Source: Clostridia bacterium
GTDB taxonomy: Bacteria; Bacillota; Clostridia; Christensenellales; Aristaeellaceae
Length of the DNA stretch: 56,048 bases
Direction of reading: 5' to 3'
Assembly: GCA_017532155.1 (NCBI GenBank)
Contig: JAFXJP010000006.1
Location: 1-56,048, forward strand
Shown here: positions 1 through 56,048 of the stretch, in pieces
Numbering within the stretch: the first letter of the stretch is position 1
Layout: every line of letters starts with the position of its first letter
Notes under the pieces: generated by a model
What the model was told of the DNA's origin: nothing
What the model saw: only the letters and a program-made list of their open reading frames with translations
Database searches by the model: none
Made by a program: the position numbers and the translations under genes

Positions 1-2
1 AA

Positions 3-40
3 CAAAGCAGCCCGGATCCTTGTTGTCCGGGCTGCTTTGC
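3..40. terminator. Terminator hairpin of the gene upstream of the window
   Basis: The arms CAAAGCAGCCCGG and CCGGGCTGCTTTG form a near-perfect GC-rich stem around a short loop. There is no long T tract on the + side, so it may act mainly as a hairpin end or serve both strands. The promoter for the next gene overlaps its 3' part. Confidence 0.6.
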
Positions 41-48
41 TGTATAAT
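20..48 (+). promoter_or_regulatory. Promoter for the GNAT pair
   Basis: TTGTTG (20-25) and TATAAT (43-48) are separated by 17 bp. The -35 box lies in the loop of the preceding hairpin. The first gene starts at 75 behind AAGGAGATG. Confidence 0.55.
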
Positions 49-74
49 GAAAAACGCGTAAAGGAGATGAACTG

Positions 75-236
75 ATGGAAATCAAGCGCTTTACTCAGAC
101 CTGCATCGACGACGTGATTGATTTTGAACTGCGCTTGCGCCTGGAGGAGAACTTCTGGGGCTGGGAGATTAACGAACAGTATATTGCCGATGTGAAGAGA
201 AGCTTTGTGCTGGATGGATTGCTGATGGAGGAATAA
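75..236 (+). CDS. Short ORF resembling the N-terminus of a GNAT acetyltransferase
   Basis: This 53-residue frame has a good ribosome site (AAGGAG at 61-66) and starts at ATG 75. It is too short for a complete enzyme. Residues 5-44 follow the pattern I know from the N-terminal strand and helix of one GNAT group: F-E-x-x-L-R, then W-G-W-E-x-x-E-x-Y and a final S-F. After that it diverges and stops at TAA 234-236, directly abutting the ATG of the complete GNAT gene at 237. It lacks the acetyl-CoA binding motif, so it cannot be an active acetyltransferase alone. It is either a truncated gene kept because of translational coupling, or a small protein that resembles GNAT by chance. Confidence 0.5.
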   Translation: MEIKRFTQTCIDDVIDFELRLRLEENFWGWEINEQYIADVKRSFVLDGLLMEE

Positions 237-779
237 ATGGATATTGAAATTTTCAGTAACGTGCGTTTGGAAACTGAACGACTGATTATCCGACATATTC
301 AGGAAAAAGATGCGCAAGGGCTGTTTGCTATGGTTGGCGATCAGCGTTTCTGTGATGAAGATGGCGGTTATCCTGCATTTCAAGCCATGGATGAGCGCTT
401 TATGAAGATGCTTCACAGCTTTGCAAAAGAGCCCAATCGGTTTGGCATTGCGTTGAAGGATACGGACGAGCTGATCGGCTTGATTCATATGATGCAGCCG
501 CTTTGTGACCGTGCAGTTACGGCAATGGAAATAGGCTATGGCATTGCGCCCAAATATCAGCGGCAAGGCTATGGCTATGAGGCAGTCAGCACGATGATTG
601 ATGTTTGTCATGATATGCTGGAAATAAAAATGATACTTGCCGGCGCGTTTGATTTTAATACCAAATCGCAGCGTATGCTGGAAAAACTGGGCTTTGTGAA
701 AGAAGGCGTTACGCATTGGGCGTGTGATCACCCTGCACATGGGTTAACAGACATGATAAACTATTATCATGTAAAATAA
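237..779 (+). CDS. GNAT family N-acetyltransferase (RimJ/RimL type)
   Basis: This 180-residue protein is the usual size for the Acetyltransf_3 group, which moves an acetyl group from acetyl-CoA to an amine such as a protein N-terminus or small molecule. The start LETERLIIR (residues 11-19) is the hallmark opening of RimL-like proteins. The acetyl-CoA loop is seen near residues 98-112 (Y-G-I-A-P-K-Y-Q-R-Q-G-Y-G-Y-E-A), and the later N-T-K-S-Q-R-M-L-E-K-L-G-F is the conserved C-terminal helix. The ATG follows the previous stop with no gap, so it is probably translated by coupling. Base composition is lower in GC than the core genes downstream (21 of 60 in one line I counted), which hints at acquisition. 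The substrate cannot be told. Confidence 0.85.
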   Translation: MDIEIFSNVRLETERLIIRHIQEKDAQGLFAMVGDQRFCDEDGGYPAFQAMDERFMKMLHSFAKEPNRFGIALKDTDELIGLIHMMQPLCDRAVTAMEIGYGIAPKYQRQGYGYEAVSTMIDVCHDMLEIKMILAGAFDFNTKSQRMLEKLGFVKEGVTHWACDHPAHGLTDMINYYHVK

Positions 780-805
780 TTGTGAAAAATCAGTCTTATC
801 ACGCG

Positions 806-835
806 GTCAAGGCTTCATAAGCCTTGACTTTTTTG
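806..835 (+). terminator. Rho-independent terminator after the GNAT gene
   Basis: A perfect 10-bp stem, GTCAAGGCTT (806-815) and AAGCCTTGAC (819-828), with loop CAT, is followed by six T. Confidence 0.9.
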
Positions 836-860
836 TATTAAAATTGTATATTGTATACAC
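824..860 (+). promoter_or_regulatory. Promoter and candidate GntR operator for the regulator at 884
   Basis: TTGACT (824-829) and TATATT (847-852) are 17 bp apart. The -35 box lies inside the 3' arm of the preceding terminator. A palindrome TTGTATACAC (851-860) overlaps the expected transcription start and fits the general GntR operator form y-GT-(n)-AC-r, so autoregulation is plausible but inferred. Confidence 0.55.
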
Positions 861-883
861 CTATACGGAAGGAAGTGTACCGA

Positions 884-1561
884 ATGTACAGCGGAGATTT
901 CAGCTCCATGCCGGAAAGCCGGCCGATTAGAGATATTGCCTACGACAGACTCAAGCACGCCATTATCACGGGTGAGTTGCCCGCGGGCTCGCGCATTGTC
1001 GAAACTACCTTTGCCGATCAATTGCACATCAGCCGCACGCCTCTGCGCGAAGCGCTGCGCAAGCTGGAGCGCGACGGACTGGTGGAATATGTGCTGCGCC
1101 GCGGCGTGGTGGTGCGCGCCTTTACGTTGGCGGATATCGACGAAATTTTCACCATCCGCAATGCCATGATGATGCTCATCCTGCCCTCTGTGGTGGAACG
1201 CGTCACCAAGGCGGATATTGCCGAACTGCGCATCATCCTGTCTGAAATTGACGTGGCGATGGCGGAGAATGACTTCGATGCGATGGCGCAGCTCAACCGC
1301 GCGTTCCACCGCAAGATTGAAAGCCTGAGCGACAAAAAGCGCATCCTGCGCGTCATTGACGATCAGGAAGAATACATCACGCGTTTTTCTGCCATCACCA
1401 TTGCCAGCATCGAGCGCCGCGCCAGCGCGCACGAGGAGCATAAGCAGATGGCCGATGCGCTGGAAAAGCGTGACCTCGAGGGCCTGAAGGCGCTGTTTGT
1501 GCACCATCTGGACGAGAGCAAGCAGACCTGTCTGGCTGCGGTGAAGAATCGCGTCTTCTGA
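884..1561 (+). CDS. GntR family transcriptional regulator, FCD subfamily
   Basis: This 225-residue protein is typical in length for FadR-type (FCD) GntR regulators, which bind a metabolite in an all-helical C-terminal domain and release DNA. Residues 20-80 form the winged helix: R-D-I-A-Y-D-R-L, then L-H-I-S-R-T-P-L-R-E-A-L-R-K-L-E as the recognition helix, then G-L-V-E-Y and R-R-G-V-V-V as the wing. The FCD domain follows, with candidate metal-site residues around F-H-R-K-I (about 142) and H-E-E-H (about 189). ATG 884 is chosen because GGAAG (871-875) is spaced correctly; a frame open from 851 has no ribosome site. It lies 14 bp before pepF and probably shares its transcript. The ligand is unknown. 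Confidence 0.88.
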   Translation: MYSGDFSSMPESRPIRDIAYDRLKHAIITGELPAGSRIVETTFADQLHISRTPLREALRKLERDGLVEYVLRRGVVVRAFTLADIDEIFTIRNAMMMLILPSVVERVTKADIAELRIILSEIDVAMAENDFDAMAQLNRAFHRKIESLSDKKRILRVIDDQEEYITRFSAITIASIERRASAHEEHKQMADALEKRDLEGLKALFVHHLDESKQTCLAAVKNRVF

Positions 1562-1575
1562 TAAAAGAGAGGAAA

Positions 1576-3354
1576 ATGAAAATGAAGTGGGACCTGAGCG
1601 TATTGTATCAGGGCTTTGATGACCCTGCCATTGAAAAGGATTTTGAAAAAGCGATTGAACTGAATCATCAGATGAAGGCGCTGCTGGATAATCCCGGCAC
1701 TGTGTGTGAAACGCTGGAAGCGTTTACGCGCATGAAGGAAGAGCGCGATATGCTGGGCAGCAAGCTGGGGGAATTTGCCTCGCTGACGATGGCAACCGAT
1801 GCTACCAATGAGCCTGCTATGCTGCTGATGGACCGTCTGATGAAGGAATCGGTTGAGCAGAGCCTGGTTGGTTCGGCCTTTTCGCGCTATGTCAAAAACC
1901 TGACGGATGAGGAATTTGAAAAGGCGATTGCCGGCAGTGACATGCTGACGGAGATTCAGTATGCCCTGCGCTATGCCCGTGAGGCGGCGGAGCATCTGCC
2001 TGCGCCTGAAATTGAAGAGTGGCTGCTGAATATGTCTCTGACGGGCGCGCAGGCGTTCTCTCAGCTGCGCGATAAGCTGGACGCTACGCTGATGGTGGAT
2101 TACCGCGGCGAGCAGCTGCCGCTTGCGGCGGTGCGCGGCATGGCGGAGGATCCTGATCCCGCAGTGCGCCGCGATGCATATGAAGCTGAACTGAAGGCCT
2201 ATCCCAAGATGGAACAGTCCATGGCGGCGTGTCTCAACGCCATCAAGGGCGAAGGGCTGACGCTGATCAAGGCGGAAAATTTTGATTCGATCCTTGATGA
2301 AACGCTCTTCCAGTCGGCGATGGACCGTGAAACGCTGGAGGCCATGTGGACGGCCTGCCGCGAGTTCTTCCCGGCTTTCCGTAAATACCTGCGCAAAAAG
2401 GGCGAACTGCTGGGTCATAAAAACGGTCTGCCTTTCTATGATCTGTTTGCGCCGGTGAGCATTGGCGATGCGCCTGCCCGTACCTATACGGCGGAGGAAG
2501 CGCATGAACTGCTGGTGCGCGAAATGAGCAAGTTTACCCCTGAAATGGGTGAATTTATTGACCGCGCCTTCAATGAGCGCTGGATTGATATGTTCCCCTA
2601 TGAGGGGAAGGGCGGCGGCGCTTTCTGCGCGGGCATTGAAAGCTGCGAGCAGAGCCGCGTGCTGACCAACTTTACCGGCAGCATGGGCGATGTGAGCACG
2701 CTGGCGCACGAGCTTGGCCATGCCTGGCACAATTACTGCATGCGCGGCCTTCCGCTTTCCCTGCGCGGCGAACCCATGCCGCTGGCGGAGACTGCGTCGA
2801 TCTTCAATGAAACGCTGCTGGCCAGCGTGCTGCGCGCAGGCGCTGAAAAGGAAGAGCTGTTCACCATCCTCGAGGCCGAACTGCAGAACGCCACGCAGGT
2901 GATTGTGGATATTTACAGCCGTTATCTGTTTGAAACGGCGGTGATCGAAAACCGCAAGACGCATCAGCTGTCTGTTGAGGAACTGAAGAATCTGATGCTC
3001 GATGCGCAGGATCAGAGCTATGGAGAAGGTCTCGATCCTGATATCCGCCATCCATACATGTGGGCCTGCAAGAGCCATTACTACATTCCCGGCATGGGCT
3101 TTTACAATTTCCCCTATGCCTTTGGCTTGCTCTTTGGCAAGGGTGTGTTTGCCCAGTATCAGGAAAAAGGCGAAAGCTTTGTGCCTACCTATAACCAGCT
3201 TCTGCGCTCCTGCGGTTCGGGCAGCATTGCTGATGTTGCCGCCAGCGTTGGCATTGATGTGCGCAGCGTGGATTTCTGGCGTGAGTCGCTGCGCGTGATC
3301 GAAAAGGATATTGCGCTGTTCATTCGGCTGGCCGACGAATACCTGAACGCATAA
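1576..3354 (+). CDS. pepF: M3 family oligoendopeptidase (PepF type)
   Basis: This 592-residue cytoplasmic zinc peptidase cuts short peptides. The zinc motif H-E-L-G-H is at residues 378-382, and the third ligand is probably E405 in L-A-E-T-A-S-I-F-N-E. Length and the long helical N-terminal half match oligoendopeptidase F. The start follows GAGAGGA and lies 14 bp after the GntR gene, so the two are probably one transcript. Its role is likely recycling of peptides from turnover or uptake; no peptide importer lies nearby. There are no signs of truncation. Confidence 0.93.
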   Translation: MKMKWDLSVLYQGFDDPAIEKDFEKAIELNHQMKALLDNPGTVCETLEAFTRMKEERDMLGSKLGEFASLTMATDATNEPAMLLMDRLMKESVEQSLVGSAFSRYVKNLTDEEFEKAIAGSDMLTEIQYALRYAREAAEHLPAPEIEEWLLNMSLTGAQAFSQLRDKLDATLMVDYRGEQLPLAAVRGMAEDPDPAVRRDAYEAELKAYPKMEQSMAACLNAIKGEGLTLIKAENFDSILDETLFQSAMDRETLEAMWTACREFFPAFRKYLRKKGELLGHKNGLPFYDLFAPVSIGDAPARTYTAEEAHELLVREMSKFTPEMGEFIDRAFNERWIDMFPYEGKGGGAFCAGIESCEQSRVLTNFTGSMGDVSTLAHELGHAWHNYCMRGLPLSLRGEPMPLAETASIFNETLLASVLRAGAEKEELFTILEAELQNATQVIVDIYSRYLFETAVIENRKTHQLSVEELKNLMLDAQDQSYGEGLDPDIRHPYMWACKSHYYIPGMGFYNFPYAFGLLFGKGVFAQYQEKGESFVPTYNQLLRSCGSGSIADVAASVGIDVRSVDFWRESLRVIEKDIALFIRLADEYLNA

Positions 3355-3380
3355 CAAAGCTACCTGTTACGGAGGAATCC

Positions 3381-4550
3381 ATGCGTAAAATCACTTGGAT
3401 CCTGCTTGCGCTTTTGCTTATGCTGCTGTGCAGCGCGGTAATGGCGGAAGAGGAAAGCGATATTACCTACAACGAAATGTATAATACGCCCACTGTGGCG
3501 CCGACTGCTACGCCCGAGGGCTATACGCCCACGCCTGAGCCGCCGCCGGCTACGCCTGTTCCGACCGCTACGCCCCGCTATGAGGCGGACGGCAGCGTGG
3601 TGATTACCCTCACGGCGGTGGGCGATGTGACCATTGGCCGCAACGCTCAGCATAAAGGCTCTTCTATCTTCGAAAAGGAACTGGCCCGTCAGGATGACGA
3701 TATCAATTTCATTTTCCGCAATGTGAAGGATATTCTGGCGGAAGATGACGTTACGATTATCAATTTTGAAGGCGTGCTGGCAGAAGAGTATTCCATCCCC
3801 AGCAAAAAGCGCGAGAATTCCTATCTCTTTATTGGCGAGCCCTCTTATGCGGAGGCGCTGGTTAACGGCAGTGTGGAGATTGCCACGATCGAAAATAACC
3901 ATATTGACGACTTTGGCGATGCCGGCCGCAAAGATACGCAGGAAACCCTGACGGCAAACGGTATTACCTGGGCGGACGAATACAATATGGCCTCGTATGA
4001 AACGCAGGGCGTGAAGATTGCTGTGCTTTCCTACAAGACCTTCGATTACTACGATACGCTGCATAACAAGGTGCCGCGTGAAGTGGCTGCCGCCAAAGAA
4101 ACGCATGATCTGGTGATTGTGTGCTATCACTGGGGCGATGAATTGGATTACTATCCCAATTCCCGTCAGCAGAAGCTGGCGCATGTCACCATTGATGCCG
4201 GCGCGGATCTGATCATCGGCCATCACAGCCACCGCATCAATCCCATTGAAGAGTACAACGGCAAGTACATTGTCTATTCTGTGGGCAATTTCTCCTTTGC
4301 GGGCAACAACAAGCCCTCGGATATGTCCACCTTCATTTTCCAGACGCGCTTCCGCATGAAGGATGGCGAGATCATGGGCAATTCCTTCCGCATTATTCCC
4401 TGCCGCATTTCTTCTAAGACCGATTACAACGACTTTGCGCCCACGCCCTACACAGAGCAATTGCGCATTGACAATGTGATCAACACCATGGTGAAAAACG
4501 GCAAGTATATTGACAATGCGGTGACGGAATATCCGCTTGACTGGGAATAA
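3381..4550 (+). CDS. Secreted CapA family protein with Pro/Thr-rich linker
   Basis: This 389-residue protein has an N-terminal signal peptide (hydrophobic core about residues 5-20, cleavage probably after V-M-A). A Thr/Pro-rich linker (about 35-68) leads into a PGA_cap/CapA metallophosphatase-like domain, recognised by L-T-A-V-G-D-V-T-I-G-R, I-N-F-E-G-V, N-N-H-I-D-D-F-G, V-C-Y-H-W-G-D-E and G-A-D-L-I-I-G-H-H-S-H-R. CapA proteins take part in poly-gamma-glutamate handling or related envelope work, but substrate use is unproven for most members. It starts behind GGAGGAAT and ends 3 bp before pyrR. A second CapA gene lies at 6199. Confidence 0.85.
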   Translation: MRKITWILLALLLMLLCSAVMAEEESDITYNEMYNTPTVAPTATPEGYTPTPEPPPATPVPTATPRYEADGSVVITLTAVGDVTIGRNAQHKGSSIFEKELARQDDDINFIFRNVKDILAEDDVTIINFEGVLAEEYSIPSKKRENSYLFIGEPSYAEALVNGSVEIATIENNHIDDFGDAGRKDTQETLTANGITWADEYNMASYETQGVKIAVLSYKTFDYYDTLHNKVPREVAAAKETHDLVIVCYHWGDELDYYPNSRQQKLAHVTIDAGADLIIGHHSHRINPIEEYNGKYIVYSVGNFSFAGNNKPSDMSTFIFQTRFRMKDGEIMGNSFRIIPCRISSKTDYNDFAPTPYTEQLRIDNVINTMVKNGKYIDNAVTEYPLDWE

Positions 4551-5096
<546 letters not shown>

Positions 5097-5103
5097 ACGG
5101 GGG

Positions 5104-6048
5104 ATGAGCATGCGCGAAAAAATTGTGCTGCTTTATGAAGACGATAACGGAAAAATTCTGTGCGACGTTGCCTCGCGCGTGCTGACGGCAGTGTCGCTCA
5201 GCTTTGGCCACAGCTTCGTGGTAAGCGTCAAATGCTGCCGCGAGGAGGAAATTGACGATGCGACCCTGGATGTGTGCATGGAGGCGAATGCAATTCTGTG
5301 TACATCCGATCAGATGCTGTGCCTGGATTCGCTGATGAGCGAATTGTATTGCAACTGCCGCGTGCGTGATTTGCGGTATGATCATCTGATTGACAATCGC
5401 AGCCTGATGGGCAAGGATAAGCCGCTGCGTGCGGTGATTGTGCAGTCGCTGGAAGCGGATGAAGCGGCGCTTTTGTGCGCTGCCAGGCAGGGCTTTGCAT
5501 TGGCTACGCAGGAAAACCTGCCTTTGCATCCTGTGCCGCCCAGCGGAAAACTGCTGGAGGATTGGCAAAGGACACTGGAAAATGCTGCAGATGTGCAGGT
5601 GCTGGCCGAGGAAATCAGTTTGCCGGATGTGATTCCTTCGCTGATTTATGCGCCGCAGGAGGCGGGGGTATTGCTGTGCCCGCCTTATGCCGGTATGGTG
5701 CTGACCCCTGCGCTGACGGCGCTTTGCGGCGCGCCGGCGATGGGATATGACCGCTATCTGGGCGATCAGTGTCCGCTGTATGCGGCGCTTTGCTCGCATG
5801 AAAGCGTGCGTGGTGATGAAGTCAATCCCTTTGGCCTGCTGCGCGCGGTGCAGGCGCTTTTGCGCGATGAATTGAAACTGGAAATGGAAGCGGACTGTGT
5901 AGAGGCTGCTATGCGCAATGTATTACAGGCAGGCTGGCGTTCGCCGGATATTGCCGCAGCGGGCTTGCCGCAGCTGGGCGCGGGCAGCATGGCGGAGCTT
6001 CTCTGCCAGCAGATTGAAGTGGCCGGCGAATGGGTTAGCAATCAATAA
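5104..6048 (+). CDS. Isopropylmalate/isocitrate dehydrogenase-like protein lacking catalytic residues
   Basis: This 314-residue protein has the outline of the beta-decarboxylating dehydrogenase fold but not its active site. Residues 6-22 mirror the start L-P-G-D-G-I-G (here L-L-Y-E-D-D-N-G), followed by I-D-D-A-T-L-D-V-C. Residues 239-247 (E-V-N-P-F-G-L-L) and 263-290 (A-D-C-V-E-A-A-M, then G-W-R-S-P-D-I and G-A-G-S-M-A-E) follow the C-terminal half of LeuB. The usual lysine motif K-A-N-V-L and the metal-binding G-D-I-L-S-D (here A-G-M-V-L-T at about 196-201) are missing. The family match is from memory of motifs and needs a profile search. A start at 5110 is also possible. It is probably co-transcribed with pyrR; its function is unknown. 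Confidence 0.55.
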   Translation: MSMREKIVLLYEDDNGKILCDVASRVLTAVSLSFGHSFVVSVKCCREEEIDDATLDVCMEANAILCTSDQMLCLDSLMSELYCNCRVRDLRYDHLIDNRSLMGKDKPLRAVIVQSLEADEAALLCAARQGFALATQENLPLHPVPPSGKLLEDWQRTLENAADVQVLAEEISLPDVIPSLIYAPQEAGVLLCPPYAGMVLTPALTALCGAPAMGYDRYLGDQCPLYAALCSHESVRGDEVNPFGLLRAVQALLRDELKLEMEADCVEAAMRNVLQAGWRSPDIAAAGLPQLGAGSMAELLCQQIEVAGEWVSNQ

Positions 6049-6057
6049 ACGGAAAGC

Positions 6058-6107
6058 AACAGATGAGGACTGCGGGGCTTGGGGCTGCTGCGGTTCTTAT
6101 CTGTTTT
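6058..6107 (+). terminator. Probable terminator after the dehydrogenase-like gene
   Basis: AACAGATGAGGAC (6058-6070) pairs with GTTCTTATCTGTT (6093-6105) through 13 bp including two G-U pairs, followed by TT. The GC-rich loop can extend the stem. Confidence 0.6.
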
Positions 6108-6135
6108 GGCATTGGGAATTGTTACAATGCCGCCG

Positions 6136-6165
6136 TTGACAGCACTTTGATGATGCCGCTATAAT
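6136..6165 (+). promoter_or_regulatory. Strong promoter for the second CapA gene
   Basis: Both boxes match the housekeeping consensus exactly: TTGACA (6136-6141) and TATAAT (6160-6165), with an 18-bp spacer. The gene starts at 6199. Confidence 0.85.
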
Positions 6166-6198
6166 GAGAGTGCGAATATCGCACGCCGGAGGATGATC

Positions 6199-7248
6199 AT
6201 GAAAAAGATTTTTTGTATGCTGCTGCTTTTGCTGCTGCCGATTACTGCGCTTGGCGAAACGCTGACGCTTTCATTTATCGGCGACTGCAGCATTGGCGAG
6301 GCGATTCAGCACAAGGACAAGGAAAACGGCTATACCTGGATGCTGGAAAAGAACGGTTACGACTGGCCTTTTTCTCTGGTGCAGGAGTATCTGAAGAATG
6401 ATGATTTTACCTTTGCCAATCTGGAAGTGGTGATCAGCAACCGCACCCGTCATGTGGATAAGGTATTCCCGCTGATTACGTCGCCCGAAAACGGCCAGGT
6501 GCTGCTGCATTCGGGCATTGATGCGGTGAACACAGTCAACAATCACTGCTTTGATTTTTATGTGGAAGGGTATCAGGATACCATCGCTGCGCTCGATCAA
6601 TTGCCCATGAAGCATTTTGGCAGCGTGTACATCGGCGGCAAATATGCGCAGGATGTGCTGCTGGAAACTGAAGTGAAGGGCGTTAAAATCGGCGCGCTGG
6701 GCTTTACCTATCCGCAGGACAGCGATGTAAAGCTGATCAAGCAGCGCATTGAAAAGCTGCGCGAGAACGGCTGCGAAATTGTGGTGGCCAGCATGCACTG
6801 GGGACAGGAGACGCATCCCACCCAGAACAGCTGGCAGATGAAGCTGGCCAGACAGGTGATTGACGCCGGCGCGGATATCGTCTGGGGGCATCATCCGCAT
6901 GTGCTGCAGCCGGTGCAGTTTTATCACGGCGGACTCATTTTGTATTCCACCGGGAATTTCACCTTTGGCTCCATGTCCTCTTCGGTGGATCGGGATACAG
7001 GCATTTTCCAGGTGTCGTTTGATCTGACAGAGGATGGCGCGCAGATGTCCCAGCTCAGGGTGATCCCCTGCACGACAACGGGCTCGGGCGATTACAGGCC
7101 TTATGAATGGACAGAAGAGGAAGCGCGCCAGCGCGTGTTCAAGAAGCTGATCTATACGCGTGAAACGGCCAATATGGTCAATCTCCCCGCATCCTTTGCG
7201 GAAACAGGCATCGTTACCATCAAAGACGGTTTGCCCATCGAAGAATAA
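6199..7248 (+). CDS. Secreted CapA family protein (second copy)
   Basis: This 349-residue protein has a signal peptide (core L-L-L-L-L-L, cleavage probably after A-L-G) that leads directly into a PGA_cap domain without the Pro/Thr linker of the first copy. Motifs: L-S-F-I-G-D-C-S-I-G, F-A-N-L-E-V-V, N-N-H-C-F-D-F, S-M-H-W-G-Q-E and G-A-D-I-V-W-G-H-H-P-H-V. The start at 6199 is preferred over 6193 because GGAGG (6188-6192) would touch the earlier ATG. It has its own consensus promoter. CapA domains are linked to polyglutamate or envelope polymer handling; the substrate here is unknown. Confidence 0.85.
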   Translation: MKKIFCMLLLLLLPITALGETLTLSFIGDCSIGEAIQHKDKENGYTWMLEKNGYDWPFSLVQEYLKNDDFTFANLEVVISNRTRHVDKVFPLITSPENGQVLLHSGIDAVNTVNNHCFDFYVEGYQDTIAALDQLPMKHFGSVYIGGKYAQDVLLETEVKGVKIGALGFTYPQDSDVKLIKQRIEKLRENGCEIVVASMHWGQETHPTQNSWQMKLARQVIDAGADIVWGHHPHVLQPVQFYHGGLILYSTGNFTFGSMSSSVDRDTGIFQVSFDLTEDGAQMSQLRVIPCTTTGSGDYRPYEWTEEEARQRVFKKLIYTRETANMVNLPASFAETGIVTIKDGLPIEE

Positions 7249-7297
7249 ACAGCATATTTTGCGCCCGTCGCGGCATAGCCTCTCAGGAGGTGATGGC

Positions 7298-7972
7298 ATG
7301 CGGCGGGCGCTTTGTTTGTGTGCGGTTGTATTGCTTTTGTGGGGCGTTACGCTGCGGGAGGAGAGGGCAGTGCTGAGCAGCGGCGTGCCGCAGGGACGCT
7401 GGATCTTGATAGAGATTGATCTCAAGCGCCTGACGCTGTATGAGGGAAAGCAGGTGATCAAGCGCTATCCCATTGCGACAGGAGCCTGGGATACGCCTTC
7501 GCCCATTGGCGTATATACCATAATCGGACGTTTCAAAACAGAGATGTCGGGCTTTGGTACGCGGTTTCTGAAGCTCAATGTGCCTTATGGGCTGTATGGC
7601 ATTCATGGTACCAATAAACCGGAATCCATCGGAAGCAATGCTTCACATGGCTGTTTTCGTTTGCGTGTGAAGGATGCGGAGGAACTCTATGAACTGGCGC
7701 CAAACGGCGTGAAGGTATATATCGAGGGCGGTGCGTATGGGCCGCTGGGCGACGGACTGCGAACGCTGCATCCGGGCGACCGCGGCAGCCATGTGGAGGA
7801 AGTGCAAAAGCGCTTGAATCTGCATGGCTATGATGCGGGGGCGGCGGATGGCGTTTATGGATCGGCGATGAGCCGGGCGGTACTGCGTGCGCGGGCGGCA
7901 TATCAATTGAGCGCAGCGGATGTGGTAGATGCAGCGCTTTTGCAAAAGCTTGGCATTGTGCTATTTGAGTAA
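7298..7972 (+). CDS. L,D-transpeptidase (YkuD) with C-terminal peptidoglycan-binding domain
   Basis: This 224-residue exported protein starts at ATG 7298 behind AGGAGGTGA. An N-terminal hydrophobic segment (about 4-18) anchors or exports it. The YkuD domain (about 34-147) carries the catalytic motif S-H-G-C-F-R with C119 and the upstream His in I-H-G-T-N. A PG_binding_1 repeat (about 155-224; H-P-G-D-R-G-S-H-V-E-E-V-Q-K-R-L) follows. Such enzymes form 3-3 cross-links or attach proteins in peptidoglycan. It lies 49 bp after the CapA gene and 31 bp before spoIIIAA, so it may be spore-wall related. A possible hairpin over its start is listed separately. Confidence 0.9.
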   Translation: MRRALCLCAVVLLLWGVTLREERAVLSSGVPQGRWILIEIDLKRLTLYEGKQVIKRYPIATGAWDTPSPIGVYTIIGRFKTEMSGFGTRFLKLNVPYGLYGIHGTNKPESIGSNASHGCFRLRVKDAEELYELAPNGVKVYIEGGAYGPLGDGLRTLHPGDRGSHVEEVQKRLNLHGYDAGAADGVYGSAMSRAVLRARAAYQLSAADVVDAALLQKLGIVLFE

Positions 7973-8003
7973 TAGCTGCACAGCTGGATGCATAGTGTGT
8001 AGC

Positions 8004-8840
8004 ATGGATGGATTGAAGGAATTGCAGCGGGAACTGAGCGGAATTGCGGACACGCTGTGCGACGTGCGGCTCTTTGCCGACCGGCAGGCATGGGCGCAAA
8101 CCGAAGCTGGCGAGCAGGCGCTTTCCTTTGCACCAAACGCCAAAGAGCTGTATGAAACGGTGCAGCAGCTGTGCGGTTATATGCTGCGCCTGTCGCCTGA
8201 AAAAACAGGACAGGGATTTATTACGCTGCGCGGCGGGCATCGCATGGGGCTGTGCGGACGCGTGACGCAGCGCGAGGGGCAGCTGGTATTGCAGGAGGTT
8301 GGCAGCGCGTGCATCCGTGTAGCGCATCAGATCAAAGGGTGCGGAAGCGACGCGGCGGCGGGATTTCTGGCAATGCAGAAGGGCATGCTGATTTGCGGGA
8401 CGCCTGGCAGCGGCAAAACGACGCTGCTGCGTGATCTGGTTCGGCTGATTTCTGATGCAGGCGTTGCGGTGGGCTTGAGCGATGAGCGCGGCGAGATAGC
8501 GGCCTGCGTACAGGGCGTTGCGCAGTTGGATGTGGGTGCGCGCACGCATGTGCTGGATGGCTGTCCCAAGGCTGAAGCGCTTAAGTGGCTGCTGCGCAGC
8601 ATGTGTCCGCAGGTATTGGCGATGGATGAACTGTGCGGCGCGGCAGAATATCAGGCGGTGCGCGATGCAGCTGCCTGCGGCGTAAGGGTGATTGCAACGG
8701 TGCATGCGGGAAGCATGCAGGATATACAGCAGCGCGCAGGGCTGCAGGCACTGGTGACAGACGGCGTTTTCCGGCAGGTGATCTTTGTGCAGAACCGGCG
8801 GATTGTCCGGATTGAGGAGACGTCATGCTGCGGGCAGTGA
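8004..8840 (+). CDS. spoIIIAA: Stage III sporulation protein AA
   Basis: This 278-residue ATPase of the secretion-ATPase type is thought to power the SpoIIIA-SpoIIQ channel between mother cell and forespore. Walker A is G-T-P-G-S-G-K-T (132-139), with the acidic motif V-L-A-M-D-E-L near 205. The N-terminal half (G-F-I-T-L-R-G-G-H-R-M-G-L-C-G-R) is also typical. The start at 8004 has only a weak ribosome site; the frame is open upstream to 7929, but MDGLKELQREL fits the family opening. First gene of an eight-gene operon in which most genes overlap. Confidence 0.92.
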   Translation: MDGLKELQRELSGIADTLCDVRLFADRQAWAQTEAGEQALSFAPNAKELYETVQQLCGYMLRLSPEKTGQGFITLRGGHRMGLCGRVTQREGQLVLQEVGSACIRVAHQIKGCGSDAAAGFLAMQKGMLICGTPGSGKTTLLRDLVRLISDAGVAVGLSDERGEIAACVQGVAQLDVGARTHVLDGCPKAEALKWLLRSMCPQVLAMDELCGAAEYQAVRDAAACGVRVIATVHAGSMQDIQQRAGLQALVTDGVFRQVIFVQNRRIVRIEETSCCGQ

Positions 8841-9223
8841 CGGCAGGACTGATCTGCCTGATGCTTGGGATACAGTCGTCGAAAAAGCTTGACAAACGCG
8901 TGTATGCACTGCGCGCCTGGCAGCAAACGCTGGATAAAATCAGCACGCAATGCGCCTGCCTGCGTTTGCCGCCGGCTGATATTTTGCAGGATGTGCCGCA
9001 GCAGCGCGATGCGTTAACGCCCGAGGAGCAGGCGTGGATTGAGGAATGTCTGCAGACAGTGCTGCATGGTACGCAGGAGGAGCAGGAGCGCCAGCTGCGC
9101 TATGTGATCAAAAGGATGGAAAAGGCGCTGGAGCGCGCGGAAGAAAAGCAAAAACAGGACGCGAAATTGTTTCTGAGCCTTGGGCTGCTGGGCGGCCTGT
9201 GTATATTTTTGCTGTGTTTATAA
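8825..9223 (+). CDS. spoIIIAB: Stage III sporulation protein AB
   Basis: This 132-residue membrane-anchored protein resembles the GspF-like partner of the SpoIIIAA ATPase. It has an N-terminal hydrophobic segment, the family stretch S-S-K-K-L-D-K-R-V, and a C-terminal hydrophobic tail (about 115-132). It overlaps spoIIIAA by 16 bp. It is shorter than the roughly 170 residues usual for the family; the loss lies in the middle helical part. Confidence 0.88.
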   Translation: MLRAVTAGLICLMLGIQSSKKLDKRVYALRAWQQTLDKISTQCACLRLPPADILQDVPQQRDALTPEEQAWIEECLQTVLHGTQEEQERQLRYVIKRMEKALERAEEKQKQDAKLFLSLGLLGGLCIFLLCL

Positions 9224-9232
9224 GGAGGCGGT

Positions 9233-9430
9233 ATGCAGATTCAGGAATTGCTGCAGATTGCGGGAATTGGCGTGCTGGTGGCAGTGATCGGGCAGATTCT
9301 TACACGCGCAGGGCGCGAGGATATGGCGACGCTGACGGGTATTGCAGGGCTTGCCATTGTGCTGATGCTGGTGGTTACGCTGATTGCCGAGCTGTTTGAA
9401 AATGTGAAGAGCATGTTCGGGCTATACTGA
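9233..9430 (+). CDS. spoIIIAC: Stage III sporulation protein AC
   Basis: A 65-residue protein with two membrane helices (about 7-25 and 36-54), the standard size for SpoIIIAC. The loop between them, T-R-A-G-R-E-D-M-A, is characteristic. It follows a TAAGGAGG ribosome site 10 bp after spoIIIAB and its stop overlaps the ATG of spoIIIAD. It is a membrane part of the SpoIIIA channel. Confidence 0.93.
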   Translation: MQIQELLQIAGIGVLVAVIGQILTRAGREDMATLTGIAGLAIVLMLVVTLIAELFENVKSMFGLY

Positions 9431-9819
9431 TGGACGGCTTCTGGCGGTTTCTGGGCATAGCGCTAGGGGCGGCGGTGCTGGCTATGACGGTGCGCAGCGC
9501 GCACAGAGAAATGGGCGCGGCATTTTCGCTGTGCTGCGGCGCAGCGCTGATGCTTTTGCTGATGGAGCGATTGGGGCAGGCAGCGGCAGCGATAGACGAA
9601 ATGGCGCGGCTGTCGGCAGTAAGCGAAGGGCATATGGCGCTGATTTTCAAAGTGCTGGGAATTACCATGCTGTCGGAGTTTGCCGCGCAGGCCTGCCGCG
9701 ATGCAGGAGAAGAAGGCATTGCGCTGCGGGTAGAAATGGGCGGAAAGGTGATGCTGGTACTGCTGTCGCTGCCGGTATTGCAGCAGATCACGCAATTGAT
9801 TATGGAGCTGACGCCGTGA
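9430..9819 (+). CDS. spoIIIAD: Stage III sporulation protein AD
   Basis: A 129-residue membrane protein with three or four helices, normal for SpoIIIAD. The C-terminal half shows the family pattern L-G-I-T-M-L-S-E-F-A-A-Q-A-C-R-D-A-G-E and L-P-V-L-Q-Q-I. The ATG overlaps the last base of the spoIIIAC stop, and the stop overlaps the GTG of spoIIIAE. Confidence 0.93.
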   Translation: MDGFWRFLGIALGAAVLAMTVRSAHREMGAAFSLCCGAALMLLLMERLGQAAAAIDEMARLSAVSEGHMALIFKVLGITMLSEFAAQACRDAGEEGIALRVEMGGKVMLVLLSLPVLQQITQLIMELTP

Positions 9820-10931
9820 AGAAGGGATGGATTTGGCTGCTTTTGCTGCTTTTTCCGCTGTGGGCGCAGGGAGAAAACCTGGAGAAGGGCATTGATACGG
9901 TATTAGACGGCCTGGATACGACGCAGCTTGAAAGGGCGGCAGAGACGGAAAATGTGAAGGATCTGCTGCGTACGCTGGCGCGCGGCGAAGTGGTATGGGA
10001 TGTGCAGAAGGTGCTGGAGCATTTGCAGGAGGCGGCGCTGCAGGAGATTTCCGGAAGCTGCCGGCGGATGCTTTCGCTGATTGGCCCGTCGCTGCTTTGC
10101 GCGCTGGCGGGGCTGCTGCGCGCTCGCGGCAAAGGCGCGGCAGAACTGGGGGAGAATATTTGCTTTTTGACGCTGGCTGCTGTAATGGCGGCTGATCTGA
10201 AGATTTATCTGACGGCGGCGGAGCAGGCTGTTTCACGGATGGATCAGATCATGCAGGCGCTGTTTCCGCTGCTGCTGATGCTGTTATCCGCAGTAGGCGC
10301 AACCAGCGGCGCAGCGCTTTTTCAGCCTGCTGTTGCGGCAGCCAGCGGCACGATGACAACGCTGGTGAAGAGCGTGTCTTTGCCCATGGGGATGGGTGTG
10401 GCGGTGGTGACGCTGCTGGACAGCCTGTCTGCCAACATGCGTCTGAAACGGCTAAGCGGCGTATTGCGCTCCTGTGCAACCTGGACGCTGGGAATTGCTT
10501 TTACGGTGTTTATAGGCGTGACGGCCATGCAGGGACTGACAGCGGGCATTGCAGATGGCGTAAGCATTCGGGCAGCCAAATATGCGGTGGATCATTTTGT
10601 GCCGGTGGTAGGCGGTATGTTTGCCGATACCATGGATACGCTGGTGGGCTGCTCGCTGCTGATCAAAAATGCGCTGGGCGTAACGGGGCTGATGCTATTG
10701 CTTATTGCAGCCGGCGCTCCGATGCTGCGGACATTGTGCGCAGCGCTGATGTACAGGCTGTGCGCGGCGTTTTTGCAGCCGGTGGCACATGAGCGCGTGG
10801 CGGGCACGCTGCACGGATTTTCTGATGTATTGACGCTTTTGTTTGTCATACAGCTGTCTGTGGGCGCAATGTTTTTGCTGCTGGTTGCGCAGATGCTGAC
10901 GGTGGGAAACGCCACGGTAACGCTCAGATGA
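9816..10931 (+). CDS. spoIIIAE: Stage III sporulation protein AE
   Basis: This 371-residue polytopic membrane protein begins at GTG 9816, inside the end of spoIIIAD, with G-G-A-G-C-T about 8 bp upstream. A signal-like segment (4-17) is followed by a helical extracytoplasmic region and about seven membrane helices in the C-terminal 250 residues. Family signatures include A-G-L-L-R near 108, P-L-L-L-M-L-L-S-A-V-G (about 149-159) and V-P-V-V-G-G-M-F-A-D (about 262-271). It is the large membrane part of the SpoIIIA complex. Confidence 0.93.
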   Translation: MKKGWIWLLLLLFPLWAQGENLEKGIDTVLDGLDTTQLERAAETENVKDLLRTLARGEVVWDVQKVLEHLQEAALQEISGSCRRMLSLIGPSLLCALAGLLRARGKGAAELGENICFLTLAAVMAADLKIYLTAAEQAVSRMDQIMQALFPLLLMLLSAVGATSGAALFQPAVAAASGTMTTLVKSVSLPMGMGVAVVTLLDSLSANMRLKRLSGVLRSCATWTLGIAFTVFIGVTAMQGLTAGIADGVSIRAAKYAVDHFVPVVGGMFADTMDTLVGCSLLIKNALGVTGLMLLLIAAGAPMLRTLCAALMYRLCAAFLQPVAHERVAGTLHGFSDVLTLLFVIQLSVGAMFLLLVAQMLTVGNATVTLR

Positions 10932-11101
10932 ATGGATTTTTGCGGAGGATTGCCCTGCTCAGCCTGCTGCGGCTGCTGGTGGAGATGCTCTTGCCGGAAG
11001 GGGCGATGCGAAAAATGGGCGATCTGATTATGGGGTTGATACTGATGCTTTCAATGCTGGAGGCATTGCATGCGCTGCTTTACGGAGGCCTGACGAGATG
11101 A
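10928..11101 (+). CDS. spoIIIAF: Minimal stage III sporulation protein AF (57 residues)
   Basis: The frame starts at ATG 10928 (overlapping the spoIIIAE stop) and ends at TGA 11099-11101 (overlapping the spoIIIAG start). This places it exactly where spoIIIAF belongs. Its 57 residues hold only the conserved membrane hairpin: a first hydrophobic stretch, the motif L-L-P-E-G-A-M-R-K-M (21-30), and a second stretch I-M-G-L-I-L-M-L-S-M-L-E. Other SpoIIIAF proteins are about 200 residues, with a folded extracytoplasmic domain that is absent here. Overlap on both sides argues against a frameshift artefact. Identity rests on position plus the L-L-P-E-G motif. Confidence 0.75.
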   Translation: MNGFLRRIALLSLLRLLVEMLLPEGAMRKMGDLIMGLILMLSMLEALHALLYGGLTR

Positions 11102-11448
11102 AGGAGAAGATAGCGCTGCTTTGGCAGGATAAACGCGTGCTTTTGCTGCTGCTGGCGTTTTTGTGCGCGGCGTCTTTTTTGCCTGCGCAGGAGGGAATGA
11201 CCCAGGAGGAAAAGCGCATTTCGCGCACGCTCTCGCAGATTGACGGTGCAGGCAGGGTACAGGTGACGCTTTTTTACACTGAGAGCGGATCGGCATTTGG
11301 CGGAGGAAAAACCTGCACGGGCGCGCTGGCGGTATGCGAGGGCGCGGGGGATATTGCGGTGCGGCTGCGGCTTATGCAGGCGCTTGAAACGCTGCTGGGG
11401 TTGGACAGCAGGCAGGTGGCAGTGCTGAAAATGGAGGAATCATTATGA
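11098..11448 (+). CDS. spoIIIAG: Stage III sporulation protein AG (short form)
   Basis: This 116-residue protein has one N-terminal membrane helix (about 13-30) and then the ring-forming domain: L-S-Q-I-D-G-A-G-R-V-Q-V-T-L (45-58), G-A-L-A-V-C-E-G-A-G-D (75-85) and the terminal helix with L-L-G-L-D-S-R-Q-V-A-V-L. SpoIIIAG forms a ring in the forespore-facing channel. Usual members exceed 200 residues; the insertion between the first and second motif is reduced to a few residues. It overlaps both neighbours by 4 bp. Confidence 0.9.
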   Translation: MKEKIALLWQDKRVLLLLLAFLCAASFLPAQEGMTQEEKRISRTLSQIDGAGRVQVTLFYTESGSAFGGGKTCTGALAVCEGAGDIAVRLRLMQALETLLGLDSRQVAVLKMEESL

Positions 11449-11933
11449 AAAAAGCGGTGATGCGCATGGCGGAAACGCTGCTGATGCTTTTACTTGTGAT
11501 GAGTGTGTTTTATCTGAAGGAGGCTTCGCAGCCGGAAAAAATGGAAATCCCGGTGACGCAGGTGCTGTCTTATGCGCCCGACGCAACGAGGACACCGTCT
11601 GCGCTGGAGAATTTCCAAATGCAGCGCGAAACGGAATATCAGGCAGATATGGATAAACTGGCAGAGCTGGCAGAAAACGGTGATGAAGCGGCGAAGGACT
11701 ACATGCTCTCAGCCATTATGCGCCATGAAAAGGAAACGGCGGTAGAGGGCGTGCTGGCGGCAAACGGCCTGCAAGGAGCGGTATGCGCGGTGCGTGAAGG
11801 CGTGGTGACAATATGCGTGCAGGAGAAGGTAGACGCTTCACGGGCACAGTCCATTTTGGAAATCTGCGAAAAAATAACTGGAGAATGTGCTGAAAATGTC
11901 TTTTTACTGGACGAATGCGGGTATTCATGGTAA
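11445..11933 (+). CDS. spoIIIAH: Stage III sporulation protein AH
   Basis: This 162-residue protein has one membrane helix (about 9-24), a linker, and a C-terminal EscJ/YscJ-like domain (about 60-162) with the pattern Y-Q-A-D-M-D-K-L and V-C-V-Q-E-K-V-D-A-S-R-A-Q-S-I. In Bacillus SpoIIIAH meets forespore SpoIIQ; no spoIIQ is in this window. It is shorter than the usual about 210, mostly in the linker. Last gene of the operon. Confidence 0.9.
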   Translation: MKKAVMRMAETLLMLLLVMSVFYLKEASQPEKMEIPVTQVLSYAPDATRTPSALENFQMQRETEYQADMDKLAELAENGDEAAKDYMLSAIMRHEKETAVEGVLAANGLQGAVCAVREGVVTICVQEKVDASRAQSILEICEKITGECAENVFLLDECGYSW

Positions 11934-11936
11934 AAT
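11908..11936 (+). promoter_or_regulatory. Possible promoter for rseC-like/trxA
   Basis: TGGACG (11908-11913) and TAAAAT (11931-11936) with a 17-bp spacer, overlapping the end of spoIIIAH. Moderate match only. Confidence 0.4.
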
Positions 11937-11975
11937 ATAGGGGCATACTATGGATAAATAAGCAAGGAGACGGCT

Positions 11976-12413
11976 ATGATCAGAACAGGCTTTGTAAAAG
12001 ATAAAAAGGGCGAAAGGCTCAGCGTGTGCTTTGAGCGTCCTTCCTCCTGCGAAGGCTGCAAGGGCTGCGCGAAGGGGCTGATGAGCAAAAGCGAATTGCT
12101 GACGGTCTTTGGCGAGGCCGAGGTTGGCGATATTGTGGATGTCGAGATGCCCGAAGGCCGTGTTTTCCAGGCCTCTCTTCTTGCATACGGTCTGCCGCTG
12201 GGCGTGATGATTGCAGCCCTGGCGCTGGGAAGCGCGCTGGGCTTTGGCGATACGATTGCTTTTTTGATGGCGCTGGTGGGATTGGCTGCGGGATATGGAT
12301 TGGCGCGTTTGGCTGACAGGTATCTGCGCAGCAAAAAGAACTGGTGCCCGCGTATTGTTCAGGTGCATAAGGGCGCAGCGTGTACGACTGAAGAAAGGAA
12401 TATGGAAAAATGA
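11976..12413 (+). CDS. RseC/MucC-like (SoxR-reducing) membrane protein
   Basis: This 145-residue protein shows the RseC layout: an N-terminal beta domain with clustered cysteines (C-E-G-C-K-G-C, about 25-31), a short G-D-I-V-D-V-E-M-P strand, and two membrane helices (about 68-90 and 92-110). RseC proteins accompany electron-transport or redox systems, and in Rnf settings help reduce SoxR or act in sigma-E control; their role in Firmicutes is unsettled. It overlaps trxA by 4 bp, which supports a thiol-redox connection. Confidence 0.8.
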   Translation: MIRTGFVKDKKGERLSVCFERPSSCEGCKGCAKGLMSKSELLTVFGEAEVGDIVDVEMPEGRVFQASLLAYGLPLGVMIAALALGSALGFGDTIAFLMALVGLAAGYGLARLADRYLRSKKNWCPRIVQVHKGAACTTEERNMEK

Positions 12414-12733
12414 GCGAAAAGAAATTTGGCGTAAGCAACTTTGAAACGGAAGTTCTGGACGCAGATAAGCCTGTGCTGGTGGATTTCTGGGCGACCTGGT
12501 GCATGCCCTGCCGCATGCTGGCTCCTACCATCGAGGAGCTGGCGGAGGATCTGGAGGGCAAGGTAATCGTGGGCAAGGTGAACGTGGATGAGGATCCCGA
12601 TCTGGCCCGCAAGTACCGTGTGGCGTCGATCCCCACGCTGATCGTTTTTGAAAATGGTGCGGAGGTGCGCCGCAGCGTCGGCGTGGTAGCCCGCGAAGAC
12701 ATTCTGGATATGCTCGGCATCGCTGAAGAATAA
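12410..12733 (+). CDS. trxA: Thioredoxin with WCMPC active site
   Basis: This 107-residue protein is a standard single-domain thioredoxin. The redox pair is C31 and C34 in W-C-M-P-C, with Met where nearly all thioredoxins have Gly. The conserved D-F-W-A-T-W, the cis-Pro loop S-I-P-T-L and the G-V-V at the C-terminal end are present. It starts 4 bp inside the RseC-like gene, so the two are coupled. No reductase gene is nearby. The Met may shift redox potential or partner choice; this is inference. Confidence 0.92.
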   Translation: MSEKKFGVSNFETEVLDADKPVLVDFWATWCMPCRMLAPTIEELAEDLEGKVIVGKVNVDEDPDLARKYRVASIPTLIVFENGAEVRRSVGVVAREDILDMLGIAEE

Positions 12734-12784
12734 GCGTTTTTCACATTAAAAAACCGATTTTTTCGTCAAAATGGATATAGCGTT

Positions 12785-12822
12785 CCACAATATTTTGTGG
12801 TATGCTTTCTTTAGGTTAAAAT
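12785..12822 (+). promoter_or_regulatory. rnjA promoter overlapped by an inverted repeat
   Basis: TTGTGG (12795-12800) and TAAAAT (12817-12822) are 16 bp apart. The perfect inverted repeat CCACAA-TATT-TTGTGG (12785-12800) includes the -35 box, so it could be an operator. A 111-bp leader follows. The only other structure seen between trxA and rnjA is a weak A/T-rich hairpin at about 12748-12763. Confidence 0.45.
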
Positions 12823-12933
12823 TTCGCAGCGTGCGTGCGAAAATTGCATAGAACTCCTGAAAGGCAGTATTGACCGACAGGCTGTGCAGAAGGGTTGGCC
12901 TGCCCAAAGCCGCTTTGCAGAAGGAAGGAACGT

Positions 12934-14598
12934 ATGGCTAATACACCGAAATTAAGAATTATTCCCCTGGGTGGCGTGGATGAGATCGGCAAGAACATGA
13001 CGATCTTTGAATATGACAAAGATATTATCGTCGTGGATTGCGGCTCCATGTTCCCCAAGGATGACATGCTGGGAATCGATCTGGTGATTCCTGACGCCAG
13101 TTATCTGGTTGCCAATAAAGACCGCGTGCGCGGTTATGTATTTACCCACGGTCATGAGGACCACATCGGCGCGGTGCCGTATGTGGTGCGTCAGGTGCCG
13201 GCGCCTTTGTACGGCTCAAGGCTGACGCTGGCGCTGATTGAGAATAAGCTGCGGGAGCATCGCATCAACGGCATTCAGCTCAATACCGTCATGCCGCGCC
13301 AGGTGATTCGTCTGGGCTGCTTTACCGTTTGCTTTATCAAGGTCAATCACTCCATCGCCGGCGCCTATGCGCTGGCTATCACCTGTCCGCTGGGCACGGT
13401 GGTGTGTTCGGGTGACTTTAAAGTGGACTATACGCCCATTGACGGCGAAGTGACAGATCTGTCGTCGCTGGCTGCCATTGGCGATGAAGGCGTGCTGGCG
13501 CTGCTTTGCGAGAGCACCAATGTGGAGCGTGCCGGCTATACCATGAGCGAGCGCAAGGTGGGTGAAACCTTCCATCAGCAGCTGCGCTCTGCGCGCGGCC
13601 GCGTGATTATTGCCATGTTTGCCAGCAATGTGCATCGCCTGCAGCAGGTGGTGGACGTGGCGGTGCAGTATAACCGCAAGGTCTGCTTCGTGGGCCGCAG
13701 TATGGTCAATGTTGTTGCGGTGGCGATGGAGCTGGGAGAATTGCGCATCCCTGATGGCTATCTGATTGATATTGACGATCTGGATCGCTTCCGGGACGAT
13801 GAAATTGTGGTGATGACCACCGGCAGCCAGGGCGAGCCCATGAGCGGCCTGACCCGCATGGCGTTCTCTGAGCATCGCAAGCTGCAGGTGAAGCCGTCTG
13901 ATAAGATTATCATCAGCGCTACGCCTATTCCTGGCAATGAAGTATTTGTTTCCCGCGTAATCAACCAGCTGTACCGCTGCGGCGCAGAGGTTATTTATGA
14001 CGCGATGGCGGATGTGCACGTTTCCGGTCACGCTTGCCAGGAAGAACTGAAGCTGATGCACACGCTGGTGCATCCCAAGTATTTTATCCCCGTGCACGGC
14101 GAATACCGCATGCTGTGGCAGCATGGCGAGCTGGCGGAATCGATGGGCATGCCGCGCCAGAATATCATCCTGCCCGAAATTGGCCAGGTGATTGAAATTG
14201 GCAATAACGGCGTGCATATTGCCGGCTCTGTGCCGACCGGTACAGTGCTGGTGGATGGTCTTGGCATTGGCGACGTGGGCAATGTGGTACTGCGTGACCG
14301 CAAGCATCTCTCGCAGGACGGCCTGATCATTGTGGCCATGGCCTTTGACCGTACCAACTGCATGCTGGTTTCCGGTCCTGATGTGATCAGCCGTGGCTTT
14401 GTGTATGTGCGCGAGAATGAGGATATTATCGAGGGCATCCGCTCTACCGTGCGCAATATTATTGCCAGCTACGGCCGCATTGAGGGCAGCGACTGGCCCA
14501 GCATCAAGAACCGCATCAAGGACGAACTGCACCATTACATCTATGAAAAGATCAAGCGCAATCCCATGATCCTGCCCATTATTGTCGATTTGGGCTGA
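12934..14598 (+). CDS. rnjA: Ribonuclease J
   Basis: This 554-residue metallo-beta-lactamase/beta-CASP RNase acts on mRNA decay and rRNA maturation with 5'-exonuclease and endonuclease activity. The metal motif H-x-H-x-D-H lies at residues 72-77 (T-H-G-H-E-D-H). Other family marks are V-N-H-S-I-A, C-S-G-D-F-K, T-G-S-Q-G-E-P, S-A-T-P-I-P-G-N and V-S-G-H-A; the C-terminal domain is complete. The start at 12934 behind AAGGAAGGAA is preferred over the open frame from 12895. Whether it is J1 or J2 cannot be told. Confidence 0.95.
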   Translation: MANTPKLRIIPLGGVDEIGKNMTIFEYDKDIIVVDCGSMFPKDDMLGIDLVIPDASYLVANKDRVRGYVFTHGHEDHIGAVPYVVRQVPAPLYGSRLTLALIENKLREHRINGIQLNTVMPRQVIRLGCFTVCFIKVNHSIAGAYALAITCPLGTVVCSGDFKVDYTPIDGEVTDLSSLAAIGDEGVLALLCESTNVERAGYTMSERKVGETFHQQLRSARGRVIIAMFASNVHRLQQVVDVAVQYNRKVCFVGRSMVNVVAVAMELGELRIPDGYLIDIDDLDRFRDDEIVVMTTGSQGEPMSGLTRMAFSEHRKLQVKPSDKIIISATPIPGNEVFVSRVINQLYRCGAEVIYDAMADVHVSGHACQEELKLMHTLVHPKYFIPVHGEYRMLWQHGELAESMGMPRQNIILPEIGQVIEIGNNGVHIAGSVPTGTVLVDGLGIGDVGNVVLRDRKHLSQDGLIIVAMAFDRTNCMLVSGPDVISRGFVYVRENEDIIEGIRSTVRNIIASYGRIEGSDWPSIKNRIKDELHHYIYEKIKRNPMILPIIVDLG

Positions 14599-14610
14599 GT
14601 GTGATATAAT
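14582..14610 (+). promoter_or_regulatory. Promoter for the ylbF-mltG-U32-sigK run
   Basis: TTGTCG (14582-14587) and TATAAT (14605-14610) with a 17-bp spacer, overlapping the last codons of rnjA. Confidence 0.6.
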
Positions 14611-14649
14611 CAGGCGGCTGGGGATAATTTCCCGGTCGCCTGATTTGTT
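14608..14649 (+). terminator. rnjA terminator hairpin, also in the leader of the next transcript
   Basis: AATCAGGCG (14608-14616) pairs with CGCCTGATT (14637-14645); an inner CTGGGGA/TTTCCCGG stem extends it and TTGTTG follows. It begins at the -10 box of the next promoter. Confidence 0.75.
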
Positions 14650-14684
14650 GTATGCGCATAAAGGATGCGCGGAAGGAGAAAATA

Positions 14685-15026
14685 ATGCAGGTATATGATG
14701 AAGCCAATGTACTCGCCAAGCAGATCCGCGAGAGCGAAGTATGTGTTTCGTATCGTCAGATGAAGGAAGAAATAGCGCAGGACGCTACCAGCAAGGCGCT
14801 GATTGATGAATACAAAAAGCTGCAGATGCAATTGCAGATGGCGGCGGTGGCCGGTGCAGAAACGCCCGACAGCGAGGTGCAGCGTTTTCAGCAGATCGGC
14901 GGCCTTCTGATGGCCAATCCCACCACGATGCAGTTTTTGCTCTCTGAAATGCGCCTTCAGCAAATGATGGCAGATGTGTATAAGATCCTCAACGACGCGG
15001 CGGGGCTGGATATGCCCGGCCTGTAA
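14685..15026 (+). CDS. YlbF/YmcA family protein
   Basis: This 113-residue helical protein fits the YlbF/YheA/YmcA group: V-Y-D-E-A-N-V-L-A-K-Q-I-R-E-S at the N-terminus, a long middle helix with K-K-L-Q-M-Q-L-Q, and the C-terminal M-A-N-P-T-T-M-Q-F-L-L-S-E. In Bacillus members form a complex that affects RNase Y activity, biofilm and sporulation. Lying between rnjA and cell-wall genes, an RNA-decay role is attractive but unproven. The start at 14685 follows GGAAGGAG; the open frame from 14652 lacks a ribosome site. Confidence 0.82.
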   Translation: MQVYDEANVLAKQIRESEVCVSYRQMKEEIAQDATSKALIDEYKKLQMQLQMAAVAGAETPDSEVQRFQQIGGLLMANPTTMQFLLSEMRLQQMMADVYKILNDAAGLDMPGL

Positions 15027-15036
15027 GGGGGCTGCT

Positions 15037-16239
15037 TTGAAAAAGAAAAGAAAGACGCGGATTCCGCAGGAAGAATACAGCTATGAGCAGCTGCGGGAAG
15101 ACCGTGCATACGGCTTTTACTGGTATAACTGGCTGTGGCAGCTTGTGCGGCCTGTGCTGGTGCTTTTGTGCGTACTGGTGGTTGTGGTTGGTGTGATCTC
15201 CTCTGTGTGGGGAGAGATCAGCGAGCGCTTTATCGCGCCTGTGGATATAACGGATACGACGGACATCGTCTTTGAGGTGAAGAGCGGCAACAGCTTAACG
15301 CGCGTAGCCAACAATCTGGAGGCGGCAGGGCTGGTGCGCAATCGCTCGGTGTTTAAATATTACGCGGACTTTATGGGCTATGGCCAGAAGATTCAGGCGG
15401 GCACCTATATCCTCAACCGCTCGATGACCATTGGAGAAATAGCCGATCGGCTGACGGCGGGCGACGGTACGCCCCTGGTGCGAAATATCACCATTATCGA
15501 GGGCTGGACGGTGGAGGATATTGCCGATTACTTTGTGCGGGAAGGCGTTATCGCCAACCGGGAGGAAATGCTCTCCCTCTGCCGCACGGGCAGCGATTTT
15601 TCGGCCTATTATTACATTGCCGACGCGCAGAAAACCAGGTATGCCGCCGAGCGCATTTATATGCTGGAAGGCTATCTGTCGCCCAATACCTATGAAGTGT
15701 ATACGTCGGCGACAATCGGCGATATTCTCAAAAAGCTTTTGTCGCAGACTGAGGCGGTGTTCAGCGATCAATGGCATGACCGCATGGACGACCTTGACAT
15801 GACGATGGACGAAGTGATGACGCTGGCTTCCATGATCGAAAAGGAAGCGAAGACAGCGGACTTTAAGAAAGTATCGGCGATCTTCCATAACCGCCTGAAT
15901 ACCGGCATGACGCTGGGCAGCGACGTGACGATCAAGTATGTGACGGGCACCAACCGCATGTCGCTTAACAGCGAGGATCTCAAGGTCAATTCGCGTTATA
16001 ATACGTATACATACGCGGGGCTGCCCATTGGCCCAATCTGCAATCCTTCCAAGGCAGCGATTGAGGCGGCGCTTTATCCGGATGAAAGCTTTGTGGCGGA
16101 AAAGTATTTGTACTTCTGTTCCAAGGATCCGGATACCGGCGAATTGTACTTCTCAAAAACGTTGGCCGAGCATGAGGCGGCGGTGAAGATTTACGCGCCG
16201 CTGTGGCAGGCCTATGATGAAAAAACGGGAGCGAAATAA
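15037..16239 (+). CDS. mltG: Endolytic transglycosylase MltG
   Basis: This 400-residue protein cuts nascent glycan strands at the membrane. It starts at TTG 15037 behind AAGGGGG. A basic cytoplasmic tail is followed by a single membrane helix (about 39-59), a LysM-like region (about 75-130, S-G-N-S-L-T-R-V-A-N-N-L-E), and the YceG catalytic domain. The catalytic glutamate lies in the I-E-K-E-A motif (E268 or E270), followed by F-H-N-R-L-N-T-G-M-T-L-G-S-D-V-T and the G-L-P-I-G-P-I-C-N-P end motif. It lies 3 bp before the U32 gene, an order also seen in Bacillus (yrrL before the U32 genes). Confidence 0.93.
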   Translation: MKKKRKTRIPQEEYSYEQLREDRAYGFYWYNWLWQLVRPVLVLLCVLVVVVGVISSVWGEISERFIAPVDITDTTDIVFEVKSGNSLTRVANNLEAAGLVRNRSVFKYYADFMGYGQKIQAGTYILNRSMTIGEIADRLTAGDGTPLVRNITIIEGWTVEDIADYFVREGVIANREEMLSLCRTGSDFSAYYYIADAQKTRYAAERIYMLEGYLSPNTYEVYTSATIGDILKKLLSQTEAVFSDQWHDRMDDLDMTMDEVMTLASMIEKEAKTADFKKVSAIFHNRLNTGMTLGSDVTIKYVTGTNRMSLNSEDLKVNSRYNTYTYAGLPIGPICNPSKAAIEAALYPDESFVAEKYLYFCSKDPDTGELYFSKTLAEHEAAVKIYAPLWQAYDEKTGAK

Positions 16240-16242
16240 CAA

Positions 16243-17475
16243 ATGATGGAGCTTTTGTCGCCGGCCGGCGGCATGGAACAATTGAAATCTGCGCTGCACT
16301 TTGGCGCGGATGCTGTGTATGGCGGCGTGAAGCGCTTTGGTTTGCGCGCCAATGCGGGCAATTTTACGTGGGAAGAATTGAAAGAAGCGCTGGATCTGGT
16401 GCACGGATGCGGCAAAAAATTCTATCTCACGCTCAATATTCTGCCTTATGACGATGAAATGGACGGCATGGTGGAGACTGCGCAGAAGGCCTGTGAAATG
16501 GGCGTGGATGCGGCGATTGTAAGCGACGTGGGTGCTTTTTTGACGCTGCGCGAAAAGGTGCCGCAGCTGCCGTTGCACGTCAGCACCCAGGCCAATGTCA
16601 TGAACGCGGCCTCGGCCAATTTCTTTGCGCAGGCGGGCGCAGAACGCATTGTTTTGTCGCGCGAGCTGTCGCTGGAGCGCATCAAAGCGCTTAAAGCGCA
16701 GCTGCCTGAAAATGTGGAGATCGAAACCTTTGTACACGGCGCGATGTGTATGTCGCATTCCGGCCGCTGCATGATGAGCGATTTTATGATGGGCCGCGGC
16801 GGCAATCACGGCGCCTGCGCACAGCCCTGTCGCTGGCAGTACACGGTGACGGAGATCAAGCGTCCAGACGAGCCGATGGAAGTGATGGAGGACGCCGAGG
16901 GCACCTATATTTTCTCGGCTTATGATCTCAACATGCTCTCGCACCTGCCGGAGCTGGAAGCGGCGGGCGTCAAATCGCTCAAAATCGAAGGCCGCATGAA
17001 GACGGGATACTATGTGGCGACCGTCACGCAGGCGTACCGCAAGGCGCTGGATTTGTATTATGAAGACAAAGAAAAATACGAAGAAGCACTGCCGTACCTT
17101 CAAAATGAGCTGCTCAAATGCAGCCATCGCCTGAGCAACACGGGCTTTTATTACGGCAGGCCTGAGCCTTCCTCCGGTGCGGGCGGCTTTCGGCAGACGA
17201 TGGAATTTACCGGCCGCGTGCTGGGCATGAAGGAGGATTGCCTCCTGATTGAAGTGAAAAACCGCTTTCATGTGGGCGATGCGCTGGAGGTGCTGTCGCC
17301 CTCCGGCAGCCAGGCCTTTACAGTCTCTGCCATCTATCGCGAGGAGGATGGGCAGAGCGTGGAATTTGTGTCTGTTGCCGGGCAGGTCGTTTGCGTGCCG
17401 GTCAATTTTGAGGCAGAGCCGGGAGACTATCTGCGCGGGCCGAATCGCAATCATCGTGTGGATATGGAGAAATAA
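16243..17475 (+). CDS. U32 family protein, TrhP-like tRNA hydroxylation factor
   Basis: This 410-residue protein carries the U32 signature E-T-F-V-H-G-A-M-C-x4-G-R-C-M-M-S near residues 164-180, then G-A-C-A-Q-P-C-R-W, which supplies cysteines. The N-terminus L-L-S-P-A-G-G and F-G-A-D-A-V-Y-G-G are typical. Members called peptidases are now linked to prephenate-dependent 5-hydroxyuridine formation in tRNA (TrhP/YrrN-YrrO). The position directly after mltG matches Bacillus gene order and supports that reading. Only one U32 gene is present here, whereas Bacillus has a pair. Confidence 0.85.
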   Translation: MMELLSPAGGMEQLKSALHFGADAVYGGVKRFGLRANAGNFTWEELKEALDLVHGCGKKFYLTLNILPYDDEMDGMVETAQKACEMGVDAAIVSDVGAFLTLREKVPQLPLHVSTQANVMNAASANFFAQAGAERIVLSRELSLERIKALKAQLPENVEIETFVHGAMCMSHSGRCMMSDFMMGRGGNHGACAQPCRWQYTVTEIKRPDEPMEVMEDAEGTYIFSAYDLNMLSHLPELEAAGVKSLKIEGRMKTGYYVATVTQAYRKALDLYYEDKEKYEEALPYLQNELLKCSHRLSNTGFYYGRPEPSSGAGGFRQTMEFTGRVLGMKEDCLLIEVKNRFHVGDALEVLSPSGSQAFTVSAIYREEDGQSVEFVSVAGQVVCVPVNFEAEPGDYLRGPNRNHRVDMEK

Positions 17476-17514
17476 TCGGAAAGCCGGGGCATACCCTCAA
17501 ACGGGGGTGTGAAA

Positions 17515-18207
17515 ATGCTGGAATTTCTGTTTTTCCTGATTCGTGATGCGCTGCTGTTGCTGGGCCACCTGTCGGGCGGCGGCAGCTTTCCCAAGCCGCT
17601 TTCGCGCGAGGAAGAGGCCGCGTGTCTTAAAAAGATGCGGGATGGCAATGAGGATGCGCGCAACCAGCTGATTGAGCATAATCTGCGACTGGTGGCGCAT
17701 GTGGTGAGAAAGTACACCGTGCCTGGCTATACACAGGAGGATCTGGTGTCGGTGGGCACGCTAGGGCTGATCAAGGCGATTCAGACTTATAAGCTGGATG
17801 CGCCGACGCCGCTTTCCACTTACGCAGCGCGGTGTATCGAAAATGAAGTGCTGATGCTGCTGCGCTCATCCAGAAAATATAAGGGCGATGTGTCGCTGTC
17901 AGAGCCCATTGGCATGGATGGCGAGGGCAATGACATTTCCTTTCAGGATGTGCTGGGATCACCGGCAGATCTGGTGGAGGATGAGGCCATCCGCCGGCTG
18001 AATATGGCGCAGGTGCGAAAAATACTTCAGACGCTGCCGGGCCGTGAACGGATGGTGCTGGAGATGCGCTATGGTCTCTTGGGCGAGAAGGCGCTGATGC
18101 AGCACGAGGTGGCGGAAAAACTGGGCATTTCCCGGTCGTATGTATCAAGAATTGAATCAAGGGCGATCCGGCTGATCCGGGATCGGATGACGGGCGGAGA
18201 GTCCTGA
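17515..18207 (+). CDS. sigK: RNA polymerase sporulation sigma factor SigK
   Basis: This 230-residue sigma-70 family protein has the SigK hallmark N-terminus: a hydrophobic pro-sequence (about residues 1-20) followed by G-G-G-S-F-P-K-P-L-S-R-E-E-E. Region 2 is seen at L-I-E-H-N-L-R-L-V-A-H-V-V-R-K-Y and D-L-V-S-V-G-T-L-G-L-I-K-A; region 4 at L-G-I-S-R-S-Y-V-S-R-I-E. The gene is continuous, with no skin-type element. ATG 17515 is preferred because GGGGGTG (17503-17509) is spaced for it. SigK directs late mother-cell genes. The pro-sequence implies processing by a membrane protease not encoded here. Confidence 0.93.
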   Translation: MLEFLFFLIRDALLLLGHLSGGGSFPKPLSREEEAACLKKMRDGNEDARNQLIEHNLRLVAHVVRKYTVPGYTQEDLVSVGTLGLIKAIQTYKLDAPTPLSTYAARCIENEVLMLLRSSRKYKGDVSLSEPIGMDGEGNDISFQDVLGSPADLVEDEAIRRLNMAQVRKILQTLPGRERMVLEMRYGLLGEKALMQHEVAEKLGISRSYVSRIESRAIRLIRDRMTGGES

Positions 18208-18221
18208 CGGAGGATATACCA

Positions 18222-19073
18222 ATGCTGAAATTTGGTCCGGCGGGCAACAGCGACCGCTTTTATGCAGAGGGCTATAAATCCACGCAGCAGGCGATGGCGT
18301 GGCTTAAAAATATCGGCCTGACCGCTTATGAATATTCCTTTGGCCGCGGCGTATCGCTATCGGATGATATGGCGGAGAAGATTCGCCTGAAGGCGATTGA
18401 ACACAATATTTCGGTCAGCGCGCACGCGCCGTATTTTATCAATCTTGGCAATCCTGATCCCGAAAAGCGGGAGAACAGCTTTCGGTATATTCTGGATGCG
18501 GCGAATGCGGTGAAAAAGCTGGGCGGCGAGCGCATTGTGGTGCACGTCGGCGCATTGACAAAGCTTGAAAGAAGCGAAGCGATTGACAACTGCCGCAATG
18601 GCCTGACGGAGGCCTACAAGCGCCTGGATAACGCCGGGCTTTCGGATGTGATCATCTGTCCGGAAACAATGGGCAAATACAGCCAGATTGGCGATCTGGA
18701 TGAAACGCTCGATTTCTGTCTGCTGGATGAAAGAATGGTGCCGTGCATTGACTTTGCGCATCTGCATGCGCTGTCGGGCGGCGGGCTGCAAAGCGAAGCG
18801 GATTTCATCCGTATTTTAGACCGCACGGAGGAAATGCTGGGGCTTGATCGTGCGCGCAGACTGCACATGCATTTCTCCACCATCGAATTTACCAAGGCAG
18901 GGGAAAAGCGGCATCACACTTTTGATGAGCCCGATTTTGGCCCGCGCTTTGAACATCTTGCGCCGCAGCTGTTTGCACGCGGCTATCACGGTACGGTGAT
19001 CTGTGAGTGCAAGGGAACGCAGGCGGATGACGCAGCCAAAATGCAGACGATATACGGAGCGCTTCATGGATAA
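18222..19073 (+). CDS. nfo: Apurinic/apyrimidinic endonuclease IV
   Basis: This 283-residue TIM-barrel protein matches AP endonuclease family 2 in length. Zinc-site residues are visible in S-A-H-A-P-Y (His), V-V-H-V-G-A (His), C-P-E-T-M-G (Glu), C-I-D-F-A-H-L-H (Asp, His), L-H-M-H-F-S (His) and V-I-C-E-C-K-G (Glu). The enzyme nicks DNA at abasic sites; in spore formers a family member helps repair during germination, which suits its place after sigK. It lies 14 bp after sigK and overlaps the next gene by 8 bp. Confidence 0.9.
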   Translation: MLKFGPAGNSDRFYAEGYKSTQQAMAWLKNIGLTAYEYSFGRGVSLSDDMAEKIRLKAIEHNISVSAHAPYFINLGNPDPEKRENSFRYILDAANAVKKLGGERIVVHVGALTKLERSEAIDNCRNGLTEAYKRLDNAGLSDVIICPETMGKYSQIGDLDETLDFCLLDERMVPCIDFAHLHALSGGGLQSEADFIRILDRTEEMLGLDRARRLHMHFSTIEFTKAGEKRHHTFDEPDFGPRFEHLAPQLFARGYHGTVICECKGTQADDAAKMQTIYGALHG

Positions 19074-19992
19074 AAGAATCATAAATGATCTGCAGGAGAG
19101 CTACGGCATCAGATGCCGTAGCTTTTCGCGCATAAACGGCGGATTTCTCAATGAATTATGGCGCGTGCAGACGGATTGTGGCGAGGTACTGGTGAAAATT
19201 TTCAGCCCGAAGCGCTTTTCAGAAAAGAAACTGGCTGACATCGAGCGTGCGCTTTTGATGCAGCAAAAGCTGCATGCGCAGGGCGTTTGCTGTCCGCGCG
19301 TGCATGCGCCGGCGCTGCGGCGGCTGGATGCGCAGACTGCCTACACCGTCATGGCGTATTGCGGCGGACACAATGAAACACCGGAGACGATCACCGCATC
19401 GCAGATGAAAAGCCTAGGCAGGGAGAGCGCAAAAATGCACGAGGCTTTTTCAAAATTGTCATATGCTGGAGAAAAAGGGCATCCGATCGACTGCGCGGGA
19501 TTGTCCGCCCGATTGCAGCAGCATATGGAAAGATACGGGGATGAGCTGCTTTGCCGTATTGCGAAAACCTGGACAGCGGAGGCGATTGCCGGACAGCCGA
19601 TGGCGCTGCGGCATGAAGATTTATCGCAGGATAACGTGCTGTTTGATAATGCGGGCGTTACGGCAATTATTGATTTTGACCGCGCGTGCTATCATTTTGC
19701 GCTGCATGATATTGGCAGGGCCGTTTTGTCCTTTGCGCGGACTGAAAATGGACTGAGCCGCGATAATGTGCGCGCATTTTGGCAGGGATATCATGAAATA
19801 CTGCCGCTGGAGCAAGGGGCAATTGTGCAGGCGCTGCGCGTGACGTGGCTTTCAGAAGCGATGTGGTGGATTGGCCCGCAGGCGGAGCGACTCACCGGCA
19901 AGGCGATGCGCTTCCGGGAGGATTTGCTGTGGCTGACGGAACACTATTTTACCCTTGAAAAGATTGACGCACTGCAGGTGCAGGGGCTATAA
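19066..19992 (+). CDS. Aminoglycoside phosphotransferase/CotS-like kinase
   Basis: This 308-residue protein has the kinase-like fold: an N-lobe with I-N-G-G-F-L-N-E-L-W and V-L-V-K-I-F (ATP lysine about 46), the catalytic loop R-H-E-D-L-S-Q-D-N-V-L-F near 184-195 and the metal motif I-I-D-F-D-R. It has no resistance-specific features. It lies in the sporulation/repair run behind nfo, so a CotS-type spore coat or small-molecule kinase role is possible. The start at 19066 follows GGAG by 6 bp. The substrate is unknown. Confidence 0.8.
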   Translation: MDKRIINDLQESYGIRCRSFSRINGGFLNELWRVQTDCGEVLVKIFSPKRFSEKKLADIERALLMQQKLHAQGVCCPRVHAPALRRLDAQTAYTVMAYCGGHNETPETITASQMKSLGRESAKMHEAFSKLSYAGEKGHPIDCAGLSARLQQHMERYGDELLCRIAKTWTAEAIAGQPMALRHEDLSQDNVLFDNAGVTAIIDFDRACYHFALHDIGRAVLSFARTENGLSRDNVRAFWQGYHEILPLEQGAIVQALRVTWLSEAMWWIGPQAERLTGKAMRFREDLLWLTEHYFTLEKIDALQVQGL

Positions 19993-19993
19993 T
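19964..19993 (+). promoter_or_regulatory. Promoter for the ribulokinase-like gene
   Basis: TTGACG (19964-19969) and TATAAT (19988-19993) with an 18-bp spacer. The -10 box covers the stop codon of the previous gene. Confidence 0.75.
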
Positions 19994-20031
19994 AAAATGA
20001 ATTGACGCCTTTTGAGGAAGGATGTACAGCG

Positions 20032-21627
20032 ATGAAATATACAATTGGTATTGATTATGGCACGATGTCCTGCCGAGCGCTGGTGATGAACGCCGAAACC
20101 GGCGCGGCGCTTGGCGGTGCGGAATGCGGCTATACGGTATATGATACGGCGCTGCCTACCGGCGAAAAGCTGCCCGATCGCGCGGCGCTGGCAGATCCCG
20201 GAGAATATCTTCAGGCGCTGGAAAAAGTGGTCAAGAGCGCTGTAAAGGACGCCGGTATTGATCCCAAGGACGTGGTTGGTATCGCGCTGGATACAACTTC
20301 CATGAGCCTGGTGAGCTGCGACTCAAACGGCGTGCCGCTTTGTATGACGGAAAAATGGGCGCGTGAGCCCTTGGCCTATATCCGCATGTGGAAGAGCTAT
20401 ACGGCGACCAAAGAGGCGGAGGAGATCGGCCGGGTAGCGAAGGAAAACCATATGCCCTTCCTGGCGGCCTGCGGCGGAAATCCGTCCAGCGAGGGCGGGT
20501 ATCCCAAGCTGCTGGAGACGCTGCGCAAGAATCCGGCCCTGTATGACAATATCGCTGTGGCGCTTGACCTGAGCGAGTGGTTTGCCTGGATTTTGACGGG
20601 CAAAATGACGCGCAGTATCAATACCATGGGTATGAAGAATTACTGCGGTGACGGAAAAACGCTGCCGCCGGATGCGTTTTTTAAACTGGTGGATGAAAAG
20701 TTTGCCGATGTGAATAAAAAAATGCAGGGGGAAATGCTGCCCTGGGGCTCGAAGGCAGGCGAGCTGACCGCGGAAATGGCTGAAAAGCTGAATCTTCCGG
20801 CCGGTATTGCGGTTGGCAGCGGCATGCTGGATGGACATTCGCCGATGATGGCGCTGGGCCTCAAAGAATCGGGCGACGCCATGATGACCATTGGCACGTC
20901 CGGCGTTTTGTGCGTGATTTCGGATCGCCATGAAGTGATTGACGGCATCTGCGGTCAGTCGTTTAACGGCCTGATTCCGGGCTTCTATGGATACGATTTC
21001 GCGCAAAGCGGCGTGGGCGATATGTTTGGCTGGTTTGTGGAAAACTGCGTGCCGGGCAAGTATGAGCGTATGGCGCAGGAAAAGGGCGTATCTGTGCATC
21101 AGCTTTTGTCTGAAATGAGCTTCCCAAAACCTGTTGGCGAGAGCGGGCTGGTAGCGGTGGACTGGTGGAACGGCAGCCGCAGTATTGTGGTGGATCAGAC
21201 GCTGACGGGCGTGATTACGGGCATGAAGCTGTCCACCAGGCCTGAAGATGTTTACCGTGCGCTGGTTGAAGCTGCGGCCTTTGGCATGCGTGCCATGCGC
21301 GATGCGCTTGAGGACAAGGGCGTTGCGGTGAAGCATATCTGCGTATGCGGCGGTATTGCGGCGAAAAATCCTTTGCTGCTGCAGTGCTATGCGGATATTC
21401 TGGGCAGCGAACTGCGGCTGTCTACCCTGCCCAATTCTGCGGCAGCCGGCGCAGCGATTGCTGCGGCCTCTGCGGCTAAAGTGTATGACTCGCTGCCCGA
21501 TGCGATGGACGCGCTGTCCAGCCGGGAGTTTAAGCTCGTCCGGCCCGATATGCAGCGTCATCAGCAGTACGAGGCGCTGTATGAAAAATACAAGCAGCTG
21601 CGCAAATATTTTTCCGAAAACAAGTAA
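20032..21627 (+). CDS. FGGY family carbohydrate kinase, ribulokinase-like
   Basis: This 531-residue kinase opens with I-G-I-D-Y-G-T-M-S-C-R-A (ATP phosphate loop) and has G-I-A-L-D-T-T-S near 92, the catalytic region G-S-G-M-L-D-G-H-S-P around 265-275, and the FGGY end motif V-C-G-G-I-A-A-K-N-P-L-L-L-Q. Length and these motifs fit L-ribulokinase (AraB) better than xylulokinase or glycerol kinase, but the sugar is inferred. No araA or araD is nearby; the gene stands alone between its own promoter and a glycosyltransferase. Confidence 0.82.
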   Translation: MKYTIGIDYGTMSCRALVMNAETGAALGGAECGYTVYDTALPTGEKLPDRAALADPGEYLQALEKVVKSAVKDAGIDPKDVVGIALDTTSMSLVSCDSNGVPLCMTEKWAREPLAYIRMWKSYTATKEAEEIGRVAKENHMPFLAACGGNPSSEGGYPKLLETLRKNPALYDNIAVALDLSEWFAWILTGKMTRSINTMGMKNYCGDGKTLPPDAFFKLVDEKFADVNKKMQGEMLPWGSKAGELTAEMAEKLNLPAGIAVGSGMLDGHSPMMALGLKESGDAMMTIGTSGVLCVISDRHEVIDGICGQSFNGLIPGFYGYDFAQSGVGDMFGWFVENCVPGKYERMAQEKGVSVHQLLSEMSFPKPVGESGLVAVDWWNGSRSIVVDQTLTGVITGMKLSTRPEDVYRALVEAAAFGMRAMRDALEDKGVAVKHICVCGGIAAKNPLLLQCYADILGSELRLSTLPNSAAAGAAIAAASAAKVYDSLPDAMDALSSREFKLVRPDMQRHQQYEALYEKYKQLRKYFSENK

Positions 21628-21697
21628 GCCGGGATGAAATTTCTGCTGTCAGGCGTTGAATAATAAAAGACGTTTCCGGCAGGAAGAAAGGAAGTTT

Positions 21698-22660
21698 ATG
21701 AAACCGATACTGTATATTATTGTTCCCTGCTATAACGAGGAAGAGGTGCTGCCCAAGACTGCGCCGATGTTCCTGAATAAAATCAATCAGCTGGTGGGCG
21801 AAGAAAAAATCAGCGACGACAGCCGCGTTTTGTTTATTAACGACGGTAGCAAGGACAAAACCTGGGAGATCATCAAGGGGTTGTCTGAAGAGGACAGGCA
21901 CTTTGAAGGCATCGCCCAGAGCCGCAACCGCGGGCATCAGAACGCTGTGCTGGCAGGCCTAATGGAAGCCAAGGACAAGTGCGATATCACCATCAGCATT
22001 GACTGCGACGGTCAGGACGATATCAATGCCATGGACAAGATGGTGGACGCCTATGTCAATGACGGCTGCGAGATCGTTTATGGCGTGCGCTCTTCGCGCG
22101 AGACGGATACCTTCTTCAAGCGTACGACGGCAGAGGGCTTTTATAAAGTGCTTAACGCCATGGGCGCTGAGGTTGTCTTCAATCATGCGGATTACCGCCT
22201 GATCTCCTCCCGTGCGCTGCAGGAGTTTGCCAAATTCAAGGAGGTTAATCTGTACCTGCGCGGCATGGTGCCGCTGGTTGGCTTTAAATCTACCAGCGTG
22301 TATTACGAGCGCCATGAGCGCCTGGCGGGCACGAGCCACTATCCGCTCAAAAAGATGCTGGCGCTGGCTTTTGACGGCATCACCAGCCTGTCTGTCGAGC
22401 CCATCCGTATGATTATGATGGCAGGCTTTATTATTGCTATTCTCAGCTTTATCGGCATTCTCTGGTCGATCATTTCCGCCCTGTGCGGCTCGACCGTTGC
22501 CGGCTGGGCAAGTATGACGTGTATCATCTGCTTTGTCTGCGGCATGCAGGCGGTGTTCCTCGGCGTGATTGGCGAGTATATCGGCAAGATTTACATGGAA
22601 GTCAAGCAGCGCCCGCGCTATATTATTTCCGAGCGGACGGATGGGATGAAGGAAGAATAA
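21698..22660 (+). CDS. Family 2 glycosyltransferase, GtrB/DPM1 type
   Basis: This 320-residue enzyme most likely transfers a sugar to a polyprenyl phosphate. The catalytic domain shows I-V-P-C-Y-N-E-E-E-V (8-17), I-N-D-G-S-K-D-K-T-W (nucleotide binding), S-R-N-R-G-H-Q-N-A-V and the acidic motif I-D-C-D-G-Q-D-D. Two C-terminal membrane helices (about 238-263 and 275-300) complete the usual GtrB layout. It follows AGGAAGAAAGGAAG. Without a flippase nearby the pathway cannot be named. Confidence 0.88.
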   Translation: MKPILYIIVPCYNEEEVLPKTAPMFLNKINQLVGEEKISDDSRVLFINDGSKDKTWEIIKGLSEEDRHFEGIAQSRNRGHQNAVLAGLMEAKDKCDITISIDCDGQDDINAMDKMVDAYVNDGCEIVYGVRSSRETDTFFKRTTAEGFYKVLNAMGAEVVFNHADYRLISSRALQEFAKFKEVNLYLRGMVPLVGFKSTSVYYERHERLAGTSHYPLKKMLALAFDGITSLSVEPIRMIMMAGFIIAILSFIGILWSIISALCGSTVAGWASMTCIICFVCGMQAVFLGVIGEYIGKIYMEVKQRPRYIISERTDGMKEE

Positions 22661-22665
22661 ATGAT

Positions 22666-22699
22666 AATGACATAATTGGAATTCTCCGATTATGTCATT
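22666..22699 (+). terminator. AT-rich hairpin after the glycosyltransferase gene
   Basis: A 15-bp stem (AATGACATAATTGGA with TCCGATTATGTCATT, one G-U pair) and loop ATTC. The T run is short, so it could also be an operator for the next gene. Confidence 0.6.
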
Positions 22700-22720
22700 T
22701 GTCATAGAACGGAGTAGCAA

Positions 22721-23683
22721 ATGAGCGAAATACGGCTGGGAAGATATAGGCACTTTAAGGGAAAAGAATATGAGGTGCTGTTTCTTGCAAATCATTCAGA
22801 AACCATGGAACAGATGGTTGTGTATCGTGCGCTTTACGGAGAGCGCGGCGTTTGGGTAAGACCGGCTTCTATGTGGAATGAAATGGTTATGCACAATGGA
22901 AAAATGGAAAAGCGATTCACGTATCTTCCTCCTTCACACTATTTGCTGCAAATGCAAGAATACTTCGAGAGTCGTAATATTAATTTTGATGATACTTTGG
23001 TGAGGCAGATAGCAGAGCGAAAAGCTGGCCGCTCTTGGTCTCTATCAGAACATGTTCAGGCATTAATATATGCTCAGCTTACGAATCAGACAAAATGGAG
23101 CCGTATAGCGCCTCACTTAAAAGAGATTGATGGTTTATTCTTTCAATATGAACCGGAAAAGCTTAAATCGGTTCCTGGAAGTTTCTTTGCCCAGGGATTG
23201 TTTCATCTTAAGTGTGGCAATATTAGTACGTCAAGGCAGATGGATGCGCTGGCGAACAATATTCGTGTTTTTGAGCAAATTGAAAAAGAGTTTGGCAGTG
23301 TTGACAGCTTTTTATTAACCCGAAGTGCGGATGAGGCTGTGAGGGCTTTATCTGAATCTGGATCGCAGTATAAAATGGCGATGCTTGGAGAGGCTCTTGC
23401 ATGGGAATATGTGCGGAATGTTGGCATAGACGGAGCAAAACCGGATACACACATTCGGCGTTTTCTTGGCTCTGAAAGAATGGGCGCTTCAGAAAAAGAG
23501 GAAGCGACAGTCGAGGAGGCACTACAGCAAATTGACCGGCTTTCAGAAGAAACAGGGCTGTTTAAAGCCACGATTGATGCACTGATTTGGAATTTCTGTG
23601 CTGATGGATACGGGGAGATATGCACGAAAACACCACATTGCGAACGTTGTCCAATTCGGGAATTATGTAAATATGAGAAATAA
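22721..23683 (+). CDS. DUF1653 domain fused to a HhH-type DNA glycosylase-like domain with FeS motif
   Basis: This 320-residue protein has two parts. Residues 6-52 fit DUF1653 (Y-R-H-F-K-G-K-E-Y-E-V-L and W-V-R-P-A-S-M-W-N-E). Residues about 70-320 look like an endonuclease-III-type helix-hairpin-helix protein: N-V-G-I-D-G-A-K-P-D-T-H-I-R-R with D242 as candidate catalytic Asp, and C-terminal cysteines C301, C307, C310 and C316 (C-x5-C-x2-C-x5-C) that would hold a 4Fe-4S cluster. The gene is AT-richer than its neighbours (23 and 28 of 60 GC in two lines, against 35 of 60 in the upstream kinase) and is bounded by hairpins on both sides, which suggests acquisition. A base-excision role is inferred; the lesion is unknown. 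Confidence 0.65.
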   Translation: MSEIRLGRYRHFKGKEYEVLFLANHSETMEQMVVYRALYGERGVWVRPASMWNEMVMHNGKMEKRFTYLPPSHYLLQMQEYFESRNINFDDTLVRQIAERKAGRSWSLSEHVQALIYAQLTNQTKWSRIAPHLKEIDGLFFQYEPEKLKSVPGSFFAQGLFHLKCGNISTSRQMDALANNIRVFEQIEKEFGSVDSFLLTRSADEAVRALSESGSQYKMAMLGEALAWEYVRNVGIDGAKPDTHIRRFLGSERMGASEKEEATVEEALQQIDRLSEETGLFKATIDALIWNFCADGYGEICTKTPHCERCPIRELCKYEK

Positions 23684-23684
23684 G

Positions 23685-23723
23685 AAAAAGCGCACACAGC
23701 AAAGAATGCTGTGTGCGCTTTTT
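23685..23723. terminator. Bidirectional terminator between convergent genes
   Basis: A perfect 17-bp stem (AAAAAGCGCACACAGCA, 23685-23701, with its complement at 23707-23723) and loop AAGAA. A and T runs at the ends make it usable on both strands. It ends at the stop codon of the DUF3343 gene. Confidence 0.93.
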
Positions 23724-23991
23724 ATATCATCGCCTGAATCTGCGGCCTTGCGTGGTTGTCTCTTGTCACCTGATAAAAGCCAATCAGATTGCTCGGCCGC
23801 GTTTGTCTGTATACGTCAAATACGCGCGCTTTGTCGCTTAGATCAAACTGTACGCTCAGACCGCAGCCGATGGAAACATCGCGCGGGGTGGAGATAACCT
23901 GGCTGCGAATGCCGGCGTGGCGCAGCGCAGATTCAAAGCGCATCACCTGCTGACGGGAGCGGAAGGCTGCAATGCCGAATGTTTCCTGCAT
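23722..23991 (-). CDS. DUF3343 (putative Se/S carrier-like) protein
   Basis: This 89-residue protein starts at 23991 behind GGAGGAGGT. It fits the small DUF3343 family: an N-terminal F-G-I-A-A-F-R-S-R-Q-Q-V-M-R-F-E-S-A-L, then I-S-T-P-R-D-V-S-I-G-C-G-L-S-V-Q-F with the conserved cysteine around residue 44. The family is annotated as a putative selenium or sulfur carrier from gene context. It is divergently placed 70 bp from a cysteine desulfurase family gene, which supports that context. Function is not proven. Confidence 0.78.
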   Translation of the reverse strand: MQETFGIAAFRSRQQVMRFESALRHAGIRSQVISTPRDVSIGCGLSVQFDLSDKARVFDVYRQTRPSNLIGFYQVTRDNHARPQIQAMI

Positions 23992-24061
23992 AATGAATGA
24001 CCTCCTCCATGTGCTCATAGAATGCTATGACATATTGGAAGATTGTGTGCGCGGGAGGGGT

Positions 24062-25186
24062 ATGGTGATTTATCTTGATAATGCGGCAACCAGCTGGCCA
24101 AAGCCGGAAAGCGTGCTGCGTGCGGTGATGGGTGTACAGCAAAAGCCCTTTGGCAATCCGGGGCGCGGCGGTCATCGTGCGTCGCTTTGTGCAGGACGGG
24201 TGGTATACGCCTGCCGTGAGGAGGCGGCGCGATTCCTGGGCGGCGTGCCCGAGCGCGTGATTTTTACGCTCAACTGCACGGATGCGCTCAATATGGCGCT
24301 GCGCGGCTTTTTGCACAAGGGGGATCATGTGCTGATCACGCATGATGCGCATAATGCTGTGATGCGTCCGCTGTGCGGCATGGAAAAGCGTGGAGAAATT
24401 ACGCTGTCTGTGCTGCGCGCGGGCGCGGATGGGTTAATTGCGCCGGAAGCGATTGATGAAGCGGTAACGCCTGCTACGGCGCTGTGCGTGCTGACGCATG
24501 CCAGCAATGTGACGGGAACAATACAGGACGCCAAAGGGCTGACGGAGGCAAGCCATCGCTATGGCGTTCCGGTGTTGCTGGATGCGGCGCAGACGGCTGG
24601 CACGATTAATTTGGCGGACATCGGCGCGGATTTATTGGCGATGCCGGGGCATAAAGGCTTGCTTGGGCCGATGGGCACAGGGATACTGTACGTGGGAGAG
24701 CAGATGGATTTGCGGCCTTTGCGCGAGGGTGGGACGGGATCGAGCAGCGAAAGCGTGTATCAGCCGCAGTTGTTGCCGGATCGCTATGAAAGCGGCACGC
24801 TGGCGTTGCCGGGGCTGGCAGGGCTTTTGCAGGGGATACGTTTTGTGCGGCAGCATTGCGCGGAGATTCATGCCTATGAGGTGCAGCTGATTGATGAATT
24901 GCGGTCAGGACTGAAGAATATTCCGGGCGTAAAGGTATATGGTGATGACGCGGCGCCGCATGGCGGCGTGCTCAGTTTTAATATAGCAGGCTATGACAGC
25001 GCGGAAACGGCGGATCGATTGGATCGGGCGGGCTTTTGTTTGCGGGGAGGATTGCACTGCGCGCCGAGCATGCATCATTTTCTGGGAACGGAGGGGACGG
25101 TGCGCGCAAGCGTCGGGCCTTTTTCAACGGGACGGGAAATTGATTTGTTGCTTGCTGAAGTGGAGAAAATTGCCAAAAGAGCATGA
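24062..25186 (+). CDS. Cysteine desulfurase family (class V aminotransferase) protein
   Basis: This 374-residue PLP enzyme opens with I-Y-L-D-N-A-A-T-S-W-P-K-P, the mark of the subgroup often called EF2568-like. The PLP lysine is K198 (M-P-G-H-K-G), and the active cysteine is likely C333 in G-G-L-H-C-A-P. It would take sulfur (or selenium) from cysteine-type substrates. The divergent DUF3343 gene is a plausible acceptor. The start at 24062 follows GGGAGGGG; the frame open from 23972 is not needed. No scaffold (IscU, SufU) or tRNA thiolase is next to it. Confidence 0.85.
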   Translation: MVIYLDNAATSWPKPESVLRAVMGVQQKPFGNPGRGGHRASLCAGRVVYACREEAARFLGGVPERVIFTLNCTDALNMALRGFLHKGDHVLITHDAHNAVMRPLCGMEKRGEITLSVLRAGADGLIAPEAIDEAVTPATALCVLTHASNVTGTIQDAKGLTEASHRYGVPVLLDAAQTAGTINLADIGADLLAMPGHKGLLGPMGTGILYVGEQMDLRPLREGGTGSSSESVYQPQLLPDRYESGTLALPGLAGLLQGIRFVRQHCAEIHAYEVQLIDELRSGLKNIPGVKVYGDDAAPHGGVLSFNIAGYDSAETADRLDRAGFCLRGGLHCAPSMHHFLGTEGTVRASVGPFSTGREIDLLLAEVEKIAKRA

Positions 25187-25235
25187 GTGTTTTGTAAAAA
25201 TATCAGCATTTGCCAGAAGTTCCGGCATCTGCTAC

Positions 25236-25264
25236 TTGCTTTTTTGTGACGGATTTATTACAAT
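25236..25264 (+). promoter_or_regulatory. Promoter for the large L,D-transpeptidase
   Basis: TTGCTT (25236-25241) and TACAAT (25259-25264), 17 bp apart; the gene starts at 25302. Confidence 0.5.
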
Positions 25265-25301
25265 GTTTTACGGAGTTACGACAGAACACGAGGTGTACCC
25301 C

Positions 25302-26978
25302 ATGAAGAAATGTTTTCTTACTGTTTTGTGCCTGCTGCTGGCAGCCTTCAGCCCGGCAATGGCGGAGGTGACTGTGCCGACGAACACGCCGGCGCTGTAT
25401 CAGTCGCTGCAGTATGGCGATAAAAATGACGAGGTGCTGAAATTGCAGACGCGCCTCAAGGAGCTGTGCTATTATCGCGGTCCGCTCAGCGGCCAGTTTG
25501 CCGAGGTGACCAAAAAGGCTGTACAACAGGTGCAGGCGGATTATGGCTTGGAGCAGACCGGCGTTGCCGATGCAGCGACGCAGGAAATCATTTACGGTGA
25601 GTGCTATCGCACGCTGCGCTACGGTATGTCAGGCGATGATGTGACGCGCATGCAGGAAATGCTCAAAACGTATCTGCTGTATCAGGATGAAGTCAGCGGC
25701 AATTTTTTGAAAAACACCCGCGCGGCGGTACAGTCCTTCCAGGGAATGAACGGCCTGGAGGCAACGGGCGTAGCGGATGCGGAAACGCTGAAGCTGCTGT
25801 ATTCCGGTACTGTGCCGATTCCGACCCCTACGCCAACACCCGAGCCGACGCCGACCCCTACGCCCACACCCACGCCTGATCTTTCCTACCAGGGAAAGCT
25901 GGAATACGGTTCTACCGGTGCGCGCGTCAAGCTGATGCAGGAGCGGCTGCTGGAGCTGGGTTTCTTTGAAGGAAAGGTGACGACGGGCTTTTATGCCAGA
26001 TCGTCAGCTGCCGTCAAGGCCTTCCAGAAGCATAATGCGCTCAAGGTGGATGGTATCGTAGGAGAAGACACCTGGACGGCGCTGTTTTCTGACAAAGCCA
26101 TTCCCGCCAGCGCAACGCCTGCACCGCCCACGCCTGTTCCGTATTTTATCGAGGTGGACGTCAAAAATCAGGTGACAAAAGTATATACCCCTGACGAGAA
26201 CGGTGAATATACGCAGCTGCATAAGACGTTCATTTGCTCGACCGGCACGGTGGGCTATCCCAGCGATGTGGGTACCTGGACGCTTTCCGGCAGACGGGCG
26301 CTGTGGGCAACCTTCCCCACCTGGGGCGGCGGCACGGCACAGTATTGGACCAAGATTAACGAGAGCATCGCCTTCCATTCGGTGATGTATCGTGACTATG
26401 ATCCCATGCAGCTGGTTAAATCCTCCTATAATAATCTGGGCACGCGCGCCTCGCACGGCTGCATTCGCCTGACGGTGGCGGACGCTAAATGGATTTATGA
26501 TAATTGCCGTGAGGGCGTGCAGGTGTGGATCCATGAGGATGCAAAGAGCGATCCCGAATTGACCTATTCTGTTAAGCCGGGCGGTATCAACCCGGATAAT
26601 ATGCGCAATTATGTAACGCCTACGCCTTCGCCTGCACCTGTGTATGACAGCTATAATCCTCCGGAAAAGAAGCGCCAGATGGTGATTGGCAGCAAGGGCG
26701 AAGATGTTTACTGGGTTCAGATGCGGCTCAAGGAGCTGGGCTATTATACGGGTACAGTGACTGGCGAATACCGCGGCGGAACGCAGAATGCAATCAAAAA
26801 GTATCAGCGCGACAAAGGATTGCAGGCAGACGGCATTGCCGGTACCAATACGCTGTCGTATCTGTATAACGATGCGAAAAACCAGCCGACTCCCACGCCG
26901 CCTCCTACCCCTACGCCCACAGCAACGCCGGTGCCTACGCCGACCGCAACATATCCGATGAATGTGGAAGAAGATTAA
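25302..26978 (+). CDS. Modular secreted L,D-transpeptidase with four peptidoglycan-binding repeats
   Basis: This 558-residue protein has a signal peptide (cleavage after A-M-A, about 22). Two PG_binding_1 repeats follow (about 35-95 and 105-168), then a Thr/Pro linker (about 170-193), a third repeat (about 196-262), the YkuD catalytic domain (about 278-415; S-H-G-C-I-R with C387), a second linker, a fourth repeat (about 460-525) and a Thr/Pro-rich tail. It would cross-link peptidoglycan 3-3 while held to the wall by its repeats. The Thr/Pro linkers resemble that of the CapA protein at 3381. The imperfect repeats keep the frame in multiples of three. Confidence 0.92.
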   Translation: MKKCFLTVLCLLLAAFSPAMAEVTVPTNTPALYQSLQYGDKNDEVLKLQTRLKELCYYRGPLSGQFAEVTKKAVQQVQADYGLEQTGVADAATQEIIYGECYRTLRYGMSGDDVTRMQEMLKTYLLYQDEVSGNFLKNTRAAVQSFQGMNGLEATGVADAETLKLLYSGTVPIPTPTPTPEPTPTPTPTPTPDLSYQGKLEYGSTGARVKLMQERLLELGFFEGKVTTGFYARSSAAVKAFQKHNALKVDGIVGEDTWTALFSDKAIPASATPAPPTPVPYFIEVDVKNQVTKVYTPDENGEYTQLHKTFICSTGTVGYPSDVGTWTLSGRRALWATFPTWGGGTAQYWTKINESIAFHSVMYRDYDPMQLVKSSYNNLGTRASHGCIRLTVADAKWIYDNCREGVQVWIHEDAKSDPELTYSVKPGGINPDNMRNYVTPTPSPAPVYDSYNPPEKKRQMVIGSKGEDVYWVQMRLKELGYYTGTVTGEYRGGTQNAIKKYQRDKGLQADGIAGTNTLSYLYNDAKNQPTPTPPPTPTPTATPVPTPTATYPMNVEED

Positions 26979-26979
26979 A

Positions 26980-27013
26980 AATAATCCCGGAAGCGATTGC
27001 TTCCGGGATTATT
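26980..27013. terminator. Bidirectional terminator between convergent genes
   Basis: A perfect 15-bp stem, AATAATCCCGGAAGC and GCTTCCGGGATTATT, with loop GATT. It overlaps the stop codon of the minus-strand gene ending at 27009. Confidence 0.85.
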
Positions 27014-27515
27014 GTATGAATTGGATGGATTGCAGATGATCAATCAGCACCTGTGCATTGCCGGTATAGGTGAGACAATAAGCGGTATCGGCATCGCCAA
27101 AGTGAAACTGACAGCTGCTGGGGGATTGCAGGATGATAGCGGTCATGCCATCGATTGTGCAGTATTCTCCGGTAGGGTCATAGCTGGCATTGCGCAGCAG
27201 ATAGGCAGCAGCAGCGGGACGGATGCAGGTGGTGGTTATTTGGTTTTCATCTGTCCAGGTCAGCAGGTGCGCATAGCCTTCGCTGAAGGGAACATCCTCC
27301 ACGCGGCCTGCGCCGGTGGTGGACAGACAGGGCACTGCAGCGCCGAAACGGGCGGCGAGAAGCGAGAGATCCTGGCTGCTGACGAGCCCTTTGGCTGGCA
27401 GCGGTGCGCTGGGGGGATCAAGCGGGGGCTTTTCCTCACCGCCCAATACGAGCAGGAAGGAAAACAAAAGCAACGTGAGGGTTAAGCCCAGCGACGTGAA
27501 AAGCTTTTTGATCAT
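27009..27515 (-). CDS. Hypothetical exported or membrane-anchored protein
   Basis: This 168-residue protein was not recognised. It has an N-terminal membrane segment (about 5-24), a Pro-rich stretch (28-43) and a globular part with five cysteines that would lie outside. It starts 3 bp after the small membrane-protein gene upstream, so the two are probably co-translated. It is the last gene of the minus-strand run that begins with the cotH-like gene. Confidence 0.6.
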   Translation of the reverse strand: MIKKLFTSLGLTLTLLLFSFLLVLGGEEKPPLDPPSAPLPAKGLVSSQDLSLLAARFGAAVPCLSTTGAGRVEDVPFSEGYAHLLTWTDENQITTTCIRPAAAAYLLRNASYDPTGEYCTIDGMTAIILQSPSSCQFHFGDADTAYCLTYTGNAQVLIDHLQSIQFIQ

Positions 27516-27518
27516 GCA

Positions 27519-27863
27519 TTATTCCTTGCTTTTTCGGTTATACAGCTCTGCACCGAGATTTGCTCCCAGCACAGAGAACAGGAGCGTCAGGATGGTGGGC
27601 AGTGCGCTGAGCGTCAGCCCCAGCAGCGCCTGAGGGATCAGATACAGTAAAAAGGGCGGCAGCGCACATAAAAAGGCTGCAGCCCCGCGGCGCGCGGCCC
27701 AAAGTGGGAGTAGCAGCGCCATGGCTGGATAGAGAACGTGCGAAGAGAGGATGGCAAGGACTGTCATCGCATTCTGTGGCCAAAGCATCAGCAGATGCGG
27801 CAGCAGCGAAAGCAGCAGGCACAGCACAATTTCCAGCAGCAGATAAAAGCCGGGCTTTTTCAT
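27519..27863 (-). CDS. Hypothetical small membrane protein
   Basis: This 114-residue protein is almost wholly hydrophobic, with about four membrane helices (5-28, 32-56, 62-80, 83-105) and a charged C-terminus Y-N-R-K-S-K-E. It was not recognised. It overlaps the upstream gene by 4 bp and is followed after 3 bp by the anchored protein, suggesting a three-gene unit. Confidence 0.62.
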   Translation of the reverse strand: MKKPGFYLLLEIVLCLLLSLLPHLLMLWPQNAMTVLAILSSHVLYPAMALLLPLWAARRGAAAFLCALPPFLLYLIPQALLGLTLSALPTILTLLFSVLGANLGAELYNRKSKE

Positions 27864-28510
27864 CTGATCAGCTTGCCCAGCAGAACGCCCAGTTTTTCAT
27901 CCAGCGGCTCAGTACGGCCATCCATATGCGCGTGATAGGCGCGGTAAAAAGCACCGGCCAGGAGCGTTTGCTCTTCTTCATTCAGGAAGGGGGAGAGGAA
28001 AATATTGCTGATCACGTCATAGGCGGGAATGGCCAGGAACGCAGGCTGCTTGGAGCCGATGGTGATGCCCAGGATAGCGCGCGTGTGGCTGGTGTCGCCT
28101 GCGATGAACATGCGCATATATTCGGCGCAAAGATCATGCAGATATTCTTTCATGAAGGCTTCACGGTCGGGAGCGATATCCAGACAGACTTTTAACTGCT
28201 CGTGGTCAAAAATCTCCCGCGCCATGCGCTTTTGCTCTGCTTCATCATGCGCTTCCGGATGCTCGAAGGCATGCAGCAGATAGCATTTAATGACATGAAA
28301 GGTAATATTGTGCGGATTGCGCTCATGCAGCCTGCCGCGCAGCAGCAGCTCCTTCTGGATGCGCAGATCATCAGGCGCAAGCGCTGCGGCACGCGTCAGA
28401 AAAGCATGCGCATCGCGCGGCTCCTGGGCGCTGCGTCCTCTGGCATACAGCGTGTCCACATCCATGCCGTCCATGCGTGGCGGTGTGTATTTTTTTATAA
28501 ACCAACCCAT
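27860..28510 (-). CDS. Hypothetical helical (TPR-like) protein
   Basis: This 216-residue soluble protein was not recognised. The N-terminal 50 residues look like a tetratricopeptide-type pair of helices (D-T-L-Y-A-R-G-R-S-A then A-F-L-T-R-A-A-A-L-A-P-D-D). The rest is rich in helices and His/Asp but shows no known catalytic motif. It lies 11 bp downstream of the phosphodiesterase gene. Confidence 0.6.
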   Translation of the reverse strand: MGWFIKKYTPPRMDGMDVDTLYARGRSAQEPRDAHAFLTRAAALAPDDLRIQKELLLRGRLHERNPHNITFHVIKCYLLHAFEHPEAHDEAEQKRMAREIFDHEQLKVCLDIAPDREAFMKEYLHDLCAEYMRMFIAGDTSHTRAILGITIGSKQPAFLAIPAYDVISNIFLSPFLNEEEQTLLAGAFYRAYHAHMDGRTEPLDEKLGVLLGKLIR

Positions 28511-28521
28511 AAGGTACTCCT

Positions 28522-28989
28522 TTAAAGCAGTTCGGTGGTGTACTCGCCGTGATCATCCACTGTGATGACGGCGCAGCGGCTTGTATAGGCGCAGGATCCG
28601 GGGTTGATCATCAGCACGCCCTGGTGATAGGCGCAGTAAGGCGTGTGCGTATGACCAAAGCAAACGATCTGCGCGCTCTTAGCGACAGCCGAATCAGCTA
28701 AGAGATCCAATTCGCGCTTTACGCCGTAGCGGTGGCCGTGGGTGATCATGAAGGTCACGCCGCCGATGGGCAGCAGCATTTCTTCCTGATAGGGACAGCC
28801 CCAGCCGTCGCAGTTGCCGCGCACGATGATCACCTGCATGATATTGCCGGTAACGCTTACGGCATCCTGACCGCCGTCGCCGCAATGAATCAGACAATCC
28901 AGCCGGCCGCCGGCTTCCATCTTCATCAGTGCCTGTTCAAGGTGGCCCCGGTCGCCGTGGCTGTCGGATACGACGCCGATGCGCTTCAC
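28522..28989 (-). CDS. YfcE/MJ0936 family metallophosphoesterase
   Basis: This 155-residue enzyme shows all calcineurin-like motifs: V-S-D-S-H-G-D (Asp, His), I-H-C-G-D-G (Asp), V-R-G-N-C-D (Asn), T-H-G-H-R (His) and C-F-G-H-T-H-T-P (His pair). Length fits the YfcE group. It overlaps rph-rdgB by 4 bp; the order rph, rdgB, yfcE-like is the same as rph-ysnA-ysnB in Bacillus subtilis, which supports the call. The physiological substrate is unknown. Confidence 0.88.
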
Positions 28990-30296
28990 AGCAGTTTCAG
29001 CGCCAGTTCCATGGCGCGGGCGCGGTGGCTGATGGCATTCTTGGCGGCGCTGCCCATTTCGGCAAAGGTCAGGCCGGTTTCATATTCAAAGTAAGGATCG
29101 TAGCCAAAGCCGTTGTCACCGTGCGCTTCGGTGGTGATGATGCCGGGGCATTCGCCGCGCACGACCTCAGTCGGCTTGAAGGGCGAGGCAATAGCGATGC
29201 AGCTGACAAACTGCGCCGTACGCTTCTCCCGCGGCACATCCTTCATTTTTTCCATCAGCAGGGCGTTGTTATCCGCATCGCAGTGCTGATCGCCCGCAAA
29301 GCGCGCAGAATGCACGCCGGGCGCGCCGTTCAGGTAATCAACGGCCAGGCCGCTGTCATCCGCAAGCGCCAGATAGCCCGTAGCGCGGCAGACAGCTTCG
29401 GCCTTGATGGCGGCGTTTTCTTCGAAGGTTTCGCCGTTTTCTTCGATTTCATCGGTGAAGCCGGCTTCGCGCATGGAGATGACGTTGTATTTGCCGCTGA
29501 GCATGGCGCGCAGCTCATCGATCTTGTGGGCGTTATTGCTGGCCAGAACGAGCGTCTGCTTCTGAGCAATCAGCGCGGCCTTGTCGCCAAGCGCATTGCG
29601 CTGCGCTTCCATCAGCTTTTGGCAGCCGGATTCGCCCAGCTGAAGCAGGGTGTTCAATTCCTGGCGGGAGAAGGCGCGCCCCTCGCCCGTTCCCTGCAGT
29701 TCAATAAACTCGCCGCATTCGTTCATGACAAAATTCATGTCGGTATCGGCGCTGCTGTCTTCGACATAGCACAGATCCAGGCAGGGCGTGCCCTCAACAA
29801 CGCCTGCGCTGATGGCGGCGATCTGGTGGATGATGGGGGATTCCTTGAGCTTGCCCTCGCGGATCAGCCGATCAATGGCGCAGGTGAGCGCTACAAAGCC
29901 GCCGGTAATGGCTGCCGTGCGCGTGCCGCCGTCGGCTTCCAGCACATCACAGTCAATGGTGATGGTGCGCTTGCCCAAGCGATTGCGATCCACGGCCTAA
30001 CGCAGGGCGCGGCCGATCAGGCGGCTGATCTCCACGCCGCGACCATCCTTTTTGACGCCGTCGCGCTGCTTGCGGCGGCCGGTAGAGGCGGGCAGCATAG
30101 CGTATTCTGCCGTCAGCCAGCCGCAATTCTGATCGCGCAGGAAGGGAGGCACGCTCTCCTCCACAGAGGCGGTGCAGATTACGCGCGTGCCGCCGGTTTC
30201 AATCAGGCAGCTGCCGTACGCGGTCGATACAAAGCCAACGGTGATGCGGTGCTCGCGCGGCTCGGCAGGCGCGCGGCCGTCTTTACGGATCATCAT
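28986..30296 (-). pseudogene. rph-rdgB: Ribonuclease PH - XTP/dITP pyrophosphatase fusion interrupted by an in-frame TAG
   Basis: One frame of 437 codons runs from 30296 to 28986 with a single internal stop, TAG at 29997-29999 (codon 100). Codons 1-99 are the RNase PH N-terminus (R-K-D-G-R-A, C-T-A-S-V-E-E, L-I-G-R-A-L-R). After the stop the match resumes without a gap (A-V-D, then [23 protein letters not shown]). From about codon 246 a complete RdgB follows ([24 protein letters not shown]). Fusions of RNase PH with this house-cleaning enzyme are known in Firmicutes. The downstream half could only start at GTG 29993, which has no ribosome site. It is either a recent nonsense mutation, a sequence error or a recoded amber. 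Confidence 0.85.
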
Positions 30297-30329
30297 AAAT
30301 TATCCTCCTCGTGTTGTGCGGTCTATCTG

Positions 30330-32030
30330 TCAGTCAAGCCAGATGGAATCAAGATATGCCATGCGCTTTGTCAGGAAAGTGCGCAGGTATTCGATGTTTT
30401 CGTCGTAATTTCGGCCCGTTTTAACGGGAAATTCGTCAGCATTGAAAATGCGCCAGCGGGTGAAATTCATGTCGATGGAGGCGCGCCATTCTGAGGCATA
30501 GGCATCCAGGGATTTTAAGTCTCCGGTGGCTTTGGAGGGGGCGCGCAGCCCCAGCAGCACTTCAATGCACGGGCGGAAGGTGAGCTCATAGGCTTCCTTT
30601 ACAGCCTCGACGAATTCTTCGTGGGTGTACAACTGCGGCCACCAGTAATATTTTTCATAGTCGTCTGTGGCGGCATACAGGCCTTCGGGGCTGGTGAGTT
30701 TGGTCTTATAGTAGGCGCTGGTGAAATTGGCATAAGCGTTATCAAAATCCCAGACGGGACCAAACTGCAATTTGTCATTGTTGTAATCGGAATCTTTGAA
30801 AATGTAGAAGCTGGATTTGTTGGCGTCCAGGTTTTTGCTGATTTCTTCGATCAGGTATTTTCCAACCATCGAATCTTTATCGGCAATATCAAAGAAATGC
30901 CTGCCCGTTTCGGGATCGACGCCGTCTTTTGCGAAGATGGCGTTTTCAAAGGACTGAACGAGGGAGGAGATATACTGAATCTGCGCGTGGGAGATATATT
31001 CCGGGGATTTGAGCTGCACGGCCTGTCCGTGCTGGGTGACAAAGCCGGTATCGGCCTGGGTGTAGCGATCTTCCAGCTCCAAATGCATCAGGTAGCCGCC
31101 GGTGATATCCTCGGGATTGCTTTCAATATCGTAATAGCTGCAGGTGCCGCGACGATATTCATGCGTGCCGCGCAGACGGGCTTTTTCGATATCTGTATCA
31201 TTGACGGACTGCGTCAATTCTTCCAGATCCTGAATATCCACACGGCTGTCGCTGATCTGCACTTTTTCGGCCAAAAGGTAGGTACCGTAATAGACGGTGT
31301 TGACAAAGACGTCCACAAAGCGGTATTCGGCGGTATAGGGAAGGCCGCAGGCAAAGGCCATATCAAAGGTGATGGCATTGCGGATCTGGGAGTTGTCCAC
31401 ATAATTGGCAATCAGCAGCCAGGTTTTGCTCGAGCCCATGCCCAGCATATTATAGCCGTCGTTCAGGCGGATGTGGAAGGATTTTTTGTAGGGGTAAAAG
31501 GAATTGTTTCCGCGCACGCGGACATAATCAAAATCGTTGCTGTATACTTTGCGGCCATCCTTAGTGATGACGCACAGCGCGCCTTTCTCGTGGTGGCTTT
31601 TGCTTTCGGAGATATAGGCTATGCTGCCGGAGGCCGTTGTGAGCAGCACGCTGTCGGTATTTGCGCCCTGCATGACGCGCACGTCATAGGAATTGGTGCC
31701 GTTTTTGAGGGTGACAGTGGTGCCGGGCACAAAGACGTCGGTCACGGTATTGTTTTCTACCTGCGTATCGCCGACGGTAAAGGAAGTGGCGGCGCCGGTA
31801 AAGTGAACATAAAGATTGCTTGCATCAACGCCGGCGGGCAGGAAAAGATAATAGGTGTGTTCGCCGCGCTTGTACCATTGGATTGCCTGATTGGGCAGAA
31901 CGGACGAATCTTTGGGGATGCCGTGCGACGCATCCCACACATACAGACGGTTAATCGGGCTGGCGGATGCGGGAAGGGCAAGGAGCAGCAATATAAGCAA
32001 TAGCAGCAGGGAAAGGGAGACTCTGCGCAT
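30330..32030 (-). CDS. Secreted CotH kinase family protein
   Basis: This 566-residue protein has a signal peptide (cleavage after A-S-A, about 24), a small beta domain (about 28-125) and a CotH kinase domain (about 145-480). CotH marks are V-R-V-R-G-N-N-S, K-K-S-F-H-I-R-L, W-L-L-I-A-N-Y, Y-G-T-Y-L-L-A-E-K-V and the metal motif G-P-V-W-D-F-D-N-A. Spore-coat CotH is an atypical protein kinase; secreted members of gut Clostridia are often linked to cell surface or cellulosome-type proteins. It lies 33 bp before rph and may lead that transcript. Confidence 0.9.
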   Translation of the reverse strand: MRRVSLSLLLLLILLLLALPASASPINRLYVWDASHGIPKDSSVLPNQAIQWYKRGEHTYYLFLPAGVDASNLYVHFTGAATSFTVGDTQVENNTVTDVFVPGTTVTLKNGTNSYDVRVMQGANTDSVLLTTASGSIAYISESKSHHEKGALCVITKDGRKVYSNDFDYVRVRGNNSFYPYKKSFHIRLNDGYNMLGMGSSKTWLLIANYVDNSQIRNAITFDMAFACGLPYTAEYRFVDVFVNTVYYGTYLLAEKVQISDSRVDIQDLEELTQSVNDTDIEKARLRGTHEYRRGTCSYYDIESNPEDITGGYLMHLELEDRYTQADTGFVTQHGQAVQLKSPEYISHAQIQYISSLVQSFENAIFAKDGVDPETGRHFFDIADKDSMVGKYLIEEISKNLDANKSSFYIFKDSDYNNDKLQFGPVWDFDNAYANFTSAYYKTKLTSPEGLYAATDDYEKYYWWPQLYTHEEFVEAVKEAYELTFRPCIEVLLGLRAPSKATGDLKSLDAYASEWRASIDMNFTRWRIFNADEFPVKTGRNYDENIEYLRTFLTKRMAYLDSIWLD

Positions 32031-32059
32031 GTGATATCCTCCAATACATGATCCTTCTT

Positions 32060-32088
32060 ATTATAGCATAGCGCAGGCAAGGCTGCAA
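32060..32088 (-). promoter_or_regulatory. Promoter for the cotH-like gene
   Basis: On the minus strand TTGCAG (32088-32083) and TATAAT (32065-32060) are 17 bp apart, about 30 bp before the gene. Confidence 0.65.
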
Positions 32089-32200
32089 GGAAGTCAGGAT
32101 GTAAAATGCCTGCATAGGATGGAAAGGAGCGAGGGAAAAGGTGCTGTGTGAGACTGTCGAAAGGTGTCGGTTCAGGCTGTATAGTGACCGAAAACGCCAT

Positions 32201-32229
32201 TTATATAGAGGGAATGTTCGTGGTATAAT
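32201..32229 (+). promoter_or_regulatory. Extended -10 promoter for glgP
   Basis: TGGTATAAT (32221-32229) is an extended -10; the -35 TTATAT (32201-32206, 17-bp spacer) is weak. Confidence 0.55.
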
Positions 32230-32257
32230 AAGAAGAATCACAATTTGGAGGGTATTT

Positions 32258-34678
32258 ATGCCGACAACTGCGTTTGACAAGGAGTCAATTAAAAAGTCGA
32301 TCGTAGGCAAGATTCAGCGTTATAACGGCCGTACGCTGGAGGATGCGACCGAGCAGCAGATATATCAGGCCGTTGCGTCTACCATTCGCGATCAGATCAT
32401 GCAAAAATGGGTGTCTGCCCGTGAGGCGGATAAAACCTATATGGGCAAGCGCCTTTATTATCTGTCTGTTGAGTTCCTGATGGGTCGCAGCCTGCAGTGC
32501 AATGCGGTAAACCTCTGCTCGATGGAAAACGTGCGCGAGGCGCTGATGGAGCTGGGCATCAACTGGCGCCATATTTTCCGCGAGGAGCCCGAACCTGGCC
32601 TCGGCAACGGCGGTCTGGGCCGTCTTGCCGCCTGCTTCCTGGATTCTCTGGCTTCTGTGGAGCTGCCTGCCATGGGCTGCTCCATCCGCTATGAATACGG
32701 CCTTTTCCGTCAGCGTGTCGTGGACGGTCAGCAGGTGGAGGTGCCTGATAACTGGCTGGAAAACGGAAACGTGTGGGAAGTTCCTTCTCCCGATGACAGC
32801 GTGGTCGTGAACTTCGGCGGCCATGTAGAAATGGTCGAAGAGAACGGCCGTACCAATTACAAGCTGTGCGATTATCGCAGCGTGCAGGCCGTGCCGTATG
32901 ACATGCCCATCGCCGGCTATGACTGCAATACCGTCAACACCCTGCGCTTGTGGCGTCCCCGCAGCGTGAAGGAAAACCTGAACCTGGGCGCCTTCTCCTC
33001 CGGCAACTATGAAAAGGCGCTGGAGCAGGATCTTTCTTCCATCATCAGTAAAGTTCTCTATCCCGAAGACAGCCATTACGAGGGCAAGAGCCTGCGCCTG
33101 ACGCAGCACTACTTCTTCACCAGCGCTACGCTGCAGTATGCGGTGAAGGACTTCAAGCGCCGCTTCGGTACCCGCTTCAATCTGATGCCCGAAAAGATGA
33201 CGGTGCATATCAACGATACGCATCCGGGCCTGGCGATTCCCGAGCTTATGCGCATTCTGATGGATGAGGAAGGCCTGGGCTGGGATGAGGCGCAGGCGAT
33301 CGTCAGCAAGACTGTGGCTTATACCAATCATACCGTGCTGTCTGAGGCGCTTGAAAAGTGGCCCGAGCAGATGATGAAGGAACGTCTGCCCCGCATCTAT
33401 ATGATTCTGGAGGAGATGAACCGCCGTCTGTGCGCGCGCCTGTGGAACGCCTTCCCCGGCGACTGGGACCGCATTGCCAAGATGGCTATCCTCGCCTACG
33501 GTCAGGTGCATATGGCCAATCTGTGCGTGGCGATGAGCTACTCCGTCAACGGCGTCAGCCGCCTGCACGGCGAGATCCTCAAGGCGGATACCTTCAATGA
33601 TTACTATCAGCTGATGCCCGAAAAGTTCAGCTATATCACCAACGGCATCACCCACCGCCGCTGGCTGATGGCCTGCAACACGCATCTGCGTGATCTGATC
33701 ACCAGCGCGATCGGCGATAAGTGGTATAAGAACCCCGAGTATCTGAGCGAGCTCAAGCCCTTTGCCGATGACGCGGCCTTCCGCGCCGAATTTGAAAAAG
33801 TAAAGCGCTTCAATAAGCATCAGTTCAACCACATGCTTGATCAGCGCCAGGGCATGACGGTGGATGAGGACTTCCTCTTTGACACCCAGTGCAAGCGCCT
33901 GCATGAGTATAAGCGCCAGCTGCTCAACGCCCTGCACATCCATGTGCTGTACAACCGCATTATGGATGACCCGAACTATACCATGGTGCCGCGCGTATTC
34001 ATCTTTGGCGCCAAGGCCAGCCCCGGTTATTACAAGGCTAAATTGATCATCCGCTATATCCTGGCGCTGTCCAAGATGATTGATAAATCTCCCCGCGCCC
34101 GCAAGATGCTGCGCGTGGTCTTCGTGGAAAACTATGATGTTTCCGCCGCCGAAGCCATCATGCCGGCGACCGATCTGAGTGAACAGCTCTCTACGGCCGG
34201 CAAGGAAGCCAGCGGCACGGGCAACATGAAATTCATGATGAACGGCGCGCTGACGATGGGTACCATGGACGGCGCCAATGTGGAAATCTACGAGCAGGTA
34301 GGCGCGGATAACATTTATATCTTCGGCATGCGTGCGGATACTGTGGCGGTGCTCGAGCGTGAGGGCGGTTACAACCCGCTGCAGATCTTCGAAAACAATG
34401 CTGAGGTTCGCCGCGCATTGACGCAGATGATCGATGGTACGCTGATGCCTGACAGCCCCACGGCCCTGCAGGAACTGTACCACGATATGCTCTTCAACGA
34501 TCGCTACTTCGTTATGAAGGACTTTGGCAGCTATTCGATGGCCCAGCGCCGCGTGAACGAGGATTACCTCGACCGCGATAAGTGGCTGCGCATGGCGGTG
34601 CTTAATACTGCGTCTTCCGGCATTTTCTCCTCCGACCGCACGATCCGCGAGTATAACGAGAAAATCTGGCATATCTAA
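32258..34678 (+). CDS. glgP: Glycogen/maltodextrin phosphorylase
   Basis: This 806-residue enzyme releases glucose-1-phosphate from alpha-1,4-glucans. The N-terminal Y-Y-L-S-V-E-F-L-M-G-R and L-G-N-G-G-L-G-R-L-A-A-C are family marks. The PLP lysine is K658 in E-A-S-G-T-G-N-M-K-F, with G-T-M-D-G-A-N-V-E-I following. The start at 32258 follows GGAGGG. No other glycogen genes are in the window, so it stands alone. Codon choice is biased toward C-ending codons, suggesting high expression. Its transcript ends in the hairpin array at 34680. Confidence 0.95.
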   Translation: MPTTAFDKESIKKSIVGKIQRYNGRTLEDATEQQIYQAVASTIRDQIMQKWVSAREADKTYMGKRLYYLSVEFLMGRSLQCNAVNLCSMENVREALMELGINWRHIFREEPEPGLGNGGLGRLAACFLDSLASVELPAMGCSIRYEYGLFRQRVVDGQQVEVPDNWLENGNVWEVPSPDDSVVVNFGGHVEMVEENGRTNYKLCDYRSVQAVPYDMPIAGYDCNTVNTLRLWRPRSVKENLNLGAFSSGNYEKALEQDLSSIISKVLYPEDSHYEGKSLRLTQHYFFTSATLQYAVKDFKRRFGTRFNLMPEKMTVHINDTHPGLAIPELMRILMDEEGLGWDEAQAIVSKTVAYTNHTVLSEALEKWPEQMMKERLPRIYMILEEMNRRLCARLWNAFPGDWDRIAKMAILAYGQVHMANLCVAMSYSVNGVSRLHGEILKADTFNDYYQLMPEKFSYITNGITHRRWLMACNTHLRDLITSAIGDKWYKNPEYLSELKPFADDAAFRAEFEKVKRFNKHQFNHMLDQRQGMTVDEDFLFDTQCKRLHEYKRQLLNALHIHVLYNRIMDDPNYTMVPRVFIFGAKASPGYYKAKLIIRYILALSKMIDKSPRARKMLRVVFVENYDVSAAEAIMPATDLSEQLSTAGKEASGTGNMKFMMNGALTMGTMDGANVEIYEQVGADNIYIFGMRADTVAVLEREGGYNPLQIFENNAEVRRALTQMIDGTLMPDSPTALQELYHDMLFNDRYFVMKDFGSYSMAQRRVNEDYLDRDKWLRMAVLNTASSGIFSSDRTIREYNEKIWHI

Positions 34679-34702
34679 CGGACTTTGGCAGGACAAAGTC
34701 CT

Positions 34703-34736
34703 CGGTGAAAAATCAGCTAAAGCTGTTTTTTCACCG
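34703..34736 (+). terminator. Probable glgP terminator within the hairpin array
   Basis: CAGC-TAAA-GCTG followed by TTTTTT, with an A5 run before it that pairs with the T run and an outer CGGTG/CACCG clamp. Confidence 0.7.
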
Positions 34737-35090
34737 CTCATCATTTTCCTGTGAGGCTACGCCTCACGGCCGGAAAATGATATAGGAAGCAGTATTCCAA
34801 CTGCTCCTCGCGGCGTACATGCCGCCGCTGCGGATTACAAAAGAGGGCGCTGCGCCCCTCTTTACTCCCCGCTGATTTAGTGCCGATTTTGCATAAATGA
34901 AGGGCTTTGAATCTTCTTCCAAAGCCCTGCATTTCCCAAAGGTGACAGTAAATCGAGGAGAGCAACGAGAGGCGCAGCGCTCTCGTTTATTATCCGCAGC
35001 GGCGGCGTGTACGCCGCGAGGAGCAGCCAGAGGCTGCTTCCGGTATCATTTTCCGGCCGTGCGGCTTGCCGCACAGGAAAATGATGATAT

Positions 35091-35124
35091 CCGAAAAAGA
35101 ACGGAAGCTCCCGTTCTTTTTCGG
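35091..35124. terminator. Strong hairpin, likely terminator of the DUF1540 gene
   Basis: A perfect 14-bp stem, CCGAAAAAGAACGG and CCGTTCTTTTTCGG, with loop AAGCTC. It lies just downstream of the minus-strand gene's stop, behind the H1' hairpin. Confidence 0.65.
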
Positions 35125-35145
35125 AGCAGGATGCCTGCATCCTGC

Positions 35146-35319
35146 TTATTTCGCGTGATAGCTGCCGCACATGCTTTCATCGGCGGCCTCGCCGGTGTAA
35201 GCCATGGGCGTAGGCTCCACATTGATGCTTTCCAGGTCGCAGTAGTTTTCGGCGTTGTGGTGCTTGCAGGAAGCAACGGAGCAATGAATGCACTGATGAC
35301 CGGCCTTGGGATGACTCAT
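35146..35319 (-). CDS. DUF1540 small cysteine-rich protein
   Basis: This 57-residue protein starts at 35319 behind AAGGAAGG and ends in TAA at 35146-35148. Six cysteines in the order C-I-H-C-S-V-A-S-C-K-H-H, then Y-C-D-L-E-S-I-N-V and M-C-G-S-Y, match the DUF1540 pattern of clostridial proteins that probably bind a metal. The function of the family is unknown. The H1' hairpin of the palindrome touches its stop codon. Confidence 0.8.
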   Translation of the reverse strand: MSHPKAGHQCIHCSVASCKHHNAENYCDLESINVEPTPMAYTGEAADESMCGSYHAK

Positions 35320-35407
35320 AGAATGATCCTTCCTTTCAAATGAGATAGAGAAGGACGGCAGATAGCATCTGCTGCGCGAAAATGCCGCGCTTTTGCGTCC
35401 ACAGTCA

Positions 35408-35436
35408 TTGTGTCCGTTTGGGCGCGTTGATATAAA
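35408..35436 (+). promoter_or_regulatory. Promoter for the preQ1 riboswitch-queT transcript
   Basis: TTGTGT (35408-35413) and TATAAA (35431-35436), 17 bp apart, about 20 bp before the riboswitch. The stretch from 35320 to 35407 shows nothing else. Confidence 0.5.
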
Positions 35437-35462
35437 TGAAAAAATTGCCAGAAAAACTGGCT

Positions 35463-35503
35463 GGTGAGTTCGGAACCATCCTCACCTAAAACAAAACTAA
35501 GGA
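35463..35503 (+). ncRNA. PreQ1-I riboswitch
   Basis: Stem GGTGAG (35463-35468) and CTCACC (35481-35486) encloses a 12-nt loop; it is followed by the A-rich tail TAAAACAAAA and CTAAGGAG, the class I preQ1 aptamer layout. The tail holds the ribosome site of queT, so bound preQ1 would close the pseudoknot and hide it, stopping translation. Confidence 0.87.
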
Positions 35504-35516
35504 GTGAAACTTCAAA

Positions 35517-35996
35517 ATGAAAAAGAACGGTGCATTGTATCTGTCTCACGCGGCGGTGATTGCGGCGCTGTATGTAGCGCTGACGTATTTGAGCAACATG
35601 CTTGGCCTGTGGGAAATCCGCTTTTCCGAGGCGCTGTGCATCCTGCCGTATTTTACGGCGGCGGCGGTGCCGGGGCTGACGATCGGCTGCATACTGGCCA
35701 ATCTCCTTACGGGCTGCGCGCTGTGGGACGTTGTCTTCGGCTCGCTGGCTACGTTCATCGGCGCGTTTGCGGCGCATCTTCTGCGCAAAAAAAGCTGGCT
35801 CTTTGCGCCCTGGCCCAATATTATCGCCAATACGCTGGTTGTACCGCTGATTCTGCGCTATGTGTACCTGGATACCTCGCGGACGCTGCCCGGGCTGTTT
35901 GCCTATATGGCGGTGAGCGAAATTGTTTCGGCGGGAGTGCTTGGGTATATGCTGCTCAAAGCGCTGAAAAAGCATGAACGGATTTTTCAGATGTAA
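35517..35996 (+). CDS. queT: QueT family transporter
   Basis: This 159-residue protein has five or six membrane helices and the QueT start A-L-Y-V-A-L-T-Y-L-S-N-M-L-G-L-W-E-I-R-F-S-E-A-L, with P-Y-F-T-A-A-A-V-P-G-L and P-N-I-I-A-N-T-L-V-V-P. QueT is the predicted substrate-binding part of an ECF importer for a queuosine precursor. The preQ1-I riboswitch just upstream agrees fully. The energising module (EcfA, EcfT) is not in the window. Confidence 0.93.
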   Translation: MKKNGALYLSHAAVIAALYVALTYLSNMLGLWEIRFSEALCILPYFTAAAVPGLTIGCILANLLTGCALWDVVFGSLATFIGAFAAHLLRKKSWLFAPWPNIIANTLVVPLILRYVYLDTSRTLPGLFAYMAVSEIVSAGVLGYMLLKALKKHERIFQM

Positions 35997-36003
35997 ACGT
36001 TAT

Positions 36004-36032
36004 TTGAACTGTGCGGCGATTTGTGCTATAAT
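36004..36032 (+). promoter_or_regulatory. Promoter for the zinc-ribbon membrane protein gene
   Basis: TTGAAC (36004-36009) and TATAAT (36027-36032), 17 bp apart, right after queT. Confidence 0.75.
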
Positions 36033-36062
36033 GATGAAACTGTGAATCAGGGAGGGAAGCGG

Positions 36063-36731
36063 ATGCACGTATATTACTGCAGGAAATGCAAGCGCGACAG
36101 CGCTTCGCCTGTTTGTGAGCATTGCGGGGTGCAGATCACCTCGCTTAATCAGAATGAGCGCTTCCGCTGGCGCACGCTGCGCGTGCCGCTGGGGGATACG
36201 CAGACGGTTCTTGGCGCGCTCAAGGTATTGTTCTTTACGCTGCTGGTGCTGACAATGGTGCTTTTTATCGGCGAATTGCTGTTCTCGCAGAATAAGGCTT
36301 CGGCGGTAAATCTGCTGACGATTGGCGGACTGCTGCCGTGGATGCTGATTTTTCTGGCGGCGGGCGCAGGGTTGATACTGCTGGTGCTGGGATTGCAGGG
36401 GCAGGAGGAAATGCACTATGTGATCGACTACCGCGGCGCGCATTTGCAGACGTGGATTGTGCCCGGCAGGATCAAGTGCTATGCGCGTTTTCTGCCGTAC
36501 GAAGAGTATAACATCGTGCCTGGCCCGGATGGGGAAAAGCGATTGATGATCAGCGAAAGCCATCTGGTATGGGAGGATGTGTGCCGCTGCGAGGTGTCGC
36601 GCCGGGCGGGCAGAATTGATTTGTATCGCCCCAGCGGGTTTAAATTCATGAGCATCTATCCCGAACGCGAGGAAATGGACGCTGTTGTGAATTATATGAA
36701 TGCCAGAATGAAGCATTTGGTCAAAAAATAA
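36063..36731 (+). CDS. Hypothetical zinc-ribbon membrane protein
   Basis: This 222-residue protein was not assigned to a family. It begins with a zinc ribbon (Y-C-R-K-C, then C-E-H-C, residues 5-21), followed by two membrane helices (about 50-73 and 82-108) and a C-terminal cytoplasmic domain of mixed strands (about 115-222). It starts at 36063 behind GGGAGGGAAG and has its own promoter and terminator. A sensor or membrane-associated adaptor role is possible but has no direct support. Confidence 0.7.
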   Translation: MHVYYCRKCKRDSASPVCEHCGVQITSLNQNERFRWRTLRVPLGDTQTVLGALKVLFFTLLVLTMVLFIGELLFSQNKASAVNLLTIGGLLPWMLIFLAAGAGLILLVLGLQGQEEMHYVIDYRGAHLQTWIVPGRIKCYARFLPYEEYNIVPGPDGEKRLMISESHLVWEDVCRCEVSRRAGRIDLYRPSGFKFMSIYPEREEMDAVVNYMNARMKHLVKK

Positions 36732-36796
36732 GGAATATTACAAAAATTGCACACATTGCGTCGAAAATTTTAAATATTCTGATTTAAGCCTGAAAG

Positions 36797-36829
36797 AGAG
36801 AGAAAACGTCCCTGTTTTCTCTTTTTTTG
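36797..36829 (+). terminator. Terminator after the zinc-ribbon gene
   Basis: Stem AGAGAAAAC (36799-36807) and GTTTTCTCT (36814-36822), loop GTCCCT, followed by six T. Confidence 0.85.
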
Positions 36830-36864
36830 TTGCTGAAAATTCACGAAGTTTGTAAAGGGAGCTA

Positions 36865-36893
36865 TTGAAAAGACGAGCCATCTTTGATATAAT
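36865..36893 (+). promoter_or_regulatory. Promoter for the nucleoside ABC importer operon
   Basis: TTGAAA (36865-36870) and TATAAT (36888-36893), 17 bp apart. The 5' leader holds a small GAGGAT/ATCCTC hairpin; no purine riboswitch was seen. Confidence 0.8.
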
Positions 36894-36949
36894 CTTTTTG
36901 AATTGAGGATAGAAAATCCTCGCAGATAATATCATAGGAGGCACTATCA

Positions 36950-37966
36950 ATGAAAAAGTTCCTGTGCGTTCTTCTGACCGCGGTCATGCTGCTGAGCCTG
37001 GCCAACGCCGCCGCTTTCGCCGAGAAGGAAACCGTTCGCGTTGCGATGGTTACCGATACCGGCGGTATCAACGACCAGTCCTTCAACGCTCTGGCGTGGG
37101 CTGGCCTGGAGAAGGCTCAGGCTGAGCTGGGTGTGGAAGTTGCGTACCTCGAGTCCGTGACCGAAGCTGACTACGGCCCCAACCTGGAAACCCTCTACGA
37201 TGAAGGCTATGACCTGATCATCTGCATCGGCTTCATGATGGCTGACGCCGTGACCGAAGCCGCCAATGCGCATCCCGAGCAGCTGTACGCGATCATCGAC
37301 AACGCTTCCACCGCTGCCAACGTGACCGGCGTTAACTTCGCTACTGAGCAGTGCTCTTACCTGGTAGGCGTTGCCGCTGCCAAGATGACCAAGACCAACA
37401 ACGTTGGCTTCGTGATCGGCATGGTTTCTCCCGTCATGAACACCTTCGGTTACGGCTACTATGCCGGCATCAAGGACACCAACCCCGAAATCGTCATCCA
37501 GCCCTACAACGCCAACAGCTTCGGCGATGTTGCCGGCGGTAAGGTTGCTGCCAACTCTATGTTCACCAATGGCGCTGACATCGTGTACCACGCTGCGGGC
37601 GGCACGGGCATTGGCGTTATCGAAGCTGCCAAGGAACAGGGCAAGCTGGCCATCGGCGTTGACCAGGACCAGTCCTACCTCGCTCCCGAAGCTGTGCTGA
37701 CCTCTGCTATGAAGCGTGTTGACAACGGCGTGTTCACCCTGTGCAAGGGCGTTGTTGAAGGCACCCTGCATGGCGGCGACGTTCTGTACACCATGGCTGA
37801 CGGCGCTGTTGGCATCGCTCCCACCGTCACCCTGATGAGCCAGGAAGCTCTGGACGCTGTCAAGGCTGCTGAAGAAGCCATCCTGAACGGCACCATCGTT
37901 GTGCCCGCCACCCAGGAAGCCTTCGACGCTGCTTACGGCGCTGATCTGTACACCCTGGACGACTAA
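36950..37966 (+). CDS. BMP family substrate-binding protein of a nucleoside-type ABC importer
   Basis: This 338-residue protein has a signal peptide (core L-L-T-A-V-M-L-L-S-L, cleavage probably after A-F-A, about 24) and the BMP/TmpC domain: V-A-M-V-T-D-T-G-G-I-N-D-Q-S-F-N, I-I-C-I-G-F-M-M-A-D-A-V and D-I-V-Y-H-A-A-G-G-T-G. BMP proteins usually bind purine nucleosides. Unlike most Gram-positive members it has no lipobox cysteine, so it would be released or held some other way. Codons are strongly biased (AAC, TTC, GAC), a sign of high expression. A terminator separates it from the ATPase gene. Confidence 0.9.
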   Translation: MKKFLCVLLTAVMLLSLANAAAFAEKETVRVAMVTDTGGINDQSFNALAWAGLEKAQAELGVEVAYLESVTEADYGPNLETLYDEGYDLIICIGFMMADAVTEAANAHPEQLYAIIDNASTAANVTGVNFATEQCSYLVGVAAAKMTKTNNVGFVIGMVSPVMNTFGYGYYAGIKDTNPEIVIQPYNANSFGDVAGGKVAANSMFTNGADIVYHAAGGTGIGVIEAAKEQGKLAIGVDQDQSYLAPEAVLTSAMKRVDNGVFTLCKGVVEGTLHGGDVLYTMADGAVGIAPTVTLMSQEALDAVKAAEEAILNGTIVVPATQEAFDAAYGADLYTLDD

Positions 37967-37983
37967 TTCCTAAATAAGCTTGG

Positions 37984-38016
37984 TCCCTGCCCGGGCTTGC
38001 CCGGGCAGGGATTTTT
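37984..38016 (+). terminator. Intra-operon terminator after the binding-protein gene
   Basis: A perfect 13-bp stem, TCCCTGCCCGGGC and its complement, with loop TT, followed by TTTTT. It should make the binding-protein mRNA more abundant than the transporter mRNA. Confidence 0.92.
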
Positions 38017-38067
38017 CCAAACAAGGGATAGAATTCACCACACGCTGAGAAATGGAGGTGCAATCGC

Positions 38068-39621
38068 TTGAGCGAGAGCGAACGCATCAAAAAGGACGCG
38101 CCCATTGCGGTGGAAATGAAGAACATTGTCAAGATGTTCGGCTCTTTCCGCGCCAATGACGGCGTAAATCTGACTGTGCGCAAGGGCGAGATCCACGCGA
38201 TTCTGGGCGAAAACGGCGCGGGTAAATCCACGCTGATGAATATTCTGTACGGTTTGTATCAGCCGACCAGCGGTACCATTGCGATTAACGGCAAGCAGGT
38301 GAAAATCGACGGCCCCAACAAGGCCATCGAGCTGGGCATCGGCATGGTGCATCAGCACTTCATGCTGGTGCAGCCTTTTACGGTAACCGAAAACATCATT
38401 CTGGGCATGGAGCCTATGAAATCCGTTGGCCGCGTGAACATGAAGGCTGCGCGCGCCAAGGTGCAGGAAATTTCTGAAAGATACGGTCTGAACGTCAATC
38501 CTGACGCCAAGATCGAGGATATATCCGTCGGTATGCAGCAGCGTGCCGAAATTTTGAAGGTGCTTTACCGCGGCGCGGATATCCTGATTCTGGATGAGCC
38601 GACCTCCTCGCTGACCCCGCAGGAGATTGTGGAGCTTATCCATATCATGCATAACCTGACCAAGGAAGGCAAGACCATTATCATCATTACCCATAAGCTG
38701 AAGGAAATCAAGGAATCGGCCGATAAGTGCACCATCATTCGCCAGGGCAAGTATATTGACACGGTGGATGTGGCGGATGTGAGCGAGCATGACCTGGCTT
38801 CCATGATGGTGGGCCGCAATGTTGAGTTTGTGGTCGATAAGAAAGAGCATGAATTTGGCGATGTGGCGCTGAAGATCGAAGGGCTCTATGCCAAGGATTA
38901 CCGCAATATTGACGTGGTGCGCGGGCTGGATCTGCAAGTGCGCCGCGGCGAGATTGTGGGTATCGCCGGTATTGACGGCAACGGCCAGACTGAGCTGGTA
39001 GAGGTGCTGACGGGTCTGCGCAAGGCGACACAGGGCAAAATTACCATGAACGGTAAAGACGCCTATAACAAGACGCCGCGCGAACTGTTTGATATGGGCA
39101 TTTCGTCCATTCCCGCCGACCGTCAGAAGCACGGCCTGGTGCTGGATTATTCTGTAGAGGAAAACCTGCTGCTGCAGAATATCGACAATGCGCCCTATTC
39201 CAAGCATGGCGCGATCAATTTCAAGGCGATGCATGAGCATGCGGTGGAGCTGACACAGAAATTTGACGTGCGTCCCTCCGGTTGCGAGGGGAATCCTGCC
39301 GGCTCACTTTCGGGCGGCAACCAGCAGAAGGTAATTATCGCCCGCGAGGTGACCAACGATAAGGATCTTCTGATTGCTGTGAACCCCACGCGCGGTCTGG
39401 ACGTAGGCGCGATTGAATACGTGCACCGCTATATCGTCGATCAGCGTAACAAGGGCAAGGCGGTATTGCTGGTGTCCTTCGAGCTGGACGAGGTCATGAG
39501 CCTTTCTGACCGCATTGACGTAATTTTCGAAGGCAAGATTGTCGACAGCATTCCCGGCAGCGAAGCGGATGAAAATCAGCTGGGCCTGCTGATGGCGGGA
39601 GGAGGTAAGACGCATGGCTAA
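38068..39621 (+). CDS. ABC importer ATPase with two nucleotide-binding domains
   Basis: This 517-residue protein joins two ATPase domains, as in sugar and nucleoside importers of the RbsA/NupA kind. The first has Walker A G-E-N-G-A-G-K-S-T (about 51-59), the signature V-G-M-Q-Q-R and Walker B I-L-I-L-D-E-P-T; the second has the degenerate loop G-I-D-G-N-G-Q-T-E and the signature L-S-G-G-N-Q-Q-K, with V-N-P-T-R-G-L-D. It starts at TTG 38068, 7 bp after GGAGGTG, and overlaps the permease gene by 8 bp. It works with the BMP protein at 36950. Confidence 0.93.
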   Translation: MSESERIKKDAPIAVEMKNIVKMFGSFRANDGVNLTVRKGEIHAILGENGAGKSTLMNILYGLYQPTSGTIAINGKQVKIDGPNKAIELGIGMVHQHFMLVQPFTVTENIILGMEPMKSVGRVNMKAARAKVQEISERYGLNVNPDAKIEDISVGMQQRAEILKVLYRGADILILDEPTSSLTPQEIVELIHIMHNLTKEGKTIIIITHKLKEIKESADKCTIIRQGKYIDTVDVADVSEHDLASMMVGRNVEFVVDKKEHEFGDVALKIEGLYAKDYRNIDVVRGLDLQVRRGEIVGIAGIDGNGQTELVEVLTGLRKATQGKITMNGKDAYNKTPRELFDMGISSIPADRQKHGLVLDYSVEENLLLQNIDNAPYSKHGAINFKAMHEHAVELTQKFDVRPSGCEGNPAGSLSGGNQQKVIIAREVTNDKDLLIAVNPTRGLDVGAIEYVHRYIVDQRNKGKAVLLVSFELDEVMSLSDRIDVIFEGKIVDSIPGSEADENQLGLLMAGGGKTHG

Positions 39622-40690
39622 GAAACTGCTGAAAGGCAATTTTATCTATACGCTCTTTGCCATTATTGTCGGCTTTGCTGTCGGCGCCATTGCAATGGGC
39701 GTGGCGGGCTACAATCCGCTTGAAGCGTACGGCAGCCTGTTTGGCGTGGTGTTTGATACCACCAAAACAATGTCCTACAGCTTCATCGAATATGCCACGC
39801 CTTACATCCTGACAGGCCTTTCCGTTGCGTTCTCCTTCAAGACGGGTATTTTCAATATCGGTGCTGAGGGTCAGTACGTAATGGGTTCTGTCGCTGCCAT
39901 GCTGGTGGGTGCTTTTGTACCCGCGCCGGCGGTTGTGCTGATTCCCCTGTGCATTCTCGCCTCTGTGGCGGTGGGCGTGCTGTGGGGCGGCCTGGTTGGT
40001 TATCTGAAGGTCAGGTTCGGTTCGCATGAAGTGCTGTGCATGATCATGTTCAACTGGATTGCCTACTACCTGTCCAACTTCCTGGTGCTGGCGGACGGCA
40101 TCAATGTGGGCGGCGGCAAGACGTGGTCGCACTCCATTCAGGATGCTGCCAAGATTACCATTACCGATTGGTTCCCCAAGAATGCCGTTTCTTCCAGAAC
40201 GCATTTTGGCATTGTGATTGCCATTCTTTGCGTGATTGCAATTTATTACATCATCAACCGCACGACGCTGGGCTATCGTCTCAAGGCGGTGGGCTACAAC
40301 CGTTCTGCGGCAGAATACGCCGGCATCAATGCCAATCGCTGCGTGATCGTTTCTCTGGCGATTTCCGGCGCGCTGGCATCTCTGGCGGGCGGTCTGCAGG
40401 TGATGGGCGTAACGTACAAGGTGACGCAGTTTGCGGCGCAGGAAAGCTATGGCTTTAACGGTATCACCGTGGCGCTGATCGGCGCGACCAATCCCATCGG
40501 CACATTGATCGCCGGTTGGTTCTTCGGCGCTATGAAGTATGCCGGTACGCGCATGAAGCTGCTGGATGGCACCCGCGTTCCCAAGGAAATCGTGGACATC
40601 ATCATGGGCTGCATCGTGTTCTTCATCGCGATTTCCAACCTGTTCCGCGCGTTTGTCATGAACCGCGGCAAGAAGGGAGGCAAGGCGTAA
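39614..40690 (+). CDS. ABC nucleoside-type importer permease 1
   Basis: This 358-residue membrane protein of the BPD_transp_2 family has about ten helices. Marks are T-P-Y-I-L-T-G-L-S-V-A-F-S-F-K-T-G-I-F-N-I-G-A-E-G-Q, the G-Y-R-L-K-A-V-G-Y-N-R-S-A-A-E-Y-A-G-I coupling loop and G-F-N-G-I-T-V-A-L-I-G. The start lies inside the ATPase gene behind GGAGGAGG, and its stop shares bases with the next ATG (TAATG). Confidence 0.92.
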   Translation: MAKKLLKGNFIYTLFAIIVGFAVGAIAMGVAGYNPLEAYGSLFGVVFDTTKTMSYSFIEYATPYILTGLSVAFSFKTGIFNIGAEGQYVMGSVAAMLVGAFVPAPAVVLIPLCILASVAVGVLWGGLVGYLKVRFGSHEVLCMIMFNWIAYYLSNFLVLADGINVGGGKTWSHSIQDAAKITITDWFPKNAVSSRTHFGIVIAILCVIAIYYIINRTTLGYRLKAVGYNRSAAEYAGINANRCVIVSLAISGALASLAGGLQVMGVTYKVTQFAAQESYGFNGITVALIGATNPIGTLIAGWFFGAMKYAGTRMKLLDGTRVPKEIVDIIMGCIVFFIAISNLFRAFVMNRGKKGGKA

Positions 40691-41661
40691 TGAATGAACT
40701 GATTTCCAATCTGGGCATTATCCTCAACGCTACGCTGATGTATACGCCGCCGCTTTTGTATGCGGCGCTGGGCTCCTGCTTCTCTGAAAAGAGCGGCGTG
40801 GTCAACATCGGTATCGAGGGCATGATTGTCTTTGGCGGCTTTATGGGCGCCTTGCTGGGCAATTTCATTGCAAATCCGTGGATCTGCTTCCTGTGCGGCG
40901 GTCTGGCTGGCGCACTGCTGGCGCTGCTGCATGCCTTCGCTACGGTGAGCTGCCGCGCGGACCAGACGATCTCGGGTACTGCGATCAACTTCCTGGCCAC
41001 GGGCTTTTCCGTATTCATTTGCTACCTGACTTTTAAGACCAGTGAAACGCCTCCGGTCATTGAAAAGCTGCCCCGCATTTTCAACGGTGCGTTCATCTGG
41101 CTGCGTGAGAATCTGCCGGAAGGCGCTGCCAAGCTCTTTGCGCAGAACAGCTTCCTGGATCTGGTGTTTAACACCTATGCATCCACGTATCTGGCCTTTG
41201 TTCTGGTGGCGGTTGTGTGGTTTGTGTTCTATCGCACGCGCTTTGGTCTGCGCCTGCGCGCGGTGGGCGAGCATCCCCGTGCGGCCGATACGCTGGGCGT
41301 GAATGTCTATCTGGTACGCTATCTGTGCGTTATCTTCAGCGGTTTCCTGGCGGGCCTGGGCGGCGCGTCCATCACGCTGGCCACGGTATCGGCTTTCCGT
41401 CCTTCTATCGTAGCGGGCCAGGGCTTCATTGCCATCGCAGCGGTTATCTTCGGTAAGTTCAAGCCTCAGGGCGCTTTGCTTGGCTGCATTCTGTTTGGCT
41501 TCTGCAACGGCCTGCGCGTCGTGGTAGGCTCCAACAGCGTGATTCCGGTCAACCTGATCTCCATGATCCCGTATGTGGTGACGATTCTGACGCTCGTGCT
41601 CTTTGTGGGCCGCGCGCAGGTGCCCGCCGCCAACGGCAAGCCTTACATCAAGTCCAAGTAA
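40690..41661 (+). CDS. ABC nucleoside-type importer permease 2
   Basis: This 323-residue membrane protein pairs with the preceding permease. It has T-P-P-L-L-Y-A-A-L-G-S, S-E-K-S-G-V-V-N-I-G-I-E-G-M, the coupling loop G-L-R-L-R-A-V-G-E-H-P-R-A-A-D-T-L-G-V and G-Q-G-F-I-A-I-A-A-V-I-F-G. It is the last gene of the operon. The substrate is inferred from family resemblance to NupP/NupQ and the BMP protein. Confidence 0.92.
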   Translation: MNELISNLGIILNATLMYTPPLLYAALGSCFSEKSGVVNIGIEGMIVFGGFMGALLGNFIANPWICFLCGGLAGALLALLHAFATVSCRADQTISGTAINFLATGFSVFICYLTFKTSETPPVIEKLPRIFNGAFIWLRENLPEGAAKLFAQNSFLDLVFNTYASTYLAFVLVAVVWFVFYRTRFGLRLRAVGEHPRAADTLGVNVYLVRYLCVIFSGFLAGLGGASITLATVSAFRPSIVAGQGFIAIAAVIFGKFKPQGALLGCILFGFCNGLRVVVGSNSVIPVNLISMIPYVVTILTLVLFVGRAQVPAANGKPYIKSK

Positions 41662-41671
41662 TTTACAAATC

Positions 41672-41703
41672 AAAAACGGTACAGCGAAGGCTGTGCCGTT
41701 TTT
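41672..41703. terminator. Terminator of the ABC operon
   Basis: A 14-bp stem with one G-U pair, AAAAACGGTACAGC and GCTGTGCCGTTTTT, loop GAAG, followed by more T; A-rich on the other side, so it may also serve the minus-strand gene ending at 41709. Confidence 0.9.
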
Positions 41704-41708
41704 TGTGT

Positions 41709-42116
41709 TCAGGGATTGATTTGAAATGATTCTTCGTAGATGGTAGGCTCTGCGGGAAGGGCGGTGAAAGCTGCAACAGAAAGAATGTTGAGAATTAAAT
41801 AAGCAGCAATAACAAAAATAACAATTTTCCAGATCAGCCTGGCCCGTCTGTTTTTGATGGCCATTTGTTCGGCGATGGCGCTGAGCTGCTGCGCAATGGC
41901 CTGCTGATCTTCTTTGGTTTCGATAGCGGCGCCAAGCAGCGTAGCGACGTCCGTTTCAAGAATATCAGCGAGCTTTAGCAGCAGATCGGCGTCAGGGACA
42001 GAGAGGCCTTTTTCTCACTTGGAAACGGTTTGCCGTACAACGTGCAGCCGCGAGGCGAGCTCCTCCTGCGAATAGCCTTTGGCGGTGCGCAGGGCTTTTA
42101 GGTTTTCACTGAGCAA
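41709..42116 (-). pseudogene. XRE-type membrane-linked repressor interrupted by TGA at a Trp codon
   Basis: The frame runs from TTG 42116 (GGAG 9 bp upstream) to TGA 41709-41711, 135 codons, with a single internal stop TGA at 42015-42017 (codon 34). The helix-turn-helix reads L-K-A-L-R-T-A-K-G-Y-S-Q-E-E-L-A-S-R-L-H, then R-Q-T-V-S-K-(stop)-E-K-G-L-S-V-P-D. The stop falls exactly on the tryptophan of the S-K-W-E motif and is one base from TGG. The rest stays open: D-A-D-L-L-L-K-L-A-D-I-L, a linker, a membrane helix (about 96-118) and a short tail. A clean promoter remains. Probably a recent nonsense mutation or a sequence error. Confidence 0.85.
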
Positions 42117-42147
42117 AATTGGAATCTCCTTTCAAATTGCTGATTTG

Positions 42148-42176
42148 ATTATAGATGAAAGCCTCCGTTGCGGCAA
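42148..42176 (-). promoter_or_regulatory. Promoter of the interrupted XRE gene
   Basis: On the minus strand TTGCCG (42176-42171) and TATAAT (42153-42148), 17 bp apart. Confidence 0.65.
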
Positions 42177-42199
42177 GCAACGCAAATGCACACATAGAA

Positions 42200-42224
42200 A
42201 AAGCAGAGCGTTTGGCTCTGCTTT
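42200..42224. terminator. Terminator of the galE-kinase operon
   Basis: A 10-bp stem AAAGCAGAGC/GCTCTGCTTT with a 5-nt loop; on the minus strand it is followed by further T. Confidence 0.88.
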
Positions 42225-42230
42225 GGTGTT

Positions 42231-43337
42231 TTATTTGTTGGCAATCAGCTGATCTACCATTTCCTGCAGCTGTGTTTCCTTGCGCTCGATGTCCTTGAGC
42301 AAGGCAATCTGCGCGCGGGTGCGGACGAGATTGTGCTGGGGAGAATTGATCTTGAAATACAGATCGCCGTCCAGATAGTCCGTCAGGAAGCGCATGGCCA
42401 ATTCGCAGGTGAGCACTTTGACGCCCAGCGGGAGAAGATGCAATTCTTCATCCGTCAGGAAGCCGTTTGTCTCTTCGATGAAGCCCTTGGTGAAGGCGTA
42501 GGTTTTGTCCAGATCAAGGGAGATTTTGCTGACGTCGGGCTCATCCTCTGCGGCGGTGTTCGCGCCAAAACGGATGGCGTCGCCGTAATCGTAGAGTGCG
42601 GAGCCGGGCATGACGGTATCCAGATCAATGACGCACAGGCCTTTGCCCGTCGCTTTGTCTACCATGATGTTGTTGGACTTGGTATCGTTGTGCGTGACGC
42701 GCAGGGGCATTTTGCCTTCGTCAATGAGGCGGACGATGCTGCTCATCATATCGCGGCGGGCGCAAAGGAAGTCGATTTCTTCTTTGGCTTCGGCTGCGCG
42801 GTTGGCAGCGTCCTTCTTCACAGAGGCCTCAAAGGTGATAAAGCGCTTGGCAGTGTTGTGGAAATCCGGGATGGATTCGAACAATTCATCAGCGGGGAAA
42901 TCATACAGAAGCTTCTGGAAATTACCAAAGGCGCGGCCGATCTCGCAGAAAAGCGCGGGGGAATCGACCGTATCATAAGCTGTGGCATCGGTGATGAACA
43001 CATAGGCGCGCCAGAAATTATCATTTTCCACATACATCAGCTGATCATCAACTGTGCGGATGATTTCCAGAACACGGCGCTCGGGATCCTGCTGATTGCG
43101 CAGCAGACTGTTGCGCATGTGCTCGGTCACACGGGCAATATTGCTCATCACGCCCTGCGGATTCTTGAAGACATAGGAATTGATGCGCTGCAGCACGTAA
43201 TGACGCTGCGTGCCCTGATCATCATACACGAGATGATAGGTGGTATTGATGTTGCCGGAGGTCAGTTCCTTTGCAGACTGAAAAACGCCGCGGAAAGCGA
43301 ATTGTGAAAGAATGGCGTTCATAGCGTCAGTCATCAT
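42231..43337 (-). CDS. NahK-like sugar 1-kinase (phosphotransferase family)
   Basis: This 368-residue kinase resembles N-acetylhexosamine 1-kinase of bifidobacteria. Marks are S-G-N-I-N-T-T-Y and Y-V-L-Q-R-I-N (N-lobe), T-H-N-D-T-K-S-N-N-I-M-V-D (catalytic loop with Asp) and V-I-D-L-D-T-V-M-P-G-S-A-L-Y-D-Y-G-D-A-I-R (metal site). The D-L-D-T-V-M-P stretch sets this group apart from antibiotic kinases. It is coupled by a 4-bp overlap to galE, its partner in the lacto-N-biose/galacto-N-biose pathway, though the phosphorylase and galT are absent. ATG 43334, three bases on, is an alternative start with better spacing. Confidence 0.8.
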   Translation of the reverse strand: MMTDAMNAILSQFAFRGVFQSAKELTSGNINTTYHLVYDDQGTQRHYVLQRINSYVFKNPQGVMSNIARVTEHMRNSLLRNQQDPERRVLEIIRTVDDQLMYVENDNFWRAYVFITDATAYDTVDSPALFCEIGRAFGNFQKLLYDFPADELFESIPDFHNTAKRFITFEASVKKDAANRAAEAKEEIDFLCARRDMMSSIVRLIDEGKMPLRVTHNDTKSNNIMVDKATGKGLCVIDLDTVMPGSALYDYGDAIRFGANTAAEDEPDVSKISLDLDKTYAFTKGFIEETNGFLTDEELHLLPLGVKVLTCELAMRFLTDYLDGDLYFKINSPQHNLVRTRAQIALLKDIERKETQLQEMVDQLIANK

Positions 43338-44359
43338 GCATCCTCCTTGGGATAGCCGGTGGGATTGTGAGACTGCCAGTTCCAGGCGTCGCGGCACATA
43401 TCATCCAGCGTGTGGGTGGCTTTCCAGCCCAGGATTCGATTGGCCTTGGCGGGATCGGCATAAGACTGGGCAATATCGCCGGGGCGGCGGGGCGCGTCAC
43501 GATGGGGGAGGGTCAGGTGATTGGCGCGCTCAAAGGCGGCGACCATCTGATATACGCTGTAGCCCTCGCCGGTGCCGAGATTGAAGGTTTCTACGCCCTG
43601 GTGCACGGTGGCATATTCCAGCGCCTTGAGGTGGCCGTCGGCCAGATCCATCACATGGATGTAGTCGCGCACGCAGGTGCCGTCCGGCGTATCATAATCA
43701 TTGCCAAAGATGCTCAGTTCCTTGCGGATGCCGGCGGCAGTCTGGCAGATGAAGGGCATCAGGTTATTGGGGATGCCGGAGGGATCTTCGCCGATTTTGC
43801 CGCTTTCGTGCGCGCCGACGGGATTGAAATAGCGCAGCAGCACCACAGACCATTCAGGATCGGATACATGCAGATCGCGCAGGATCTGCTCATTCATCCA
43901 TTTGGTCCAGCCGTAGGGGTTTGTGCACACGCCCAGAGGCAGATCTTCGCGCATGGGAACGATTTCGCTGTTGCCGTACACGGTGGCGGAGGAGGAGAAA
44001 ACGATGCGCTTTACATTGTGCGCGGCCAGCGCATTGCACAGTGCGATGGTGGAATCGATGTTGTTTTTGTAGTAACGCAGGGGAATGCTGACAGATTCGC
44101 CAACGGCCTTGAGGCCGGCGAAATGCACAGCGGCGTCAACCTGCTCGTTATCCAGCACTTCGTTGAGGAAATCCTCATCGCAGCAATCGCCCACATAGAA
44201 GGCGATCTTCTTGCCCGTGATCTCTTCCACCCGTTCGATGGCAACGGGCGAGGAGTTGCTCAGATTGTCGATGACTACGATGTCGTGTCCGGCATTGAGC
44301 AGAGACACGCAGGTGTGAGAGCCGATGTATCCGGCGCCGCCGGTCAAAAGAAAGCGCAT
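43334..44359 (-). CDS. galE: UDP-glucose 4-epimerase
   Basis: This 341-residue short-chain dehydrogenase interconverts UDP-glucose and UDP-galactose, and possibly the N-acetyl forms. The NAD motif T-G-G-A-G-Y-I-G-S-H (6-15), the serine region S-S-S-A-T-V-Y-G and the catalytic Y-x3-K in N-P-Y-G-W-T-K are intact. Length is standard. The start at 44359 follows a GGAGG on the minus strand; the open frame upstream is leader. It forms an operon with the NahK-like kinase. Confidence 0.95.
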   Translation of the reverse strand: MRFLLTGGAGYIGSHTCVSLLNAGHDIVVIDNLSNSSPVAIERVEEITGKKIAFYVGDCCDEDFLNEVLDNEQVDAAVHFAGLKAVGESVSIPLRYYKNNIDSTIALCNALAAHNVKRIVFSSSATVYGNSEIVPMREDLPLGVCTNPYGWTKWMNEQILRDLHVSDPEWSVVLLRYFNPVGAHESGKIGEDPSGIPNNLMPFICQTAAGIRKELSIFGNDYDTPDGTCVRDYIHVMDLADGHLKALEYATVHQGVETFNLGTGEGYSVYQMVAAFERANHLTLPHRDAPRRPGDIAQSYADPAKANRILGWKATHTLDDMCRDAWNWQSHNPTGYPKEDA

Positions 44360-44402
44360 GAATATTGCCTCCTTAAATATAATTGTTTTTTTACCATTAA
44401 TC

Positions 44403-44431
44403 AGTATATAGTTTTGCATAATAAAAGTCAA
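44403..44431 (-). promoter_or_regulatory. Promoter of galE
   Basis: On the minus strand TTGACT (44431-44426) and TATACT (44408-44403), 17 bp apart, in an AT-rich leader. Confidence 0.8.
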
Positions 44432-44469
44432 ATAAAAAAGAAAAAATACCAAAAAATATGCGCGGATGG

Positions 44470-44498
44470 ATGAAAAACAGACGGAATAACGTTATAAT
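44470..44498 (+). promoter_or_regulatory. Promoter of the ECF sigma factor operon
   Basis: ATGAAA (44470-44475) and TATAAT (44493-44498), 17 bp apart. An autoregulated ECF promoter could also exist but was not recognised. Confidence 0.5.
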
Positions 44499-44530
44499 AA
44501 AGAAGATGACAGAGGAAGGAGCAATGCGCT

Positions 44531-45109
44531 GTGAGCCTGTTTGGAAGAAAAGGCAAGGCTGAGGCATTTGAAGAACTGGCCGCGCTGCATGAACGCGCGG
44601 TCTATTTGCTGTGCCTGCGCATGATGGGCAATCGGGAGGATGCGCTGGATTGCGCGCAGGAGGCAATGTTAAATGCCTATCGTGCATTTGATCGTTTTCA
44701 GGGAGACAATCAGGGAAAAAGCTGGTTTTTGTGCATTGCACATCATGTGTGCATTGATTCTCTGCGCAAACGCAGAAACATCATTTCACTGGATACGCTG
44801 CGCGAGGAGGGCTTTGATCCGGCTGACGCAAAGCAATTATCGCCTTATGCGCGGCTGGAGCAAAAGGAGAGAATGGCATTGCTGCAGCAGGCTGTACAGG
44901 AATTGCCTGAGGAGCAGAAATCTGTGGTGGAGCTGCGGGATTTTCAGGATCTGTCCTATGATGAGATTGGCGAAGTGCTCGGCATCCCGCTTGGAACGGT
45001 CAAAAGCCGTCTGAAACGCGCCAGAGAAAAAATAAAGCAAATTTTGTGTGAAAAATCGGAACTTTTTTCCGAAAAAACCGTTAAAGAAAATGAAGGGAGG
45101 CGGAAGTGA
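44531..45109 (+). CDS. ECF-type RNA polymerase sigma factor
   Basis: This 192-residue sigma factor starts at GTG 44531 behind AGGAAGGAG. Region 2 is seen at D-A-L-D-C-A-Q-E-A-M-L-N-A-Y-R-A-F-D-R-F and W-F-L-C-I-A-H-H-V-C-I-D-S-L-R-K-R; region 4 at L-P-E-E-Q-K-S-V-V-E-L-R-D, L-S-Y-D-E-I-G-E-V-L-G-I-P-L-G-T-V-K-S-R-L-K-R-A-R. It is coupled to the next gene, a membrane protein with an anti-sigma zinc-finger start. An envelope-stress role is likely. Confidence 0.93.
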   Translation: MSLFGRKGKAEAFEELAALHERAVYLLCLRMMGNREDALDCAQEAMLNAYRAFDRFQGDNQGKSWFLCIAHHVCIDSLRKRRNIISLDTLREEGFDPADAKQLSPYARLEQKERMALLQQAVQELPEEQKSVVELRDFQDLSYDEIGEVLGIPLGTVKSRLKRAREKIKQILCEKSELFSEKTVKENEGRRK

Positions 45110-46275
45110 TGGATTGCAGGACTTTTGCTTTGCTTCTTGAGGTTTCACCGGAGGAAAGAGATCCGCTGCAGCAGCAGGAAATGGCTGCGCATGCGCAGCA
45201 GTGCCCGGAGTGCGCCGCGCTGCTTCAGGTCATGCAGGATATGCGGGAGATGGATGAGGAAGAGCAGCTTCCTCCGGAATTTTCCATGGGATGGCGGATG
45301 AAGATCCGCGGGGAGGAAGCTATGCAGCAGAAACGGATGAAGAAGCAATATTTGATGAAGATGCTGGCCACGGCGGCTGCGGTGGTGCTGGTGTTTGGCG
45401 GTGCGACGCTCAGCTATGTGAACGGCTGGGGCCTGCCCGGCAACAAAAATGAAAACCAGCAGATGATGTACAGCCGTACTTCTGCGTCGGGCGGCAATGT
45501 GAATGGCGCCTATACGATGAAGACGTCCAGTATGATGGATACAGCCGCGGAAGAGGCTGCGCCGATGCTGGCAAGCGGCGATATGGGCGCTGTGCAGGCG
45601 GCCAAGATCATCCGCACGATTGATTATACCATCAAGACGAAAACGTTTGATACGGATTATGAAGCAATCCAGCAGCTGGCGCTCGCCAGCGGCGGCTATG
45701 TGGAAAGCCTGAATGTGTATGGCGACGTGCTCAGCGGTGAAACGCGCTATGCACACTTTACCCTGCGTATCCCTGCCGAAAAGCTGCAGGAGTTCATTGG
45801 CAAGGCCAATACTGTGGGCGCAGCGACGGCGTATTCTGAGCACATGCAGGATGTGAGCGCTGATTATTATGATACGGCAGCGCGCCTTGAAACACAGCAG
45901 GCCAAAATGGAGCGGCTGAATGAACTGCTTTCACAGGCGACGAGCATGACGGATCTGATTGAGATCGAAAGCGCCATCAGCGATACGCAGTATCAGATTG
46001 ACCGCTATACGGGCCAGCTGAACTACTTTGACAGCAAGGTCAATTATTCGTATGTGTATGTATCGCTGCAGGAATTGTCAGATGCTGACGCAGTTGAACT
46101 GCCCGATGTAACGCTTGGCGAGCGCATTGTCAATGCGGTGAAGGAATCCGTCCGCGATATGGGCGAATTTGCAGAAGCGGCGATTGTGTTCATGCTGGCG
46201 GCGCTGCCCTGGTGCGCGGTGCTGGCGGTGATCGTGATTGTAATCAAGATGGTGCGTAGGGCGAAAAAGAAGTGA
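45109..46275 (+). CDS. DUF4349 membrane protein with N-terminal anti-sigma zinc finger
   Basis: This 388-residue protein has an N-terminal zinc-binding anti-sigma domain (H-A-Q-Q-C-P-E-C, about 28-35), a membrane helix (about 83-100), a Ser/Met-rich linker, a DUF4349 domain (about 165-330; I-D-Y-T-I-K-T-K-T-F-D-T-D-Y, G-G-Y-V-E-S, R-I-P-A-E-K-L, then a coiled coil rich in L-E-T-Q-Q-A-K-M-E-R-L-N-E-L) and a C-terminal membrane helix (about 362-384). The ATG overlaps the stop of the ECF sigma gene, so it is very probably its cognate anti-sigma and envelope sensor. Confidence 0.88.
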   Translation: MDCRTFALLLEVSPEERDPLQQQEMAAHAQQCPECAALLQVMQDMREMDEEEQLPPEFSMGWRMKIRGEEAMQQKRMKKQYLMKMLATAAAVVLVFGGATLSYVNGWGLPGNKNENQQMMYSRTSASGGNVNGAYTMKTSSMMDTAAEEAAPMLASGDMGAVQAAKIIRTIDYTIKTKTFDTDYEAIQQLALASGGYVESLNVYGDVLSGETRYAHFTLRIPAEKLQEFIGKANTVGAATAYSEHMQDVSADYYDTAARLETQQAKMERLNELLSQATSMTDLIEIESAISDTQYQIDRYTGQLNYFDSKVNYSYVYVSLQELSDADAVELPDVTLGERIVNAVKESVRDMGEFAEAAIVFMLAALPWCAVLAVIVIVIKMVRRAKKK

Positions 46276-46284
46276 GGAAGACTG

Positions 46285-46791
46285 ATGCAAAAGAGAAAGT
46301 TTGCATTGCTGAGCCTGTGCCTGGCTTGTCTGCCTTCCGCAGCGCTGGCCAATTCATCGTGGAGATGGTTTACCAAAACCCGCCCGCATGATTTGCTGCC
46401 GGCAGCGATTGCATTGACGATTGCCCTTGAAATCTATTTGCTGGTGCGTCTGGGCGGCGTCAAGTGCAGAAAATGGGCGGCAGGAAGCGTGATTGCGGCC
46501 AATCTTGTGTCCTTCCTGGCGCCGTGGGCGCTGCAGTACGAGGAGTATCTTTACAGCGGCTGGAGCATGTATATGGGCTTTGATGCCTTTCTGAGCAAAA
46601 CGCCGCATTACCAGGTGACAATCCTGTTTTTAGCGCTGACGCTGTTGTTTGAACTGCCGGTTTTGTATCTGCTTTTGCGGAAACGCGTGCAAAGCAAAAA
46701 GCGCCTGATGCTTACCGCGGCGGGCGCGAATGCGCTTACAACGCTGATCTGCGCAGGAATGGAGCGCATGCTTTGCCGTGGGCAGTGGTGA
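46285..46791 (+). CDS. Hypothetical membrane protein of the sigma/anti-sigma operon
   Basis: This 168-residue protein was not recognised. A signal-like N-terminus (cleavage possible after A-L-A, 21) is followed by three or four hydrophobic helices and loops with W-R-W and Y-E-E-Y-L-Y-S-G-W-S. It lies 9 bp after the DUF4349 gene and is probably under the same ECF sigma factor. Confidence 0.65.
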   Translation: MQKRKFALLSLCLACLPSAALANSSWRWFTKTRPHDLLPAAIALTIALEIYLLVRLGGVKCRKWAAGSVIAANLVSFLAPWALQYEEYLYSGWSMYMGFDAFLSKTPHYQVTILFLALTLLFELPVLYLLLRKRVQSKKRLMLTAAGANALTTLICAGMERMLCRGQW

Positions 46792-46857
46792 TTCTACTTT
46801 GCGTAGGTAGTCTCTCTGCGGGAAATCGGGTATGATGATGGGCGGAGGTGACTTGAT

Positions 46858-47529
46858 ATGAATCAATATGTGACCGGCGCTGTCATCAGGGAATTGCGCG
46901 AGAAAAAGGGCCTTACGCAGGCAGAACTGGCCGAAAGGCTGTATGTGTCGGACAAGACGGTTTCCAAGTGGGAAAATGGCAAAGGCTATCCGGATATCAC
47001 GCTGCTGGAGGCGATTGCCGGGGCGTTTGGCATTTCGGTAACGGAGCTGCTGGCTGGCAAGGCGGTGGAAAATGCGAATGTGTCCGCCAATATGCTCAGA
47101 TCCAAGTTTTATGTGTGTCCCGTTTGCGGGAATGTTTTGCACAGCATGGGGGAGGCAGCGATCAGCTGCCACGGTGTGATGCTTGCGCCTTTGCAGGCAG
47201 AAGAGACGGACGAGCATCATATGATTCTCATAGAAGGTGTGGAGGATGAGTACTTTATCCGCATTGAACATGAGATGACCAAGCAGCATTATATTTCCTT
47301 TGTAGCGGCGCTCAGACCGGATGGCATAGAGCTGGTGAAGCTGTATCCGGAAGGGAATGCGCAGACGCGTGTGAAGATGCGCGGGGTAAAACGGATCTGC
47401 TTTTACTGCAATCGTGACGGGCTGTTTTCTGTGAATGTGCATCGCGCGATTGACGGAAAGCCTGGCGCATACGATAACGCGGAGGAAAGACGGCAGCTGG
47501 AAGCGGCTGCTCAGAGAATATTCGGATAA
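46858..47529 (+). CDS. XRE regulator fused to a superoxide-reductase-like domain
   Basis: This 223-residue protein starts with a clear helix-turn-helix (about 8-62: I-R-E-L-R-E-K-K-G-L-T-Q-A-E-L-A and D-K-T-V-S-K-W-E-N-G-K-G-Y-P-D). A cysteine pair C-P-V-C follows (about 86-89), then a desulfoferrodoxin/superoxide-reductase-like domain: I-R-I-E-H-E-M-T-K-Q-H-Y-I-S-F and, near the end, F-Y-C-N-R-D-G-L-F with C184. In active superoxide reductases the last motif is C-N-x-H-G; here D187 replaces the histidine. The domain may therefore sense iron or redox state rather than catalyse. It stands alone between its own ribosome site GGCGGAGGTGA and a terminator. Confidence 0.8.
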   Translation: MNQYVTGAVIRELREKKGLTQAELAERLYVSDKTVSKWENGKGYPDITLLEAIAGAFGISVTELLAGKAVENANVSANMLRSKFYVCPVCGNVLHSMGEAAISCHGVMLAPLQAEETDEHHMILIEGVEDEYFIRIEHEMTKQHYISFVAALRPDGIELVKLYPEGNAQTRVKMRGVKRICFYCNRDGLFSVNVHRAIDGKPGAYDNAEERRQLEAAAQRIFG

Positions 47530-47532
47530 ACA

Positions 47533-47563
47533 AAAAGCCACGCATCATCCATGCGTGGCTTTT
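47533..47563. terminator. Bidirectional terminator between convergent genes
   Basis: A perfect 13-bp stem, AAAAGCCACGCAT and ATGCGTGGCTTTT, with loop CATCC. Confidence 0.9.
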
Positions 47564-47569
47564 GCTTGT

Positions 47570-48301
47570 TTAGAATTCAATATCCGGCTTGGTGCTGGGA
47601 CGCTTTCGGCCATATTCGCCGTGACGGATTTCTTTGATGTAGCACTCGATATTAGGAAATCCCGGCGTGTTTTCTGCGTCGCGGATGGCTTGTTCGTTGT
47701 CGTAAGGAACAGATGCGAACGTGATGTCAAAGGGCGCGGGCGCGCTGCCGTCCTCCCCCTGCAAAATGGCGTACTGCACCATGGGCACGCCCAGGGCGTT
47801 GCCTACGCTGCCGGTGTTGAAAAGCAGCCCGGGAAAATACAGCGAGCGATAGCCGGGACGATGCACATCGGCATAGCCAACGATATCAAAATCCGGCTGG
47901 AAGAGCCAGCGCAGATTATCGGATGTGTCGCGGGTGGACTGCAATTCCTTCATGATGGGACGACCGTGCAAAAGGCGGATGCGCTTGCCTGAGAGCGTGA
48001 AATGATGCTCAAGCGGGAGCTCGCCCAGCTGCTGCATGCGTTTTTCGCCCAGCTGATCAAAATAGAATTGATCGTTGCGGGAAAAATGCTTTCTGGCAAT
48101 GCCTTCATCCCAGTTGCCGCGCAGGATAACCTGGCAGTTACGGACCGCCCAATCAAAGGTGTCGGCAGAATTGGGCCCCTTGCCCACAATATCGCCAAGG
48201 CACCAGATTTCTGTCAGATTGCGGCGTTTAAGGTCTTCATCCAGCGCCAGGGTGGCGGGCAGATTGCCGTGAAGATCTGCCACCAGTGCTATGCTGCGCA
48301 T
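47570..48301 (-). CDS. Calcineurin-like metallophosphoesterase
   Basis: This 243-residue enzyme shows V-A-D-L-H-G-N-L-P (metal Asp and His, 8-16), C-L-G-D-I-V-G-K-G-P (Asp), L-R-G-N-W-D-E (Asn) and L-L-H-G-R (His). The later usual G-H-T-H is replaced by V-G-Y-A-D-V-H-R, so one ligand site is altered (G-x-x-D-V-H keeps one His). It resembles the YfcE/Ppp-like Metallophos_2 group. It overlaps the upstream hydrolase gene by one base and is translated with it. The substrate is unknown. Confidence 0.82.
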   Translation of the reverse strand: MRSIALVADLHGNLPATLALDEDLKRRNLTEIWCLGDIVGKGPNSADTFDWAVRNCQVILRGNWDEGIARKHFSRNDQFYFDQLGEKRMQQLGELPLEHHFTLSGKRIRLLHGRPIMKELQSTRDTSDNLRWLFQPDFDIVGYADVHRPGYRSLYFPGLLFNTGSVGNALGVPMVQYAILQGEDGSAPAPFDITFASVPYDNEQAIRDAENTPGFPNIECYIKEIRHGEYGRKRPSTKPDIEF

Positions 48302-49002
48302 CAGCGCGAGGCCTCCCTGACCAGCCAGGAAAAGAGTGTGCGCTGGGGAAGGAAACGATCCTCCAGCGATTCGGGATGCCACTGCACGCTCAGCATGGGA
48401 TAGCCGTCGGTAAACTCCATGGCCTCAATGGTGCCGTCCGGCGCGAAGGCGGTGGCGCGCAGATTGCGGCCCAGCTTTTTAACGGCCTGATGATGGCGGG
48501 AATTGATGGGCACGGCGTCCAGATTGATCACTTCGCGCAGGAGCGTGTGATCGGCAATATCCACCACATGTACGCAATCGCGCGGGGTATCATAGCAGGG
48601 GTGTTTGAGATCGGGCTTAAACTGCGTGGCGATGTCCTGATATAGCGAGCCGCCCATCACGCAGTTGAGGATCTGCATGCCGCGGCAGATGCCAAGAATG
48701 GGCAGGCGGCGCTGCATGGCATAATGAATGCACCAGCTTTCCAGCAGATCGCGCGCCGGGGCGGTTTCGCCGCAGCAGGGGAGCTTTTCTTCTTTATAGA
48801 CGCTGGGGGAAACGTCGGCGCCGCCGGACAAGAGCAGACCATCGACGTGCTGGATAATATCGCGGACAACTTTCTCATTGTCAGTCAGGGGCATCAGGAC
48901 AGGCGAGCCGCCGGCGCGGATCACAGCCTCCAGATAATCGTTGTTTACGCCAATGCGGCCTTTTTCATTATCCCAGAAAGGAGTTACGGCGATTACGGGC
49001 AT
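48301..49002 (-). CDS. Gamma-glutamyl-gamma-aminobutyrate hydrolase family (PuuD-like) class I amidotransferase
   Basis: This 233-residue C26 family hydrolase has the nucleophile elbow L-G-I-C-R-G-M-Q (Cys near 103), an oxyanion region L-L-S-G-G-A-D-V-S-P, V-N-S-R-H-H-Q-A-like I-N-S-R-H-H-Q-A, and the catalytic H-P-E pair in V-Q-W-H-P-E-S-L-E. Such enzymes cleave gamma-glutamyl bonds, for instance in polyamine breakdown. The GAATCAGGT-free start at 49002 lies behind GGAGGTG on the minus strand. No other puu genes are near; the true substrate could be any gamma-glutamyl amide. Confidence 0.88.
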   Translation of the reverse strand: MPVIAVTPFWDNEKGRIGVNNDYLEAVIRAGGSPVLMPLTDNEKVVRDIIQHVDGLLLSGGADVSPSVYKEEKLPCCGETAPARDLLESWCIHYAMQRRLPILGICRGMQILNCVMGGSLYQDIATQFKPDLKHPCYDTPRDCVHVVDIADHTLLREVINLDAVPINSRHHQAVKKLGRNLRATAFAPDGTIEAMEFTDGYPMLSVQWHPESLEDRFLPQRTLFSWLVREASR

Positions 49003-49037
49003 AAAAGCACCTCCGTAGATTGCATATGGTAAAATAT

Positions 49038-49066
49038 ATTATAGCACGGGGCGGGCAGGCTTGCAA
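49038..49066 (-). promoter_or_regulatory. Promoter of the amidotransferase-phosphoesterase pair
   Basis: On the minus strand TTGCAA (49066-49061) and TATAAT (49043-49038), 17 bp apart. Confidence 0.7.
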
Positions 49067-49112
49067 ATAGCGGGGCGTAAAAAGAAAATTATCAATAAAT
49101 GGCCGTATAGAA

Positions 49113-49141
49113 TTGAAAAATGGGGAAAATCATGGTAAAAT
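49113..49141 (+). promoter_or_regulatory. Promoter of argS
   Basis: TTGAAA (49113-49118) and TAAAAT (49136-49141), 17 bp apart. The leader is only about 30 nt, too short for a T-box. Confidence 0.65.
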
Positions 49142-49175
49142 GACCTGCATTCTATATGCACTGGGAGGTTTTAGT

Positions 49176-50882
49176 ATGGAAATTAAGCAACTGATTGCTG
49201 AAGCGATCAAAGAAGCTATTGATAAAGCATATCCGGGCGTTGATACCGGATTGGATTACGAAGCGCTGCTGGAGGTTCCGCCGGACAGCAAAATGGGCGA
49301 TTTTGCCTTCCCTTGCTTCCGTCTGTCTAAATCTCTGCGCATGGGCCCGCCCATGATCGCAGGAAAGCTTTGCGAGAATTTTGACAAGCCCGCGCTGTGC
49401 TCTGCGCAGGCTGTGGGCGGCTATCTCAATTTCTTCCTCAACCGCGAGAACTTTGCCCGCGATACGCTGCAGGCTGTGATGGCTGCGCCCGAAAAGTGGG
49501 GCGGCGGCAAGGACGGCGAAGGCAAGACGGTATGCCTGGATTATTCCAGCATCAACATTGCCAAGCGCTTCCATATCGGTCATCTGTCCACCACGATGAT
49601 TGGTAATTCTCTGCGCCGCATCTATGATTTCCTGGGCTGGAAGACGGTTTCCATCAACCACCTGGGCGACTGGGGCACGCAGTTTGGCAAGATGATTTGC
49701 GCCTATAAAAAGTGGGGCGTGAAGGAAGAAGTGGAAAAGGGCGGCGTGGACGAAATGACGCGCCTGTACGTCAAGTTCCACGAGGAAGCCAAGGAAAATC
49801 CTGCGCTGGAGGATGAAGGCCGCGCCTGGTTCAAGAAGATCGAGGACGGCGACGAAGAAGCGCTGGAAGTGTTCAACTGGTTCAAGGAAGTTACCCTGCG
49901 CGACGCCATGAAGGTGTATGATACGCTGGGCGTGTCCTTTGACAGCTACGCGGGCGAGAGCTTCTATATGGACAAAATGGGCCGCGTAATTGACGAGCTG
50001 AACGAAAAGGGCCTGCTGGTTGACTCTGACGGCGCCAAGGTTGTGGATCTGGAAGCGTACAAAATGCCGCCCATTATCATCATCAAGTCTGACGGTGCGA
50101 CGATTTATGCCACGCGCGATCTGGCGGCGATGCTGTATCGCAAGGATACCTACAATTTTGATAAGTGCCTGTATGTGGTTGCCTATCAGCAGGATCTGCA
50201 TTTCCGCCAGTGCTTCAAGACCATCGAGCTGATGGGGCATGAATGGTATAAGGATCTGGAGCATGTGTCCTTCGGCATGGTTTCCTATGAAGGTCAGACG
50301 CTCTCCACCCGTGAGGGCCGCGTGGTGTATCTGGAAGATCTGCTGAATCGCGCGCAGGAAAAGGCGCTTGATATCATCAAGGATAAGTCGCCTAACCTGG
50401 AAAATAAAGAAGACGTTGCCCGTCAGGTGGGCATCGGCGCGGTGGTGTATTCCACCCTGCAGAACAACCGCATCAAGGATATCGACTTCTGGTGGGATCG
50501 TGCGCTTAACTTCGAGGGCGACACCGGCCCGTATGTGCAGTATACCTATGCGCGCTGCTGCTCGGTCATGCGCAAGGCGGGCGATATGACTGCCGCGCCT
50601 GATTACAGCGCGCTGTGCGACGACGAAGCGCAGTATATCCTGCGCCTGCTCACGCGCTTTCCCGAGGATGTGCGTGCGGCCTGCAAGACCAACGAGCCCT
50701 TCATGATCACCCGCGCGGTGACGGATATTGCCAAGGCGTATAATAAATTCTATTACGAGCATCGCATCCTTGACGGCGAAGAGGGCGAAAAGGCTGCCCG
50801 CGTGCTTTTGACGGATGCTGTGCGCCATGTGATCAAGACCGGTCTTTTCCTGATCGGCATGGAAGCGCCCGAGCGCATGTAA
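49176..50882 (+). CDS. argS: Arginine-tRNA ligase
   Basis: This 568-residue class I synthetase charges tRNA-Arg. The HIGH motif is R-F-H-I-G-H-L-S (about 135), preceded by the N-terminal tRNA-binding Add-1 domain (about 1-100). The region equivalent to KMSK is degenerate, reading Q-T-L-S-T-R-E-G, as in many arginyl enzymes. The DALR anticodon domain (about 455-568; Y-V-Q-Y-T-Y-A-R) is complete. The start at 49176 follows GGGAGG. A normal housekeeping gene. Confidence 0.95.
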   Translation: MEIKQLIAEAIKEAIDKAYPGVDTGLDYEALLEVPPDSKMGDFAFPCFRLSKSLRMGPPMIAGKLCENFDKPALCSAQAVGGYLNFFLNRENFARDTLQAVMAAPEKWGGGKDGEGKTVCLDYSSINIAKRFHIGHLSTTMIGNSLRRIYDFLGWKTVSINHLGDWGTQFGKMICAYKKWGVKEEVEKGGVDEMTRLYVKFHEEAKENPALEDEGRAWFKKIEDGDEEALEVFNWFKEVTLRDAMKVYDTLGVSFDSYAGESFYMDKMGRVIDELNEKGLLVDSDGAKVVDLEAYKMPPIIIIKSDGATIYATRDLAAMLYRKDTYNFDKCLYVVAYQQDLHFRQCFKTIELMGHEWYKDLEHVSFGMVSYEGQTLSTREGRVVYLEDLLNRAQEKALDIIKDKSPNLENKEDVARQVGIGAVVYSTLQNNRIKDIDFWWDRALNFEGDTGPYVQYTYARCCSVMRKAGDMTAAPDYSALCDDEAQYILRLLTRFPEDVRAACKTNEPFMITRAVTDIAKAYNKFYYEHRILDGEEGEKAARVLLTDAVRHVIKTGLFLIGMEAPERM

Positions 50883-50943
50883 CAGGCGAAAACTGCGCAA
50901 CATACAATGACACAAAGGCTGCGAAAAAGAAGAGGGGGATCGC

Positions 50944-51777
50944 ATGCGTTTTACCAAAATGCACGGCATCGGCAATGATTATCTGTTTATCAATTGCTTT
51001 GACGAATATGTGTCCGATCCGTCGCGGCTGGCGCTGCAGATGTGCAGAGAGCACACGGGCGTTGGCGCGGACGGCATTGTGCTGATCGAGCCGGGGGAGA
51101 GCTCTCCTTTTGCCATGCGTATTTTTAACCGCGACGGCAGCGAAGCTGAAATGTGCGGCAACGCGGTGCGCTGTATCGGTAAATATGTGTACGAGCGCGG
51201 ACTTACCAAAGAAACGGAGTTTACGCTGGGCACCAAGAGCGGCTTGCGCGATGTAAAACTGCATGTGATGGATGATAAGGTGGTTGAGGTGACGGTGGAC
51301 ATGGGAACGCCTGAACTCAAGCCTGAGAAGATTCCCGTGCTGCTGCCCGGTGAAACGGTGCTGCGCCATCGTCTGCAATTGATGGGCCAGATGTGGTTTA
51401 TCACCTGCGTGAGCATGGGCAATCCGCACTGCGTTACCTTCGTGCGCGATCCGGAGGTGCTGGATCTTCCCGCCATTGGGCCTATGTTTGAGCATCATCC
51501 TCTGTTCCCGCGCCGTGCCAATGTGGAATTTGTGCGCGTGATCAGCCGTAATATACTGCAGATGCGCGTGTGGGAGCGCGGCAGCGGCGAGACGCTGGCC
51601 TGCGGCACCGGCGCGTGTGCTGCGCTGGTGGCGGCAGTGCTTTGCGGTCACAGCGACCGCACGGTGCAGATGAAGCTGGCGGGCGGCAACCTGACCATCA
51701 ACTGGAATGCAGAAGATAATCACGTCTATCAGACCGGCCCTGCTGCGTTTGTATTTGACGGCGAATGGAATGAGTAA
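50944..51777 (+). CDS. dapF: Diaminopimelate epimerase
   Basis: This 277-residue cofactor-free racemase turns LL- into meso-diaminopimelate for lysine and peptidoglycan. The two catalytic cysteines are C71 (E-M-C-G-N-A-V-R) and C220 (L-A-C-G-T-G-A-C), and the start M-H-G-I-G-N-D-Y is typical. It lies 33 bp before dapL; the two form the last two steps of the same route. Confidence 0.95.
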   Translation: MRFTKMHGIGNDYLFINCFDEYVSDPSRLALQMCREHTGVGADGIVLIEPGESSPFAMRIFNRDGSEAEMCGNAVRCIGKYVYERGLTKETEFTLGTKSGLRDVKLHVMDDKVVEVTVDMGTPELKPEKIPVLLPGETVLRHRLQLMGQMWFITCVSMGNPHCVTFVRDPEVLDLPAIGPMFEHHPLFPRRANVEFVRVISRNILQMRVWERGSGETLACGTGACAALVAAVLCGHSDRTVQMKLAGGNLTINWNAEDNHVYQTGPAAFVFDGEWNE

Positions 51778-51810
51778 AGAACCGACCGATCATGGAGGCG
51801 AGAAAAATTC

Positions 51811-53016
51811 ATGCCGGCGCTCAATCCTTATCTTGCGACGATGCCTTCCGGGTATCTGTTCCGGGAAATTGCGCAGCGCATTGCTGCGTATGAACAAAAG
51901 AATAGCGGGAAGCATGTATTGAGTCTGGGCATTGGCGATGTGACGCGTCCGCTGCCGAAAGCGGCAGGCGAGGCCATGGCCAAAGCAGCGCTTGAAATGT
52001 GTACGGTGGAGGGCTTCCGCGGATACAGCCCTGATTTCGGTTACGATTTTCTGATTGACGCTATCATCAAAAATCTCTATGAGACGCGCGGGGTTCATTT
52101 GTCTCAAAACGAAGTGTTTGTTTCGGACGGCGCCAAGACCGATACATCGGGGCTGCAGGAACTGATGGCAAGCGAAGCGCGCGTAGCGGTGATGGATCCT
52201 GTCTATCCGGTGTACATCGATACCAATGCCATGGCGGGCCGCGCAGGCGAATATAAAAATGGCCTGTGGTCGCAGATTGAATATCTGCCCTGCACTGCGG
52301 AGAACGGCTTTGCGCCCATCATGCCTTCGCATTATGTGGATGTGCTGTATCTGTGCTTCCCCAATAATCCGACAGGCGCAGCGCTGCCCAAGAAGGAGCT
52401 GCAGCGCTATGTTGACTGGGCGCTGCAGAACGGCGCGCTGATCATTTATGATGCCGCGTATGCAGCCTTTGTTCATTCGCAGGAGATACCGCACAGCATC
52501 TATGAATGTGAAGGCGCCAAGGGCTGCGCCGTTGAATGCGGCTCGTTTTCCAAGCTGGCTGGCTTTACGGGCGTTCGCTGCGGCTATACTGTGGTGCCCA
52601 AGGAACTGTTTGGCGGCACGCTGAATGATATGTGGCGCAGACGCCTGAGCGCCAAGCATAACGGCGTTTCCTATCCTGTGCAGCGCGCAGCCGAGGCTGT
52701 ATTCAGCGAGGAAGGAAAGCGTGCCTGCCGCGAGAATATCGCATACTATATGAACAACGCGCGCATCATCCGGGAGGGCCTCACATCGGCAGGCATTACG
52801 GTATACGGCGGTGTGGATGCGCCCTATGTGTGGCTGCAGACGCCGGGCAGAATGTCTGGCTGGGATTTCTTTGATTTGCTGCTCCATGAGGCGCAGGTGG
52901 CCGGCACGCCCGGCGAGGGCTTTGGCCCCAGCGGTGCGGGATATTTCCGCCTGACAGCCTTTGGAACGACAGAGAATACGCAGGAAGCGGTGCGCCGTAT
53001 CCGGGCGCTGCTGTAA
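51811..53016 (+). CDS. dapL: LL-diaminopimelate aminotransferase
   Basis: This 401-residue PLP enzyme makes LL-diaminopimelate directly from tetrahydrodipicolinate, bypassing acylated intermediates. Marks are Y-L-F-R-E-I-A-Q-R-I near the start, S-L-G-I-G-D-V-T-R-P-L, E-G-F-R-G-Y-S-P-D-F-G-Y, S-D-G-A-K-T-D, F-P-N-N-P-T-G-A and the Schiff-base lysine in G-S-F-S-K-L-A-G-F-T-G-V-R. It follows dapF in one transcript; the start has GGAGG about 12 bp upstream. Confidence 0.93.
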   Translation: MPALNPYLATMPSGYLFREIAQRIAAYEQKNSGKHVLSLGIGDVTRPLPKAAGEAMAKAALEMCTVEGFRGYSPDFGYDFLIDAIIKNLYETRGVHLSQNEVFVSDGAKTDTSGLQELMASEARVAVMDPVYPVYIDTNAMAGRAGEYKNGLWSQIEYLPCTAENGFAPIMPSHYVDVLYLCFPNNPTGAALPKKELQRYVDWALQNGALIIYDAAYAAFVHSQEIPHSIYECEGAKGCAVECGSFSKLAGFTGVRCGYTVVPKELFGGTLNDMWRRRLSAKHNGVSYPVQRAAEAVFSEEGKRACRENIAYYMNNARIIREGLTSAGITVYGGVDAPYVWLQTPGRMSGWDFFDLLLHEAQVAGTPGEGFGPSGAGYFRLTAFGTTENTQEAVRRIRALL

Positions 53017-53032
53017 GCGAAAGGGGTAACGA

Positions 53033-54019
53033 ATGAAAAGAATGGCGGCTTTTTTGCTGGCGCTGCTGCTTTTGAGCACTTCGGCGCTGGCAGAAATCAC
53101 CTTCACTTATAATGCGTACATGGGATATGTGGATGAGGAAATGAAAATCCGCATCAACCATGACGGCAAGGATGCGGGCAAAACGCTGGAAATTCGCGCG
53201 GAAGACGGCACGGTGCTGGGGGAGAGGAAGCTTTCTGCCTCCAAGGGCTACTGGAACATTGATATTGCCATGCCGGACAGCATTGCGCCGGGTACGGAAA
53301 TCTCCTTGCACTGGCAGGGCGATGAAGCGGTGCTGGATACCGCGCTTCTGGCGGTGGAAACGCGCCCCGGCTATTCAATTGTGCGCGTAGACCGCGATGA
53401 TAAAAAGATTGCCATTACCTTTGACGCGGCCAATGCGGCCTCCAAAACGGCAGAGATCCTGGATGTGCTGGACAAGCATGGCGCCAAATGCACCTTCTTT
53501 GTGATCGGCCGCTATGTGGTCAACAATCCCGATCTGGTGCGCGAAATTGAGGCGCGTGGCCATGAGCTGGCGGGGCACAGCTGGGATCATCCGGATATGC
53601 CCTCGCTCAATAATGATCAGGTGCTGGCGGATTTTAACAAGATCAGCGAAGCGTTTATCGAAGTGCTGGGCCATGACGTGACGCTCTACCGTCCGCCGAG
53701 CGGCTATTCCTCGCAGCGCGACCGCGCGATTGCCCGTGCGCTGGGGCAGGAAGTGATCAAATGGACGGTTGACTCGCGCGACGGCTTTAAGGATACGACG
53801 CTCAATACCGTGATCAAGCGCGTGCAGAACAATGTAAAGTCCGGCGATATCGTGCTGATGCATGTATACGGCCAGCATACCATCCAGGCGCTGGAAACGC
53901 TCTTGCCCTGGTACATCGAACAGGGATATGAATTTGTCACGGTGAGCGATTTGCTGCTCACGGGCGACACGGCCATCGATACGGAGGGCATGCAGCACCT
54001 GCGCGGAGAAAATCCATAA
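53033..54019 (+). CDS. Exported polysaccharide deacetylase with altered first motif
   Basis: This 328-residue protein has a signal peptide (cleavage after A-L-A, about 19), a small beta domain (about 20-110) and a NodB homology domain (about 122-300). Motif 1 reads T-F-D-A (D131, A132) instead of T-F-D-D, so one metal-binding Asp is lacking as in PdaB-like proteins. Motif 2 is H-S-W-D-H, motif 3 R-P-P-S-G-Y, and a late L-M-H-V-Y-G keeps the last His. It probably acts on peptidoglycan or another surface glycan. It lies 16 bp after dapL. Confidence 0.88.
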   Translation: MKRMAAFLLALLLLSTSALAEITFTYNAYMGYVDEEMKIRINHDGKDAGKTLEIRAEDGTVLGERKLSASKGYWNIDIAMPDSIAPGTEISLHWQGDEAVLDTALLAVETRPGYSIVRVDRDDKKIAITFDAANAASKTAEILDVLDKHGAKCTFFVIGRYVVNNPDLVREIEARGHELAGHSWDHPDMPSLNNDQVLADFNKISEAFIEVLGHDVTLYRPPSGYSSQRDRAIARALGQEVIKWTVDSRDGFKDTTLNTVIKRVQNNVKSGDIVLMHVYGQHTIQALETLLPWYIEQGYEFVTVSDLLLTGDTAIDTEGMQHLRGENP

Positions 54020-54057
54020 AAAATCGTCAAAAATGAGGAAAAAGTTGCATTCTCCTC

Positions 54058-54086
54058 TTCCTTTCCTTGCGTATGTGTGATAAAAT
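54058..54086 (+). promoter_or_regulatory. Possible promoter for the M24 peptidase-efp genes
   Basis: TGTGATAAAAT (54076-54086) resembles an extended -10 box; TTCCTT (54058-54063) is a weak -35 at 17 bp. Confidence 0.4.
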
Positions 54087-54130
54087 CAACTGTGGTATTT
54101 GTGTTTTATTCTGACCACAGGGAGGAAAAC

Positions 54131-55195
54131 ATGGACCGCACTGAAAAATTGCTTGCAAAACTGCCGGAGAATACCGCGGCATTGCTGCATAATCCCAGCA
54201 ATATTTTTTATTTGAGCGGCTACACCGGCGAGGGCCTTTTGCTGGTTGCCCCCGGGATCAAGGCTGTGATCACCGACTTCCGCTATGTGGAAGCGGCGCA
54301 GAAGCAGTGCCCTGCCTTTGAAATTCATTCCATCCGCGCGGGCGTCGGCCACGTAAAGCTGGCGGGTGAATTGCTGGAAAAGCACGGCATCAACAAGCTT
54401 CTGTATGAAGATAATATCGTCACTGTGCGCGCCATGCGCGATATGGAAAAGGCCATGCCCGAAAACATGACCTTTGAGCCGCTCAATTTTGCGGTAGAGG
54501 CGCTGCGCACCGTCAAGGACGAAGAAGAACTCAAGGCGATTCAGCACGCCTGCGATATTACCTGTCAGGCGTTTGAATATATCTGCGGCTACATCAAGCC
54601 CGGCATGACCGAGCGCCAGGTGCAGCTCACGCTGGATTACAAAATGCTTGAGCTTGGCGCGCAGGACATGGCCTTCAGCACCATCGTTGCCTCGGGCGAA
54701 AACGGCAGCCTGCCTCATGCTGTGCCCGGCGAGCGCGTAATTCAGAAGGGCGATTTTGTCACGATGGATTACGGCGCCAAGGTGGACGGCTATTGCTCTG
54801 ATATGACGCGCACCGTCGCCGTCGGCGAGCCTTCCCAGAAGCTGCGCGAGATTTACAACATCGTGCTTCATGCGCAGGAAGAAGCGCAAAGCGCGCTGGC
54901 GCCTGGCAAGAATTGCGCCGATATGGACAAGATTGCCCGGGATATTATTGCTGCAGCCGGCTACGGCGAATGCTTCGGCCACAGCCTGGGCCACGGCGTG
55001 GGCATTGATATTCACGAAGAGCCGCGCCTCTCTTCCCGCTCGACGGATATTCTCGCGCCCGGTCATATTGTGACTGTGGAGCCCGGCATCTACGTGCCCG
55101 GCCTTGGCGGCGTCCGCATCGAAAACACCTGCGTCATCACCGAGGATGGCTACAAGGCACTGTGCAGTGCATCCAAGGACCTGCGTATCCTGTAA
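54131..55195 (+). CDS. M24 family Xaa-Pro peptidase
   Basis: This 354-residue peptidase has a creatinase-type N-terminal domain (about 1-130) and a pita-bread catalytic domain. Metal ligands are visible in T-M-D-Y-G-A-K-V-D-G-Y-C-S-D-M-T-R-T (two Asp), G-H-S-L-G-H-G-V-G (His), V-E-P-G-I-Y (Glu) and V-R-I-E-N-T (Glu). It removes N-terminal residues before proline. It sits 49 bp before efp, the same order as yqhT-efp in Bacillus subtilis, where spoIIIA follows; here spoIIIA is about 43 kb away. Confidence 0.92.
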   Translation: MDRTEKLLAKLPENTAALLHNPSNIFYLSGYTGEGLLLVAPGIKAVITDFRYVEAAQKQCPAFEIHSIRAGVGHVKLAGELLEKHGINKLLYEDNIVTVRAMRDMEKAMPENMTFEPLNFAVEALRTVKDEEELKAIQHACDITCQAFEYICGYIKPGMTERQVQLTLDYKMLELGAQDMAFSTIVASGENGSLPHAVPGERVIQKGDFVTMDYGAKVDGYCSDMTRTVAVGEPSQKLREIYNIVLHAQEEAQSALAPGKNCADMDKIARDIIAAAGYGECFGHSLGHGVGIDIHEEPRLSSRSTDILAPGHIVTVEPGIYVPGLGGVRIENTCVITEDGYKALCSASKDLRIL

Positions 55196-55244
55196 TACGC
55201 GGCCTTTTGCAACATACAATACTAAACATTGGAGGAATTGAACA

Positions 55245-55802
55245 ATGATTACTGCTGGCGATTTCAAAAAAGGCATTACCGTTGAATGGGATGGCGGCGT
55301 GTGGACGATCGTTGACTTCCAGCACGTTAAGCCCGGCAAGGGCGCGGCTTTCGTCCGTACCAAGATCAAGAACATCATGACCGGCGCTGTGGTGGAACGC
55401 TCCTTCAACCCCACCGACAAGATGCCCAAGGCCATCATCGAAACCAAGGAAATGGAATACCTGTACAACGACGGCGAGCTGTACTACTTCATGGATCCCG
55501 AGACCTATGAGCAGATGCCCCTGAACTACAGCCAGGTGGAAGAAGCCATCCAGTTCGTAAAGGAAAACACCAATGTGATGATCCGCTTCTTCAAGGGCAG
55601 CGCGTTCTCCGTTGAAGCGCCCAACTTTGTTGAGCTGGAAGTCACCCAGACCGAGCCTGGCTTCAAGGGCGACACCGCCACCAACAACTTCAAGCCCGCC
55701 ACCCTGGAGACCGGCTACGAGCTGCAGGTGCCCCTGTTCATCAACATCGGTGACAAGATCAAGATTGACACCCGTTCGGGCGAGTATCTGTCCCGTGCGT
55801 AA
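55245..55802 (+). CDS. efp: Elongation factor P
   Basis: This 185-residue factor eases ribosome stalling at poly-proline. The tip loop reads [10 protein letters not shown] with K32 at the modified position; the second and third domains are complete ([31 protein letters not shown]). It follows GGAGG. No modification genes (epmA, earP, ymfI) are in the window. Codons are strongly C-ending, a sign of high expression. The Pro-rich secreted proteins in this window are likely clients. Confidence 0.96.
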
Positions 55803-55816
55803 TTAAAGGAGTTATC

Positions 55817-56048
55817 ATGAGCAATATCAATGATCGCGTTGCGTATCTGCGCGGCCTGGCCGAGGGTATGAAGCTGTCTGACGAAACCAACGAAGGCAAG
55901 CTGCTGCTCAAGATCCTCGAAGTGCTGACCGACATGGCGGATGAACTGACCGCCCTGCGCAATGACTACGAAGAGTTGGATGAGTATGTAGAGTCCATCG
56001 ACGACGATCTGGCCGATATGGAAGAAACCCTCTTTGGCGATGAGGACG
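55817..56048 (+). CDS. CD1247 N-terminal domain-type protein (partial)
   Basis: The frame starts at ATG 55817 behind AAAGGAG, 14 bp after efp, and runs off the window after 77 codons. The visible part is acidic and helical: R-V-A-Y-L-R-G-L-A-E-G-M-K-L, N-E-G-K-L-L-L-K-I-L-E-V-L-T-D-M-A-D-E-L and E-L-D-E-Y-V-E-S-I-D-D-D-L-A-D-M-E-E. This fits the CD1247 N-terminal domain found next to efp in Clostridia. The usual C-terminal zinc-ribbon part would lie beyond the window. Confidence 0.78.
   Translation, partial: MSNINDRVAYLRGLAEGMKLSDETNEGKLLLKILEVLTDMADELTALRNDYEELDEYVESIDDDLADMEETLFGDED

Follow-up and report, generated by a model that had tools for sequence, protein, structure and literature searches.

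Two facing copies of a non-autonomous IS1182-type element probably make up a palindromic hairpin array between glgP and a DUF1540 gene in a Clostridia bacterium

Introduction

Some transposable elements are directed to a structure in the DNA and not to a sequence. IS1272 and TnSha1 of staphylococci belong to the IS1182 family and, in the accessible text of the reports that describe them, target a stem-loop, often a terminator, with no sequence preference (PMC5678879, PMC4923244). In the model given for IS1272 in that text, an extruded hairpin is attacked, and joining at its 3' feet deletes the hairpin, while joining at its 5' feet would duplicate it; duplication of the whole hairpin is thus one branch, known as pathway b, of this model (PMC5678879).

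In this paper we analyse an intergenic block in a stretch of 56,048 nucleotides (hereafter the window; contig JAFXJP010000006.1 of assembly GCA_017532155.1) from a Clostridia bacterium of the family Aristaeellaceae. A first-pass annotation, made from the letters alone, described the block as a palindrome of thirteen ordered hairpins with covarying stems, and suggested that it could be a non-autonomous element with very long inverted ends, a REP/BIME-like unit or a structured RNA; dispersed copies, empty sites in relatives and target-site duplications were named as the features to look for. A comparison with the rest of the genome and with related genomes makes it very probable that the window holds two copies of a non-autonomous IS1182-type MITE of about 200-330 bp, flanking one two-way terminator.

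Methods

The assembly that contains the window (G000) comprises 62 contigs and is 82.5% complete. Genes were called with a home-made, codon-scored caller trained on seven open reading frames of the window, which gives a crude view of gene setting; the start codon of glgP is a call of this program. Gene context taken from open reading frames only was tried and set aside, because long antisense reading frames made the strands unreliable.

Relatives were searched with a covariance model (R1) in 250 genomes of the family and in an order-wide sample of 200 genomes. At most 13 candidates per genome were scored in the family and at most 16 in the order, so that copy numbers from these searches are lower bounds. 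Covariation was measured on an alignment of 39 copies with an intact core, made up of 32 that passed a filter and 7 dropped ones that were restored by hand.

Flanking direct repeats were sought in two sets of elements. The first set consisted of 13 distinct elements from six genomes, with both ends found by a strict pattern, taken from all loci then in hand. For the second set, 40 places were selected by hand among the covariance-model hits, blind to their ends, in nine genomes outside the first set; some of these places had also gone into building the model. In addition, 31 loci with an IS1182-type transposase were scanned in the same bacterial family.

Results

The gene upstream of the element pair, glgP, encodes a carbohydrate phosphorylase and lies at 32258..34678 on the plus strand (Pfam PF00343, Phosphorylase, 1002.6 bits), with a stop codon that ends at 34678. 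The DUF1540 gene (PF07561, 42.6 bits) is convergent with it, at 35146..35319 on the minus strand, and has its 3' end at 35146. These stop positions and Pfam matches bear out the gap between convergent genes, its coordinates and the two gene names of the first-pass annotation, which had also seen no ORF or transposase inside the block; the open reading frames that overlap it are mechanical and fail to score as coding in our caller.

Folding with base pairs limited to a span of 60 nt recovered all thirteen of the hairpins described in mirror order around a central one: 34680-34701, 34703-34736, 34740-34781, 34784-34808, 34810-34828 and 34840-34863 (inner stem) in the left half, the central hairpin H7 at 34901-34928, and 34964-34987, 34999-35017, 35020-35040, 35044-35086, 35091-35124 and 35125-35146 in the right half. 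Two extra weak pairings, 34873-34900 and 34929-34963, flank H7 in this fold. The inverted arms match over 70 nt at 87%, 32 nt at 91% and 31 nt at 81%. The fold energy of the block is -314 kcal/mol, compared with -154 +/- 6 in 100 shuffles, but much of the resulting z of -25 stems from the inverted arrangement of the block itself. The minimum-energy fold is one long hairpin in which half A is paired with half B, and the thirteen-hairpin fold is weaker than this (-218 vs -314 kcal/mol).

The number thirteen is made up of two sets of five element hairpins and three others. Copy A of the element (hairpins H2-H6) occupies 34702..34897 on the minus strand and has a degenerate left end, so its boundary is approximate; copy B (H6'-H2') occupies 34929..35124 on the plus strand, again with an approximate left boundary. 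The three others, to which no strand is assigned, are H1 (34680..34701), directly 3' of the glgP stop; H7 (34901..34928), which is terminator-like on the minus strand; and H1' (35125..35146), just beyond the DUF1540 stop and likely the terminator of that gene.

A DNA search of the window's own genome with the block gave 41 aligned pieces at 16 places; the pairing of these pieces reflects the palindromic query. The repeat unit is one half of the block, a chain of about five hairpins. It stands singly at 14 of the 16 places and as two units at the window locus and at a locus on contig C55; the thirteen-hairpin symmetry, for which the first-pass annotation knew no named class, is a trait of the window locus and not of a class. 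Copies A and B, about 190 bp each and opposite in orientation, are 82.4% identical. The nearest relative of A among the 39 aligned copies is L003, on another contig of the same genome (95.6%), and in the tree of these copies A groups with L003 (support 0.77), and the partners of B are L008 (0.63) and L004 (0.90). Since A is closer to L003 than to B, the halves are best seen as two separate insertions that face each other. A palindrome that arose as a unit, that is, the element with very long inverted ends proposed at first, or one in which B is an inverted duplicate of A, would account for the way in which the halves mirror one another along most of their length. Both origins were rejected on the relatedness of A and B, and with single units at most places of the genome we regard them as highly improbable.

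Full-length relatives have terminal repeats of the form CAG..TGTCRAAAA, the right one of which is folded into its own hairpin. The elements L006, L011 and L019 start with CAGTCTGTCAA, and their terminal hairpin reads CAGGGTGTCGAAAA from outside; the ends of L005 and L013 are other or decayed. Window copies A and B have no clean CAG ends, and theirs are decayed ends. In the same genome a direct repeat of 15-28 bp, itself a hairpin, flanks 6 of the 14 copies examined (L005, L006, L011, L013, L019 and L021), and there is no duplication at the other 8, one of which has a 10-bp match that we take as chance.

In the first set, flanking direct repeats were found in 12 of the 13 elements and in none of 156 mismatched-flank controls. 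Eleven of the 12 are hairpins, with folds more stable than those of 95% or more of their shuffles; 10 of the 12 are T-rich at an outer edge (at least five T in eight bases). The duplicated repeats are therefore terminator-like, and from their position and T-runs we infer that they are terminators. In the second set, direct repeats with a score of at least 13 occur at 17 of the 40 places (control: 8 of 1560 mismatched pairs); 14 of the 17 are hairpins, and by the script's test CAG stands just inside both repeats in 5 only. Direct repeats are absent from the other 23 places, five of which are stretches ending at a contig end. Target-site duplications, which the first-pass annotation had singled out, thus accompany copies in the window's genome and in both sets.

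In the window itself, H1 and H7 have 7 of 8 stem bases in common, and among the 19 other perfect stems of at least 8 bp H1 alone comes this close to H7. To judge from this likeness, H1 is a probable old, diverged duplicate of H7. H1' has no detectable similarity to H7 and resembles neither H7 nor H1, so that a target-site duplication is probable for A and was not found for B.

A duplicated hairpin of 21-32 bp lies directly outside CAG-type ends in 6 of the 31 IS1182 loci (L190, L191, L193, L197, L198 and L073). These six were read from the sequences; the script's tally of ends that start exactly at CAG is 2, owing to base offsets. The remaining 25 loci are without hairpin duplication, 20 with no repeat-plus-end pair and 5 with chance-like repeats of 10-11 bp. 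Against NCBIfam NF033551 (IS1182, cut-off 270), the transposases score 432 bits in L190, 415 in L197, 409 in L198, 420 in L191 (the same as L173) and 427 in L193 (the same as L174); the transposases of these loci that were scored in the search of family genomes reach 409-439 bits. The transposase gene is interrupted in L191; in L073 it is interrupted by a stop, and the open piece scores 264 bits, under the cut-off. L197 and the non-autonomous element L161 have 16 identical bases at their left ends, CAGCCTGTCAAAAAAG, and L198 reads likewise once the final base of its repeat is included. L197 and L161, which have the longest common end sequence, belong to different genera. CAGACC-type ends occur on both sides of the transposase in 4 of 19 PF13751 loci (L073, L173, L174 and L176, the last of which runs off its contig). 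The terminal inverted repeats are therefore common to full-length relatives and autonomous IS1182 elements, and are not visible in A and B. The IS1182 transposase family was found in 63 of the 250 family genomes, in 32 of them above the NF033551 cut-off. None was found in the assemblies of G000 and its sister genome G007, where the gene is lost or unassembled.

BIMEs are intergenic, palindromic, modular and mosaic, and so is the element described here, which fits a REP/BIME-type repeat, as considered in the first-pass annotation, or an IS200/IS605-derived palindromic element moved by a Y1 transposase. Target-site duplications are not expected of Y1 (RAYT) transposition, however, and the insertion sites have duplications of 15-32 bp. 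With these, and with IS1182-type ends that match those of a DDE-transposase family, a Y1-based origin is scarcely credible.

The copies also vary in their modules. In some (L153:1126-1259, L155:7400-7533, L165:4169-4302, L167:3600-3733 and L170:4445-4578) another and longer folded module precedes the TATCATTTTCC hairpin; it lies around GGCCCAATGAG..GCCGAATTGAGAG or GGAACTGTAAAGGAGCAAC and may be a separate structured unit. The 328-bp elements at L161:4083-4410 and L165:7283-7610 have extra hairpins (CTGAGCGTCGCCCGTCAGGGCGAC..) within the TATCATTTTCC hairpin region, in what looks like mosaic exchange between element types. In L037, near 1501, the left side of the copy begins with right-end-like sequence (TAGGGTGTCGAAAAAAATCATATC), which suggests an exchange of ends. 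In its ends the element at L128:3682-3989 (G052) is like the others, and its flanking hairpin is duplicated with 27 of 30 bases matching, but its internal hairpins look different. In the IS1182 element of G167 (L174:1370-1450) the left end, including the terminal repeat, is tandemly duplicated; terminal duplication is mentioned for IS1272 too in the accessible text of PMC5678879.

In the congener G005, a lone hairpin, AGGGCTTTG..CAAAGCCCTGC, is all that stands between the stop codons of glgP and the DUF1540 gene, and its stem is the H7 stem of the window. In G007 the C-terminal 225 residues of glgP are 98% identical, and directly 3' of the gene stands a single terminator with the stem GGGCCTTGG..CCAAGGCCC, closely similar to that of H7 and G005; the DUF1540 gene of this genome is located elsewhere, away from glgP. 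On the strength of these single hairpins with an H7-like stem, H7 is most likely the original two-way terminator shared by glgP and the DUF1540 gene. Between the sister genomes G000 and G007, filled and empty sites occur in both directions, as read directly from the sequences (global alignment misplaced the inserts). At one other locus G007 is filled, with the element flanked by ATACTGCCCARTCGGGCAATTT, and in G000 the site is present once, in diverged form; the G000 copy L008 adjoins a terminator that stands alone in G007. The empty sites looked for in relatives were thus seen in G005, at the G007 glgP gene and both ways between G000 and G007.

Three other congeners in which glgP and the DUF1540 gene are adjacent (L219, L221 and L222) have a different intergenic sequence of about 190-210 bp. 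These gaps are not plain empty sites, and they neither support nor contradict the insertion reading. The gap in G008 (L219:619-817) holds another repeat-like sequence, TCCTTCGGCTCCGCTTGCGCTTCGCTCAGGATGACA and its near mirror, and the glgP-DUF1540 gap may therefore attract insertions repeatedly.

The search of the genome and its relatives, then, returned many dispersed copies with empty sites. A dispersed, non-autonomous mobile element, as the first-pass annotation had envisaged, agrees with the 16 places in the window's genome, the lack of a gene inside and the empty sites, whereas a structured RNA present as a single conserved syntenic gene is contradicted by copy number and empty sites alike.

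The element stems are maintained. In the 39 aligned copies 98.7% of cells pair, a figure that holds for intact cores only, as 28 of the 67 core matches failed the filter and were left out, most of them without a module or with a module interrupted. Double-sided changes were found at 14 of 32 pairs, and the covariation score is 0.253, compared with 0.106 in shuffles, none of 500 of which reaches it; sliding the pair partners destroys the score. The number of further pair types is not extreme: it is 28, shuffles give 25.4, and 32 of the 500 attain it. The compensated stem changes reported earlier from the two halves of the block are thus confirmed on 39 copies, but the selection on the fold deduced from them is unproven, because the pattern could also arise from errors of replication by which imperfect palindromes are corrected, and covariation alone is then no proof of such selection.

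A structured cis-acting RNA that is retained for its function and mobile only incidentally, such as a long two-way terminator or a stabiliser of mRNA 3' ends, would likewise have strongly covarying stems and be located at gene 3' ends. It is also compatible with a MITE, which may do such work as well. The empty orthologous sites in both directions and the precise duplications argue against it, as do a position that is not conserved and an Rfam scan of the window that returned no family at the gathering score. Among pairs with a Watson-Crick majority, G-U departures outnumber A-C departures on the element strand by 15 to 5 cells, which is too few independent events to indicate a strand-specific RNA. 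We therefore consider this explanation unlikely, and prefer two MITE insertions around one terminator.

The R1 covariance model matches 120 of the 250 family genomes and 28 of 50 genera. In the order-wide sample 14 of 200 genomes match, and 8 of these are not members of the family; hits as weak as about E 1e-7 may belong to other hairpin repeats. The exact core pattern occurs in 28 named stretches from metagenome-assembled genomes titled Clostridia or Clostridiales, and the titles include Lapin, which we take to be rabbit, and sheep rectum among others. Plasmid and phage collections gave no matches. All 40 copies lie outside called genes, and 35 of the 38 with genes called on both sides adjoin a gene 3' end. 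The flanking genes are co-directional at 23 of these 38 sites, convergent at 12 and divergent at 3; at 17 of the co-directional sites the element runs against the genes and at 6 along with them, which is a lead only. The element is thus inserted at terminator-like hairpins near gene 3' ends, with a whole hairpin left on each side.

Discussion

We propose that an IS1182-family transposase would act in trans on the element and would recognise an extruded hairpin, and not a sequence, because the duplicated hairpins have unrelated sequences. Each hairpin arm would be joined by its 5' foot to a 3' end of the element, and repair would then copy the entire hairpin. With the whole hairpin copied, each insertion would regenerate the terminator on both sides and spare the genes, and this duplication probably makes insertions of related elements nearly harmless. 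In the window, A and B would have hit the same terminator in opposite orientation, to give the order terminator - A - terminator - B - terminator and hence the palindrome. Against this reading, only H1 and H7 look like a duplicated pair in the window, and since H1' is unlike H7 the third terminator is inferred only. The internal hairpins would probably insulate against read-through, act as donor structures, or both.

A broader and more tentative idea, to which we give somewhat less than even chances, is that of a family-wide, terminator-homing lineage. Its transposase would read DNA shape and duplicate any terminator hairpin regardless of sequence, so that insertions heal the termination signal; selection would preserve the shape of the hairpin chain, whose hairpins would serve as donor cruciforms or as insulators in both directions, even as the sequence drifts, and the chain would grow by capturing further hairpin modules.

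The many natural insertions described here pair IS1182-type ends with complete hairpin duplication, so far a branch of the IS1272 model, and they supply filled and empty site pairs, together with autonomous partners, for testing structure-directed target choice. They explain intergenic hairpin arrays, which might pass for new structured RNAs, in uncultured gut Clostridia, and suggest a way for a mobile element to do almost no harm, namely by restoring the terminator it enters. In a literature search that covered few subscription journals, we recognised no IS1182-type MITE and no whole-terminator duplication, and the accessible main text of a review of small repeats does not mention IS1182 (PMC10969869).

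Like BOX, RUP and SPRITE, as presented in the accessible text of that review (PMC10969869), the element is short, non-coding, dispersed, mostly intergenic and able to form stem-loops; it differs from them in being a chain of covarying hairpins with IS1182-type ends and in the whole-hairpin duplication. The IS1182-family insertion sequences L197, L198, L190, L191, L193 and L073 (NF033551) share with it CAG-type ends, with up to 16 identical bases, a hairpin beside the ends and duplication of the whole hairpin at the insertion site, but they are about 1.5 kb long and have a transposase gene (interrupted in L073 and L191), whereas the window element is about 0.2 kb, gene-less and built of hairpins. 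IS1272 and TnSha1, in the accessible text on them, resemble the window-type elements in targeting stem-loops that are often terminators, but delete the target hairpin partly or wholly and do not duplicate it (PMC5678879, PMC4923244). By analogy with the IS1272 model, the elements described here look like products of the 5'-foot route, whereas IS1272 and TnSha1 take the 3'-foot route (PMC5678879, PMC4923244).
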